NCBI GenBank assembly: GCA_951802195.1
Contig: OX637624.1
Span: forward strand, 1,411,656 to 1,475,655
Origin: Tausonia pullulans
Taxonomy: Eukaryota; Basidiomycota; Tremellomycetes; Cystofilobasidiales; Mrakiaceae
Reading direction: 5' to 3'
DNA: 64,000 nt
The notes below the pieces were generated by a model. It saw nothing but the letters and a program-made list of their open reading frames with translations. It ran no database searches and was not told the origin of the DNA. How positions within the stretch are numbered: position 1 is the stretch's first letter; every line of letters starts with the position of its first letter. Shown piece by piece: positions 1 through 64,000 of this stretch. Both the position numbers and the translations under genes were made by a program.

Positions 1-515
1 CTTGTCTTGGCCGGAAGAAGAGAAGTATCCGGCGAGTCTCGAGGGGAGGTTGCTGCGAGGTAGGATGACGCACCGTCGTCGAGCGAGTCGGGAAAGACAC
101 ATCGTGGCCTAGGCGGATCAGAGCCTCCCCTTGAAAGTCTGGCATCATTGACGGAAGCATCTTGTTGTGGAGACGCAGCAAGGAAAATGATTCCACGAAT
201 TAAGGTGGAACGGCAAGCGGATGCTCACTCGTAGCGAGCGTTCGCAGCAACTCGACGTCGGCGGGCTCATTCATATCCGGCTGGCCATCGAGTCGTCCTC
301 TCCACGCAATGGCGAACTCCTAAGGGTGTTATACATACCTTGCTATCGCATCCTCATTGTAATGAGATGAGCCGCAGGACAGGCGAGAAACTTGAACGCC
401 ACCTTTCTCGAAGCAGCTGTGCAACGGCGAGACGGGGAGCGCCGGCGCTGTCTCGTGTTTGGCCTCCAGAGCTTGACGGCCATCATCTCCTTCGACTGCC
501 TCCCTCCCATCCACC
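1..515. other. left-edge flank, no gene seen
   Basis: I see no convincing coding region, RNA gene or repeat here. The stretch directly precedes the DRN1 start codon and presumably holds its promoter and 5' leader. A gene lying mostly left of the window could have its end here, but nothing identifiable remains. Confidence 0.4.
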
Positions 516-3206
516 ATGTCGGTCAAAATGTAGGCGTGATCTTTGCTCTCTCTTTTGCAGTCTATTCTGATCATTCATACGTCCTCCAGCCTTGCCCTCG
601 GCCCGCCCAAAGGCTCTCTTGCGTCCTTCGTCGCCAAGCAGCGCACCCTTCAGGCGAAACACTCCTTCTCTCTCTGCGTCTCGGTCGGCGACTTCTTCGG
701 CGGCAGCCAGACTACGCCTGAGCAGGAGCAGGAACTTGATGATCTGCTTGCCGGCAGGCTTGATGGTGCGTCGGCTTTCGACAATTCCCCTTGACTTCCT
801 GCATGCGGGACGAGGAAACGGGACAGGACGCGTCCTCTCGTTCCGTTCGCTCGCTAGAGATAACTGTCATCAGGCTGACCCTTCGCGATGCTCCTCGTCT
901 CCAGTCCCTCTGACGACCTACATCATGCTCGGCTCGCACCTCCTCCCGCCCAAGGTCCAGGAGCGCGTTGCATCAACCGGCGGCGAAGTCTGCTCGAACG
1001 TCTTCTTCATCGGTCAGTCTCGTCTACTCGCTTCAATGACCTCAGTGACCTTGCCTGGTCCGATTCTTACCCTAGTGAAAGAGCAGGCAAGAGCGGCGTG
1101 CTCACTACCTCGGAGGGTGTCAAAATCGGCGCGGTCGGCGGCGACTTTGACGAGCAGCTTTGGGAGGCCGAGACTAAGAAGCAGCAGGCCAAGGAAGAGG
1201 ACGAGGCAGAGGAGGTTTGTCACGACTGTCTCCTTTACCCAAGAGAGGCACTTACGATGATGAGCTGACCCGTCGTTACGCGTGCCCGCGCGTCGCAATA
1301 CACGCCAATCTCAGACGGTCGCGCCCTCAACGACGCACCTCACCCTCTCACCCTCCCTCCTCGCCCCTATCCTCGCCTCCCCCCACCTGTTCTTACCTTC
1401 CGGCGCTCCCGTCTCCACGGCAGCACCTTCCCTTGCATCCTTCAAGTCCGCCTCGGTGGCGACGGGCCTCGACATTCTCCTCCTCCACGCGCCGCCCCCT
1501 TCGCTGGCGCTCCTCTCGCCCTCATTTGGCAAGCTCGAAAACCCGCATGCCGTCATCGCCAAGGGCGCCTCTCCTCTTGCAGATCTCATGCGCCGCGCCC
1601 GACCGCGATACGTCTTCTGGGATGCGAGCGGCGCTCCGGGTGGAGCCACGAACGACGCCGAGGACGCGTTCTGGGAGAGGGAGCCGTTTGGGTGGGAGGG
1701 TCCTGGCATGCAAGGAAGGTACACGCGTGCGATCAAGATTGGCGCGTTTGGAGGACCGCCAGCGCCGGAGGGCAAGAAGAAGGCCAGGGTGAGGTGTGCT
1801 TCTACTGAAGAACCGCGCTCCTTCTCGCTGAACATGTACCTATCGTATCGCTCCAGTCCTTCTACGCCTTCTCCCTCTCGCCGCTCCCGATATCGCCCCC
1901 TTACCCAGCAAAGCCGCCAAACCTGACGCCTAACCCGATCTCTCTTGGCGGCTCCGGAGGCGGAAACGGTCGGGGTGTCAAGCGCGACGCCCCGCTCGAG
2001 TCGCAGGGCTTCATCTGGGGCGCTCAGTCTGGTGGAGCTGGAGCTAAGAAGCCGAAGCAGGAGCACGGTGTGGGCGATGTTCCGCCACCGAGCTACATCT
2101 GCAAGATTTGCAATGAGTCTGGAGTGAGTCACAAGCGTTCGCCAGCTCTTGTTGCAGACTGTGAAGACTGATATATCACCTCCCCTTCGCCCATTAGCAC
2201 TATATCCGCGAGTGCCCGCAGAAGGTCGCTCGCATGGCCGACAACGAGGGCGGCGCCCTTCGCAAGCCGCGCGAGCTTGGCCCTGCCGAGTGCTGGTTCT
2301 GCCTCTCGAACCCCAAGGTCACCAAACATCTCATCGTTTCCATCGGAACTGAGACATACACGACGTTGCCTAAGGGTCAGCTCCCACCGACGGTCCAGCC
2401 GGGCAAGCTCGTCCAAAACAAGATTACAGGCGTGCCGGAGCTGCCAGCGGGAGCTTCGGAGGAGAAAGGTCCCAAAAGTTTGGTCCCCGGAGGCGGACAC
2501 GTCCTTGTGATCCCGATCTCGCACTACCCAACGCTGGCGGCGATCCCGAAGGAAGACGCCGGGCCGATCAAGGAGGAGATTGATCGGACCAAAGAGGCGC
2601 TGAAGAAGACGTACGCCGAGTTCGGTTGCGTCCCCGTTGCGTTTGAAGTCGGCCGCGTTGGGTGAGTCTTGGTTTGAATTCCATTCAACTCTCGTCTCAT
2701 GACTGACGGGCTCTCTTCTCTGTCTGCCTGTCCGTCCTGCAGCGGTCGCGGGGGTCACGCCCATGTCCAAGTCATCCCCATTCCTAAGACGTCTGCCCAC
2801 CTCGTCGAGCCTGCGTTCCGCGACTCAGACGTTTCGTTCGAGTCGAGCGACGATGACGAGGCCATCATTGCCTCGGCCGGGGGTCCCAACGCCAGTTACT
2901 TCCGCGTTGACCTCCCGGACGGTCGCAAGTTGGTTCACCTCATGCGACCGGCTGGGCCGAGGTTCGATCTTCAGTTTGGCCGGTGCGTCGCGCTCTCCCC
3001 CCCCCCCTCCCCCCCCCTCCCCTCTCTCTTATCAGCATTCGTTCGCTGATGGCCGATCTTCCTTCAACAGCAACATCCTCGCTGGCATCCTCGGCGTCCC
3101 CCACCGAGCTGACTGGAAGGCGTGCGCCGCCCAGACAGACGCCGAGGAGAAGGCCGACGCGGCGGCGTTCAAGCAGGCGTTCAACCCGTTCAATCCGTTC
3201 GCCTGA
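516..3206 (+). CDS. DRN1: Lariat debranching-associated protein Drn1 / CWF19L1 (CwfJ family)
   Basis: Spliced CDS; coordinates span introns. The family works with the lariat debranching enzyme Dbr1 in intron-RNA turnover in the nucleus. A very short first exon (MSVKI) joins at about 589 to LALGPPKGSLASF. The N-terminal metallophosphatase-like part follows (DILLLHAPPP; ending FWEREPFGW, TRAIKIGAFG). Next comes a CCHC-like element (CKICNESGHYIRECP, across the intron near 2124-2200). The CwfJ C-terminal HIT-like domain starts with AECWFCLSNP and carries GGHVLVIPISHYP and GRGGHAHVQVIPIP. The C-terminus ends NPFNPFA at a TGA at 3204. Domain order and length fit CWF19L1. It converges on the next gene 200 bp away. 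Exact ends of some introns in the first kilobase are inferred. Confidence 0.9.
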
Positions 3207-3353
3207 GAGATTACTGTTGGCTTGTACAGACACACGAAAAAAAAAACAATCTATTGCTCTTCATGTTTGTACGAGGAGAAAATGGTACAGCAAAAAACGC
3301 GAGAGACAAAGGGCGGGGAAAAGCAAGAAGGACAGACAGATCGAGGCGACTGA

Positions 3354-3364
3354 GGGGGGGGGGG
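3354..3364. repeat. G11 homopolymer between convergent genes
   Basis: Eleven consecutive G in the 202-bp gap between the DRN1 stop and the stop of the minus-strand transcription factor. It follows an A-rich stretch near 3236-3247 and precedes further G-rich sequence. It is one of several such tracts between convergent genes in this window. Confidence 0.9.
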
Positions 3365-3408
3365 AAGGGGAGGGGGAGAGATGGGAAAAAAAGGTCAGAT
3401 AGCTCCAG

Positions 3409-6400
3409 CTAGTCGTCGTCTCCTCCACCCCCTTCATCTCCGTTCTCCCTTCCTTCACCGCCCCTCCCTCCACCCCCGCTCCGGCTTCGGCCCTCCCGTC
3501 CGCCAGCAGACGACGCCGGCGCACTCGGCGGGGCCGAGTTAGGCGCGGTATTAAGCGGGCCAGGCGAGGCGACGCGCGGGGTAATGTACCCAGATCCACC
3601 ATTCCCGAATGTCACGACGCCTCCGTGCCAGGCCATGCCGCTCGAATGGCCCGGCATGAGCATCGAGTCGAACAGGCCTTGATTCGCCGGCCAGATCGAC
3701 TCGAGGTTGAGCCCGTCCCCAAAGGAGGAACCCGGAACCGACCATGCGCCGTCGCCCCCACCCCCGCCGTATCCCCCCGGTCCACCGCCGTGCATCCCGT
3801 TCTGGTGCTCGGCGTTCATCATGCCAAATTCGCCGCCGTACCCGAGGGATCCACCATCCGGGAACGTCGAGAAGGTACCCCAGTCGGCACCGGGCGCGCC
3901 TCCAGATAGCGTTTCATGCATTTCGGCGGGAGCAAGCGACGGGTCGAGGTTCTGGTGGCCCTCGGTCGAGACGCTGAGGCCGTGGTGATTGTGTAGGCCT
4001 CCTCCCCCTCCGTTGCCTCCCGGTCCACCAGAGGTGTTCGGGAACCCTCCTGCGCCGTTGGCTCCGCTGGTCAGTGGACCACGTGAGGCAGGCCGAGAGG
4101 GCCCACAGGAGAAGCTCGTTCCACCGGGGTAGGGCGTAGAGGGCATCGAGGGAGGCCGCGAGTCGGTCGACGAGGTGAGAAGCGAGCGGAGGAGCGTCGC
4201 GTAGAGGGCGGGGGTATGCGTCGGCGAGACGGCGGCTTCCTCGAGGAGGCGAACAGCATCCTTGGAGAGGTCAATGATAGTCGAGGGCGATTCAAGGAAG
4301 AGGGCGAGCTCGGGGCGGAGGAGCTGAGAGAGAGAGAGAGAGAAAGATGAAACGCAGATAAGCAGCCATCGAGCAAGGAGGCAGGGAAGAGATCCAATGA
4401 AAGCGTACCTTGAGGAGAGAGAGAACCGCGTAGCTGATCATGACAAAGGTTGAATCGGGCGAGTACGGAAGCCGGCCTGAGGGCAGAAGCTCGTCCCGGG
4501 CTACGATGACGCAGTTCATCGCTGCGACCGAGACCTTGGAGTAGAAGTGGCCAAGGTCGATCGGCGACCGCTCGAGCGCCGACTGGAGTCCGAAGGAGTT
4601 GATCATGAGCTTGGAATCTTTGAAGGCGAATAAGCGAAAGGTGTCAGCTCAAGGGGAAGGATCATAGGCCAAAGAGAGCAAAAGGCTCACAGTTGTGGTA
4701 CAGTTTGCCGATGCTCCGCGAATAGGTGAGCGTGAGGACCGTCGCCTCATCGACGTTGTACAATGCCTCATGGACGTTCCGCTGCCAATCGTCATCCCAC
4801 GTGTTAAGCTGCGCCTCGACGCTTCTCAGCACGATTGGGTAGTCGATCTCGCTCTGTAGACCCGAGGCGGTGCTCGTGCCAGAGTAAATGAAGTCGAGCG
4901 AGCGTGAGAGGATCTGCTGAAGACCTGTGTAGGCGACGAGACCTCGGTCGGTCGGGATGGAGAACCGCAAGTGAGAGTTCGCCCAGACAGACGAGTTGCG
5001 GATGATGTAGTCCTCGCGAATCGTGTAGGGCTTGCCCATCTGGGCCGAGAGGGATCGGTCAAGGACGTAGCACATGCTGCGACAAGAGAAGTAGCGGGAT
5101 GTCAGCAGGAGGGGGCAGGCAAGTTGAAGAAGGTGAAGACGCATGCGCACAGCCAGGTCCGCTCTCTGTTGACAATCTCGCGATCCCTCGCCCGCGACTC
5201 CTCCGTGTCCTTGCCTGAGATGGCCGACTTGCGCTGAAGGTTGAGGTCCGTTGCGACGCGGATGCCCATGCCAAGCAGGAGCCACGTGCGATCCTGTTCG
5301 AACCGCTCAACGGGGAGACCGTAGCTGGTGAGGATCAGGTAGGCTTGGACGATCTCTACACTCTTATAGCCCATGTTGGGCGTCTCGAACGCGAGCTTGC
5401 GCGCGTACGTGTTAAGCTTGGCGTTGAGTTCAGGTCGCTTGGAGTAAAATTTGGAGGCGACAGAGCAGACTGAGAGCAGAAACATGGTCAGCGGGACTTG
5501 AAGGACGTCACTGAGAAACCACTCAACACTCACTAGCTGTAAGCAGGAAGGGAGATCGGCTGGCAACGACACCAGGGGTATGGAAGCTACGATCGAGGAC
5601 TGGAAGCTGTGGGTTGATGTAGTTAAAGTAGATTTCAAACAAATCGTCGACTGGAGGAAGGGAAGGCCGAATCGTCAGCTATGCACTCCAATGCTAGGAA
5701 GGAATGGCCAGCGCACCCTCTTCGCTCGTGATAAAATCGAGGATCTCTGGCCGGACCGAACGCTCGATGATGATCCGGCGAAGGGGCAACATCTAGGGGC
5801 ATGGCGATATCAGTACTGGAACCACTGCTGCGAGATCTCAAGAACAGACACGCACTGTCATCGGACCTAAACGAGGAGCCATGAAAACTAGGTCAGCACG
5901 TGGGCGCGACGCGTGCAATAGGACACAAGGCAAGAAACTCACCAGGCCGGAAGTAGCCCGTGCCCGCAACACCCAGCTGCTCGCTGACCGCCGGTCCAGC
6001 GGAGCCTCCCCGACTAGCCGCCACGCCCGCAGCGTGGCCCGCAAGCGCCTTGGCAGCCATAGCGACAGTGTCACCAACCTCTGCACCATTGGCACCACCG
6101 CCACGTCCTCCTCCTCCTCCTCCTCCACCTCCATCCCCCCCACCAGCAGGCGTCCCCATCCTCGCGCTGGCCGACGCCTCGTTGTCATCCTCTCTTGGCT
6201 CAACCGACGGCGGTCGACTACGAAGGTCGCTCGTCTCGCTCTTCTTGCCCATCGCGCCCGGCCGGGAACTCCCACTGCCGGCACTCAACATCGGGGTGGG
6301 GCCAATAGTCGCTCTACTACTGCTCCCGCCAACCTCTCCTCCAGGCGTTCCGCCGCCAGCCCCACCACCACCGCCAAGCGCCGCTGCGAGCGGTCCACCC

Positions 6401-8123
6401 GAACTCCACTCCTGCTTCGCCTCGGCGCGCTTGTGGTTGTGCAAACTTGCCTCGGCGAGCAGTCCCAAAGGGTTGAGCGAGTTGTCCGGCAGTGAGTGAA
6501 GTCTAGGCGAGCCTCTCCTCAAGGCCAGCGGTCGGTGGGGGTGATCGGACGCTCCGGACGATTGAGAGGAAGACCCGATAGGGTAGCGACCAGGACCGAC
6601 GATGGCGCCGCCATTATTGCCTGTGTTGGGGGCGTACTGCGGTCGTGGATGGGCGAGCGAGCCGTGAACGCTTCCAGATCCAGAGGAGGCCGAAGGCGTC
6701 GATACGTTATTGTTCAAGTTAGTGTTGGCGCTGTGGCTATTGGCAGCTGCAGCAGCAGCGGCGTTGGCGTTGGCGACGAGGGTGTCAAAAACGTGTTGGC
6801 TTGCCCTGGACGCCGACCCTTGCGCCGTCTGAACGCCCGGGTGGTCGTTGGGGCCACGATAGCCGAGAAGGTGAATCGGCGGAAGTGTGTTGGATCCGTT
6901 GGCGGCTCGCTGTTGGTGGTACGTCGCGAGCGAGCCGGGAGACATGCCCTCGGTCGAGGGGGAAGGGGAGCGGGTGACCATCCCCGAAGTCAAGGATGCC
7001 ATCGTCGGGTTGTGGATCGATCGGAGAACGGTATCGAGCGTCTTTTCCATCTTGCGGAGCGAGAGCGCCATGGCTTCGTGCTTTCTGTGGTGGGCGGAGA
7101 TGGGGTGGAAGAGTGGTTAGGAGAGCCGGGTCAGCTAAAGGGAACCAGGAACAGCTTAGTCAGCTGCCCGCCGAAGACCTACTTTGAGCTCTTCTTGCCT
7201 CGGTTGCTCTCCTCAAAGATGCATTCGTGGCCACCGGCCTTGCAGCGCTGTGGAAAGAGGGAGCGATTCAGCGTCATGATCATGGGCTTCTCTCGAGCCT
7301 GGAGTGAGGAGGACTCACCTTGCATGGAGGTCCGTCCTCGGAGAAGCACCGCATTTTGAGCTTGCGGCAGACAGTGCATGCCCTAGATAGATAGAATGTT
7401 CAAAATGAGGCAAGGCAGCAGCAGAAGAGGGCAGGGAAGAGGGAGGGGGGCAAGGGTAGAAAGCAATGAATGCGACAGGTCGGTCAGCGCGTGCCCTGGC
7501 CTCGGTTCGACCGAGACTGAGAGAGAACGTCGTATGTACCTGCTTCCTCTCGTCGCCTTGACCTTGCCCTTACCATCGACTCCAGGCTCGTTCTTCACAG
7601 CCCCAGCCTTGGCTTTCCCCTTCTGACCGGCCTTGCCAGAAGGCTTGCCCGTCGCGGTCCCTCCGCCACCACCGCCTCCTCCACCTCCAGCACCTCCATC
7701 GTCACTCTCGTCATCCTCGTCATCCTCATCCTCATCGTCCTCTTCGGACGAGGGCGTCCCGCGCTTTTGCTTTTTGCTGCTGGACCCAGGGGCACGCGAC
7801 GGACCGCCGGACCCGTCGTCATCGAGACCCGTCGCCAACTGAGGTCGCTTCAGGTTGAGGAGCGCGGCAGCCGGGTGGCCTCCTCCTTGCCCCCCGCCTC
7901 CCCCTCCGCCTCCTCCTCCGGGGGTCGGGAAGTAGTACGGCTGCTGCTGATGATGCAGCTGCTGTTGATGCAGCTGGGCGTATTGATGGTTCGTCGGGAA
8001 CTGACCGAACGACGCCGGCGTCCCACCTCCTCCGCCGTTGAAGTAGGCGCCGCGGTAGTCAGGTGAATCGGCGGCGTTGGAGGAGGACCGGCCGGCGGAC
8101 GGTTGGTGCTGGTTGTGGGCCAT
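3409..8123 (-). CDS. Zn2Cys6 fungal-specific transcription factor
   Basis: Spliced CDS on the minus strand. The N-terminus (MAHNQHQPSAG) is rich in Q, H, G and acidic residues, with a basic KKQKRGTP segment. A Zn2Cys6 cluster lies at about 7210-7383: CTVCRKLKMRC, then PPCKRC across an intron, then KAGGHECIF (C-x2-C-x6-C-x7-C-x2-C-x6-C). A short heptad-like helix follows (LRKMEKTLDTVLRSI), as in dimerising Gal4-type factors, then a long low-complexity linker. The fungal-specific domain has the hallmark QDRTWLLLGMGIRVATDLNL (about 5240-5310). The C-terminal tail is Gly/Pro/Ser-rich and ends GGGGDDD. It is a nuclear DNA-binding regulator; no target can be assigned. An in-frame open stretch continues upstream of the chosen start to about 8846, so a longer N-terminus is possible. 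Confidence 0.85.
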
Positions 8124-9389
8124 GCTGGACTGGTCTTGGGGCTGGCTGGGACTGAGGGCCGGGGAGGGGCTCAGCTGACCGGCGTTGACGGGGGGGGGAC
8201 GACGGGTGGGCGGGCGGAAGACGAAAGGGAAAGAAGAAGCCGGCCGGGTGAGAGGGGTGGGGTGGGAGCCGGAGAAGAGGCTAAGAGGGGCTAATGGAAG
8301 AGGAGGGTTTCGAGAAGCAGGAGACCGGAGCCGCTGTGACGAGGTGTGTAGAGGTGACCGGGGGTGGGAAAGCCTCTTGGATGTGGGCGAGCCCGGCTCT
8401 CGGGGAGGAAGGATAGGCGAGAGCGAGGCCGGAAGTAAGCGGCCGGGCGAGGGGGATGGATGCCCGGTTGGCAGGTGGCGTGGGGCTGTTGAAGACGACT
8501 GCTTTAAGAAACCGCTGCTGGTCCGTACAGAGGATTGGACGAGGGCCCTGAGGTGGATGGGTGGATGTGCGTCGGTGTGTGGTCGTGGTAGAAGATGGGA
8601 GAAGGCCCAGCGACGCTTGTGGTCTGCCTCTGCCAGCGGTCGCTTGCGCGGAGGGAAGACGGCCAGCACGAGAGGCCTGAGCCCGCCTCCAGGCCTGGCC
8701 CCCCCCGCAGAGCAAAGTTGACAGCTCTGCATTCCTGTCTCTCTCTCTCTCTGTCGGATCTGGCTCTCGATCTCAGGCAGTTCTACCATCGCTGGCTGGC
8801 TCCCTCTTCCTGTTTTCATCCGGGGAGCCGGATGGATACTCCGCAAGGACTGCGAGTGATGACGCAGCCGCCAAACACGCAGTCGTCTCAGCGAGCTGTA
8901 CTAGCTGTCGATTCCACCGCCACCGCCACCGTCTTCTCGAGCTACGATGAAACCATCTCTCTCCGAACCGGACATGCAGCGCCGACCTCCCCCCCCCCCC
9001 GCCAATCGCCTGCCAGCGCTCAGTCCAGGTTTGCCAATGGGCAAGAGCGGGGTAGATCCGTCGGCCGTCGCCGCGGGGGGCAGCAGCTCGGCGTCGACAG
9101 CAACTGAGATAGACGAAGCAAGACTGGTGGGCTGAGCGAGAAGGGGGGAGAGAGGGGAGATGGCGTGGCGTCGGCGGGGAGCGAGAGCGGGCGAGCGACT
9201 CCACAAGCAGAAGATGGCGGATGACGGCGGTAGAGCGCGCGTGAGAGAGCGGAGAAGGGCAGCAGCGGCTCAACGCGTCCGTCCGCTTCGGCCGTTCACC
9301 TCGCTCCTATCTCTTCTTTCGCACTTTGTTGGCTGGCTGCCGACGACCGCCATCTCCCCTCCATCCCCCTCCCGCCCGCTCCCGCTCCC
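8124..9389. promoter_or_regulatory. divergent promoter region, transcription factor / ARG3
   Basis: A 1.27-kb gap between divergently transcribed genes. The reading frame of the minus-strand factor stays open to about 8846, which may be leader or an N-terminal extension. It contains a TC dinucleotide run near 8738-8753 and a C-tract near 8991-9000. No separate gene is convincing. Confidence 0.5.
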
Positions 9390-11049
9390 ATGTCCCTCCT
9401 CCTCTCCGCTATCCCCCGCCGGGCCACGCGTCCGCTGATGACGGTCCAGTTCGCGCGGTTCTACTCCTCAGCCGACTCGTCCGTTCCGTTCAACGACTCC
9501 CCCCAGCCGTCGACGCTCGACAAGCCCTTGCCTTCCGCTCGTCCTCAGAAGGCGCCCTCCTTCCTCTCGCTCGCCGACTTCACCCCGCAGGAGATCACCC
9601 GACTCGTCACGCTCGCCCAGCATTTCAAGAGCCAGTGCAAGCCCCCGACGCTCGCGTCAGGTAAGCTCGAGAAGAGTCTCGCCGACAAGACCGTTGCCCT
9701 TCTCTTCTCCAAGCGGTCGACGCGCACCCGGGTCGCGTCCGAGACGAGCACCAAGCTCCTGGGGGGTCACTCTATGTTCCTTGGTGAGAGCGACATCCAG
9801 CTCGGCGTGAACGAGTCGCTCAAGGACACAAGCATGTGCGTATCTCGCGTCGGGCAGCCTCTCTGAGTCACGTCGCGACGACGGGCGCCCTCTTTCCCTC
9901 CTTCGAGTCATCCTTTCGCCGACTGACTCACACGCCCTTGCCCACCCTCCCAGTGTCCTCGGCTCCATGGTCGACGGCATCATGGCCCGCGTCGGCTCGC
10001 ACTCCGAGGTCGAGACGCTCGCCGCGCACTCGTCGATCCCTGTCATCAACGCCCTCTCGGATCTTTATCACCCAACGCAGACGCTCGCCTCGCTCCTGAC
10101 GCTTGCCCACGTCTACAAGTCACGTCAGCCGACGGCGACGCACTTCTCCGAGGCGACCAACAGCGGGTCTGGGGCCTCTTCGTCCGGTTCCTCCGGCAAG
10201 GCTGGATCATCATGGTCCTCGCTCCTTGCGCCCAACTACCAGCCCAAGAGTGGCGCCGGGCCGACCAAGAACCCGCTCGAGTGCCTCCGGGGTCTCAAGG
10301 TCGCCTGGATCGGCGACTGCAACAACGTCGTCAACGACATGATCGTCGCGTATCCTCGTCTTGGAATCGACCTCCGCGTCGCTTCGCCGGGAGGCAAGGA
10401 CGGCGAGTACGGTCTCGACAAGCGCGTTTGGGCGAAGCTGTCAGTCGAAGAATCGTTTCATCCGTGTCGCTTCCTTCCACTGAAAATTCGCTTGTTTCGC
10501 AGTGAGGAGTTTGGCCACACCAACTCGGTCCTTTTCACGGCGGACCCCAAGGAGGCCCTCAAGGATGCCGACGTCGTCGTCACCGACACGTGGATCTCAA
10601 TGGGTCAGGAGGAGGAGTCGAAGAAGCGCCTCCTCGACTTTGCCGGCTTCCAAGTCACCGAGGGTGGGCCGGCCACTTTCACATTGTATATGCGAGTGTC
10701 CTTTTGACTGACCCGAACGACTTCCGTCTGCAGAGCTCTGCCGCACTGCGGGAGCCAACCCCAATTGGCGGTTTGAGCACTGTCTCCCCCGGCACCAGGA
10801 TGAGGTCGACGACGAGGTCTTCTACGGTCCTCGCTCGACTGTCTTTGACGAGGGTGCGTCGATGCTCTTCTCTGCCGATGAGGAGGTGGCTGACTTTCGT
10901 CCATCTTTCCCATGGGTGCAGCTGAGAACCGAAAATGGACCATCATGGCCGTTTTCCAGTGCGTTCCTCTTTCATCGTCTCTCCTTCCGTGCAAGACACT
11001 GACGATTTTCACCTCGTCTAGCTCCTTCATCGGCAAGTGGCTCGTCTAA
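9390..11049 (+). CDS. ARG3: Ornithine carbamoyltransferase, mitochondrial
   Basis: Spliced CDS. It converts ornithine and carbamoyl phosphate to citrulline in arginine synthesis. The N-terminus ([15 protein letters not shown]...RFYSS) is Arg/Ser-rich, as expected for a mitochondrial presequence. The carbamoyl-phosphate site is [12 protein letters not shown]. Further family motifs are [51 protein letters not shown] (joined across an intron near 10724) and [10 protein letters not shown]; it ends SFIGKWLV. One oddity is about 55 extra residues, rich in Ser and Gly (10120-10290), between the HPTQ helix and the second-domain strand, where the usual enzyme has a short loop. They are in frame with no clear splice signals. 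Symbol follows the S. cerevisiae name. Confidence 0.95.
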
Positions 11050-14038
11050 GAGCCAGTCCTCCTTCCTGTCTCTACGTCTCCCTCCTCTCGTTTCCCTCAA
11101 GCTCTCCATGCCTCCTTCTCCTCTTCAGCATCAGTAATGTGTCTTTTGGTTCTCACTTCCTCTTCGTGTAGCGCATGACGACATCCTCCTTTCTTGTGTA
11201 GTCTCTTGAGGAATACACCTTGCTTCACAACCTCCGCGATCGATCCGGGCTCATGTTCCTGATCTTCATCGGAAAGTGAGAGGTTGAGGGAGGATCAAGA
11301 GACGAGAGTGAAACATAAACGTGCGATGTGAGAAAGAAAGCCGGCCTGTCAATCAAGCTCAGAAACTGGGAACACTCAAGGCTGAGTATCGCGCTGAGCT
11401 CCGGCTGCGTTCAAAGCACGTTAGGCACAGGCGAAACGTCCTGTCGACCAGCATCTCTACTCGACGTCTCATAGCAAGTTCGCCCATATTCTCCTTGAAT
11501 TGAGAATTGCTCCTGAATGCAATCGGAAACTTAAGCTGTACAGTATGCGTTGATCTGACCTATATTTTTCCGGTTGTACAGGCCAACGCGCTGCGGATGT
11601 AGTGGTGTTGGACACCGCTAGGAGAAGATAAACGCCGCTCGATTGTCGTCGTTCCCTCTTCAAAGCTACAAGCATAAAAACTACATGCCCGCGGCTTGGA
11701 CGTGATGAATCCTGGATGTATACAACCGCCCTGCCCCAGGCCACCATCAGCCTTCCTTTCGCCTCGTTCCTCTCACTCCCCTCCTCTCCCCTCCTCTCCC
11801 CCGCCTCTCCCCCCCCCCTTTTCCCGTCCCTGGCTAACAGGCGAACTTGATAATCGCGCCTGACAATGCAACCAGAGATTGTGGCTCAATTACTACGTTG
11901 ATAAAAGCTTTTGGTAAGTTTAAATTGGGTATAGTGTGGTGACGTGGCGAGGTAAGGCGGGAGGCGAGAGTTCATCGCATTTCAGCGCGAATCCCCGACT
12001 GCTGTACTGGGACAGATACGGCGTAGTAGGGCTGTCGTCCGACCGCCCTCGACTTCAACGTTTTGCCCCGAGGTGTAACGAGACATATGCAGTAGACCAG
12101 AATCGCAACTCACGATTGTAAGACTGATCACTCTCGCGCAGAGAGAGCCGTCAACCTTCCACTGGTGTCGGCGATTTTCCCGCCCATTTTCCTTCAATAT
12201 TCTCTTCAGTGGCCCACTAGATGTGCTTCTTCATCTCTGAACTCGCGGACGAGCGCGCACCCTGGGCCCCTGCTCGCTCTCCAACTCCGGCTACCTTAGT
12301 TCGCTTGAGACCTGATCACATGGATTTGAGCTCCGTGGGATTACCATCCGACCGCTGGCCTGGCCGGGCTCCGCATGCCAGATGAGAAATGGGCACCCTT
12401 CTTTTTGGGTTTTGGGTAGAGGAAGGAAGAGAATGTCGGAGGGCCAGTGATGTCTTTGTCCCCTGTCGACTGTTTCCTTTCCTTTTCAATTCGCGTAGGT
12501 GGCGCACCGACGCCCCTTCTTCTCTTGATCGACACGCGCACCTTCTTCAATCGCTCGCTTCTGTGACGTTTAGAGCGAGCAAGATATCTGCCCGGCCTGC
12601 GGACCGCTGTCTAGCACGTATCCGTCTGTCGGTTCACTCCCTTCCGCTTTCCCTTCCTTGTTCTCGCACGTTGGAAGGACGACCCGACAACGGAAGATGT
12701 TCGGGACCCCCTAGCTACAAGACTGCCTCACAAACTTCGTTGTTCCCCGTTCTTCGAGTTTCGATTGCGGAGAAGTGATTGCCCCTCGGATCGTGTTAAA
12801 CTTGGACAACAGCGTCAACAAGGGCTGGATAGTCCTTTCGGCTCGTACGTAATCAATCCGAGCGCACAGCGGAGGACAACCAGCCAGCTCCAGTTCACTT
12901 TCCTTTTCTCGTCACTCCCCGACTACCTGCACGCGCGCCGCCGCTTTCGCTACGTCGCTCGCTCGCATCAACGGGCGTCAAGTTCTTGTGATACACTCTT
13001 TGCTTCCACAGAGGTCATGCTTTCTCGTTGCTGTGCTGCTTTGGGCCAACAAACTGCGGATCTATTCACGTCAACGACAAGGGTGTCTTCCTTCGGCCAA
13101 GGTGAGGGAGTCGCATGAACTTTGAGAGCAAGCGACCCACGAGGACCTGGTCGAAGCTGTCTCTGTTTTTGCAGCTCATCTTTGCCGAAGGTTCGTTCTC
13201 ATCCCGACAAGCTTCGTTTTCCTTCCTTCGCTCCGCCTTTCAGTTGCACCAGTTGCACATGAGGTCGCGCGAGTGGTCGGTTGGTCGTTGGCGGAGTGTT
13301 CTTACAGAAAAGAAGAGAGAGAAGGAAGAGATGGAAGGAGAGGAGATGAGACAGAGCGCGAGAGAGCCGAGTCCGGCTAATGAATCCGCAGATTGGTCGG
13401 AAACTGAGTACAGGACAGCGCCGAATTCGGACCTTAGACTTGACGGGCTTCTCTACCATAGCCAGCATGCCACCACCTTTCGATGGTATCGCTCTCTCCC
13501 CTCCCCTTCCCTCTCCCCCTCAGTGGTTTCACTGACAGAAGGAAAAAAAAAAAACCAAAAAAAACCAACGTGATGCCGCACGCACGGCCCGGAACGGGCC
13601 GTCTGCTACTCTACCTTGTCCTCTCTGTGGTTCTGTTTCCTGCTCACTCTTCCGCCCCATTATCCTGCCGTTTCGGAGGCTGAAACGGAGTTTGCCTTGC
13701 GCCCGGCCCCTCTGCCTATCCTCCTTCTTCCCCTCCTTTATTCCATTGTCTCTCAAGCCGTCAGTGTCGGCAACCCTCTCTCCCCTGAGTCTAGGCTCTT
13801 GGGGAGATCGACGGAGAATTGTGCGTTGTCTTCGACTTCCTTCCCTCAGGCTAAGGAGATCGTTCCTACCTTCTCTTCTCAAACGTTCACCTTCCATCGC
13901 TTCATCCTTCTCTCGCTCGCTCTTTGCCTCTTGCATCCCACGCGCGCGCCCTCAGCGGCGGACGTCGCTTCCCGTCTCCGGCATCCTCTTCCCTGCACGT
14001 CCTTCCCTCTCCCCCAGACTTTCCTTTAGATCCCGGCC
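11050..14038. other. 3-kb gene-poor interval
   Basis: No reading frame here looks like a conserved protein. It holds a pyrimidine-rich tract at about 11755-11825, a lower-GC stretch near 11480-11950, an A-rich run near 13540-13562 and long T/C-rich sequence from about 13600 to the next start codon. The last part is probably promoter and leader of the seven-helix gene. A non-coding transcript or a fast-evolving small gene cannot be excluded. Confidence 0.5.
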
Positions 14039-16300
14039 ATGTCCGTAGGCGGCCCTTTAGCAGCGTCGTCATCCTCTGTGCCTCTTCAGCCTCAGGTCTA
14101 CCCTCAGCCGGACTCGTACATCATCGCCTATTATGTCCTCCAGTTCTTCGGCTTTGTCTCGCTCACGATTCTGCTCGCGACGTTTGCGTTCGCAAAGACG
14201 ATCAAGCGAGACAAGACGCTCTGGAACTTGCTCGGCGTTTTCATCGCTGCTTCAATCTGCACGTCGCTAGTGTGAGTCTCTTGGACAGGATGGCAGTGAT
14301 TGAAGGAACGGAGCCGGATCGATTGCCTGCTGCTCTCTCGCCATGGGCTCCTGAGCGGGAAAGGCCGTTACCGCCATCAGGCCCTTGTCGGATTCGAAAC
14401 TGACCGACGAACTTTGGCTGATTGGAAACCCCGATGCCTTCCCCCTCCCTCTCGCAGGATGCTCTCCGGGACATTGCTGGATGACAAGAAGACCCCCTTT
14501 GGGCTGTGCCTCCTCAACGCCTCGCTTGTCATGGGAGGTAGCCCGGCGCTCTCGAGTGCTGCTCTCTCGGTTGTGCTCCGCGTGAGTTGTCGAATTCCTC
14601 GTCAATCTTGGCTGGGGCAGAAGGCCTGATGAACATAATTCCCTCTCCTTTCTTCCTTCCTCAGATCCTTCTCAAGATTCTCGCAGCCAAGGGCCGTTTC
14701 ATCCGTGTCTCCGACTCGACTGTATTCACCATCTTTCTCCTCGCCCTTCCCTGGACGTTCTGGGGAGCGCTCACTATTTGCGGAATTATTGTGCGATGCC
14801 GTCGTTTCAGGGAGTTCTAATTGTGTCGGAATGAACTCTTTTGCTGATCCTTCCCTCCTGACCCGACCATCACCAGAGCGGCCTGAAGGACCGCGCCAGG
14901 GTCCACAAGGCTATCTTCTACTGCGCGCTCCCTGACGACAGCCTCAACTCCGCTTCGACCGCAATCACTTGTGGGTCCCCTCACCTTGCTTTTATTGTCT
15001 TCTCCGCCCCGTGAAGAGTGAGCTGACAACCTTCTTCTTCCTTTCCCTGCCTTGAAGCGGTCACGGGAGGCTTGACGGTCCTCATCGGAAGTGAGTGCGG
15101 ATGGCCGGCCTCGATCTCTCTCTCTCCCTCTTGTCCGCAATTTCCCCGCCAGCGCATAGTTTGATACTCATTCCATTCTCCTCTTTCACCCCAGTCGCCA
15201 TTGCCATTCTCCTCATCCGACACTACGTCAAACTCCGCCGCATCATGCGGTCCAACAGCAGCTCCTCAGGCCACACCTCGGGCCAGCACTCGAGTCGGAA
15301 GGTCATCTTGAGGAACAAGGGCGAGATGTCCGGAGTCAACCTCGCCTTGACATTCCGAGTAGGACTCTATGTCTTATGCGTCCTCCTGGCGCTGGTGTGA
15401 GTGGCATCACTACTTCGTCGCTGAAACTCACCGCTAAGCTGTTTTCCCCCTTCCAGCGTCAGCGCGTTCACTATTGATAGTGAGTACGAGCATCCGTCGT
15501 CCCCTCTCCTTCTCGAACTTCGCCTGACCCCAGTCTTCATCTGTCCCAGACTTTACCTCCGTCATGGGAGACTTCGCCATCACTGCCATCGGTCCTTGCG
15601 TGTTTTTCATCTTTTCTTCGCAGCGTGAGCCTTTCCAGTCCACTTGCGTCCTCTCTGTACCGGGAGACTGACTTGGTTCACAGAGGATATCCTCCGCGCC
15701 TGGGGCATCCTTCGACCAGCGCCTCTCCCATCCATCCCCGAATCGACCCTCGTCGGTCGCCCCGACCGGGATCTCCCATTACCCGACGAGTCCTACCACC
15801 TCAAGCACCTCCCCGGCGGCAGCGACTCCCTCTTTTCAATGAAGGGCGTCTCCAGTTTCCCGCCAGCGTCTGACAGCGGCGGCGCCGACAGCAGCGTCAC
15901 TCAGCATGAGTGGAGCCAACGAGCCCACCGGTCCCTCGTCGGGACGGATCTCCTGCCCAACGGCCTCCTCTCACCGAGTCCTAACCACTCCGACAACTTT
16001 GGGTCGCCGGCCAACGCGATGACAACACCCATCGCCGACAAGTATGGCTCCCAGACCCAACTCCAGGGTCCACCGTCCATGACGGACGAGGAGGAGGAGG
16101 AGGAGGACGGCGGGCTCGACGGCGACCCCGACAACAGGGACAACGAGGTTGAGTCGTGGTGCGCTGGAACTCACTACCACTCCGACCTGCCCGCGCACCA
16201 CTATCTCGGCCGCCGGGTCCTTGTCTCGATCGTCCAGGAGCAGGTATGGGACCAGGCGCAGTCAGAGGACCTCGAGCAGGGAAGGCGAGCGTATCGCTAA
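14039..16300 (+). CDS. Seven-helix-type integral membrane protein, unknown function
   Basis: Spliced CDS with many short introns; start MSVGGPLAAS. The first segment after the start is YIIAYYVLQFFGFVSLTILL. Further hydrophobic segments are LLGVFIAASICTSLV, CLLNASLVMGGSPALSSAAL, TVFTIFLLALPWTFWGALTI, an LTVLIGIAIAILLI helix joined over an intron, FRVGLYVLCVLLALVVSAFTI and ITAIGPCVFFIFSSQ. The segment count and a long soluble acidic C-tail (DEEEEEEDGG near 16085) give a GPCR-like layout, but no family motif lets me name a ligand or role. The tail ends RRAYR at 16298. Hypothetical proteins of this kind are frequent in basidiomycetes. It converges on ATG4. Confidence 0.75.
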
Positions 16301-16746
16301 AATAGCAAGCTTTTCTCTCTTTTTGGGTTTGTCTTTGTTTGGTTCTCTTTTTTTTTCTCTCGTATTCCCTTTTCTCGGGTTGGTTCTGGATCTTGTCGTG
16401 CCATTGTTACGTTGAGATGATGTCTCCCTTCGCATTTGTATGTGCTCTCTCCTGTTCGTTTTCCCTCTGCCCTCTCCTTCTCATTGCTTGACGATGATGG
16501 CTCCTTCCTTCTATGCTGATACGTGGTGATGCAAGAGGATAGCACCATATGTCCATCTGCGCGGCAGATGAATTGCGCGAGGAGAAAAGAAACAAAGGTA
16601 AAATGGGGCAAAAGTACACGAGGAGTGAAAGGAGGAGAGCAGGAGAGCAAGAACACTGACAAAAGAGGGGGGGGGGGGGGGGGGGAGGAGGGAGAGAGAG
16701 AAAGAGAAAGAAGAATGATGAAAGCGAGAAGGAGCGGAAAATTAAA
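16301..16746. other. convergent intergenic region with G19 tract
   Basis: A 446-bp gap between the seven-helix gene and ATG4, both ending here. It contains T-rich sequence at 16310-16365 and a run of 19 G at 16667-16685 followed by a GA-rich stretch to about 16715. Probably two 3' UTRs back to back; no gene seen. Confidence 0.6.
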
Positions 16747-19700
16747 TCAGAAGTCGTCATCGTCGTCAAGCTGGAGAAGAGTCTCATCAGTTTGATCATG
16801 ACCTGCCTCGTCGCTCGCAAGCTCTCAGCTCAAGACTCACCATCGTGTTCCCTCTCAGGGTTGCCTCCGTCACGCCAGTCAAGCTCCTCCAACTGCTCCC
16901 CTTCCTTCTCGTGATGGTTGTCTGTGTCTCAGGCGTCCACGCTGCCGCGAGATGGTGGTGCAAGTCCCTCTCCTCCTCTCCACTGCTAGGAGGGCCACCT
17001 ATGATGCCGACCGGGGGTCGCTTTCCCTTGACGGGGCTACTCGGCGCTCGTTTCTTCTGGCCTCTCTCGCCGCCGTCACCTCGTCGGATGGCGGCCTGCC
17101 CGAAATCATCGAGGTCCTCGTCTTCTGTTGGACTCGGGAAGGGGAGCGAGGACTCCCGGCCTGAGGGTTCCCGTCTCGTCCGAGCGCAGGAGATGGAGGA
17201 GGCCACTGATGAGACGGACGAAACGGAGTTCGACTTGGCTCGGTTGGCGACAACAACGGGCGTTGTGGGAGGGGTAGTGTTGGTGGTGGGGGTGGAGTTC
17301 CTTGAGGCCGACGACAACGAGGGCAGCACCGTCACCGGCGGCGGCGGCGGCAGGGCTGGATCCGCCTTCGCTGGGGTCCTAATGAAGCCCTCTTCCGCTT
17401 CATCGCCGTCGTCCTGGCGCTGCTCCCCTTGCTCCTCTCCCTCTTCCTCAGCTGACCCTGAATCCAACCACTCCTCCTCACCCACAAGCTCAAACTCCGA
17501 CCCAAGCGACCTCGAGACGGCCGGCCGTTGCTCGGGCGTCCCTGGATTCGGTGGTGGTGGGACTGCACGAGGCGCGGCTGCGATAGGGGAGATGCGAATC
17601 CGTCGGGGTGAGGAGGCGGAGACTGAGTGTGGTGGGGACTGCTTCGTGGGGGAGGTGACGGAGGCGGTCGTCTTGGGCCACTGAGGAGGCGGCTGCTGAT
17701 GTTGGAGTTGGTGCTGTTGATGCAGGAGAATGGGGAAAGGCGAAGAGAGTGACGAGGAGGCGGACGCAGATGCGGAGGACGCCTGGAGCACCTCGATCCG
17801 ATCGTCGTCGTCGTCGTCGGTGGCGGGGTCCTCAAACCTCCGCGGACTGGCCGCGAAGGAGACGAAGGTGCCGCTCCCGCCGTGAGGGCCGGCAAGGGCT
17901 TCAATTGTCAAGTCTCCGTCGCCGTCATCGCCGTCGTTCACAAAGTTTGCGTCTGCGCTTGACGAGGAAGGAGTAGTAGCCGCCACCCCGGAGGACAACC
18001 CTACCACGGATCTCGAAGCGACCGACTCCGACCGCATCGATGCCCCATCTGGGTCCGTCTCTGAGAACGAGTCCAGACTGGGATCCTCGTCGTCCGATCC
18101 TCCACCACCCCAATGCGACGGCTCATCCGCCACACTGAACACCGCATTCGGCATGCTCCCGACGCGCGCGCAGAAGTCGAGCCACTCGCGCTCATCGCGG
18201 ATGAGGAAGCCGAGGAGCATAGAGGGGTCGAGGGAAGTGAACCGCATCTTGCGGACGGCGTCGCAGTGGAAGGTATGGAGGTGCGTGGATGGATAGGCGT
18301 CGGCGTACCATCGGAGGAGGGGGTCAACGATCGCTGGTGCCGGCAATGGCGTGGAAGGGGAGGGCGAGGAGGGAAGGGAGGCCGAGGCCGAGGAGGCGGA
18401 GACGGAAGAGATCGTTGTGGCGGAGGGAGTGTGGATAGATGAGGTAGAAGTGGCGAAGGCCGCCGAGTCATTGGGTGACGAGCCTGAGGACGGAGAAGTC
18501 GCCGGCGAGGGGGTCGTCGCCACCGCCGTGTCACCCTGGGAGGTAGAGACGGAGAGTCTCGTGGACTGCTGGCGCTCCGCTGCAGCCCGCTGCTCGAGCT
18601 CCTCGCGCGACGGCGGGACGCGGAGGGGCACAGCCGGCCGGGTGTGGTGAGGGTCGAGGTAGAAGAGCGAGTCGGCCTGGTAACCCAGGAAGTAGTAAGA
18701 TGAGTTGGGCCGACCGCCAGCGATGCCAACAGACTGGGGGAAAGTGAAGAGGTCCTGGAGGAGTAGACGATATTATCAGCCCGGAAAGTTGAAGAGATGA
18801 GTAAAAAAAAAAGGACGAACCTTCATTGTCTCATGATAGACCGGATTAACACCGTCGAGGCCGAGTCGAAGTCCGACAAGGATAAGAACGGGCCGACCGC
18901 CCCACTGCTTGGACATCGCCGCCGACGATGAGCCCGACGCAGAGGGCGGGTGGGACGCCGCAAGGACGTCGGACCGGAAGATGACGCTGTCGGCCGCGAG
19001 CGACACCGAGAGGCCCGCGAAGGGGTACGCCTCGGTCAGGTTCCTACAGATGACGAAATCTAATCAGCTCTTTGACCTAGGCTTTGCTAAAAACACAGGG
19101 ACGTGAAGCTCGACGCACCGGATCGCGCCAGCCGCTGTGCTAGGGCCGAACCACTCGCCGACGTCCTTGCCAAGCTGCTTGCCCACGAGCGCCATCCGAT
19201 GGACCGAGAACGGCGCGTACGGCGACGGATCGTCAAGGAACCACGAGAGGATCCGGGCATACGTCGCGTAAGCGAGGATTTCCTCCACCGACGAATTCGC
19301 TGTCGGTGACGTAGGGGGTTCCCGCCAATTCCGACCGAGGTGGACCCTCAGGAGACTGTTGGCGAGAAGGCTCTGCCCTGTTCGAAGCATGCACCCCCAC
19401 CCGGCGTCCGTCGTGGGTTGCTTGTCCTCACCCGAGCCGCCGCCGCCCTTGAGAAAGTTCCAGCCGGACTGGGACCGCGTGAGCGGGAGCCGCTGCTGAG
19501 CCTCAAGCGAGGCTGCGACGAACGAGGGGAGCGGGACGCCGTCCCGGTCAAAGAAGCTCGCGGGCGGGCTAAGGAGCGTTGGCGGGAGCTGGACGATCGG
19601 CGGGTACTGCGAGCGGTAGGTGCACCAGACCGAGCTCTGGAAGTCAGAGTAGACTGAGGGAACAGGAGGACAGGTCAGTTCCGGGGCAGGGCAAAGGGCG

Positions 19701-21224
19701 GACGAGAGAGATGGATCACTTACACTCTGCTGGCCATTTGAGCTCCTCTTTGCCCGTGCGACCCTTTCGGAGCGAAGGAGAGACCGTCTCTTCCGCGGCC
19801 GAGGCGAGAGAGAGTGTGGACGAGGCGAAGATGTTGGAGAACTTGCCGGGCGAGGCTGGAGTCGAGGATCGTGCCGTGGCCGATTTTCGCGAGGGGGAGA
19901 GCGTCTGATCGGTCGAAGGAGGGTCGTTGTCGTCCGAATCGAGTGAAGCCGGCCGGTAACCCTCGTGGAGCCTGCCCATAATCCAGATGCCCTCCTCCCT
20001 CCGATCGGGTTTAGCCTCCGAGTCCGTGAGATACCACATGATAGCGCTCTTGTCCCTCGCGGCTGTAATGATGGACCGCTGTCCCCTCGGAGGGCTCTGT
20101 GGTCCTTGGACGGACGAGACCTGGCTGGAGGGGCTCGACGAGGCGGACGCGCCGCCGCTTGGGAGGAAGCCTGAGAGCCAGCCGCCAAGTCGGGAGGGGA
20201 TCGCTGACGCCATGTCGCCGAGGCGCGTCTGGGAACCATTTGAGTGGGACGGATGCTGGTAGGGTGAGGGGTATGACCCGAGGGCGGCAGGAGGCGTTGA
20301 GCCATAAGATGTTGGACGATGCTGGGGCGTGGCCGTCTCTATTGCCGCCCACTGCTGGGGTGAGGAGGATGGCCGTCGGTGCGGGGAGGAGATCGAATTG
20401 CGGGCGGAGGGTGGCTCGATGACGATGGTGGGGTCTTGGGAGGCTGGTGCTTCTCCTCCCAGGGAGGATGCCGATACGGGCGAGATAGAGCGCCGCACGT
20501 TGGAACGGTGGCCTGGAGGAGGAAGAGGCAGGTTCTGATATACCGCCGGGGGATTTTCGACGTTGTGTCGTTGGAGGAGGCCTAGTTTGGACGTCCTCCG
20601 AACGAGTGTCTTGACCTTGGACGCCTTCTTCGGCGGCCGGGAGGGGGGTGAGAGAGGATGCTGGTCGACGGATGACGACGAGCCGTGGCGATAGGAGCCC
20701 GAGAGCGGAGACGCCTCGACCGTGGGCGCGAGCTGGCTGCTGCTGTTCGACGAAGCGTGCTGGGCGCTCGGTCGACGAACGCTGCTGGCGAACGAGCCAA
20801 CGGACTTGTCGCTGCTCTCGCTCCGCCTGCTCGTCTCCGTCACCGAGTCGCTCCCTGTCGAGCCTCGGCGACGGGAGGCTGAGAGGGAAGGCGGCGGTGC
20901 GGCGCTGCTGAAGCTGCTGGAAGAGGAACTCGTTGTCTTGTCCTTCCCGCGGCGAAGGAACTTGGGGAGCTTGGAATGATGATGGTGGTGGGAAGAACTG
21001 CCGGACGAAGAGGCCGTCGACGCGTTGGAGAGCGTCGACTTGAGGGAAGGCGGCGACTCGGAGTAGCGCGTTGTCGACCGGCCGGCCGGTGGGGGGAGCC
21101 GATAGGAGTTGGCACCAGCGGCGGCGGCGCTGGCCGGGAACGACGACGGCGGGGTGGACGCGTCAAGGAAAGACGATGACGACGACGAGGCGTGGTGGCC
21201 GCCGCAGCCCACTCCGTTGTGCAT
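16747..21224 (-). CDS. ATG4: Cysteine protease ATG4, very large form
   Basis: Spliced minus-strand CDS of roughly 1400 residues. ATG4 cleaves the Atg8 C-terminus before lipidation and removes Atg8 from lipid during autophagy, in the cytosol. A Ser-rich N-terminal region of about 490 residues precedes the peptidase core: [20 protein letters not shown], the catalytic Cys in [38 protein letters not shown] and the His/Asp box [11 protein letters not shown], then [17 protein letters not shown] and FSVADE. A disordered acidic Ser/Pro tail of about 400 residues follows. The last exon is my choice: a 58-bp intron (16783-16840, GTGAGT donor, AACTGAT branch) leads to [11 protein letters not shown] and TGA at 16747. 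Without it the frame stops at 16796. Fungal ATG4 usually has 400-550 residues, though long basidiomycete forms exist. Confidence 0.9.
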
Positions 21225-21932
21225 GCTGCGAAAAGACGACTAGAGGGCTCTCTTACGGCTGCCCGGGCGATGGGCCAGAAGGGCGAGCGAGCGAGGCTCT
21301 AGGGGGCGACGACGGGAAGGGCGAGAACCGAGCGCGACGGATGTAGGAGCGGGCGAGCACATGCGGCCAGTCAGCACCAGCAAGTTGAAGTGGAATCCCC
21401 CTCAACCGGGCTCCACGGCTGCGCGGACGCTTGCGCCGCTCGGGGCGAAGAGGAGATCTGAGTGCGGGCTTACGTATGGGAGAGTGCAGACAGCCCTCGA
21501 GAGCAAGTGAGGGAGGGGGAGACGAGTGACGGACGCGAGGCGAGCGTGGTGTGGGACTGTCCTGGCGCGGCGGAGGCGGAGGGGAGCGGGCTGGCTGGCT
21601 TGCTAGAGCCGGGTATCCGAGGACGAGCTATGTGTGTCTGTAAGGCGTCTGGATGGAGGTCCTGCGAGGATGGGGGGGGAGGCCGAGACCGGAGGGAAGA
21701 ACAGCTGGCGGGTGGACGAGACCAAGGTGAGCGCCGACTGGCGGTCGCCGCTCAACCCGCCGACTGCTGCCCATTGACGCAGCCGGCGCGCGACCGTGGG
21801 AACAGCAACCAAGGCACGCGGGCGTATCCACTTCCGTTTGCCCACTTGGCCACACTCAAACGTCCAGCGACTCACCCCACCACCAGCCCTTCTCCCTTCC
21901 TTCTCCCCTCTCCTCTCCGCATTCCAATCGCA
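21225..21932. promoter_or_regulatory. divergent promoter, ATG4 / TOM6-like gene
   Basis: About 700 bp between two divergent start codons. It is GC-rich with purine-rich runs (for example 21668-21710) and becomes C/T-rich just before the plus-strand start. No TATA box or gene is evident. Confidence 0.5.
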
Positions 21933-22543
21933 ATGTCCGGACGCCAGCCTGCCCGCTCGCCCGCGTCAGTCCCAGCCATGCCGCAAGCAGGCACCGGCTT
22001 CGGAGCGCCCGCTTGCCCGCTCTCTTCTTCGTTTCTCTAACTGACGTCGTCGGCCCCTCTCTATTCGCCTCCTCAGCGCCATCGCCCATGGCGTTGAGCA
22101 AACCGAGAACTTCCTCACCAACTTCTGGCGCACCCAGATCACCGCTCCGGACAAGCGCGAGGGCAACGTCATGTGAGTCGGCTCCTCGGCACTCGTCCTC
22201 GGCCTTCCGTCCTGGCCCGTCGTCTTCTCTCGCGTCAATTGGGGGGGGGGGGCAGCGGTGCGCTTTGGGCTGTTGCACGAGCCTGCCCTAGCCGACGGGT
22301 CTTTCCGGCGAGGATGCTAGTGCGAGGGACGAAGCCGCTGTGTCTGTCCGGCATATCGAACGGCGGCCTGCTGTTCCCTCACTCGGTCTCACCAACCAAC
22401 CTGTCGCTGAACCCTGACCCTGACACCTTTTTTGCTGTTCGACCATCACTTTGTTCAGGATTGCCGTCTCGACTTCGGTCTTCCTCGGAGCGATCCTCCT
22501 CACCCGGAACTTTGGTGACCTCCTCGTCCCCGCGTTCGCTTGA
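21933..22543 (+). CDS. Small tail-anchored mitochondrial protein, TOM6-like
   Basis: Three exons encode about 75 residues. Exon 1 starts MSGRQPARSPA; a junction near 22076 gives IAHGVEQTENFLTNFWRTQ; the last exon from about 22460 gives MIAVSTSVFLGAILLTRNF and ends DLLVPAFA, TGA at 22541. The layout is a basic N-terminus, a helical linker, one C-terminal hydrophobic helix and a short tail of the D-L/M-L-x-P type. This is the pattern of Tom6, a small subunit of the outer-membrane import pore. The match is by architecture and the short C-terminal motif only, so another small tail-anchored protein is possible. The second intron, about 285 bp, is long for this genome. Confidence 0.55.
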
Positions 22544-23754
22544 AAGATCGGTCGCAATCGGTGCGTTAGAGACCAAGTCGCGTCCGCGCATGTGTGTGCC
22601 GCTTGTGGTGAGAGGCCGAATACTGACTACCTCCGATCTCTTCTCACAGGATATAAAAATGTATTAGATACCCAGTCTTGTTTCAGTCAGCGCTCTCAGC
22701 TGGCACGCATCGAACGACGGCCCCACATTATGCATATCGGCGGTGGCCAGTGTTCCATCCAGCCGTTACACACGCACACACACACTCGCAGCTCCGCACC
22801 CGTTTCAGATGAGGAGCCTCGATCCGTGATGGGAGAGAGTGCTGCGGGGGATCTCCAGTCAGAATCACAAGGGCTGGAAGGCTGGTCAGTCTGGGATGTG
22901 GTTTGACGCTGTCCTTGCGAGGTCGCCCCACTTCGTCCCTGGTCTGGCTAGGCATATCTCATTGTTCCAATGGGCTCGGTCTCCACTGGGTGGTTGGATC
23001 GACCCTATTCAATACTGACGTTCTCAGTTGTATCCGCGGGGTTGATTATCGTCAGGCCGGCCGGCGGAAGACGAAAAGGGAAGGGAGAGGTCTGGGCTAG
23101 GTGGGGGGGAGGGGAGCGCCGTGCTGGCCTCCCAGAAATGCTGCTCAAGGTGAGCATCATCGTTCGCTTGAGATCGTATTGTCGCCTCTGATGAGCTGGC
23201 CGTTGACGCTCTCTTCTTGACCCGCAGCACGCCAAGGATGGAATTATACCAGCGCGCGACCGCCTGTCGCGAACCCTTGGCCGGGTTTTTTTTTGACCCG
23301 GCACTCACCTGATGTGAAGGGGGGAGGGAGGCGTGGCATCGGCCATGGAAAAGGCCGGATATGGAAGTGGGAGAGCGATGTGGGGTGGGGCCAGGGAGAA
23401 GTAGCCCTGTGCCGCTGATTCGAGGGCGAAAAGAGTGCAGAGCATGATCCGTTTAGACGAGCTTCTCAACAAGCGCAGGACGGGCCGAGAGAGCAGAGAC
23501 AGACATGTGTTGGGTGGATGGCCCTGGAGATAGCGAGCGAAAGAGACCGCCTCGAATCGAGGAAAAGGCACCACTAGTCAATTGACCGCCAACCGCGACC
23601 AGCCTCGACCTGCGCGCCTCGCCCGCACATACATACATACACGTCTCTTTGCACGCCCGCCTCCCTTGCTACCCCTCTCCGTGGGTTGCCCCGTTCCACG
23701 GAAACGCGTCTGCATGGCCCATCCTGATTCTTTTTCTTTTCTACCAGCCCTGCG
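22544..23754. other. intergenic, microsatellite and weak small reading frames
   Basis: A 1.2-kb gap before RCO1. It contains a CA-rich microsatellite at about 22768-22787 and a T9 run at 23286-23294. Small open frames exist on both strands; the only one with plausible splice signals is listed separately. The last 150 bp are C/T-rich and probably the RCO1 leader. Confidence 0.45.
22970..23296 (+). CDS. possible small spliced ORF with one hydrophobic segment
   Basis: Tentative. From an ATG at 22970 the frame encodes a hydrophobic stretch (PYSILTFSVVSAGLIIV), a Gly/Arg-rich segment and LPEMLLK. A GTGAGC donor then follows at about 23151 and a ttgacccgcag acceptor at 23227, with a ctgat branch-like element between. 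The joined second exon reads HAKDGIIPARDRLSRTL and stops at 23294 after a T-run. I recognise no family. Long minus-strand frames overlap it, so it may be chance. Confidence 0.2.
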
Positions 23755-26700
23755 ATGTCCCCGCCACTCGAGTCGGGAGCGTCCTCGCCCCCCGCCGGCG
23801 CCCTCTTCGCGTCGAACCCGGCAGACACTGCCGCCGTCCCCGCCAACGCGTCGGCGCCTCCCTCGGTCGAGCGGTCGCCTTCCTCGGAGAACGTCAGCAT
23901 GCAGGAGGACCAGGAGGGCGAGTCTGAAGCCGGGGAGGACTTCGCCGACGGCGCGACGACGGAAGCCATGAGCGAGGCTGATGGACGGGACGACGACACT
24001 GAGAGGAGGAGCTCCATCACCCGAGACGACGACGACCGGATGACGACGGCCACGCCTTCACTCGTTGGAGGCGAGGCCGAGGACGAACATGTTGGACACC
24101 TCATGGACGACCTGAGTCCGGCTCCTGCTGTCCCACTCGAGCTAGCCAAGATGGAAGACGACGACGAGGGCAGTGGTGGACTCTCTCTGCCTCCTCCTGC
24201 CAAGAAGCGCAGAGGCGCGACGAAGGTGGTCGTTCCAAAGGCCAAGGCTCCGTACGTCGTTTGCTCTTCCTTCTCCTCTCCTTCCTCTGTCTCGTCGTCC
24301 AGCCCCTTGTCCACATACTGACATGTCCGCTCGTTCTTCCCTTGGTTGGTCGACTCACGTCACGTCCCGCCTCCCTCGTCGTCCCCCTTCCATTCATCGT
24401 GTTCGCATCGCTCTCTTTCTCTCCACCTTCACTCGTCCCCTCGCATGCTCGTCCAACCACCAGCCGTGACGTCGGCGAAGTGACCATCATCCTCGGGCCC
24501 AACAGGCCCAGGCGGACCGCCGCCATGGCCGGCGCGTCTCTCTCCGCCTCAAACCCTGCCTCGCTTGCGTTTCAACAGGCCGCCAACGAGAACGAGCATC
24601 CACATTCGCTCGACATCTTTGACGAGCCCTCGACCTCGATTTCGGCTGCATCTGGTTCAAAGGCGGGAGGAGGAGGCGCATCCCCCTCGGCTGACCAGAC
24701 GCCGTCCGCGGCAGCTGTCCTTGGCGAGGACCTACGTCGCCTCCGCGCGGCCAGCACACCCACCGCCGCTGGTCGGAGTGCTACTGCCGCTTCTTCCCCT
24801 GCTGCAGCCAACGGGCGAAGAAGGTCGACGGCTCCCAGAGCCTCGGCGACGGCGGCTGCAGCGGCGGTTACGGCATCGATCGCGGCGGCGTCGGCGCCGG
24901 TGGCCTCATCGGCCGTCTCGTCGTCCGATGGCCGGTCGACGCGGGGTGGTGGAGATACCAAGGGCAAGGGCAAGGGCAAGGCTTCCCTTCCGCCAGTCGA
25001 ACGAGCGGACCACGAGGTATATCGTCAATCCTCCCTCAGCCAGCCTCTCCTCTCATCGCTGACTTCATCCTCTGCTTCTCTTCCGCAGCCAAACAACGAT
25101 TACTGCACTTCGTGCAACGGGATTGGCCGCTTCCTCTGCTGCGACGGCTGCCCGCGGTCCTTCCACTTTGCGTGCCTCGAGCCCCCGCTTGACATTGACG
25201 ACGTCCCGGATGACCAGTGGTTCTGTACCGAGTGTCGCGTGGAGAGGGTGCGCACGTCGTCGCTTACTCACGACGCTGTACCCTGACTGACGCTTGACCG
25301 CATGCAGGCCCAGACGCAGATCCCGCTTCCGCAGCCTCCGCCGACGCTCTTTGGGCTTCTGATCCAGAAGATCCAGTTCAGCAACCCTGTACAGTTCCAG
25401 CTTCCAGAAGAGATCCGCAACTATTATGCTGGAGGTGGGTCCCGCGAGAAGCGTGGCTACTTGGCTCCCGCTGACGGACGGCCACCCAGTTCAAACATCA
25501 CCAGGTGGCTCGTACGTCGACGCAAACTCGTTCAGGGCCATGCGGACCGAGTTAGTCGTCATCTCAGCCAGCTTCTGGTCAGCCTGCCCTAATACACCAC
25601 TTCCAACCACCCAGCCGCAAGGGCTATGTCGAAGAACGCGACCCCTACCGACTCAAGGATTCTAAGGGCAACGCCATCCTCTGTTACAAGTGCCACGGGA
25701 CCGCTGCTCCCATTGAGGGTGCCGGCGAGCTTCGACCGATCCGCAATGCCGGACGACTGGCCGTTGAGCTCGCTCCCTGGCGGAAGGTGATGTCATGCGA
25801 CTATTGCTCGTTGCACTGGCACTTTGACTGCTTGGACCCACCGCTGTACTCGCTGCCTGGGGCCAGCAAGAAGTGGATGTGCCCGAACCACGTCGACCAT
25901 GTGCTCGTAAGTGGCCTTATGATCGTTTGAGGCGCTGGCGCCTGCTGACGCTCCTCTCATCTTCAGCCCAACGTCCGCGTCCCCAAGCGGGGCAACTACA
26001 CCGTCACCGTCCGCGGCCGCCGGGAGCCCAACAACGGCAACGTCGAGATCATTCCCTTGGACGCCCACTCTGGCAGGAACAAGGGGTCCTCCTCGGTGGA
26101 GTGCGGTGAGGTCATCATCAACGCGAAAAGGTTCCGAGTCCCGGAAAAGACGATCCGGCTCGACTTCTGGGACAAGATCCTCGAGAAGGCGAGAAGGGCG
26201 GGAGAGGCCAAGACCGCGACGGCCAAGGCGATGGGGCGCGGGGGCACGGGCAGAGGTGGGAGCTTGAGCTCGTTGACGTCCATCGACGAGTCGAGATCGT
26301 CGTCGCCGTCGACTTCGAGGTCGTCGACGCCAACTCCCGAGGCGGCGTCGGTATCCAAGTCCGGTTCGCCTGAACTTTCGAAGGCCCTGCTCGAGGCAGC
26401 AACGGCGGTCGAGGTGGCCACAGAGGGCGATGATGCCTTGTCCTACCTCGCGCTCCTCGTCGACACGGCACTCGGCCACCACCCTGTCCCTCAAACATCC
26501 AGCTCTGATCTGCCTGCGATCATTGATGTTGTCCTTCCTCCTCTCCCTCCTCCCCCTCCTCTCCCTGCTGTACTCTCTCCCTCGTCATCATCCCCACCCG
26601 TCCCTTCTGCCATCCCCTCTAAAGTCAACGGCCACATCGCGCCGTCGCCCCTATCCTGCTCCATCGCCACTGCCCCTGACGACCACCAGCCATCCTTATC

Positions 26701-27010
26701 TTCCCCGGCAAGGACGGCGACGACTATCCCAAAGATCACGCTCCACGTCGGCGGCGTCGACAGGCCAGCTCACGTTCAGCTGACGGCGGCAGCCTCATCT
26801 TCCGGCAATGGCATTGAACCAACGACACAGCCGCCCCCCTCGTCTTCGTCGGAGGACGTGGAGATGCCAGTGGCGTCGAACACGAAGCAGGCAGCGAACG
26901 GGGACGACGCTGCTCCAATCATGCCCGAGGAGCTCGCCCAGCTTCGGGCCGTGCGCGAGCTGTTGCACGTCAAGGGGAAGGAGGAGCTGCTGGCGTTCCT
27001 CCGATCCTAG
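23755..27010 (+). CDS. RCO1: PHD-finger protein, Rpd3S histone deacetylase subunit Rco1-like
   Basis: Spliced CDS. Rco1 (Cph1/Cph2 in fission yeast) is the PHD subunit of the small Rpd3 complex, which deacetylates nucleosomes in transcribed regions. An acidic N-terminus (MSPPLESGASS) with a basic PAKKRRGATK patch precedes an Ala/Ser-rich region. PHD1 is at about 25090-25250: DYCTSCNGIGRFLCCDGC, FHFACLEPPL, WFCTEC. A linker follows (IQFSNPVQFQLPEEI; across introns VQTSPGGSRKGYVEERD). PHD2 is at 25680-25910: CYKCHG, MSCDYCSLHWHFDCLDPPL, WMCPNH. Next is a conserved block with VECGEVIINAKRFRVPEKTI and LDFWDKI. The tail is Ser/Pro-rich and ends HVKGKEELLAFLRS. Two PHD fingers separated by this linker are the Rco1 layout. 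Confidence 0.88.
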
Positions 27011-27145
27011 CTGGTGGGGCTCTTTGGCTCTTTGCGCATCTCTCCCCTCTCCTCCTTGCATACTTCTCCCCCTTCCTCTCGCCGCCCAGGGATTCATTTT
27101 CTGTTGCAACGACGGCCGGTCTCCTCGTAGTGCTTGCATTCTTCT

Positions 27146-27165
27146 CCCCCCCCCCCCCCCCCCCC
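27146..27165. repeat. C20 homopolymer between convergent genes
   Basis: Twenty consecutive C in the 278-bp gap between the RCO1 and dienoyl-CoA reductase stop codons. The surrounding sequence is C/T-rich. Confidence 0.9.
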
Positions 27166-27288
27166 ACACGATGATACCAAGTGCTTGTACTTCTCTTTCT
27201 CTCCCTCTCCCTGTGTCTGTCTGTCCTTCGCACGTCCTAAGCCCCAAGTCATTGAACGAGATGAGAAACAAGATAGGCTGAGGTTCCA

Positions 27289-28914
27289 TCAAAGCTTGGC
27301 CGTGGCGGGCTTGCGGCCCTTGCCTCCGTTCCCTTCATCGCGAGGATCCCGGATCTTGTCCATCACCGACTGGGGGTCAAGCACGGCCTGCGGGTAGGGG
27401 AGGGGGGATGTGAAGGTGTGCGAGTGGGCTGGAGAGAGCCAGCAAAAAAAAGGGGGGGATGGAGAGGGGCGAAGGGAGGTCTCAAAAGCGTCAGCCGAGA
27501 GAGACAGATGGAAGGCAGGGTGAGGGAGACTCGGTGCGCACCTCCATCGACCACAAAGACCTGCCCCGAGATCCAGCTGGCCTCTTCGGAAAAGAGGAAG
27601 ACGGCCATCGAAGCAATGTCGGAGATCTTGCCCATCCGACCGAGCGGGATCTCGGCGTTGAGGTTGTCGTCGCCACCTTTCGTCCCCAGACGCTGCATGC
27701 CAGCGGTCTCTCCAATGGGGCGTGCTGTTCCCAACCAAGCTCGTTAGCCTTTTTGTTGGACGAAGGGCGATAGGTAGGTGGGAAAATTATACGCATCAGG
27801 TGCAATCACTGATGAGCGAACACCCCGAGGCCCCTCCTCCACGGCGAGAACGTTGGAGAGGGCATCGACACCGGCCTTGGCGGCGGAGACGTGCGCCTGG
27901 TACGGGGTGCCTGCAGAGAAGCACACCGACGTCAGCGACATAATATCCTGGCTCTGAGAGTGCTCGGGCGACATACCTCGGTAGTGGAGCGTGGCACTGA
28001 TATGGACGTACGCCCCCCGGGTCTTGCGGACGTGAGGGATCGTCGCCTTGATGGTGTTGAACGTTCCGAGCTATCGGGGTGGCGCATCTCCGTCGTCAGC
28101 TTGCTATGCATGCATGCATTCTGCTTGCTCGACCCGAGGGTGAGCAAGTAGGCACGCACGAGGTCGATCTCAATGACCGTCTTGAACGCGTTCGGGGAGA
28201 GGAGCTCCATCGGGCTGAGGAAGTTACCGGCGGCGCCTAGAAACGAAGTGCGCGTCCACATTCACAAACGATCGTCGAGACCAAGTCCGTCGTTAGCTCC
28301 AAGTGCTCTCTATCTCCCATTGCAACGCACGCCCTTCTTCCTCGTCTGCGCAAGGACTGAAGCGAGAGAGAGAAAGAGAGAGCCAGCCACCCACCGCAGA
28401 TGACAAAGTCGATCTTGCCGAACCTAGCGACAGTGGCCTCGACGGCCTGGATGAGCGCCTTGGGGTCGCGGACATCGGCGGGGCAGGCGATGCACTCGGA
28501 TGAGGTCGACTTGGAGAGCTTGGAGGCCGACTCTTCGAGGCCCTTGGCGCTGTACGACGAGCGGAAGACAGAACAGGGGTGTGAGCAGAGGAAGGGGACG
28601 GTGAGGGGGGGGGGGGGGGGGGGTTGCGACGCGAGCGAGAGACGCACTCCCGACCGACGATGGCGGCCTTGACGCCGAGGTGCATCATCCTTTCGACGAT
28701 ACCGTAGCAGATGCCACTGCGGCCTGAACACCGAGCCCATCCCCCCCATCCCGAGGGATCAGCATATGCGAACAGGAGAGCCAGGGAAGACAGCGCCCAC
28801 GCTTCGGCCTGGTCCGCACGCTCTCCCTTGCCAGTCGACGACTTACTCACCTCCCGTGCAGAAGAGGACCTTGCCCTCGAAGATCCCGGGGGTGAAGACT
28901 GAGGTGGGTGGCAT
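27289..28914 (-). CDS. SPS19: Peroxisomal 2,4-dienoyl-CoA reductase (SDR family)
   Basis: Spliced minus-strand CDS. The enzyme reduces 2,4-dienoyl-CoA with NADPH so that unsaturated fatty acids can enter peroxisomal beta-oxidation. The start [15 protein letters not shown] leads into the Rossmann motif [15 protein letters not shown] (joined over an intron near 28720-28850), AAIVGR and a downstream DVRDP. The NAG-like loop is [13 protein letters not shown]. The active-site region follows: [10 protein letters not shown], then [20 protein letters not shown], giving Tyr-x3-His/Lys as in this subgroup. C-terminal motifs are IPLGRMG and [14 protein letters not shown]. The last residues are AKL, a peroxisomal PTS1 signal, which decides the location. 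A G19 tract (28605-28623, C on the coding strand) lies in an intron. Symbol follows yeast usage. Confidence 0.9.
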
Positions 28915-29172
28915 GGGTAAAGGAGGCTGGAGATGGGAGGGTTGGATTGCGTGGTGAAAGTCGGTAGCGAACGAGAGAAAGGAGGGCCGCCGAGACAGCA
29001 GCGTGACCCCCACCGCCGGCTCTCGGGCTTCTCTTGCCGGGCGCGCAGCCGGCCATCGGCGAACCATCTCCGAGGATCATCTCAAGTTGACCGGGGGTGA
29101 AGGGCAAGGATCATGGCTCAATAGAATATACCGCCGTCATCAGACCTTCCTCTCCCGCTCCTCTCCGCTTCA

Positions 29173-30634
29173 TCACTGCTCGCTGACGGCCCGGGGTGGC
29201 GGCCACGCCCCGCCGTCGCTGCCCCCCTCGAGCGCCAGCTTCTGATTGAACCCGAGGACGAACGCATCCTAGAAGGCGGGGAGCCAAGTCGTTAGCATGC
29301 TGTTCAAGAGAACGAGAAAAATTGACAGGCCTCACATGGCCGTGCACGGGGAAATCGGTTGTCCCGCTGAAGCTGCCTCTTCTCCTCGGAGTCACCTCAC
29401 CCGAGCCAGTCCCCACCCCCCCAGCAGCCCCTCCGATGCCATCGAGGTCGTGCCATCGCTTCTCAACAGGCGCCCCGAACACTGATGGCGGTGAAGGTGG
29501 CACGCCTATCTCGTCTTCGTCCTCCTCGACGACACTCGACCCTCCAAACTCAGAGTCCATGTCGGCGCTCTGCTCGCCCTCGTCCTCGTCCTCGTCCATC
29601 GCCGTCGGCGGCGGCGGGCTCCTCGGTCGCGAGGGAGGAGGCGAGATGTCCTCCTCCTCCTCCTCCTCCTCCTCCTCCTCCTCCATCGGCGGCCGGACAA
29701 GGACGGCGCACGCCCCGACCGACGAGGGGAGAGAGGAGGACGTAGAGGACGTCGTCGCCGAGGACTGACTCGATGCGTTGGACGACGCCGAAGCACGACG
29801 AGCGCGTGCCGCAGAGACCATCGATCCGAGCTTGCGAGCGCCCTTGAGAGCGAGGGTTCCAAGGTCCGGCAGGTCGCTGGGAGGCCCAAGAGACAGGGAT
29901 GAGCAAGCGGTGCGGCAGAATGAGGCGTGTGCGCGCGCGCGCGCACACACACACACCTCCGTCGGGCAGCATCGGGGAAACACGGAAGACTCACTCGTCC
30001 TTGGGGTTTGCGACCTGGGCACGCGAGAACTGCCTCTTGTAGGCCTCCCATTCCTCGTCCGTCATGGCGACGTACTGGATCTGCTACAACCGCAGCCAGG
30101 GAGCTAGCATCAGACGATGGCCCGAGCGGGGGAGGAGAGACTCGTTGGGGCAAGGGCAGTCGGGAGGAGAAAGGGAGGCCTCACCCCTTGAGACCGCTGC
30201 TTCGAGGACCCACCGCCGCAGCCGGCCTGGCTTCGAAGGAGCTGGCCGCGTGCAGCGACGCCGACGGCGATACTGGCTCGTCGCCGGATCGGGATCGGTG
30301 GCAGCGGGGCGAAGCTGATGGATGAACAAGGCCGCGACGACGAGGGCGCCGAGGAGGAGGGTGCGCCGGCTTCGTCCGGCGTCGCTCCTCCTGGAGCAGG
30401 CCTGCCTGCGTCCCCTGCTGCTGGCGGGCCTGGCGAAGGCGCCTGGGCTGGGCGGAGGATGCCGCCCTTGTGGGTGGACGAAGCGTTGGAGGTGTAGCTG
30501 GTGCCGAGCTGGGACGACGACGATGTCGAGGCGGTGTAATCCGAGGTCGCCGACGAGAGGGACGTGAAGGACGAGTCCGAGGACGGGTTTCGGAGGAGCG
30601 TCTGCCTCGATGGTGCGGCGGTGGGTGCAGCCAT
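29173..30634 (-). CDS. Conserved-looking acidic Ser-rich protein, unknown function
   Basis: Spliced minus-strand CDS, four exons by my reading. Start MAAPTAAPSRQTLLR. A Ser/Thr-rich stretch ends in a basic segment, FAPLPPIPIRRRASIAVG, that could be a phosphorylation site. The second exon gives IQYVAMTDEEWEAYKRQFSR. The third begins DDDLPDLGTLALKGARKLGSM, then an 11-Glu run (coded by GAG repeats at about 29650-29685), and ends TTDFPVHGH. The last exon starts DAFVLGFNQKLALEGG and stops at 29173. The helix around EEWEAYK and the final exon look conserved rather than random. I recognise no family and assign no function. An intron holds a 32-bp alternating purine-pyrimidine tract (29925-29956). 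Confidence 0.7.
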
Positions 30635-31181
30635 GCGTGGGGAGCCGGGCGAGAGCGAGGGAGCGAGGAATGTGGGTTGGGCGCCTGGGGAGAAGCGAGA
30701 TCGGGCCAGGGCGAGTCGATGTTTGAGAGGGAGAGGACGTGGTTCGCGGGCGCCGGCTGGTTCGCCTCCGTCGCTCTGCCTGCTGCTCGCTCGGGCCGTG
30801 GGGCCCTGGAAGCAAAGCTCCGGTCGAAGCATCATCACGCGGGAGTCAGCCACTGTCGAAGCTCCCACGCAGCTGTCCAATCTGTCTCGCTCGCCGTCTG
30901 CCTGGAGGCCGCTATACGGGTTTCGAGCGAGGCCCGCCGGCGGCTCGCAGCGCACGTCTCAGGCACGCTCAGGCACGCTCAGGCTGGGGCGGCCCCGCAG
31001 TGCCGCGTGCGCCTGCCCTCGTTGCTGGCCCCCGTGTTCGCTGTCGAGGGGCAATCCGCACGCCAGGTCGACCGTCCTCGGCTCACACCAGCGGACCGAG
31101 GCTCCACTGTCGCCGGGGTCTCCTCTTGCCACTTCGCTCCTCTCTTCCACTCTCGCTTCCACCCCGTCCTGCTCACCGCGC
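30635..31181. promoter_or_regulatory. divergent promoter, acidic protein / hydroxyacid dehydrogenase
   Basis: A 547-bp gap between divergent start codons. It includes a short direct repeat, aggcacgctc, at about 30961-30980. No TATA box or gene is evident. Confidence 0.5.
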
Positions 31182-33220
31182 ATGCCTTCTGTCGTCCGCA
31201 CCTCCAAGCGCGTCCTCTCTCTCGGCCGGCCCTTCTCCCCGGAGGCCCAGCGTCAGCTCGATACCCTCGGAGACGCAGGCGTCGGTGCGTCCTCGCCGCT
31301 CGCATGGCCCGGCTCGTCTCGCCCCCTCGGCGGTCACCGCCGGCGCTCTCGCCTTCCTTCCCTTGCGGCTGACGGGCCCTTCCTTGCTCCTCTCTCTCCC
31401 GCAGATCTCGTGAGCGTCCCAGAACACCTTGAGGACCGGGCGGACGTCCTCGAGTGGATCAGGGAGACCAATAAGCAGGGCGCCAACTACGAGGGCTTCA
31501 GTCCGTTGCAACACCTCTCCTCTCGGCCTTGTCCGGGGGAAACGAATGATAGCTCACCCCACCATGCCTCTCCCTCCCCCCCCCTCTCTCGTCAGTCTTC
31601 TGGATCTCGCACGTCTTCAAGATCATCCCGACCGACAGCAGTCTCATCGAACCCTTTCTCCCGCCCTACACCGAGCCGGGGACCTTCAAGCTCGTGAGAA
31701 ACGGACGCCTCTCGCATGACACGGCGCAACGATTGTGGCCGGCTGGCTGATCAAGCTCAATCTGGCTGGGGGTTGTCCACCGCGTGGCTCTCTTTCTTCT
31801 TCTCCTTCCTTCCCCGCAGATGTGTGGCCCCGGGGCTGGATTCGACAAGGCGCCGCTGTCGATTCTGACTGAGAACAAGGCCTTCTACGCCAACACGCCC
31901 GAGGTAAGAGAGGAGGAATCGACTCGCAGAGTCATCAGCCGCAGCCGCCCCTGATACGCAAATCGCACGGATTCTTTTCTCGTTTCCCCTATTTCAGGCC
32001 GTCGCCGAGCCGACCGCCGCCCATACCGTGCGTGCCCTCGCGCATCCTTCCTCGCACGTTGTGAAAGGCGGCTGTGGACTGTTTATTCTATTCTTGCCAG
32101 GTCATTCTCGTTCTCACCGTCCTCCGCGGCACGACAGCCGCCGAGCGGTCCCTCCGACGAGGCGAGTGGACCCATGGCGGGAGCTCGATCGCCAACAGGA
32201 CCATGGGGCGGAGCCAGGTCGGACTGAGGCTTGGTATCGTCGGCATGGGAAGCATCGGTAGGGTGAGTGAAGGAGCGAGCAGGAGAGGGGCAAGGGGCTG
32301 ATGACGCTGACGCTGACGTCTGCTCAAGATCGTCGCCCGTTATCTTTCTGCCATGGGCATGATGTCGGTCCTGTCCTTCCTTGCTCTTCCATCCTTTGTT
32401 TTTTCTTTTTTTTTCCTAGTCCCTGACAGCCCCGCTCGCACCCAGCGTCTCGTATCACAACCGTAACCGTCTCCCAGAGGACCAAGAGGCCGGGGCCGTT
32501 TATGTCGCCACCCTCGACGAGGTGCGGACCGTTTCCCCCTCTGGACGCCGCCCTAGTTCTCTCCTCCCTGATTTCACAATATGCTTCTAGCTCCTCGCCA
32601 ACACCGATGTCCTCTCCATCAACGTTCCGCTCAACTCCAAGACCAAGGGCCTCATTGGCGCTCGCGAACTCGCCCTCCTTCCTGAGGACGCCGTGGTGAT
32701 CAACGTCTCCCGTGGGCCTGGTGCGTCGATCTCTCCCCCATCTTCGTCTTCTGAGCTTTTTCCGCTGATGACTTTTTCTTTCTTCTCTGGATCCACCTCA
32801 GTGGTGGATGAGCAAGCGCTCATCGAGGCCCTCAAGTCGGGCAAACTCGGTGGAGCCGGCCTCGACGTCTTCAATGTCGAGACGAGCGATGGCATCGACC
32901 CTTGGCTGAAGGAGTCGGACAAGGTCGTCGTGCGTAGCGGCGATCTATCTTCACAGCTCTTGCATTCTATCTCCGGAGCGGTCCTTGATCTCTGCTCTCT
33001 TGACGTCCACAGCTCACCCCGCACTTTGCGTGCAACCTCCACGTGAGTCGCTTCCCCCGTTCTCTCCCTCCAGCTCCCCTACTCACCCTCACCCGCAACT
33101 GACTGGTCGCTACACTCCCCCATCCAGACGACGATGCCGACGCTTGAGCTGGAGATGCTCGAGAACGTGCGCTCGTGGGCGCGTGACGGTAAGCCCCGCA
33201 ACGCCGTCAACGGGTGGTGA
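31182..33220 (+). CDS. D-isomer-specific 2-hydroxyacid dehydrogenase
   Basis: Spliced CDS with about ten short exons. The family reduces 2-keto acids to D-2-hydroxy acids with NAD(P)H (glyoxylate/hydroxypyruvate reductase, D-mandelate dehydrogenase and similar). Start MPSVVRTSKRVLSLG. Substrate-domain motif: MCGPGAGFDKAPL; then AVAEPTAAHTVILVLTVLRG. The dinucleotide fold has GLRLGIVGMGSIGR (GxGxxG). Catalytic residues sit in family positions: Arg in NVSRGPVVDEQAL, Glu in GLDVFNVE, His in LTPHFACNLH. It ends GKPRNAVNGW with TGA at 33218. The size and architecture resemble the D-mandelate dehydrogenase branch described from Rhodotorula, but the substrate cannot be fixed from sequence. The acidic residue that would select NAD over NADP lies near an exon junction (SYHNRNR); Asn/Arg there hints at NADP. 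Confidence 0.85.
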
Positions 33221-33253
33221 ACGCGCTGCTCTCGTGATTTCTCCCTCCCTCTT

Positions 33254-33271
33254 GGGGGGGGGGGGGGGGGG
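33254..33271. repeat. G18 homopolymer between convergent genes
   Basis: Eighteen consecutive G, 34 bp after the dehydrogenase stop codon and followed by a T-run, in the 151-bp gap to the PRE9 stop. Confidence 0.9.
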
Positions 33272-33371
33272 TTTAGATTTTTTTTCCCGGTTGTTCTAAT
33301 GTTCGAAGGAGTAGAAAATGGCAACTTCGAGAAAAAAGAAAGAAAGACTCATCCCTATCTTCCGGGTCTAC

Positions 33372-35124
33372 TCAAGTCGCCATGGGGATGTCCCCGCCCG
33401 TCCCGGCTCCGGCCTCGACGGCGTCCTCCTTGGTCCCGCCGAGCTCGAGCTTCTGGAGCAGGTCGTCCACCTCGCTCGGGCTGAAGATCTTAGGGTTGGG
33501 CGTACCCTGGGGGGTGAGCGTCAGGGTGGCGAGCTCGACTGTTGGGACGGTGTGTGGTACGGTGACGCGGGTCAGTTCCTTCTAGAGAAAGACAGAGATA
33601 GAGAGAGAGAGAGAGGGAACAGGACGCAACGCTTCTCCGATCCAAGCTTGGTGGTGTCCATCGTTTTCGACATGACCTTGAGGAGGAGCTCGGTCGCCTC
33701 GGCAATGTTCATCGTCTCCTTGTAGTCCTGCTTGAGAAGCGAGGTTGCGCTGATGGATGGGAAGGGGGGAAGGGGGCGATCCGGGCGAGTCAGCTCGAAC
33801 AGCAAAGAGCAGACGACAAGGAGACCCAGGACGTACGTTCCGCTGTTACCGCCGACAGCGGTCGCCTTCCAGCCGGAGTAGTTGCCCGAGGGATCCGTCT
33901 GGTAGAGTTGGAATTTGTAGAGGTCGTCGTATCCGACGTACAGGAGCGAGACACCGAACGGCCGAAGACCTTGTTTGGGGGTGGGTGGGAATAGAGAAGT
34001 CAGTCAAAGTAAACGAAGGACGAAGAATGAGAGCTCAGGACTCACCTCCGTGCTGCGTGTAACCCTGACGAAGGAAGAAGAAGGAGAGAATGAGACTCCA
34101 TGGCGGCAGAGATTCACACCGCGAAACGACGCTCGACGCACCTGCTTCAGGTCAGCCAGCCGCTGGACGAGCGTCTCGACGGGCATGTCCTCGTTGTAAG
34201 CGAGGAGATGATTCTGAGCTGCCGTCCGGGCGTAGTTGACGAGCGAGTTGGCGTCGGCCGTGTACCCAGCGACACCGGCGAGGACATTGCTGGTGAAAGC
34301 AGGAGGCAGGAGGAATTGGGACGCGCACGCGTCAGCAACTGACAGCCCTCCCTCCACGCACGCCCAACGACCTCGCGCAGCACCACCCAATCGAGCCGGT
34401 CCCTGGCCATCTTCCCCAGCAGACACTCACTTGTTGAGAAGGAAGATCTTCTCTCCTCCAGCGGCCCACGCCGAGTCGGTGCCCCCGGTGCCTCCTCCGC
34501 CCTTGGAGAGGGAGAGATCGAGGAGTTTGCCGGTGACCTTCTTCTCGGCGACGACGGCGACTCCGTCCGTCGCGAGAATGGCGAGGACGGATCCCGTCTG
34601 GTTGATGGCCTCCATCGCGTACTCGACTGGACGGGTAGGGGTAGGAGGTCAGTCTGGGGCAAGCTGGCGGGTCGGTAGGCGCCAGCGAGCTGCAACGTGG
34701 AGGAGGACGGCGAGGAACGCACTCTGGTACAGCCGACCTGAAAGGGCGGCGAGAGCGCCATCGAGGGATGACGGGCGAGAGCAATGGCAGGCAGAGCGGT
34801 CCAGAGCGGACGAGGGCGGGTGGTGATGATGAAGCGTCGAGTAAGGCGTGCGTGGAGGTGCGTCAGTCTCGCTCGAACGCGTCAAGCGCTGATCGTCGTC
34901 GGGATGCCAGACTGACCCTCTGGTGAGAAGATCGTTGTCCGGCCTGGTGGGAAGTGAGCGCGCGCCGGAGATCAGCACTGACGGGTGTACGGGCGAGTAT
35001 GTGCAAGAGCCAGCAAGGAGGGTCGCACTGTCGTATCGTCGGGCCTGGCGGGCGCGCGAGCGAGGATCGGCCGTCAGCGGGACAGCGGTCGCCCGAGCGG
35101 GGCGGACGCGAGCTGACTGACCAT
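33372..35124 (-). CDS. PRE9: 20S proteasome subunit alpha3 (Pre9 / PSMA4)
   Basis: Spliced minus-strand CDS. It forms part of the alpha ring of the 20S proteasome. The N-terminal proteasome alpha signature is rebuilt from tiny exons: an ATG alone (35122-35124) directly followed by a GTCAGT donor, a 16-nt exon (35029-35044, ARRYD plus one base), then [10 protein letters not shown], then [12 protein letters not shown]. Later motifs: [80 protein letters not shown]. The pattern [14 protein letters not shown] plus the QHGGLRPFG box identifies alpha3 rather than another alpha subunit. A Gly/Ser-rich insertion lies near 34470-34510. The tail ends GGDIPMAT. Its start is only 223 bp from that of COG1 on the other strand. 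Confidence 0.93.
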
Positions 35125-35347
35125 GATGTGCGGAAGGGGAAGAGCGTGAGGGGGATGGGGAGAGCGAACGGGGGGGGCGGTCGGGGCGACGTGTGGTTGG
35201 AGGTCAAGGACGAGCCAGAGCGGCGAGTGTTCCCTTCGGCCAGCGACGGCGACGCGCCGCGAGTCGAGGGGAGACGAGATGGTGCGCGGCCCAAGAGCAT
35301 CGATTCCCCCGTCGACCACCAGCCATCCATCGTCGACGGCAGCAGCC

Positions 35348-38300
35348 ATGTCCAAGCGCAGGCCGTCGGTCGCCAGCACCACCTCCCCGCCCGCCGTGCT
35401 CAGCCCGGCGAGATCGTTCTCCGGCGCCCTCGGCCTCGCCCTCACGTCTCCCACCCATGAACGCGCCTCGGGCCCGCTCTCGCCGCCGCTCCTCTCGCCC
35501 CGCGCCGGGCACGACATCAAGCCCGCCCTTGTCCGCTCAGAGACGTCCCAGTCGGACGTGGCGAAGCATGACCCGGACGACCTCTTCCGCCGGCTCACCG
35601 TCGGCGAGGTCAAGCGAGTCGAGGCGAGGCTCCGGTTCGTCGTCTCCGCGCTTGAGAATCGCAGGCGTCGAGCAGCCCCGGCTCATCTCCTCCTCTCCCC
35701 CTGGCTCCAGATCATCGGCGCTCTCCAAGCAGTCTGAGCTTCGAAGCATGGTTGGGTTCGTGCCTGTTCGCTTCGCGCGTCTGACGTCGTCTCGTCGCGC
35801 GCTCGCTCAACTGACGTCGCCTCCTTTCTTCCAGCGAACGCTACCGCGACCTGCTTTCCTCCTCGGCGGCTCTTGCGACTCTGCACTCGTCCTCAGCCAA
35901 GCTGTCTGCGGGGTTCAGCCATATGAAGCGCGTTTCGAGCTCGGTGGGCGACTCGGCCGCCGCGTCCGGGTCCAAGCCCAGCGGGTCGTCGGTCGAGAGC
36001 GATGCTGGCGACGACAACCTCGCCGAAGGTGGGTGATCCACAGCGACAATGTGAGAGGAACTTGAGATACTGATTTTGATCGCGTGGGGTCGATCAGAGC
36101 TCGGCAACCTCCTCCCGCTCGCGTCCCAGACCAAACTTCTGCTCGACGCGCCCGAGACGCTCTGGCGCTTCCTCGAACACCACCAGTTCCTCCAGGCCGC
36201 TTGGTTGTTCTGCCTCGGTCGTGTCGTCCACCAGGAAGTAGGCGAGAGCGCCAGGGATGAAGTGAGAGCGTGTTTGATCTTGTACAGCTCGCCCTCGGTC
36301 GACTGACATCCGCCCCCCCGCCCTGGCTCTAGATCCAGCTGCCGCTCCTTCAGCGGCAATGGGAGTCGCTCAGTCAGTTCCGCTCACAGATCGTCCAGCG
36401 TGCTACCATCGGACTCCGCTCCCTTTCGCACACGGCCTCCGTGAGTGGCCAACGCGTCGCGGGCTCGTAGTCACTCCCTCGCTCACACCCGCTCCTTCTC
36501 CCCTCAGGAAACAACTCAGACTCTCATCGCCATCATCCTCCTCGACTCCATCTCCCTCCCTGCCTCCCTCTCTCTTTTACTCAACCAGCGAACCCACCTC
36601 CTCCGGGACTCGGCCCAGTCGAGCGTGCCTGCCTTAGTCCCCGACAAGGTGCCTCACTCTCAAACGGCGACGGCCCAGCCCTCCGGAACCGCTTCGCCAA
36701 CAGCGGGTGGACGTGGAGCCAAAGCGCCGGCCGAGATCTTGGAGGATATCGTCACCTCCCTCTGCGCGACCGTCGTTCAAGCTCGAGCGATCTTTGGGGC
36801 CATGGGAGAGGCGGCTTCTGACTCGCCGAGCCTCATCGAGCTGACAATGCAAGGCATTGAGCGCGGCGAGGTCGAGCCCTCGACCCCGACGATCACAGCT
36901 GGCGAGCGCCCGCCCCCTCCGCCGGAACATGCACTCTCTGAGGACTCGATCTCCGATCTCCCACCAACACCATCCAAGCAGACAAGCAGCGAGAGAATGC
37001 ACAAGCGTCGGGCCTCGCGGCTGAAATCAATCTCCCTTCCCTTCTCCCTCCCCCCTCATAGCATCCTCTCTCCCAAACCCTCCTCTTCGTCACTAACGGC
37101 ACCAACGGCGTCTGCGGCCGAGGTCTCCTCCCACCAGACCGCTCCTCCAATCCTCTCCACCCCTGCCCTGCTCCGAACCCTTCCCTCCTCTCCCCTGCTC
37201 TTGCGGTACCTTCCTCAGCCCGTCAAGTCGTACACGCCCTTTCTCTCATCTGCCTCCTCGCAACCGCTTCATCTTGCCGATACCCTCTCCTCCTGGCTCG
37301 AGTCCAACTCTTCTTTCCTCCGCTCGGCCCTTCACGACTTGGCCGCGCGCCTAATGACTGTCGCCCGCGTGTGGGAAACACGCGCCGATGTTGAACGGGC
37401 GCTGCTCGCCGTTGATGGCCTCGAGGCTGGTGAGCGCGACAAGATACGCGCGATCCTTGAGGCCGGGTGGGAGAAGCGCATCGGCGAGATCTGGGCGGTC
37501 CAGCTCTTGGAACTGAGGGATCGGCTCGGTGTCAGTCTTCAAAGCGCGCTGGACCACATCCAGGCGAATGCGAAGGACGCCTACGGCGATGTCATGCCTT
37601 CGGCGTTCCTCTTCTCTCCGTCGATACCCTTCCCGATCTCATCGTCTTCGGTCCCTCCCTCGTCGAGCCTTCCGACCTTCCGGACGGCGCTGCGCAAGCG
37701 CGTCGCTGCACGGACGCCCCTCCTTGACACTGTCCTCCGCGAGGCCGAGAGCCATTCGGCCGCCCTTCGCACTGACGTTGACATTCTTCGCCACGCCGTT
37801 TCCGATGCGACGGCGGAAAGGCTGCTGCAGACGTACCAGCCATTGGCTCGCGAGGCGCTCGAGGGCGTCGTGTTGGATTTGAAGGAAGTCCTGGCGTCGC
37901 AGGCGAAGAGCGAAGGTTAGCTTATCTCCTCCCCTCTGGCTGGCTGGTTGCTTGCGTGCCGCGAGCTGACCTGTCGCCTTCTCTCTTCGTCTCGGTCACT
38001 ACAGCCACGGCTGTCAAGTCGGAGATCTTCATCGGCCGGGTGGCGCACCACCTGCTCCTCAGCAAGACCTTTGAGACCGACGTCCTAGGCCCTGCTCAGA
38101 CCTCGGAGACTTGGCGATCTGGCCTCAAAGCGACGCATGCGACCTCGCTCAACCGGTGGCGGACGTGCGCTGTCGACGCGGCGGTTGCGTGCCTCGACCC
38201 GCTCTTCAAGACGGATCCGCGCCTCGTCGAGGCATCACAGGCCTACCTTTGGAAGCGTGAATACCCATTTTTGCTCTCTTACCTGGTATTCGCTTGTGCC

Positions 38301-39057
38301 TGACTGGTTTCTCTCTTCAGCCGCTCCCTCGGACGCCTCCATCCTCCTCCCGACGCGTTCCTCGACGGCAGTACATCTCTCCCTCCATTCTCTCGCCTCA
38401 TCCCTGCAGTCTCTTGGCCCGCCGCCATACACAGACACCTCCCACCTCGGCAAGGCGCTGTATGCTGAGTACGCGGAACGTGTCGTTAACCTCCCCGCCT
38501 GGTCATCGTCAACTACGATCGAAGGCAAGGCAATCATCCAGACGATCCTGGATATGAGTTTCCTCCAGAAACTCTCTGCTGTGTCCTCTGGGAAGGCTGC
38601 AGAGGCAGAGAAGATCTGGAACTCCTTGTTGGAGACCCTTGTCTCAAAGGTGCCGTTGTCTCATACTCTCAAATTTGCGTGTGTCGTCTTTGACTGACTT
38701 CGCCCATTGTCTTGCTAGGCTCCCAAGGCCCTTCGTTCCACGCTCCCCTCGCTTGTCGCTGCTCCAATCGCCGCCGAGCTCCTCCGAGTCCAGACGATCC
38801 TCTCACCGCTCCTGGGGACCTCGTCGCCCAGCTTGCCCCCTGTTCCCATTCGTAAGACGAGCACTCTCGGCCCTACGAATCCCTCAACGGAGACTACAGT
38901 CGGCGCAACCCCTTCAATGACGGGGACAGACACGCGACACCTCTCGCTTCTCTGGCTCGGGGTCCCGAAGCAGGAGATAGAGATGGGCGAAGCCCTCGCG
39001 GTTGTGAGCCCGAGCCAGCGGTTTGGGCTGCTTAGTGTGACGATGCCGGTGCGGTGA
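35348..39057 (+). CDS. COG1: Conserved oligomeric Golgi complex subunit 1
   Basis: Spliced CDS. COG1 belongs to lobe A of the COG tethering complex, which directs retrograde vesicles within the Golgi. Start MSKRRPSVAST, then the Vps51-type N-terminal helical part: DPDDLFRRLTVGEVKRVEARLR, ERYRDLLSSS and HSSSAKLSAGFSHMKR. These match the COG1 pattern of a helix before the ER(Y)RD block. ELGNLLPLASQTKLLLDAPE and LWRFLEHHQFLQAAWLFCL follow, then QLPLLQRQWESLSQFRSQI. The central exon (about 36510-37917) is long and uninterrupted. The C-terminus has LWLGVPKQEIEMGEAL and FGLLSVTMPVR, stop at 39055. Assignment rests on the ordered N-terminal motifs and total length. Confidence 0.85.
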
Positions 39058-39396
39058 GGAAAAGGTGTGGTGATGGAGGTGGCGGTGGTAGAAAATGGGG
39101 GGGGGGGGGAAGAACTGATGAGATGTCGTTGGTTTCACGTTGGCACACACGCATATGGGTGTGGGTGTGTGGGCTCAATATTCTCCGCTAGAGTTGTCAA
39201 TATCCACCGTAGTTGAAGCAACGATTCCCAAATACGGGATGTGGGGATGGATAAGAACTGTCGTCGAGACGTATTAGTCGTCAAGACAACAGAGAACAGG
39301 CGGATGACAGCGGCTTCCCGCCCGTCGCCGTCGTTTCGACAGGTCGACGAAGGTCAGCCTCCATCCTCGACGTCACTCCCCTTCCTGTCCCTTCTC
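39058..39396. other. intergenic, COG1 to SCO1
   Basis: A 339-bp gap between same-strand genes with a G13 run at 39097-39109, a GT-rich run near 39155-39170 and the SCO1 leader. No gene seen. Confidence 0.6.
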
Positions 39397-40744
39397 ATGT
39401 CTGTCCTTGGCCCCTCCCTCCGCTCGATAGCGTCCCCCTCCTTTTCCGCGCTTGCCCGCCGCCCGCTAGCCTTAGCTTCTTCCTCGCGACTCCCTGCGGC
39501 CGCCGTTGCGTCTTTCCGTCGCTCCTCCTCCACTCCGATCCCCCCTCCTCCTCCTCCTCCGCCATCGCCCACTACCAAGCCTCAGAAGCCGCTCGAGCTC
39601 CCGAGGCTCAAGGACGAGCCGACGCAGGACCAGGCTCGGACCCGAGGTCTCGTCGGCGTGAGTTCTTTCCCTCACGATGAAGTCATGTAGCTCGGTGGGT
39701 CAGGCCGGGGAATTGACGACCATTCCCTTCAGGTGTTTGATTGGAAGACGGCCCTGATCTTTGTATCGGTCGGAGGAGGTCTCTACTTCTACTTCGAAAA
39801 CGAAAAGGCCAAGGTCGCTGAGCTGAAGGGTGCGTCAGGCGCGTCTGGCCGACATTTCGACTTGCTAGCTGATCGGCCGACCCGGCGACTGCTCTCTGTC
39901 TGTCTATTGCAGCCCAGGAGAAGAAGCGGCAGTCGACGAAGTCCGGCAAGCCGCTGATTGGCGGGCCCTTCCACCTCGTCGACCAAGACGGCAAGGAGTT
40001 CACTGAGAAGGATCTCCTCGGTCAATGGACGCTCATGTACTTTGGCTTCACCAACTGCCCGGATATCTGCCCGGAGGAGCTGGACAAGATGTCGGACGTT
40101 GTCGACATCCTTGGTGCGTGGTGCTTTGCGGTACAGTAGTAAGCTGGTGATTTCGACTAACGGGCTGAGGCGCGCAATATCAGACAAGAAATACGGTCCC
40201 ATTGCCCGCCCAGTCTTTGTCTCCTGTGACCCGGCCCGAGATGATATTCCCCAGGTCAAGAAGTACATCTCTGGTGCGTGCGTTCCTCGCTGGCACCTTC
40301 GCAGCGGCTCCCCGGCTGACTGTCGCCCTCAGAGTTCCACCCTCGCACCGTCGGTCTTACAGGCCCTTACGAGCATATCAAGCACATGTGCAAGGTCTAT
40401 CGCGTCTACTTCTCGACCCCGCCTAACGCCAAGGCGACGGATGACTACCTTGTCGACCACAGGTGAGTCTCGTCTTTCTGCGCGTGTCACATTGCCTGTG
40501 GCTGAGCTTTCTTGCGCAGCATCTACTTCTACCTTCTTGACCCGGACGGCACATTCGTCGACGCGTTTGGCAAGGCGACTACCGCGGAGGAGGTCGTCGA
40601 GAAAGTGGGCTGCTTGTCTCCTTTCTCTTTTTCTTCCCTCGCTCGCTGACTCTTGCTCGTTTCTAGATCGACATCGCTCTCGAGGAGTGGAAGCAGGCCG
40701 CCAAGGCCGCCGCCAGCCTCGCGAAGCTCGAGTCGAGCACCTGA
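39397..40744 (+). CDS. SCO1: Sco1, copper chaperone for cytochrome c oxidase
   Basis: Spliced CDS. Sco1 sits in the mitochondrial inner membrane and delivers copper to the CuA site of Cox2. The start [15 protein letters not shown] gives a Ser/Arg-rich presequence; an upstream in-frame ATG at 39241 is less likely because it would bury that signal. A Pro-rich stretch precedes the single membrane helix, [18 protein letters not shown]. The thioredoxin-like domain begins [14 protein letters not shown]; the copper-binding CxxxC is in [15 protein letters not shown], and the histidine ligand is in [17 protein letters not shown]. Also present are [12 protein letters not shown] and [10 protein letters not shown]. 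It ends LAKLESST. Confidence 0.94.
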
Positions 40745-40872
40745 TAGAGCTCACCCCTCCTGCTGCTATGCCGTGCTTCCGCTCTTTCTCCTTTTTCTAG
40801 ATGGATGGCATGAGACCTCTCCACTCTTTATTGGATCCCAGGAGAGAAGAAAACATACCCGCCCGTCATCCG

Positions 40873-43407
40873 TCATCCTCGTCGGGCCTCGAGACGCGCT
40901 AGCATCGCCTTGACCTCTGCAAGCGTCTTCTTCTCCCTCGGCGGCTGCCCGCTGGTGCTGCCGACAGTTGATGCCGCTGGGATCCGCGATGTGGGACGAG
41001 GGATGCCCGCTGCTGGCGCAGCTGTTGGCCGAGGAAGCAACGCTGCTGGTCGTCTGAGGCTCTGAAGATGGGTCGGGGCGGACGACGTCGTGGCTTTCAA
41101 CTGTTTGGGTACTGCCGTTGTCTTGACCGGCGACGGTGGTAAAGGCTGCTCGCTACCCATGAGCGACGCGAGCGAAGTGTTGGTCCAGACAGGCGGGGTG
41201 GTCGTCGCTGAAGCTGGCTCGCTGGTTCGGTTGGTGTTGGTGAGGGGTACGAGCGCGGTTGGTGCTGACCGAAGATTTGGTGTGAGTTCCCGGATGGGCC
41301 GGCCGAGGGTGCTGCTTGTGCTGCTGCTACTCGATATAGCTGGGCGCGAGGAAGTTGTCTTTCGAATGCCGCCGGAGAGGGCCGGCACCGTTGTCGCTGT
41401 TCGAAACGGCGGAGGAGTTGGCCTTGAAGACTCGACGCGTGCGAACCGAGAGGAGGACCCAGATGACTGCGCCGGCCTTCGAGGAGTAAGAGACGACGTT
41501 GAAGGGGAGGAGATGTTTGGTCCAGCGGCGGTGAGACGAGGGACGGAGAGGCTCCGACGGGCTGGCGAGCTGCTTCTGCTGCCGCCTGATCCGACGACGT
41601 ACTGGTGATGTCGCAAGGCTGTTAGACTCCGAGAGGGTGAAGCAACAGCACTCGTTTGGTGCGACGACGGTGCCTGATCCTGGAGCCAGAGCTTATCCAT
41701 TGTCGTCGCCAGAGGAGTCCGGTTTGAGACGCGAACTGACTGCGAGGTGGGTGCTGGCGAGGATACAGTCAGCGTTGATCGAGCTGTGAACCACGACGAA
41801 GTAGACTCACCGTCCTCCTGTCGGTATTGCCGCTTCTCTCGGTCGGTTGCTTGGCCCATGAAAACGGGCAAATCCACCTTAGACTCGGTGTCTTCGACAT
41901 CAAAGTCGAGTTCTGTGCTGGCGTCCGAACCACGAGGACCTGACTTCGAAAACCTTGGCAGGGACGTGTCGAGAAGAGATGCCGTGGGAGTTGGCGGAGC
42001 AAACACCGAGGTGGCGAGGCTGTCGAGGGAGACTTCAGTCACTGAGGGTTACTTGCTGACCAGGGAAGTAAAGCTTACATCGGATTTGGCGCGATGGCGG
42101 ATGAACGATTGCTTGAGGATGCGGCTGGTGGTTGAGGGAGCTCCCAGTCGTCCTCATCCTCCTCGCCGACAGCCATGAGCCCGGAGAAGCTCACGTCTTC
42201 ATCGTGGAAATCGTCAACGTTGATCACAAACGTCTCATCGCCTCCGCCTCCGTCTCCTCCACTGCCACCGAAGCCATCGGGAGAGGCCGGCGAGAACTCA
42301 AGATGTTGACGCTGCTTGAGGGGGGAGCGTGTGTGGAGGATGGATCCCCTGGGCTTTGTCGGCGAAGGCTTACGGAGTGAGGAAGGAGGGGATATCGATC
42401 GACGAGGGGGGGCCATCACACCTGTCGGAGCAGGGATCACGAGCGAGCGATCCGAGTCGTCGTCGTCGTCCTCCGGCCGAGTGTTGAACGTCGGGAGGCT
42501 GAACGCGAACGAGGCGTCGGGCCCATCATGAGCAGCGAGGTCGAACGTCTCGTCCTGGGAACCAAAGAGGTTCCGAAGAGCGTGTGTTGAGGCCGAGAGC
42601 GAGGGGAGGAAGGTCGACTGGGCGAGGGCATTGGCAGTGATGGACGAGGGTAGCACGAAGGAATTGTCGTCCTGTGGGGGTGAGGATGGCGACGCCGCCT
42701 TTCTGGGGGGCCGCAAAGGTACTTCGACGAATGTCCGAGGGACAGATTGATAGAAGGATGCAGATGACGAGGGCGTGGTGGTAATTGGGCGGGCATGCTG
42801 CTGAGGGGCTGGCTGCTCGAGCGAGGGCGATGTCGGTGGTGCCTCTGGGTGGTCGACAATGGTTTTTGTCGAGGATGGTCTGCCTCTTTCTCCTCGACAG
42901 CTCCGAGCAGCGGAAAAGGATGAAGGGAGATCCATCTCGAGGAGAAAGTCGTCGACCTGAGCCGGCTGCTCAGGCGTTGTCTCTTGAACACGGCGAGCAG
43001 TACTGCTCGTCGAGGTCGCCCTAGCGGGCGGTTTCCTCGGCGTATCGTCCCAAGAGATGAGGGCCGCTTCTCCGACATCATGCTTCTCAGAAGTCGGCTC
43101 CTTCTCCTCGACGTCGTCCAGATCGACGAGCGAGCCAATGGCGGCGCCCTTGCCGGGCGAGCCGAGGTCAAGGAGGGGGCCAGTGTTGATCGACGAGGAC
43201 GACGCCCCGCCGCCATTGTTGGCCCTCGCTGCCGCCGCCTCGGGATGAAAGAAAGCAAACTGGTCGGATTCCCGGTCGTCCTCGGGAAGGGCGAAGGAGG
43301 ACGGCAGGCATGGGGGCTTCTCGGGAGACTGCCTGGAGAGCGGGTCGAAAAGGAAGCTGGTATGGGGGACAGAGAAGGTCGGTGTCTTCTCGAAAGGGCA
43401 GGTTCAT
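40873..43407 (-). CDS. Disordered Ser/Pro-rich protein with possible N-terminal frameshift
   Basis: Minus-strand CDS of about 800 residues, largely disordered, with repeated SP motifs (RSPLKQR, LRKPSPTKPRG), acidic clusters (EEDEDDWELP; EDDDDDSDRS) and short modules such as RNLFGSQDETFD, DETFVINVDDF and MDKLWLQDQ. It ends KTLAEVKAMLARLEARRG. Many SP sites suggest a kinase-regulated, perhaps cell-cycle protein, but I recognise no family. The main frame stays open leftward from 43400 with no usable ATG. The nearest ATG (43405-43407, MNLPF) is one base out of frame at CCCTTTCGAG. Reading one T fewer would give MNLPFEKTPTFSVPH and continue into the main frame. The safe internal start is 42935. 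Confidence 0.6.
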
Positions 43408-43698
43408 GTGCCGAAGGACGAACAGGGTCTGCCTGGGCTTGGGTCTCTGTTTCTGCTGTGTGCGGATGTGCATGGAGGGTGTGTGGGGCGAGGGGTGGGC
43501 GGTGTTTGCAGTTGGTTGTTGGCCTGAGCTCTCCCAGCTCGAAAGACAGTCGCGACGCGAGCCGCCTGTGTTCCGCGCGCGTCGCTGGGCCCGGGCAGGC
43601 GAGGGCGCGACAAGGCCACTGCTGGCATCGGACAGCGCTCGCTCCCCGGCCTCGTCGACCGCCAACGACCACTGCACCAGCCGCACCGAGAGCCAGCC
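43408..43698. promoter_or_regulatory. divergent promoter, disordered protein / ERJ5
   Basis: A 291-bp gap between opposite-strand starts. It is GC-rich with no obvious TATA box and must serve both genes. Confidence 0.5.
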
Positions 43699-45247
43699 AT
43701 GCGCGTCTTCCTTCTTGCCCTGCTCTTTGCAGCCTTCTGCGGCGTCGCCCTTGGTGAACGAGACCCCTTCTTAGCAGGGATGCTGCAACCAGCGCTGACG
43801 CGACGACAACCGCCTCTCCTATCCTCGCCCGACGTGTTCGCTGGCAGCTTGGGAAAAGTGCGCCGCCTCCTGCGCCACCAGTCGCGTCCCCAGTGCATGG
43901 GACCCGCTCTGAACTGACCGACTATGTCCATCGCAGAGAGGACTACGAAATCTTTGAGATCGGTAAGGCCTCTCGCCGTGGGTCATCCGGAGCTGCGACG
44001 CTCGCGTGCTCACCCCCTGCTCTCCGTCGTCCAGTCGCTGCTCTCGAGAAGGCTGAGGGTGTGTCTCTTCACCCCAAGACTACGGCGTCTCCTGCTTACT
44101 TCTTTACTCTCTCCAGGCAAGGGCACCGACTTTTACAAGTATATTGACGCCCTCCCCGGCGCGACCGAGCGCGAGATCCGAAAGGCGTACCGTGGGCTCT
44201 CGATGGCGATGCAGTGGGTCTCTGGGCGCTCTTGCGGATGGTAGGTGGCGCTCCTGACCTTAATGCTCGCTTAGCCCGGACAAGAATCCCGGCGACAAGG
44301 TCATGGCCGACCGTTACGCGCGTCTGACTGTCATCAAAGACATCCTCACGAACAGCGAAAAGCGCAAGCGCTACGACGTGAGTTGAGTCTGTGATCCGTG
44401 CCGAAAGCGCTTCGCTGACAGCTGTCTGCTCTCCAGTTCTTCTACAAGAACGGCGTTCCTATCTGGAAGGGTGTGCACGCACTTAGTCCTTGCAATTCGG
44501 ACGTCTTCTAAACTGAGATCTGTCTTGTTCCTCGTTCCCTCCAGGCACCGGCTACTTCTGTGCGTTTTCTGGCCCCGCCTTGAGATACTCTGTACTGACA
44601 TGCTGCCTGCGATCAGACTCGCGCTGGCGCCCTGGGTTCATCACTGTTCTTATCTTCCTCGCTATCCTGACCTCGCTTGCGCAGCACCTCGTCGCCTACC
44701 TCAACTACAAGCGTGACATCCAGCGCATCAACGACCTCATCGTCAAGGCTCAGACGCTCGCCTGGGCGCCCAGGAGAGCTGGCGGGCCGATTGTCAAGGA
44801 CGCAAAGACCAAAGTCGCCGTCCCCATCGGAAACACTGGGAGGGCCGTCGAGTGCCAGGTCATGCGCGAGGGCGAGGTTTTCCTGGTGAGTCGCAGCCCC
44901 CTTTCTCTTGGCTCTCGCAGGGTTGCCAACGGCTATGTTCTTCCTCTCAGCTCGATCCACCCAATGAGGCGGCGCTCCTCTCGACCGACATTGTCGTCCG
45001 CCCTGCGTTCTCTGCCACATGGCCCTTTGCCGTCGCCCGCTCCCTTCAGGTCAAAGCTGGCCTACGTACTCCCGACGAGTTCCCCGAGTCGGGCGTAGAG
45101 GAGGACCTCGACGCCGACGCTGCTGGCTCGGACCAGGACGGTGTTACTGGCGAAACCTCGGCGCTCTCTAAGACGCAGCTCAAGAGGGCCGCGCGCCAGG
45201 AGAAGATGGAGAAAGCTGCTCAAGCTGGTGCTGCTCGCAGGCGATAG
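43699..45247 (+). CDS. ERJ5: ER-resident J-domain protein, ERJ5-like
   Basis: Spliced CDS. It is a membrane J-protein that stimulates the ER Hsp70 (Kar2/BiP) and maintains folding capacity. An N-terminal signal peptide (MRVFLLALLFAAFCGVAL) is followed, after an intron, by EDYEIFEIVAALEKAEG. The J domain reads FYKYIDALPGATEREIRKAYRG, then the HPD signature MAMHPDKNPGDK, whose His codon is completed across an intron at about 44211-44275. It continues YARLTVIKDIL and KRYDFFYKNG. A membrane helix follows, FITVLIFLAILTSLAQHL. The cytosolic tail is lysine-rich (KTQLKRAARQEKMEKA) and ends ARRR. The exact first junction is uncertain: donors at 43755 and about 43858 are both possible. Order of signal, J domain and helix fits ERJ5. 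Confidence 0.87.
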
Positions 45248-45329
45248 ATGCACCTTTTGTTTTCAGGACAGACGATGCACTTTGCCTTTCATACACCACC
45301 ATCAGCTGATCTCGTGGAAGACCACACCG

Positions 45330-45736
45330 TGTCAAACTGACCCAAGGCTCGAGGACTAAGGAGGTGGGCGGTAGTAGTGGAGTGGGGCTAAAGTGATGGA
45401 GATGGGCATAGGCTTGCTTCGACGTCTAGGGCAGGTTTGTCGACTCTAGATGATACTCAGAGTGCAGAATAAAATTCTACAATGAACTGAGCGTTGCATG
45501 GACGAGGGATGAAAATAATGGAGGGAATGAGAACAATGAGAAAGCAAAGAGTGTGGGACAGATGACGAATTCAGAGAGAGGGAAGGGTAACGAAGCAAGG
45601 AACCTGGGCCGATGTGGCAAAAGAATGGACGAGTATGAGGGAATGCTGAGCAAGAAAGGGAAAGGCTACACAGACGCCGAGTTGGCCAAGCGCCTGACCG
45701 AGATGGTAAATCCGGGAGATCCGGGAGATCCTAACA
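45330..45736 (+). mobile_element. solo LTR, old copy (copy 1)
   Basis: A diverged copy of the subtelomeric repeat family. It opens with a decayed end (tgtcaaactgacccaagg), carries the internal block gatactcagagtgcagaa (near 45450), and ends gatcctaaca. No target duplication remains. It begins 82 bp after the ERJ5 stop and marks the left border of the repeat-rich region. Confidence 0.7.
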
Positions 45737-46970
45737 CCAGTCGACACTCTCCTCGAACTCACTCCCATAGCGATCTAACATAACGCAGCCCTTAAAAAAT
45801 AATCCTTCACGCTGTACTTGGTCAGGCTTTCTCCCAAGCGCCAGTCCCCGACCTGCTCGTATAGCTGCTCAATGGCCTGACGTGGTCGCCGAAGTCAGCT
45901 GAGAGTCTAGCTGCTCTCGAGTACATAGTGTTGACGGTACCGAGAAAATTGATCGGAGCCATGGAAGAAACATTTTTGGGCAGCGTGTTGACTGAAAGGG
46001 CACAAGCATGCGGTACATGTACACTTGGTCTTTTCCCTCGAAACCATCGAACCTGCACCTCCCTCACCTCCCTCACCAGGAACACCCAATCATCAACCCA
46101 AAATGCCCGTTGCTGGGTAATTAGCTCCATTTCCAGATCCCACCACCCCCCACGACCCTAGGGTTTTCGCCTCCCACTCGAAGATTAAACCTGGCTCGCC
46201 CACCTAAGCCTAACCTGAGTCCATCTACCGACCTTAATGGGATGCCCAGCTCGCTACCGCTACCGCCACCGCCACCGCCACCGTCACCGCCACCGTACGT
46301 CACTAGATGTCGACGCCATCGATGACGCTCGAATCTGGCCGATCCACTCCCAGGGGTCAAGGATTATCAGGACAAGGTTTCTGAATAATGTCGCTTTCCC
46401 ACCCGCAATGTCTTCCCATGCGACCCACTCGTGGGTTTAATGGCTGTGGGAATTCAATCTAGGAACAGTCTGGCAGCCGACTTGAGGGCGTCGGATGCTA
46501 AACCCTTCTAGAGACATAGTCTGGAATGAGGGTCTTAAGAAGGGTACAGGGGGCAAGGTTTGCCTAGAACCAACGAGTGGTTCCAGCTGATAAGAGGATG
46601 TGGATGTGTTTCGTCCACGAAGTGAAACCCCCTCTGAGAAAATTTTGTATTCTCAGCCACCGCTGATCGCATGTCGTCATCAGTTTTGCTAGTAATTGCG
46701 ATGACGAAAACAGTGATCAGCGTGTACGAAGGGATTGACGTCAGTCCCTGGTGGATCCCTCTTTGGCCTAATAAGGTAACAACCCGCGTCGTCTCGACTG
46801 GTCCGCGTCAACCTCCGTTCGCCCTTTGTGCAGATATAAAGGAAGACAAAACCAGAGGGGAAGCATTCCTCGAACCAAGACGAGCAAAAACTTCTCAATA
46901 CATCCCACAAAAACAGCACTCTATACAAACACACCAGCCAACCACCACACCACTAACACCACCAGTCGCG
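45737..46970. other. intergenic region upstream of opsin-related gene
   Basis: No convincing gene. It holds an imperfect CCGCCA hexamer tract at about 46253-46296 and, towards the right, a promoter-like stretch with a TATA element. The 5' leader next to the start codon is rich in CA and CCA. Confidence 0.5.
46834..46840 (+). promoter_or_regulatory. TATA box of opsin-related gene
   Basis: The sequence atataaa lies 131 bp before the start codon at 46971, followed by an A/C-rich leader. This is the clearest TATA element in the window and fits the strong, stress-inducible expression known for HSP30/MRH1-type genes. That the gene is induced is inference. Confidence 0.6.
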
Positions 46971-48072
46971 ATGGCCAATGACGCACTGAACATCAACCGT
47001 CCCAACGCGGACATCACCATCAACACCCACGGCTCGAACTGGCTATGGGCGGCCTTCGCCATCTTCCTCCTCGTCGACCTTGTTGTCATCGGTTGGACCT
47101 GGAGCCTCAGGAAGGGAAGGAGGGCGTTGCATCACTTGGCCATCTTCATCTTGACGACCGGCGCGATCGTGAGTCCTCAGCTCTTGTCGACTGAGTGGCG
47201 AGTTTTGATGGCGCGATAGGATGGCTGACCTTGATCCTCTTCCGTTTCTGACGACAGGCATACTTCGCTTGGGCATCGGGTCTAGGTCAGACTCCGATCC
47301 AGACAGAGTTCCGTGGTACCCGCACACGTAGCATCTGGTACCTCAAATACATCTGTAAGTTCTCTTCCCATCAATGTTCGCCACCTCCCACTTTCAGTTC
47401 AGTGTACTAACACCGTCACCGTCACTCCCTCCTCCCTCGTACCCAGTCTACACCATCGCCTGGCCAAGCTTGATCCTCGAAGTCCTCCTCATGTCTGGTT
47501 TCGCCCTCTCCGACGTAATCTCCACCATGTTCTTCGCCATCGTCATGTCCGTCACCTTCCTCATCGGAGCCCTCGTCCGATCTTCCTACAAATGGGGATT
47601 CTACGCTTTCGCCTGCGCGGCCCTCGTATACATCTGGTTCGTCCTCCTTGGTCCCGCCAGGCGATCGGCAGGAGTGCTCGGACTCGACTTCAAGAAGTCC
47701 TACACCGCCTCGGCCGCGTGGATCTCGTTCATGTTCCTCCTCTACCCGATCGCATGGGGTCTCTGCGAGGGCGGCAACCAGATCAGTCCAGACTCCGAAG
47801 CGGCGTTCTTCGGTGTCATCGACGTCCTCCTCATGCCCTTTTTCCTCCCCGTCCACCTGTTCATGGTCTCACGTCTCGACTACACAAAGATGCAGCTCCA
47901 GAGCGGAAAGTTCTCAGAGGCGGCGACCATTGGCGGGTCTACTGGAACGTCCACTGGAGACCATGGCGACGCCCAGGTGAACAATTTACACACCAAGAAC
48001 AGGGTGGCTGACTCGACAGGTACTCAGCCGAGGATGTCAGAGGCCACGGTCGTACAGCCTCAGACGGTCTAG
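46971..48072 (+). CDS. Opsin-related membrane protein (HSP30/MRH1/YRO2 type)
   Basis: Three exons. Start MANDALNINRPNADI. Seven hydrophobic helices can be counted: WLWAAFAIFLLVDLVVIGWT, HHLAIFILTTGAIAYFAWA, YLKYIFYTIAWPSLILEVLL, ISTMFFAIVMSVTFLIGALV, WGFYAFACAALVYIWFVLL, WISFMFLLYPIAWGLCEGG, and FGVIDVLLMPFFLPVHLFMV. This is the microbial-rhodopsin fold. In helix seven the retinal-binding lysine position (LDVSAK in bacteriorhodopsin) is IDVLLM, so Lys is replaced by Met. The helix-three proton acceptor Asp (after R/K-Y) is Phe. It is therefore an opsin-related protein that should not bind retinal, like yeast Hsp30 and Mrh1, which act at the plasma membrane under stress. The tail is Ser/Thr/Gln-rich and ends QPQTV. 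Confidence 0.88.
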
Positions 48073-48677
48073 ACACGTCCGATGGGTCTGGAGCACTGGA
48101 ATTCCTTACCAATTGACGACGACAACTGTTCATTTGCGGGTGCTCAGGCTATCCCCACGCTACGCCTCTACTGTATCGGTTAGATCCCATTCTCAATTCT
48201 CCCTCAATACCCCCTAAACTTAGCACCGCTCAATATCTTCGTGACTTGGCTCGATCGTCCCTATATAACTTTGCCCTGTCTTTTCGCCGATAAACTGACA
48301 GGATTCATGGCTGTCTTTCTTCTTTGTTGACTTTTATACTGACTTCATCGCTTTGGCTGTGGGAATGGATAGCTACCTGGTAGATCTTGCCAGTTTGGGT
48401 TACTCCGCTCTTCACTTCCGCAGAACTTTGGGCTGATGGATTCAATGGACGTTAGCCTTACGAAAAAGACTTCCTTCATTAAACGCCATCTTCCTGCAGT
48501 TCGTATCGGCTCTCGAGTTCGGCGTCGAGACGTGCTGTCTCTGTGAGAAGGAGGAGAGGAAGAGGCATAGCGACCCCATCCCGACGCCTGATCATCTTGA
48601 GGAAACATTGGGCAATGAGGAAAATTGCCGTGCTGAGGACGCCTAGTGGACTTCTTCAAGTCACTCTGAGGAGGAAG
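48073..48677. other. 3' flank of opsin-related gene
   Basis: About 600 bp of unremarkable lower-GC sequence between the stop codon and the next LTR copy. No gene seen. Confidence 0.5.
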
Positions 48678-49066
48678 TGTTAGGATTGACCCAAGGATCA
48701 TGAGCAAAGGAAGATGGGTGAGGAGAGGAAACTGCAGAGGTTGGAGGTGACACAGGCTCGGTTCAAGGTCTTGAAATATGTCGGGTCCAAATGTTAGTCA
48801 GAGTGCAGAACAAAGTCTATGATGAATTGAGCGTTTCATGGACGAGAGGTAAGAACAACGGAGGGGATGAGAAGGGTGAAAACGCAAAGAGTGTAAGGCA
48901 GATGACGAATAAAAAGATAGGAAAGGGTAATGAGACAAGGAGCGTGAGCCAATGTGGCGAAATAATGGTCTAAGATGAGGAATGCGGAGCAAGCAAGGAG
49001 AAGGCTACACAGGCACTCAGTCAGCCAGGCGCAGAACCAAGGTGGCAAGTCCGTGAGATCCTGACA
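48678..49066 (+). mobile_element. solo LTR (copy 2)
   Basis: A 389-bp copy running from TGTTAGGATTGACCCAAGG to GAGATCCTGACA, with the internal block tagtcagagtgcagaaca. Ends are TG...CA. Flanking 5-mers (ggaag / cagga) do not match, so the target duplication has been lost or the copy recombined. It abuts an oppositely oriented copy. Confidence 0.8.
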
Positions 49067-49759
49067 CAGGATCTCCCGGATCACCCGGACTTATCACCTC
49101 GGCCCTGCACCTGGCCAACTCTGCGCCGGTGTAGCTTTTACCTTGCTCCCTCAGCATTTCCGTGTCTTGTCCCATTTGTTACACCTACCTTGCTCTCGGG
49201 TCCTTCCCATGCCCCCTTGTTTTCACCCCCGTCCATAAAACGCGCAGTTCATCGTACTTCTGTTCTACACTCTGACGATCATTTGAATTCGACAAACTTG
49301 CCCGTGTGCCTTTGCCAGTACCTTAGTCGACTCCTCCATCTACCCTTCCTTCTCACCCTTGCTACTCAACCCTTGACCCTTGAGCCAACTTGTCAGGATC
49401 TTACGGTTCACTACATAGGCTCTGCGCTTATGTGGCTGCAGAATCTCGCGGACCCGCCACCTCGGCTCCTCGTCTGTGTAGCATCGCCCTTAATTGCTCA
49501 GCTTCCATATTTTTAGCCTCTCTTCAGCCACACTGTCACACACTCTTTGTTTTCTCACCATTAGCCCATAAGACACTCTGTTCATCGTACATTTTGTTCT
49601 ACACTCTGACTACCATTTGGATTCGAAGAACCTGCCCAAGACCTCGAAGCGAGCCTGTGTCACTGCCATCACTTCAGTCTACTACTCCACCTACGCCCCC
49701 TACCCTACGTCATCTTTAGCCCTTGACCCTTGGGCCAATCCTAACACAACTCTAACGGA
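49067..49759 (-). mobile_element. solo LTR, old inverted copy interrupted by a younger one (copy 3)
   Basis: Reverse-oriented, diverged family member. It starts with caggatctcccgg against copy 2, contains the reverse of the internal block (gttctacactctgacgatca near 49261-49282), and reads gacccttgagccaact at 49375-49390. The rest of its end (ctaacg) resumes at 49753, after the younger copy inserted at 49391-49747. Copies 2 and 3 form a tail-to-tail inverted pair. Confidence 0.65.
49391..49747 (-). mobile_element. solo LTR with 5-bp target duplication CAACT (copy 4)
   Basis: A 357-bp reverse copy with ends TGTCAGGATC...GGGCCAATCCTAACA, that is TG...CA with short inverted terminal repeats. It is flanked by CAACT on both sides (49386-49390 and 49748-49752). 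The exact 5-bp duplication and TG/CA ends are the signature of LTR-retrotransposon integration followed by LTR-LTR recombination. It is nested inside copy 3. Confidence 0.85.
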
Positions 49760-50103
49760 GGGTGGGAACGGGCGTCGCATCCTGCCTCATGCGCCGCCCT
49801 CATTGTCTCATCTTTCGCAAGGGATGATTGCTGATAGCGCCTGCCTTCTGACACCCTTACACCCAACATCTCCCTTCACCCTGCAGCGATGTCGAAGATG
49901 CCAAGCGGCGGTACGTCCTCGGTGTCCTTGCGTGTTTGGCTCAGTTTTGGCTTGGGACCGATGGACGTCTGTCTCCTTCCGAGACCCTGCAGCGTCAGCC
50001 GGAGCTATACCGGCGCAAAGCGCCATATCTGCCCAAGCAGAGCCGTCTCAGCCCCCCACCCCAGCTTCTCCTCGCCCGGCCGAACTCGTGGACCGCGCAG
50101 GAG
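49760..50103. other. upstream flank of WD40 gene
   Basis: 344 bp that may include a first exon of the WD40 gene. An ATG at 49889 gives MSKMPSG, followed by a good donor (gtacgt, 49911) and an acceptor (accctgcag, 49993). The joined frame is Ala/Pro-rich but stops at about 50109, out of frame with the WD40 exons, so I did not use it. Confidence 0.4.
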
Positions 50104-51565
50104 ATGGCTGAGGGCCGCAAGTTCGTTCTCGAGCACAACTTCGCCTCACCAACCGACGGCTCGCCGCCGACCTACCCCCTCGGCGGTCCGCAAGTTTGGG
50201 GCTTGGAGGCCACTTCGCTCGTGTTGGATGATGAGCCGAATGGTCTCACACTCAGTCCGGACGGCACGATGCTCGCGATCGGTACAACCAAAGGCGTCTT
50301 GCTCGCCGTGCCGACGCTCGAGAAGGTTGGATTCGCACACACGCTTGCCCCGATCCAGACAGTCAGTTTCTCGCCGAACGGCGAAGCACTCGCCGCATCG
50401 TGTGAGATGCGGGCTGGAAAACGTCTGAGCGAGTGGGTCCGTTCAGTTACGTACGCTGTTGAACCTGCCACTCTCTTCTCCCTCAATCGGCGGCGATGCT
50501 GCGCCGGGACAAGGCGGCTACGACTGCATCGTCATAGACGCCGTCGAGACTATCATCATCGGTCTGCAACGCTCAGTCGGCTGGTCTTTGGAGGAGGCGG
50601 CTTCCTCGTCGTCCGAGCTCCACGCGCTTGTCAGTAAGGCTGTTCGCTCTGCCGCCCACAAGCGCGATATTCGGACGCATAAACTCGTCGAAGGGGGTTC
50701 CTTCGGCTATTGGGATTCTCTCTTCAGCCCGAACATTTTGCAAGTCCTCGTATCAGGCAGGTGGAACGGGAGGACCAGGACGTCATCCGCATCGTCGACG
50801 TCGCGTCCAAGGAGGTTGCGCAAGAGCTCAAGGGCCACACAGACTCGGTCATGTACGCCTATTTCAGTCCTGACGGCAGCCTTATTGCCACGGCCTGCTG
50901 GGACGATTCGGTGCGCATCTGGGTGACCAGAACCAGCAAATGCTTGCACCGTCTCGCCCCGCCCGTTGAGGAGCACCAGCAGCTTTGGGATGCGGCCTTC
51001 TCGCCCGATGGCTCCTTTATCACCGTCGGCTCGGGCAACGAGCACGTGTACGTCTGGGATGTCTCGACCGGCGAGCTCGTGCATAAGATCGGTGGTTTCC
51101 ATAACTGGATTCGCTCGCTCGCATTTGCGCCAGATGGGCGGTCGCTCGCTGCCGGCGGGGGCTCGGGCACTTTCCGCATCTTTGACGTCGAGAGCGGCGA
51201 GTGTCGGCAGTACTGGCAGAGCGGGGACGCAAACGAGGACCATCCGAGCATTTACAAGTGCGAGGTAAGAAACGTACAATGGTCGAAGGACGCGGGAGGG
51301 TCGCCTTCGGGCAGACGGACGGGAGGATGGTCGTCTACGAGGAGGCGAGCAATCGCATCTGGTGCGTCACCTTCTTCTGTACACCTGTACAGTTCACTGA
51401 CAAGGCGGTTCTCTCGCTCGCGGGGACAGGGAGATGGAGCAAGGCCCGCCTGGCCCAGAACGAGTGTCCGGCTATGGGTCAACCATCATCTCGCCTGACG
51501 GCAAGCTCGTCTTCCAGTCCACCCATTCGTCCAAGACGGTCCGCGTTTGGCGGCTTGGCGACTGA
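50104..51565 (+). CDS. WD40-repeat protein, exon structure uncertain
   Basis: Spliced CDS of a beta-propeller protein. The chosen start is MAEGRKFVLEHNF. WD-type blades are clear: NGLTLSPDGTMLAIGTTKG, TVSFSPNGEALAASCE, then KGHTDSVMYAYFSPDGSLIA with DDSVRIWVTRTSKCL, WDAAFSPDGSFITVGS with HVYVWDVSTGELVHK, and IRSLAFAPDGRSLAAGG with FRIFDVESGECRQYW. The last blade is STIISPDGKLVFQSTH to VRVWRLGD. The intron from about 50632 (GTCAGTAAGG) to 50728 (ctcttcag) joins cleanly to PEHFASPRIRQ. The segment at 50440-50600 has no frame that convincingly continues the propeller. The gene may have an unusual exon there or may be decaying. Function unknown; it lies between LTR copies. Confidence 0.65.
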
Positions 51566-51604
51566 GCGCACACGCTTCCCCTGGTCGCCGCCACGCCCTT
51601 TCTT

Positions 51605-51910
51605 TTTAAAATCGGCTCAAGGGTCAAGGGCCGAGGAGGATGGGTGAGAAGAGTGGCGTAGATGGAGCTGTAAACTGATGCTGGCAATGTTACAGGCTCG
51701 CTTCGAGGTCTTGAGCAGGTTTGTCGAATCCAAATGATAGTCTGAGTGCAGAACAAAATCTACGATGAACTGAGCATTGTATGGGCCAAGGGCGAGAAAA
51801 TGAGTATGGGACAGTGTGGCTGAAAAGAGGCGAAGATATGGGAGTCGAGCAAGCAAGGGCGATGCTACGCAGGCGCGGAGCCGAGGTGGCGGGCCCGCGA
51901 GGTTCTGGTA
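51605..51910 (+). mobile_element. solo LTR, eroded copy (copy 5)
   Basis: Diverged and 5'-eroded copy: it starts near ggctcaagggtcaaggg, has atgatagtctgagtgcagaa at 51735-51754, and ends near gcgaggttctggta. Many substitutions against copies 7 and 9 suggest it is old. It starts 40 bp after the WD40 stop. Confidence 0.65.
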
Positions 51911-52779
51911 GCCAGATAGACGCGGAAGCTATGTGATGATCCGTAAGGTCCTGACACGATGGCTCAGGGAGCGGAAATTCGAGGCGGCGGACGAGGCGGC
52001 CATGTTGATGGAAGTGCTGCAGAGTGTGGAGAAAAGTGTGGTTCGCCGCGTAAGACTAGCTCGGCGGGCTTTGAATGTTGGGTGTTGTTTTGCAGGAGGA
52101 GAGACGGGAATTTTTGAGGTGGTGAGATTTGGTGGAGTTGGAAAAGCGTTTGATGTCGACGGGGTATAGTGTGTGGATCAGGGAGTGGCGTGCAGCTGTC
52201 GCTAAGGGACCAAACAGGAAAGCGCGCTAGCGCCCCACCCCAGAGATCGGAAGGCAGGCAGGGACAGCCCGCTGGTCCGGGCCTGTCCGGGCCTTCTGCA
52301 TCGGCCCTCCCGTCCGTTCGCACTCCCGTGCGGTGCCCTGTGCTTTGCCGCCCCGCGCCAACTGCCGGGAGACTGAGGCAAACGCAACTAGAGGGGGAAC
52401 AGGGCCGAATAGGTAGCTTCAGCTGCTGATCAACATTTGATTGGACTTCAATCAATGTCTACTTCGACTTCGGCGTTGAAGCAGTAATGCTGACGGCCAA
52501 TCATGGAATGGCTGTTTCAATGGCGAGCCCCTGATGCAACACTCATGACGACGGCCGCTGTCCTTGCAGCACGCCCCATTGGTTACCCCCCGCGGACCGC
52601 TCGCATCTCCACACTTGGCTCAACTAACGCCCCACCACAAGTGGACCACGTCTCAAATCCGACGCCCGCCGCCCTCAGGCATTCATTCTTTTGGCCCCAA
52701 ACCGTGACGGAGCAATCATTGAGAGCGACCGCAAGCTCCTACATCCCACCATCCACCGTCCTCTCCTGTCAGCGACATT
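51911..52779. other. intergenic, upstream of BIO2
   Basis: 870 bp with no convincing gene. A segment with repeated ccgggcctgtccgggcc-like sequence occurs near 52275-52295. The BIO2 promoter presumably lies at its right end; no TATA box is clear. Confidence 0.45.
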
Positions 52780-54110
52780 ATGGCCTTCTCCCTCCTCCCC
52801 CGACGAGCTGCCGCCTGCTCGTTGCGCACCTCGTCATGCGCCAGCGTCCGCGCCTTCAGCACTCCCGTCAACGACTCGTTCGACCCCATCACCGCCTCGC
52901 CGTCGCCGCCGCCAGAAGCTGGCACCGGCGGCAACGCCATGCGTAACGCTGTCAATGCCACCGCGCCCCGCTACGACTGGACCAGAGATGAGATCCGCGA
53001 GATCTACAACACGCCTCTCATGGAGCTGGCCTTCCAATCTGTACGCCTGTCGCCTGTCTCATGACAATCACAAGCACACTTGCTGACGAGCATGGGTTGC
53101 TCTAGGCCACATTGCACCGCCGCTTCCACCGGACGTCCGCCATCCAGATGTGCACCCTCATGAACATCAAGACGGGTGGCTGCAGTGAAGACTGCTCCTA
53201 CTGCTCTCAATCCTCTCGCCACAACACCGGCCTCAAGGCCACCAAGATGTCTCCCGTCGACGAGGTGCTCAACGCCGCCCGCATCGCCAAGGGCAACGGC
53301 AGCACGCGATTCTGCATGGGCGCTGCGTGGCGCGACATGCGCGGCCGAAAGACCAGCCTCAAGAACGTCAAGGCCATGGTGTCGGGCATCCGTGAGATGG
53401 ACATGGAAGTCTGCGTCACCCTAGGCATGATCGACCAAGACCAAGCTGAAGACCTCGCCTCGGCCGGCCTGACCGCCTACAACCACAACCTCGATACTTC
53501 GCGCGAGTACTACCCAAGCGTCATCACCACCCGTACCTACGACGAGCGCATCTCGACGCTGAGCAACGTGCGCAAGGCTGGCATCAACGTGTGCTCTGGC
53601 GGAATCTTGGGTCTGGGCGAGAAGCCCGAGGATCACGTGGGTCTTATCCACACCGTTTCCACGCTCCCTGAGCACCCGGAGTCCTTCCCCGTCAATGCCT
53701 TGGTGCCTATCAAGGGCACACCGCTGGGCGACAAGCTGCCGGCCGGAAAGCGTCCTATCCCCTTTGACGCCATCCTCCGCACCATCGCTACCGCACGTCT
53801 CACCATGCCGGCGACCATTATCCGCATCGCCGCCGGTCGCACCACCATGAGCGAGGCCGAGCAGATCTTGTGCTTCTCCGCCGGCGCCAACGCCGTCTTC
53901 ACTGGCGAGAAGATGTTGACGACCGACGCCGTGGGCTGGGACGCCGACAGGGAAATGTTCGCCAAGTACGGCCTCGTACCCATGAAGAGCTTTGAGCGGG
54001 GCGGGCTGCGCGAGACCAAGTGGTCGCAGATCACAGCCAAAGTGAATGACGAGTTTGCCCCGCCCGCCGAGGCTGCTGCTCCGGCTTCTCCCTCTGCTCA
54101 GAGTGTGTGA
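52780..54110 (+). CDS. BIO2: Biotin synthase (radical SAM), mitochondrial
   Basis: Two exons with one short intron (about 53041-53105). The enzyme inserts sulfur into dethiobiotin, the last step of biotin synthesis. The N-terminus (MAFSLLPRRAAACSLR...VRAFS) is Arg/Ser-rich like a mitochondrial presequence. The radical-SAM cluster motif CxxxCxxC is in TGGCSEDCSYCSQSSRH. Family motifs follow: FCMGAAWRD, MEVCVTLGMID, AYNHNLDTSREYYP, TTRTYDERISTL, NVCSGGILGLGE, FPVNALVPIKGTPL, and TIIRIAAGRTTMSE, which carries the Arg that helps bind the [2Fe-2S] cluster, then CFSAGANAVFTGEKMLTT. All key residues are intact, so it should be functional. It has far fewer introns than the left-hand genes and lies between LTR copies, which raises possible transfer. 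No BIO1/3/4 homolog is in the window. Confidence 0.95.
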
Positions 54111-54679
54111 GAGGCTTTGGAAACGTGTGATGATTATGTTTTTAAAATCTTTTTTGGGTTTCTTTCCACTTGACATTCGCACAAATCCTCGATGGCAATG
54201 GGACCTCGTCGACCACATGCCAGAGTGCCGTCCCAACTTCAGCCACCGCATTCGCCAGAACCACTTGCGGCAGAAAATTAACGTCGGAGTATGCATCCGC
54301 GAGCTCGGTACCAGGATGAAGCGGCCAAAATTGCCGTCCCGTCGCCGTATCACATCCCGCGCAACCGCCTTACGATCTCCGTACAGCGCAGGCGCAAGCA
54401 GCAGGTGTCTAGGATCCAAACGTCCCCGCCGCCGCTCGCCCACACCATCCTACATCCACACTCGTGCTCTCCCCGCCACACCAGCATCCCACCGACCCTC
54501 CACGAACAGCACCCCCCAGCACGCTCGCAACCCCCAGCCCATTCCCCCGCATCTATATTATCTCCCAAATTCCCTCATCTTCATCTACGGCCATAGGATA
54601 TCGGAAGCACCGCATCCCGTCCGATCTGTGCACTTAATCGGTATGTCGCCGAGTTAGTACCACGATGGGGAACCACGCG
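54111..54679. other. 3' flank of BIO2
   Basis: 570 bp with no convincing gene. The part from about 54400 to 54560 is C/A-rich low complexity. Confidence 0.5.
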
Positions 54680-54781
54680 TATTAGGATTGGTCTAAGAGT
54701 GAAGGGCTGAGCAGGATGGGTGAGAAGGGGAATAGGTGGAGTAGGGGACTGCAGTGCTGGCAGTGACACAGGCTCGCTTCG
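54680..54781 (+). mobile_element. truncated solo LTR fragment (copy 6)
   Basis: The first ~100 bp of an older family member: it begins TATTAGGATTGGTCTAAG and runs to cacaggctcgcttcg, where copy 7 starts. The remainder of the old copy is not found after copy 7, so the junction reflects recombination or deletion, not a simple nested insertion. Confidence 0.6.
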
Positions 54782-55239
54782 TGTTAGGATTGGCCCAAGG
54801 GTCAATGGCAGAGAAGATTGGGCGAGGAGAGGGGCGTTGTTGACGAAGTGTACTGAGAGCGGAGGTGGGTGATGAGATGGGACTGAAGTGGCGGAGGTGA
54901 CACGGGCTCGCTTAAGGGTCTTGGGCAAGTTTGTCGGGTCCAAATGATAGTCAGAGTGCAGAACAAACCTACGATGAAATGAGCGTTTTATGGATCAGGG
55001 GTAAGAACAAGGGAGGGGATGAGAAGTGCGAGAACGCAAAGAGTGTAGGACAGATGATGAAATAAAAGAGAAGAAAGCGCAATGAGACAAGGAGCGTGAG
55101 CCAATGTGGCGAAAGAATGGTCCAAGATGAGGGAATGTGGAGCAAGCAAGGGAAAGGCAGGCGCAGAGCTGAGGTGGCAAGTCTGCGAGATCCTGACACC
55201 GGCGCAGAGCTGAGGTGGCAAGTCCGCGAGATCCTGACA
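54782..55239 (+). mobile_element. solo LTR, young 458-bp copy (copy 7)
   Basis: Starts TGTTAGGATTGGCCC and ends GAGATCCTGACA. By eye it differs from copy 9 (60560-61017) only near the 3' end, so both are recent. Its last part carries a tandem duplication of about 40 bp (gcgcagagctgaggtggcaa occurs twice, at 55150 and 55202). No target duplication is present (cttcg on the left, tgaca on the right). Confidence 0.85.
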
Positions 55240-56020
55240 TGACAAGAGGGAGGAAGCAGCAGAAGCCAATCAGGACGATTTCAGGAGGGCATCCGTGAAG
55301 GAGATAAGAGAGGGAGCTCAGTTCAAACAGAGAGAAAGTTCTAATGATGAACGCGTCTTGCCGATCAAGAGCCAATGTGAGCGACGGCCTGGGATGGGCT
55401 AGGCAGACGAGGGGCGAGCAGAGGCAACATAGTCAGGTGGATAAGGCAGTCGGGGCCTGGCCCGAGACTCCTCAAAGGACATGCTGTTTTGGGAGACGAG
55501 TCGAGGCATGGCGGTCGAAGTCACGGAAGAAGCCGACGAACTGTATAACGGAATGGTGGAAATGGTTCAGACGTGAGTTTAGAGGCAAGGAACGTAACGG
55601 AAAAGGACTCATGAAGAATATCCACTCAGGTTCAGGTGCGGCGACAACAAGCAGCGTCGCCGAGAGCAGGCCGACTACTGTATACCGGCCCAGACGAAGG
55701 GACGAGGGTGTTAAGCCTGGGATAACAAGTCTCGGTCCTGTCGGCCCTCCTCCAAATGGGGTCTCTTTGAGGGGCGGGAGGGTGTTGTAGGAGGGTGTAC
55801 GCGGGACCAGATCGACGAGGAACGGCCGACGGGCGGCCTTGGAGCGGGCCAGGGCGATGTCCAGGCGGGTGAAAGATGAGATGAGGACAGCATGCATGAC
55901 TGAGGAGGAAAGGAAGAATATGTGAGCATCAAGAGGCGAGATTCAGAGGAGACTGGCCGCTGACAGATTAACATGACATCGGTGTTGATGACTGTCGGCG
56001 AGGTGAGGACAGCGTCAGCA
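55240..56020. other. region with possible downstream exons of the membrane protein
   Basis: The right half has minus-strand coding potential. From about 55990, VINTDVMLI can be spliced to MHAVLISSFTRLDIALARSK, then PRTPSYNTLPPLKETPFG and YTVVGLLSATLLVVAAPEPE, with a stop at 55472. This could be extra C-terminal exons of the gene at 56021-57228, but I could not find a donor in the required phase. The left half, next to copy 7, shows nothing. Confidence 0.35.
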
Positions 56021-57228
56021 TCAGCACTTTCGGAGAAACGGCGAAGTCTCGCTTAGGGAATATTCATCAAACTTGCTCAATCGGTCTGAAATGTCGTTGC
56101 CGTCATTGTTCTTCGACTTCAGCAGGGCGTCAGATGTAACCATCCAAACGAGGAGGGGCACGCCGAGTGTGAACAAGGACACGAGCGTGCATGAGCCAAG
56201 GAGCATGCCCATCAGGGAGTGTTCAACCGCATAGAGCCTTCGGTAGCCTGAGGCTCCGGTAAAGGCGAGGAAAAGCATGGGGAGAAACAGGAAGAACGAC
56301 CCGGGGTGAAGAAAGAGCGCCATGTAAGTAAGCAGTCCGCTAGGCAAGGAGGTGAATCCCAGGCTGCAAGACGACAGTGCCGTGGACAGGATCTGTGTAG
56401 AGCCTATGATGCTCTGTCAGAGAGGGCAGTGTGAGACGGGGCGAGAAGGTCGGCAACGCACGCCCCGTATGTGAGGAACGGATTTCATGCTTTAACCATT
56501 TCGACACGTGTCCTAGTAAAAGGCACTAAATCGGATCGCGAATGACCCAATTGCATGAGACTAAGTAGCCAAAGCGAAACAGGAGCGTAATCCTGACACC
56601 GTAGCGTTCCGCGCGACAGTTTCACGCGATCCGCCTACAAACCAAGAAAGGGCCTTGCCGATGGAATTGATCTGTGGGAACAACGTCAGCTGCTGGGCAA
56701 CATGAAGTACTCTTGTCACTCGGCGTTCAACTAACGCAGATAAAGGTAACCATACACTTCCAGACCAGATAACCCAGGCTCTCCCATTCCTGCCAGAATG
56801 AGATGAGCGTGGCGAGCATAAATGCGGGCACGACATGGGTAGCAATGGGACCCTCCATGGCGACGCCCTCCTTGTAGGTGTAGATGTTGAGTTTCGGCCA
56901 GGCAAAAAGTCGTCGTCCCTCTGCTCCTCTTACGACAGCCTCGGCCGTGCTTGACGAAAGCTTCTCGGTCGTCGCCGCTCCAAGCGCTTGCTCGAAGGAA
57001 TCTGCGACGGCTTCAGTTGCTGTAGAAGGCCTAGCAGCCTCACGAAGGGGGTCGTCCTCGTCGACGGCAGTGCAAATGGTCACCCATTCTGCGAGCGGAA
57101 GAGCGAGGATGAAGGCAAGCTGCAGGTCGAGGGGGGGAGCGAGCGAAACGTCAGCTGTGGAAGGGAGAGAGAGCGATTCGCATGCGCACCTGAGGTCCAG
57201 AAACAATACTGTACATCTGCCGGATCAT
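56021..57228 (-). CDS. Multi-pass membrane protein, unknown function
   Basis: Spliced minus-strand CDS. The start MIRQMYSIVSGPQ joins, across an intron (about 57120-57189), to LAFILALPLAEWVTICTAV. An acidic Ser/Thr/Ala-rich loop follows, then LFAWPKLNIYTYKEGVAMEG, HVVPAFMLATLISFWQEWE and, after a further intron, INSIGKALSWFVGGSRETVA. The C-terminal part has three hydrophobic stretches: LTYMALFLHPGSFFLFLPML, SLMGMLLGSCTLVSLFTLGV and VPLLVWMVTSD. The tail ends YSLSETSPFLRKC. No family motif is recognised. The C-terminal end is uncertain because the region downstream may hold more exons. It lies among solo LTRs, so it may be a subtelomere-specific gene. Confidence 0.55.
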
Positions 57229-58053
57229 TCTTAGGATGGAAGGGTGAGGATTCGGAAGACCTGGGTTGTCGAGATTCGGGGTGCACGAGAGGACTGTCGA
57301 GCGACGATACAAGGTTCGGAGTAGGGCCGGTGATGCACATAGTTGACCTTATAGTTGACCTTCCTATGCATATATCCATCTACATGACAGCCTTCTCCCG
57401 CACTTCCTCTACTCCTTCTATCACGGACTTTCTGTCTTCTCATCCCCTCCCCCTTCCCATCTATACCCTCCCCCTCCCCTCCCTCCCTTGATAGACTCTC
57501 TCTCCCCTTCCTCCCTCTCACTGTCTCTGATGAGGTTATGTCATTATTAACATTATCCACGACTCCAGTACAAAAAGGAATAGGAAGCGAGGTTCAGGTT
57601 AGCGATGAGAACTCAATTCAGGCTCGAAGCAATTCCCCATCAGGTCGCCGTCCAGCGCTCTACCGTCTCTCTCGACTGTGGATTAACGTTGCGAGTTTCA
57701 AGTATGGACTGCCTGATTGTAGAGCTGGCCCAGATCGCAACATGCAAGCACGAGAACCGGGGCAGCATTGCACGTGTGCCTCGCTTGGCCCCAGCTCTTG
57801 CAGCTCGCGGCTCCACTGCGCGACGTTCGACGTCGGTGAGCTGACCCCCAAATCAAAGCGCAGTCAATCAACACAACCATCTTCGACTCGTCCCAAGCCT
57901 TATGTCCTTCTCCAGCTTCCTTGGCTCGTTCCTGGCATCGCCGTCCACATATGCGGAGTGAACCGGGTTCCTCGCTCCCTCGCCATCGAGTCCCCGGCTC
58001 TGGCCCACATGCCGGCGCGTCTTGCTGTCATCGCTCAATCGTCAGGCCCTCTC
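57229..58053. other. intergenic, membrane protein to LTR copy 8
   Basis: 825 bp without a convincing gene. C/T-rich sequence runs at about 57440-57525 and a short AT-rich stretch lies near 57540-57560. No element recognised. Confidence 0.45.
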
Positions 58054-58549
58054 TGTTAGGATTGGCCCAAGGGTGAGGGCTAAAGGAGGATGGGTGAGGA
58101 GGGGAGGGTAGGTGACTGAGTGGACTGAGAGCAGCGGCGGGTGATGAAGTGGAAACTGCAGAGGTAATACAGGCTCGGTTCAAGGTCTTGGGCAGATTTG
58201 TCGAGTCCAAATGATAGTCAGAGTGCAGAACAAGATCTACGATGAACTGATTGTTTTATGGACCAGGGGTAAGGACAAGGGAGGGGATGAGAAGGGTGAA
58301 CGCAAAGAGTGTTGGGCAGATGACAAATAAAAAGCAAGGAAAGGGACCGAGCGAATGGAATGAACTTGTCAGTCAACTTGAAAGACAGGTGCGCAATAAA
58401 GACACAAGGGTATTGAAACAAGGAGCGTGAGCTACGGTGGCGAAAGAATGGTCAGAAATTAGGATTGTGGAGCAAGCAAGGAGAAGGCTACAGAGGCACA
58501 GAGTTAGCCAGGCGCAGAACCAAGGTGGCAGGCCCGCGCGACCCTGACA
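58054..58549 (+). mobile_element. solo LTR (copy 8)
   Basis: A 496-bp copy from TGTTAGGATTGGCCC to CGCGACCCTGACA. It has a unique insertion of roughly 70 bp (about 58347-58410) inside the family sequence and otherwise matches the order of internal blocks. Flanking 5-mers (ctctc / cggag) do not match. Confidence 0.78.
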
Positions 58550-58773
58550 CGGAGACACGAGGCACAGAGAACGTTGGACGAGCGCTCCTCGAGGTTGAGC
58601 TTCTTCGAACGACGCGTCGAGCCGTCCTACGTGATGACCATCCAAGCTATCGCAAGTATCGTCGGCTACGAACCTGGCCGTCTTGAGATGACATACGAGT
58701 AGGAATTAGCCATTTCATCTTTTGTTGCCAACTGCATGTGACTCGCTTTTGTCATCTTGCCAAGGAAGTGCTC

Positions 58774-58815
58774 GCTTGCGCGGGTTGGCTTGCGCGGGTT
58801 GGCTTGCGCGGGTCG
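58774..58815. repeat. three tandem 14-bp repeats upstream of the first GNAT gene
   Basis: Unit gcttgcgcgggttg at 58774-58787 and 58788-58801, then gcttgcgcgggtcg at 58802-58815, followed by a partial unit. It lies about 100-140 bp before the GNAT start codon, in the position of a promoter element, and is not seen before the second GNAT gene. Confidence 0.85.
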
Positions 58816-58915
58816 GCTTTCGCCGAATGCCTTTGACTCCACGCGACCCAACCCTCTGACTCACTCTTCCAACCAACACCAACATTCATTTCCCCTTCAG
58901 CGTTCTCCTCCCAAC

Positions 58916-60107
58916 ATGACCGCAAGCCTCTCCACGTACATCCCACGCCCCGTTTCAGACCGCCCAGAGATCGTCCTCGCGCCTGTGGACGTGGCACGGG
59001 ACTGGCCGATTCTTGGGCGAGCTCAGATGAACGCTATGGATGACGACCCGTTCTCGCTGAGGATCAGCCCGGTGCATCTGAGGAGGAGCATGGGAGAGAG
59101 AGTTGGTGAGTCTGTACTGGCGAGCGAGACGGAGGCGACGCAGAAAAGGACATCGAGATGGCTCAAGCTCAGTCTTCAAGGACTGCGGCTGATGACCCAT
59201 TACTCCGTTCGCAGATGCTTACGTCTATGCCAGACAGCGCGAAGCTCAATTTCTAGCTCTCCGACCTAACCCTCCTCGGCAGACGACACACATTATCAAG
59301 GCGACGATCGCCGAAACTGGAGCCGTCGTCGGGATGGCAGTCTGGGTGGCTCCACTTGACCGGACCGAGACGCTGGGGGACCTGACGGAGGATGAGAAAA
59401 AGGATGAGGAGTTTGTGAAGAAAGCCAAGGAGGAGGGCAAAGAGGAGAGGGAGAAAGATATTGAGACAATATTTGATGGAGCGTTCTGTGAGGTGAGGGA
59501 ATGTCTTTTCAATGTCCCCGACCTCATGCAGAAGCTGAAAACTTCTCTCTTCTGCCCACAGGCCTTCTTTGGAGAGATGAAGCGCCGCCAGAAGGAGGTC
59601 TTCAAGGGTCAGCCGTACTGGTACCTCGTATGTTGGCCATTGCTCGTCCTCGACTCCGGCTGATCACTCATGACCACAACTGACCGGAAGGTCCTCCATT
59701 CCAGAAGCTGCTCTTTGTCGATCCGGCATATCAAAGCCTCGGAATCGGCCAGAAGCTCCTCGCATGGGGAACATCGCAAGTATGTCGCGTCGTTTCTGTC
59801 CCGCGCTTCAGGCAGACTCTCCTTATGCTCATTGCTGCCCCCTCTTTGCTTTGGGTCACAGGCCGACGCTGCATCCCTTCCCTCATACCTCGAGGCAACA
59901 ATCCCCGGCAAACGCGTCTACGACCGCAAGGGGTTCGAAATCATCGGTTGGTCTGAGCTCCCGGGGTCGACGCGGAAGGAGGACAAGGGAACAATTGCGG
60001 AGGAGCCGCTCCGGTGGCCGTACATGCTTAGGCAGCCCCAGTCGCTTAAGGGTCAGGAGGGACAGCAAACAGAGGTTAAGGCTCAGTCAAAAGAATCAGG
60101 AATGTAG
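58916..60107 (+). CDS. GNAT-family N-acetyltransferase (copy A)
   Basis: Spliced CDS. The family transfers acetyl from acetyl-CoA to amines; the substrate is unknown. Start MTASLSTYIPRPVSD, then IVLAPVDVARDWPILGRAQM and LRRSMGERV at the end of exon 1. Exon 2 gives DAYVYARQREAQFLALRP and THIIKATIAETGAVVGMAVW (the first strands of the fold). A strongly charged helical insert follows (EDEKKDEEFVKKAKEEGKEE), then FFGEMKRRQKEVFKGQPYWY. The acetyl-CoA motif is KLLFVDPAYQSLGIGQKLL (Q-x3-G-x-G). The C-terminal part is ADAASLPSYLEATIPG, VYDRKGFEIIGWSELPG and PLRWPYMLR. It has the same exon plan as the gene at 62394 and is clearly its paralog. Confidence 0.85.
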
Positions 60108-60513
60108 AAGCAGGACGCCACGTGAGATTTCCATAGATGGTCATGAATTGTTGTTATCTTTCGTCTCTTCAACAATTTCTGCTGAGCAAGATGTGTGGCT
60201 GTCAAACAAGATGATGTAAACCCGGTTCCGCGCGCCGGTCTGCCTGATTGATAACGGCCTCCTCACTCTGCTCGAGATTATGTTGCTTGATCTTTCGTTT
60301 GCTTTGAGCTCCCTGTGACTACACCTCAAATCAGAGACTCGAGTCATGATGGACAATGCTTTCGAGATGCATGGACCTCGGCCCGACTCGACCAAATAGG
60401 TCGGAACTCGGAGCTCAGGGTTCATCAACCTTTCCTCTCTAAACACTACTACTACTATCCTCGATTTAATGATGTCTGCCACCCTCGCCTCGCCGCAAGA
60501 TAACGTTGGTCGC
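60108..60513. other. intergenic, GNAT copy A to GNAT pseudogene
   Basis: About 400 bp, relatively AT-rich, with no gene recognised. It should hold the 3' UTR of copy A and the former promoter of the disrupted paralog. Confidence 0.5.
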
Positions 60514-62030
60514 TAGCCTGCAACAGACAACTTGATCCTATCGCCCGTCAAAGCCGACATGTTAGGATTGGCCCAAGGGTCAATGGCAGAGAAGATTGGG
60601 CGAGGAGAGGGGCGTTGTTGACGAAGTGTACTGAGAGCGGAGGTGGGTGATGAGATGGGACTGAAGTGGCGGAGGTGACACGGGCTCGCTTAAGGGTCTT
60701 GGGCAAGTTTGTCGGGTCCAAATGATAGTCAGAGTGCAGAACAAACCTACGATGAAATGAGCGTTTTATGGATCAGGGGTAAGAACAAGGGAGGGGATGA
60801 GAAGTGCGAGAACGCAAAGAGTGTAGGACAGATGATGAAATAAAAGAGAAGAAAGCGCAATGAGACAAGGAGCGTGAGCCAATGTGGCGAAAGAATGGTC
60901 CAAGATGAGGGAATGTGGAGCAAGCAAGGGAAAGGCAGGCGCAGAGCTGAGGTGGCAAGTCTGCGAGATCCTGACACCGGCGCAGAGCTGAGGTGGCAAG
61001 TCCGCGAGATCTTGACACGACATCTGCTTTGCACTGGAGCGCGCCATCTTCATCGCGTTTGAGAGCGACCGGAGAAAGGGCAAGGTATTTCTCAGCATCG
61101 AAGGAAGACTTCGAGGAGAGGGTCATTGGGCATTCCTTTGTCAAGGAAGAGAAGGAGGTGCCGTCGGACAACAATATCTAAGACCTCTTGAACTCCCATC
61201 AGCGCGCTCTCCACTTCTCGCCACGCGTTCAAGAACTTCGACTCGCAATCAGAGTGTCACTCCTCCTCTCTCAAAATATGACTACGTCTACTCCCATCAG
61301 TGCAAAACCTACCATCTCGCGTCGCATCCCTCCGACCAGTCAGGCGACGTCTCCTACGGCATCATGGCGACGCTCGCCTCCACAGGAGAAGTAGTCGGTA
61401 TGGCCAAGCGGTTCGCTCCCGTCGATCTCACAGCGACTGAGGATGTGCTGACGAAAGCTGAGAAGCTAGATGAGAAGAAGGCTAAGAGGGTCACGGACAA
61501 GGCGGGACGGAGAGAAGGGGAGTAATGCACACATAGACGAGAATTCTTCAAGATGGGTGTTTTAACCTCGAGATAATTGAGAGAATTCTGACAGGACCCT
61601 TCTCTACGCTAGAGCTTCGTCCGCGAGATGAAGAAGCGTTAACACGGGGATGCTCCAGGCCGGGCCGTGTGGAATCTCGTCCGCACGCCGCTCACACCAC
61701 TGGCTTGTATATGCTCCTGGCCCTCGTTTCGCGCTTCTAAGAGACTTTATACGGGGACCTCAGGTTCTCAAGTTTCGGTACAGGAAAAAAAGACTCACCC
61801 GGGGGGAGGGTTGCCAAGTCAACGTGCTTCCTTCGTCCGCCATTAGTGAGATCTCCCGCGCCGACATCAGCTCGTACTATCTTCACCAACCTAATGCCGA
61901 GTCAGTTGGTCTCCTTTGCTACCTGAAGTTCAGCATCCCCAGCCTCGCGTCCAGAGCGCCATGGATTCGCGTTGTCGGCTGAACGGAGCTCGGGCCTGAC
62001 ACGCCGCGAGCAAGTCTAAAGGATGCTCCT
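60514..62030 (+). pseudogene. GNAT acetyltransferase pseudogene disrupted by a solo LTR
   Basis: A third paralog of the flanking GNAT genes, non-functional. The exon-1 remnant reads ILSPVKA (60535-60555). It is cut by the LTR at 60560-61017 and resumes ICFALERAIFIAFESD (about 61023), aligning with VLSPIDPSTDWPALSRINVR of copy B; one CGACA lies on each side. No start codon is evident. Exon 2 remnants are YDYVYSHQCKTYHLASHPSD (61276) and MATLASTGEVVGMAKR (61363), then a Lys/Glu-rich insert ending at a stop at 61523. Next comes REMKKR followed by an in-frame TAA (61640), then AVWNLV, and near 61903 LLCYLKFSIPSLAS with a further stop near 61980. The Q-x3-G-x-G acetyl-CoA motif is not found. Confidence 0.8.
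60560..61017 (+). mobile_element. solo LTR with 5-bp target duplication CGACA (copy 9)
   Basis: A 458-bp copy, TGTTAGGATTGGCCC to GAGATCTTGACA, flanked by CGACA at 60555-60559 and 61018-61022. It is nearly identical to copy 7, including the ~40-bp tandem duplication at its 3' end. It lies within exon 1 of the GNAT pseudogene in the same orientation. No retrotransposon coding sequence is next to it. Confidence 0.92.
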
Positions 62031-62393
62031 GGTCGAAGTCTTCCGATGACCACATATGACGAGAGAGTCTCAGTGGTTGAAGAAAGGTTTATTCATTATT
62101 TTGATTCTATCTGTGGGAGGATATTTGAACAGGCAAGAGCTCAGCGTTGGAGAGCGCGCGGATCACGGCTGCACGTCGGTACTGCTGTTTCTTCCGTCGC
62201 TAGGGGATTTGTCTTTGCTCTCCCACTTCCCCGAGAAGCCGCTGGGACCTCACCATCACCCCTAGTCTGTCCCTTCTTCCCACTTCTGGGTTCTGACTCG
62301 CGTTGGCGACGCGGCAAAAGGCGCGCTTCGAAAGCGAAGACGGCCTCAGCCGATCTGAGAACTCCTTTCACCCTCAGAACTCCAACCACCACT

Positions 62394-63460
62394 ATGTCCT
62401 CTCGCCCAGAAGTCGTACTCTCCCCTATTGACCCGTCTACCGACTGGCCTGCGCTCTCTCGGATAAACGTCCGGGCTTTCGACGAAGACCCAGCGATTGG
62501 CCTGAGGGCATTTCCGAAGGACCTGAGACCAAGCTTTGAGGAGAGGGTTGGTAAGTATCGACGAGAAGCGTCGACCAGCGCGCGCTTCTTCTCTCGTTCA
62601 CCCTTCAACCCGAAATTCTGAACGTCCTACACACGCTCCCGATCAGACAACTACGCCTACCTCAAGCACCGTGAAGAAGCCTATTTTGCCTCGCGTCCCT
62701 TTGGCCCTCCGCGCGACGTGACGCACACGATCAAGGCTACACTCGCGTCTTCGGGCGAGATTGTTGGCCTGGCCAAGTGGGTCGTTCTCACCGATCGAAC
62801 AGAGACCAAGGGCGAATTGACGGCGGAGGAGAAGAAGCAGGAGGAGGCGGCGAGCAAGGTCGAGGAAGAGAGAAAGGAGCCGAGGGAGAAAGAGGTCGAG
62901 GCGCTCATGGATTGCGAGTTCCTCAAGGTCAGCCTTCTTGTGTGAACTTGGAACATACATCGGCGATGTACTGACCATCCATCTCAGGAGTTCGAGGGCG
63001 AGATGAAGAAGCGCCTCAAAGAGGTCTTCCAGGGCAAGCCGTGCTGGTATCTTGTACGTCGACTCACTCGACATATCTGGCGATGCCGCGCTGATGGAAG
63101 TCTATGGCGATGATTTGCACAGAAACTCATTTACGTGGACCCTCAGTACCAGGGTACTGGCATCGGAAAGGCCCTCATCGCATGGGGAACAAACCAGGTC
63201 AGTTAACAACGAAACATCGCTTCCTATGCCATCGCTGATCATTCCCGTCCCTCATCTACATGTGTCTTATCCAGGCCGATGTTAGCTCGCTCCCGTGCTA
63301 CCTCGAAGCCAGTCCCGCGGGCCAGCCCGTGTACGAGCGTTTAGGCTTCAACGCCGTCGGCTGGTCCGATCTGCCTGGGTCGAAGCGCGAGCAGGACCGC
63401 GGGACGCCGGCGGCTGAGGTGCTGAGGTGGCCTTACATGGTTAGGGAGCCGAGGAAGTAG
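62394..63460 (+). CDS. GNAT-family N-acetyltransferase (copy B)
   Basis: Spliced CDS, paralog of the gene at 58916. Start MSSRPEVVLSPIDPSTDWPA; exon 1 ends LRPSFEERV at about 62549. Exon 2 gives DNYAYLKHREEAYFASRP and THTIKATLASSGEIVGLAKW, the charged insert EEKKQEEAASKVEEERKEP, then EFEGEMKKRLKEVFQGKPCW. The acetyl-CoA motif is KLIYVDPQYQGTGIGKALI. The end is ADVSSLPCYLEASPAG, VYERLGFNAVGWSDLPG, VLRWPYMVREPRK. All core motifs are intact. It is the last gene before the right-end tandem array, about 300 bp away. The substrate cannot be inferred; similar fungal proteins are annotated only as GNAT acetyltransferases. Confidence 0.87.
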
Positions 63461-63764
63461 GAGCGGCGTCCCGAGGGAAGATGATGAAATTACAGACGCG
63501 TGGGCAGCGAAAGTGGGATAAACCCAGCGGCGAAGGTAACTTTCATGACGGTCATGCCGGGCACTGGAGAATTCCGTCGTCGACAATCTCGTGGTAGCTA
63601 TCGAGTTGGCCAATGCGAATATATTGACGTCGAAATGTGAGGCCCCCCTTTGGGTTGTAAACTGGGCTTTCTCGTGGATCAGAACGACTGCCGAGGGTGA
63701 GGGCCATGCGCACGGCTTGGATCGGCGCGTTGTCCCTCGCTCTTCCCCTCGCTTACTCCGTTAT
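63461..63764. other. spacer between last gene and terminal array
   Basis: 304 bp with no gene or LTR sequence recognised. The junction to the array is abrupt, after ...ctccgttat. Confidence 0.6.
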
Positions 63765-64000
63765 GGTTGGGTCGGTAGGTTGGGTCGGTAGGTTGGGTCG
63801 GTAGGTTGGGTCGGTAGGTTGGGTCGGTAGGTTGGGTCGGTAGGTTGGGTCGGTAGGTTGGGTCGGTAGGTTGGGTCGGTAGGTTGGGTCGGTAGGTTGG
63901 GTCGGTAGGTTGGGTCGGTAGGTTGGGTCGGTAGGTTGGGTCGGTAGGTTGGGTCGGTAGGTTGGGTCGGTAGGTTGGGTCGGTAGGTTGGGTCGGTAGG
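63765..64000 (+). repeat. perfect 13-bp tandem array, candidate telomere
   Basis: The unit GGTTGGGTCGGTA repeats head to tail without a single mismatch that I can see for 236 bp (18 full copies plus 2 bases) to the last base of the window. The plus strand is G-rich, so the G-strand runs 5' to 3' towards the right end, as on a chromosome terminus. Each unit has four G-runs of two or three (GG-TT-GGG-TC-GG-TA-GG with the next unit), so it could form two-tetrad G-quadruplexes. It is not the TTAGGG type common in basidiomycetes. A plain minisatellite remains possible. Confidence 0.9.

Follow-up and report, generated by a model that had tools for sequence, protein, structure and literature searches.

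The array that closes the right end of the window analysed here, a 64,000-nucleotide stretch of DNA from Tausonia pullulans, is very probably a functional telomere. It appears to be the product of a basidiomycete telomerase that adds the 13-nt unit GGTTGGGTCGGTA instead of TTAGGG, with a template inferred to lie on another contig, C3. In most lineages telomere sequence hardly evolves, since telomerase RNA and the telomere binders have to change in concert. To our knowledge, rapid telomere change is known chiefly from Saccharomycotina. The telomere reading, first advanced in an annotation made from the window alone, is supported as a whole by the genome-wide distribution of the unit, the absence of TTAGGG arrays and the presence of a telomerase reverse transcriptase (TERT) gene; the template remains a candidate.

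The window corresponds to C5:1411656-1475655. Its last position is also the last of contig C5 (length 1475655), and in the assembly the array therefore stops at the contig end, with no unique DNA to its right. The 18 perfect copies of a G-rich 13-mer originally described there, with the G-strand outward, were recovered by TRF at 63765-64000 (period 13, 18.2 copies of GGTTGGGTCGGTA, 100% matches). A search of the window with up to two mismatches returned 18 exact copies and zero further matches, and 100 shuffles of the window gave a mean of 1.16 matches and a maximum of 4 at the same tolerance. The features of this end are as follows.

62640..63461, + strand: last gene before the probable telomere, a spliced GNAT acetyltransferase (exon joins guessed), from Pfam
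63752..63764, no strand: junction between non-repeat DNA and the array, which begins GGTTGGG (phase 0), the commonest start register (10/33 by script)
63765..64000, + strand: array of 18.2 perfect GGTTGGGTCGGTA units, very probably telomeric, whose G-strand runs outward (5'->3') as far as the contig end, from TRF and exact-copy search

The GNAT gene matches Acetyltransf_10 (1.8e-9), Acetyltransf_7 (2.1e-9) and Acetyltransf_1 (7.5e-8). The subtelomeric neighbourhood proposed by the first-pass annotation stands in part, as regards this last gene and the dispersed repeats of about 300 nt. The dispersed repeat, at least 300 nt long, occurs in two identical copies at window positions 54782-55081 and 60560-60859, each followed by a 41-nt tandem pair (55160 and 60938), and diverged partial copies lie at 51604 and 58054.

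The assembly holds 23,855,473 bases in 21 contigs, of which C1-C20 are nuclear and C21 is mitochondrial, and the 6 kb at either end of each nuclear contig were examined (40 nuclear ends). An exact two-unit pattern matched the assembly 245 times in the forward and 207 times in the reverse orientation, and its reversed-pattern control 0 times. All 452 matches lie within the terminal 300 bases of contig ends with the G-strand outward. Arrays are present at 33 of the 40 nuclear ends, every one G-strand outward, and at both ends of 13 of the 20 nuclear contigs. The unit is thus not limited to one locus, and the expectation that it caps many contig ends in this orientation is borne out. At seven ends no array is read: C3 left, C5 left, C8 right, C9 right, C11 left, C17 left and C20 left. 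The last two consist of N over at least 6 kb from the contig start; in the other five, the final 330 nt contain no tandem array by eye, and a retroelement frame was read by eye at C9 right and C11 left.

Three copies of TTAGGG, with up to one mismatch, were sought in the whole assembly and gave 0 matches. The canonical basidiomycete telomere is therefore absent from the assembly by this search, and TTAGGG-type repeats were found at no other end. Within the 33 arrays, GGGTTA and TTAGGG likewise occur 0 times. The non-canonical character first assigned to the repeat consequently extends from the window to the genome, and projects that count TTAGGG would score the Tausonia pullulans assembly as telomere-less. 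Four interstitial telomeric runs of 22-25 nt were also seen (C1:2168229-2168252, C7:8049-8072, C7:5003-5024 and C16:796815-796839), each less than 10 kb from a contig end; they are possible break-repair scars or old ends.

The 33 arrays measure 152-278 nt (median 215) and contain 509 perfect units in total. By eye, the non-repeat flanks adjoining them differ from end to end, with those of C16 left and C20 right alike, and 27 of the 40 end segments have at least 300 bp in common with another end, as subtelomeric DNA. The registers in which the arrays start (n = 33) are non-uniform (Monte Carlo p 3.3e-4): ten begin at phase 0 and seven at phase 12, both into GGTTGGG, four at phase 6 (GTCGGTA), and the remaining 12 are scattered over nine phases. 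These are script figures, and for C2 right, C3 right and C17 right script and hand reading of the start differ. The script started these three arrays late and left their first slips uncounted; by eye, two of those slips leave GTCGGT and one GGGT.

Register breaks number 39 in all. Seven lie at most 15 nt from a contig tip and were left out as probable sequence noise; 32 sit more than 15 nt from it. Of these 32 slips, the inner 110 nt of the arrays (3,630 bases) account for 31, and a single one lies in the 3,164 bases farther out. A faithful telomerase that keeps renewing the outer array confines variants to the inner array, so this is the pattern expected of a telomerase-made telomere: the distal part is renewed and the variants are proximal. 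The perfect homogeneity noted at the outset accordingly holds for the window array, which has zero slips, but not genome-wide. Three of the 32 slips are not GGT-to-GGT and were excluded from the donor count. The other 29 leave at GTCGGT (18), AGGT (6) or GGGT (5), an uneven use of donor registers (chi-square p 0.0045, slips within one end being possibly non-independent). At equal step size, 18 slips lead out of the GTCGGT register and 3 into it (p 0.0015).

The TERT gene was located through a PF12009 match at C11:1159315-1159581. A hand-spliced model has its first 21 exons open and its last exons out of frame. Pfam assigns to it Telomerase_RBD (2.3e-38) and RVT_1 (3.6e-11), and a TEN domain scores 4.4e-4, under its Pfam cut-off. 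The segments KVDVRSCFDTM, QKSGIPQGSNLS and LVDDFLLVT, recognized by eye, are what we take to be the reverse-transcriptase motifs of TERT. A homologue search with the model at E 0.001 returned nothing. Searches for Pot1 and TRF with PF02765 and PF08558 gave zero matches in the genome and in the controls alike, so that nothing follows from them, and the Myb profile matched the assembly 12 times. Two of the Myb matches sit inside one 191-codon frame at C8:54208-54549 (- strand), a layout that Tay1-type telomere-binding proteins with tandem Myb domains also have.

Non-array copies of the complement of the unit were sought with anchor searches that cover all registers for runs of at least 17 nt and miss sites where the repeat continues at bases 7 and 9 upstream, by estimate about 1/16 of sites. 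The outstanding interior complement is ACCTACCGACCCAACCTACCGAC, 23 nt at C3:504267-504289, 504 kb from one contig end. A complement of at least 1.5 units, which the first-pass annotation had proposed to look for, is thus present deep inside a contig. With 251,300 bases as training set, a Markov background of order four predicts 1.4e-5 chance runs of 23 nt per genome; for runs of 18 nt the figure is 0.013, and for runs of 15 nt it is 0.73. As a template candidate the site reads 5'-ACCUACCGACCCAACCUACCGAC-3'. It is longer than the unit (13 + 10 nt) and has direct repeats at its ends, with ACCUACCGAC flanking CCA. It begins 5 nt past the stop codon of an open frame that spans 275 codons between stops (1160-1987 of the C3 segment examined) and has no match in Pfam. 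C3:504267-504289 is likely to mark the telomerase RNA gene.

The C3 candidate stays a prediction because the pseudoknot, the P6.1 hairpin and the Sm site were not found. Neither an AAUUUUU Sm site nor a strict P6.1-like hairpin occurs in 1.5 kb at the locus, and these motifs may differ in this lineage; at +102, one 15-mer lies within four mismatches of Ustilago P6.1, where a hand estimate expects about 0.17 by chance. A pseudoknot search of 500 nt with preset thresholds on this single sequence found none, a weak test in which 1 of 60 shuffles had one. The locus has no match to an Rfam telomerase family up to E 1, and 601 nt fold no better than shuffles (z 0.18). The 60 nt directly 5' of the template form an 11-bp helix that ends 1 nt from it (z -2.97; -2.58 for 54 nt, and -1.46 with five template bases added). 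Plain shuffles matched the energy of this helix in 50 of 2000 cases and its energy and position in 16 of 2000. Among random 60-mers of the window, 554 of 2000 are as stable and 269 of 2000 also end within 1 nt, and the helix is unremarkable against the genome background. A hairpin at the 5' edge of the template, UGGGU..ACCUA, was rejected, since 1097 of 3000 shuffled flanks equal it.

If RNA from C3:504267-504289 carries the template, as we infer, the part mainly copied would be the final 19 nt of the site, ACCGACCCAACCUACCGAC, which amount to 13 + 6. A template boundary before ACCGAC would make the product end in GTCGGT. This end could then slide back and pair with the 3' ACCGAC, upon which 13 nt more would be added. 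Occasional re-pairing of GGT alone at another ACC may produce the short and long units of the inner arrays. The GTCGGT boundary of such a template predicts the asymmetry of 18 against 3 slips, and GTCGGT, the product register of the model, is the donor register of most GGT-to-GGT slips (18/29). Initiation at the 3' end of the template does not explain why phase 0 is the commonest register in which arrays begin.

It is considerably less likely that the telomere is made by telomerase with the C3 site being an insertion scar and the true RNA gene lying elsewhere, at C5:945350 or in a stretch of N. A 23-nt scar at C3 is conceivable in view of the four interstitial runs of similar length (22-25 nt); these, however, all lie less than 10 kb from a contig end, whereas the C3 site is 504 kb in. 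The N of at least 6 kb with which C17 and C20 start could hold a gene, and C5:945350, the second-best interior site, offers a complement of its own, CCCAACCTACCGACCCAA, 18 nt or 13 + 5. That site sits in about 1.4 kb of seemingly non-coding DNA; read by eye, the gene on one side resembles C1-tetrahydrofolate synthase, and the convergent one on the other side is PPR-like. The chance expectation of the 18-mer, 0.013, is low, but that of the 23-mer is lower by a factor of about 900. The slip register also agrees with C3 and not with C5: a template at C5:945350 predicts departure after GGTTGGG, which is absent from the slips, and on this count it was rejected. Folding at the C5 site is not exceptional (z -0.25; 5' flank z -0.49), and Sm and P6.1 motifs are missing there too. 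Three shorter complements were rejected as templates, as runs of at least 15 nt are expected 0.73 times by chance: C2:1336748 (16 nt, adjoining a tRNA), C4:1243442 and C6:1238119 (15 nt each).

It is very improbable that the arrays are a minisatellite of subtelomeric DNA which recombination or gene conversion has spread, the true terminal repeats being missing from the assembly. Contig ends do exchange DNA, as the segments shared by 27 of the 40 show, and GGT microhomologies such as those at the slips are usable by replication slippage too. Symmetric slippage, however, does not account for 18 slips against 3, TTAGGG in three copies is absent, and the arrays of 33 ends, differing in start register, are all terminal and outward without one internal exact two-unit copy. 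An assembly artefact or contaminant contigs can practically be dismissed: the arrays are short and narrow in length (152-278 nt), as an assembler might impose, and some tips are irregular in sequence (C4 right, C8 left), but 13 of the 20 nuclear contigs have arrays at both ends, slips vary among ends, and so, by eye, do the flanks except for C16 left and C20 right.

Placement of the organism was drawn from C21, a compact contig of 18,821 bases with both rRNAs and many tRNAs, as expected of a mitochondrial genome. Its cytochrome b is at most 67% identical to any of the best 120 matches listed. Ten of these carry an organism name, nine being basidiomycetes and one Penicillium (52%); identities include 63% to Puccinia horiana, 64% to Parajaminaea, 61% to Tilletia and 62% to Cutaneotrichosporon. 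Because the named matches are mostly basidiomycete, the organism was taken as a basidiomycete. No close named relative is among the matches listed, which by protein identity points to a poorly sampled lineage.

Basidiomycete telomeres are described as predominantly TTAGGG in the available portions of two sources (PMC12506658; PMC6410037), and a third, likewise available in part, gives mostly TTAGGG for 21 basidiomycetes, with named variants of 5-8 nt (PMC10100673). For example, partial texts assign TTAGGG to Rhodotorula taiwanensis, R. pacifica and Microbotryum. In Rhodotorula babjevae, telomeres are predicted in the text available, which does not name their motif; none is given for R. toruloides either, nor in the accessible parts of PMC4101874 and PMC12133305, and PMC12093110 does not mention telomeres. 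The text of the TeloBase paper does not mention basidiomycetes. The system described here shares with Ustilago, R. taiwanensis, R. pacifica and Microbotryum short G-rich outward repeats and a TERT with RBD and RT domains. It differs from these TTAGGG basidiomycetes in its 13-nt unit and in the absence of TTAGGG and GGGTTA from 33 arrays. Departures from TTAGGG within the phylum are also recorded, in sources seen in part, for Malassezia (TTAGTG, TTAGGA and TTAAGTG, traced to the template; PMC12506658), Hericium (TTGGA) and Agaricus (TTAGGGGG) (PMC10100673). In contrast to those units, which in the parts available are 5-8 nt long and near TTAGGG, the present one is longer and no simple edit of TTAGGG.

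Long units and templates with direct repeats at their ends are found in Saccharomycotina, with 13 nt in Torulaspora, 23 nt in Candida and 28 nt in Tetrapisispora, according to partial text. The annealing part would be 6 to 10 nt at the C3 candidate, compared with 1-10 nt in the portion available on Saccharomycetaceae (PMC8211666). The yeasts belong to another phylum, whereas cytochrome b groups the present organism with basidiomycetes. In Ustilago maydis, the text available places ter1 within the transcript of UMAG_03168 (UmEmi1), and the C3 candidate likewise lies directly downstream of a same-strand open frame. That frame has no Pfam match, and the resemblance noted is one of arrangement; the AAUUUUU Sm site and P6.1 of Ustilaginales were not found in the 1.5 kb at C3. 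One full permutation of the 13-nt motif was searched in the open-access literature and was unreported there, an earlier report elsewhere being possible, and of 29 papers matching one of six 11-mers from the unit or its complement, none of the 20 listed is telomere-related by title. A telomerase-type telomere of 13 nt without GGGTTA is a new variation in a phylum reported as TTAGGG or close variants.

Ustilago Tay1 and Trf2 strongly prefer GGGTTA, according to the available part of the source. With that site absent, the duplex telomere-binding protein would also have had to change or be replaced. The balance tips slightly towards a combined history in which the template was independently rebuilt to a GGGTTA-less unit of 13 nt, the duplex binder was changed or replaced, and the telomerase RNA lies closely downstream of a coding frame. 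If true, this would parallel, outside ascomycete yeasts, the change that Saccharomycotina underwent with Rap1, and would be a further instance of the mRNA-linked telomerase RNA known from Ustilago. A basidiomycete whose 13-nt unit lacks GGGTTA supplies a second, independent case for asking how telomerase RNA and binding proteins changed; its chromosomes are nearly complete, the slip record is readable at each end, and the candidate template site can be put to the test.

The window also holds a biotin synthase gene 10 kb from the telomere, at 53112-54110 (+ strand), open over 332 codons in a single frame. Its product is 89-90% identical to the enzymes of the Dothideomycetes Meristemomyces, Friedmanniomyces and Elasticomyces, which suggests a probable fungus-to-fungus gene transfer into this basidiomycete genome, and a metagenome protein 100% identical to it exists.
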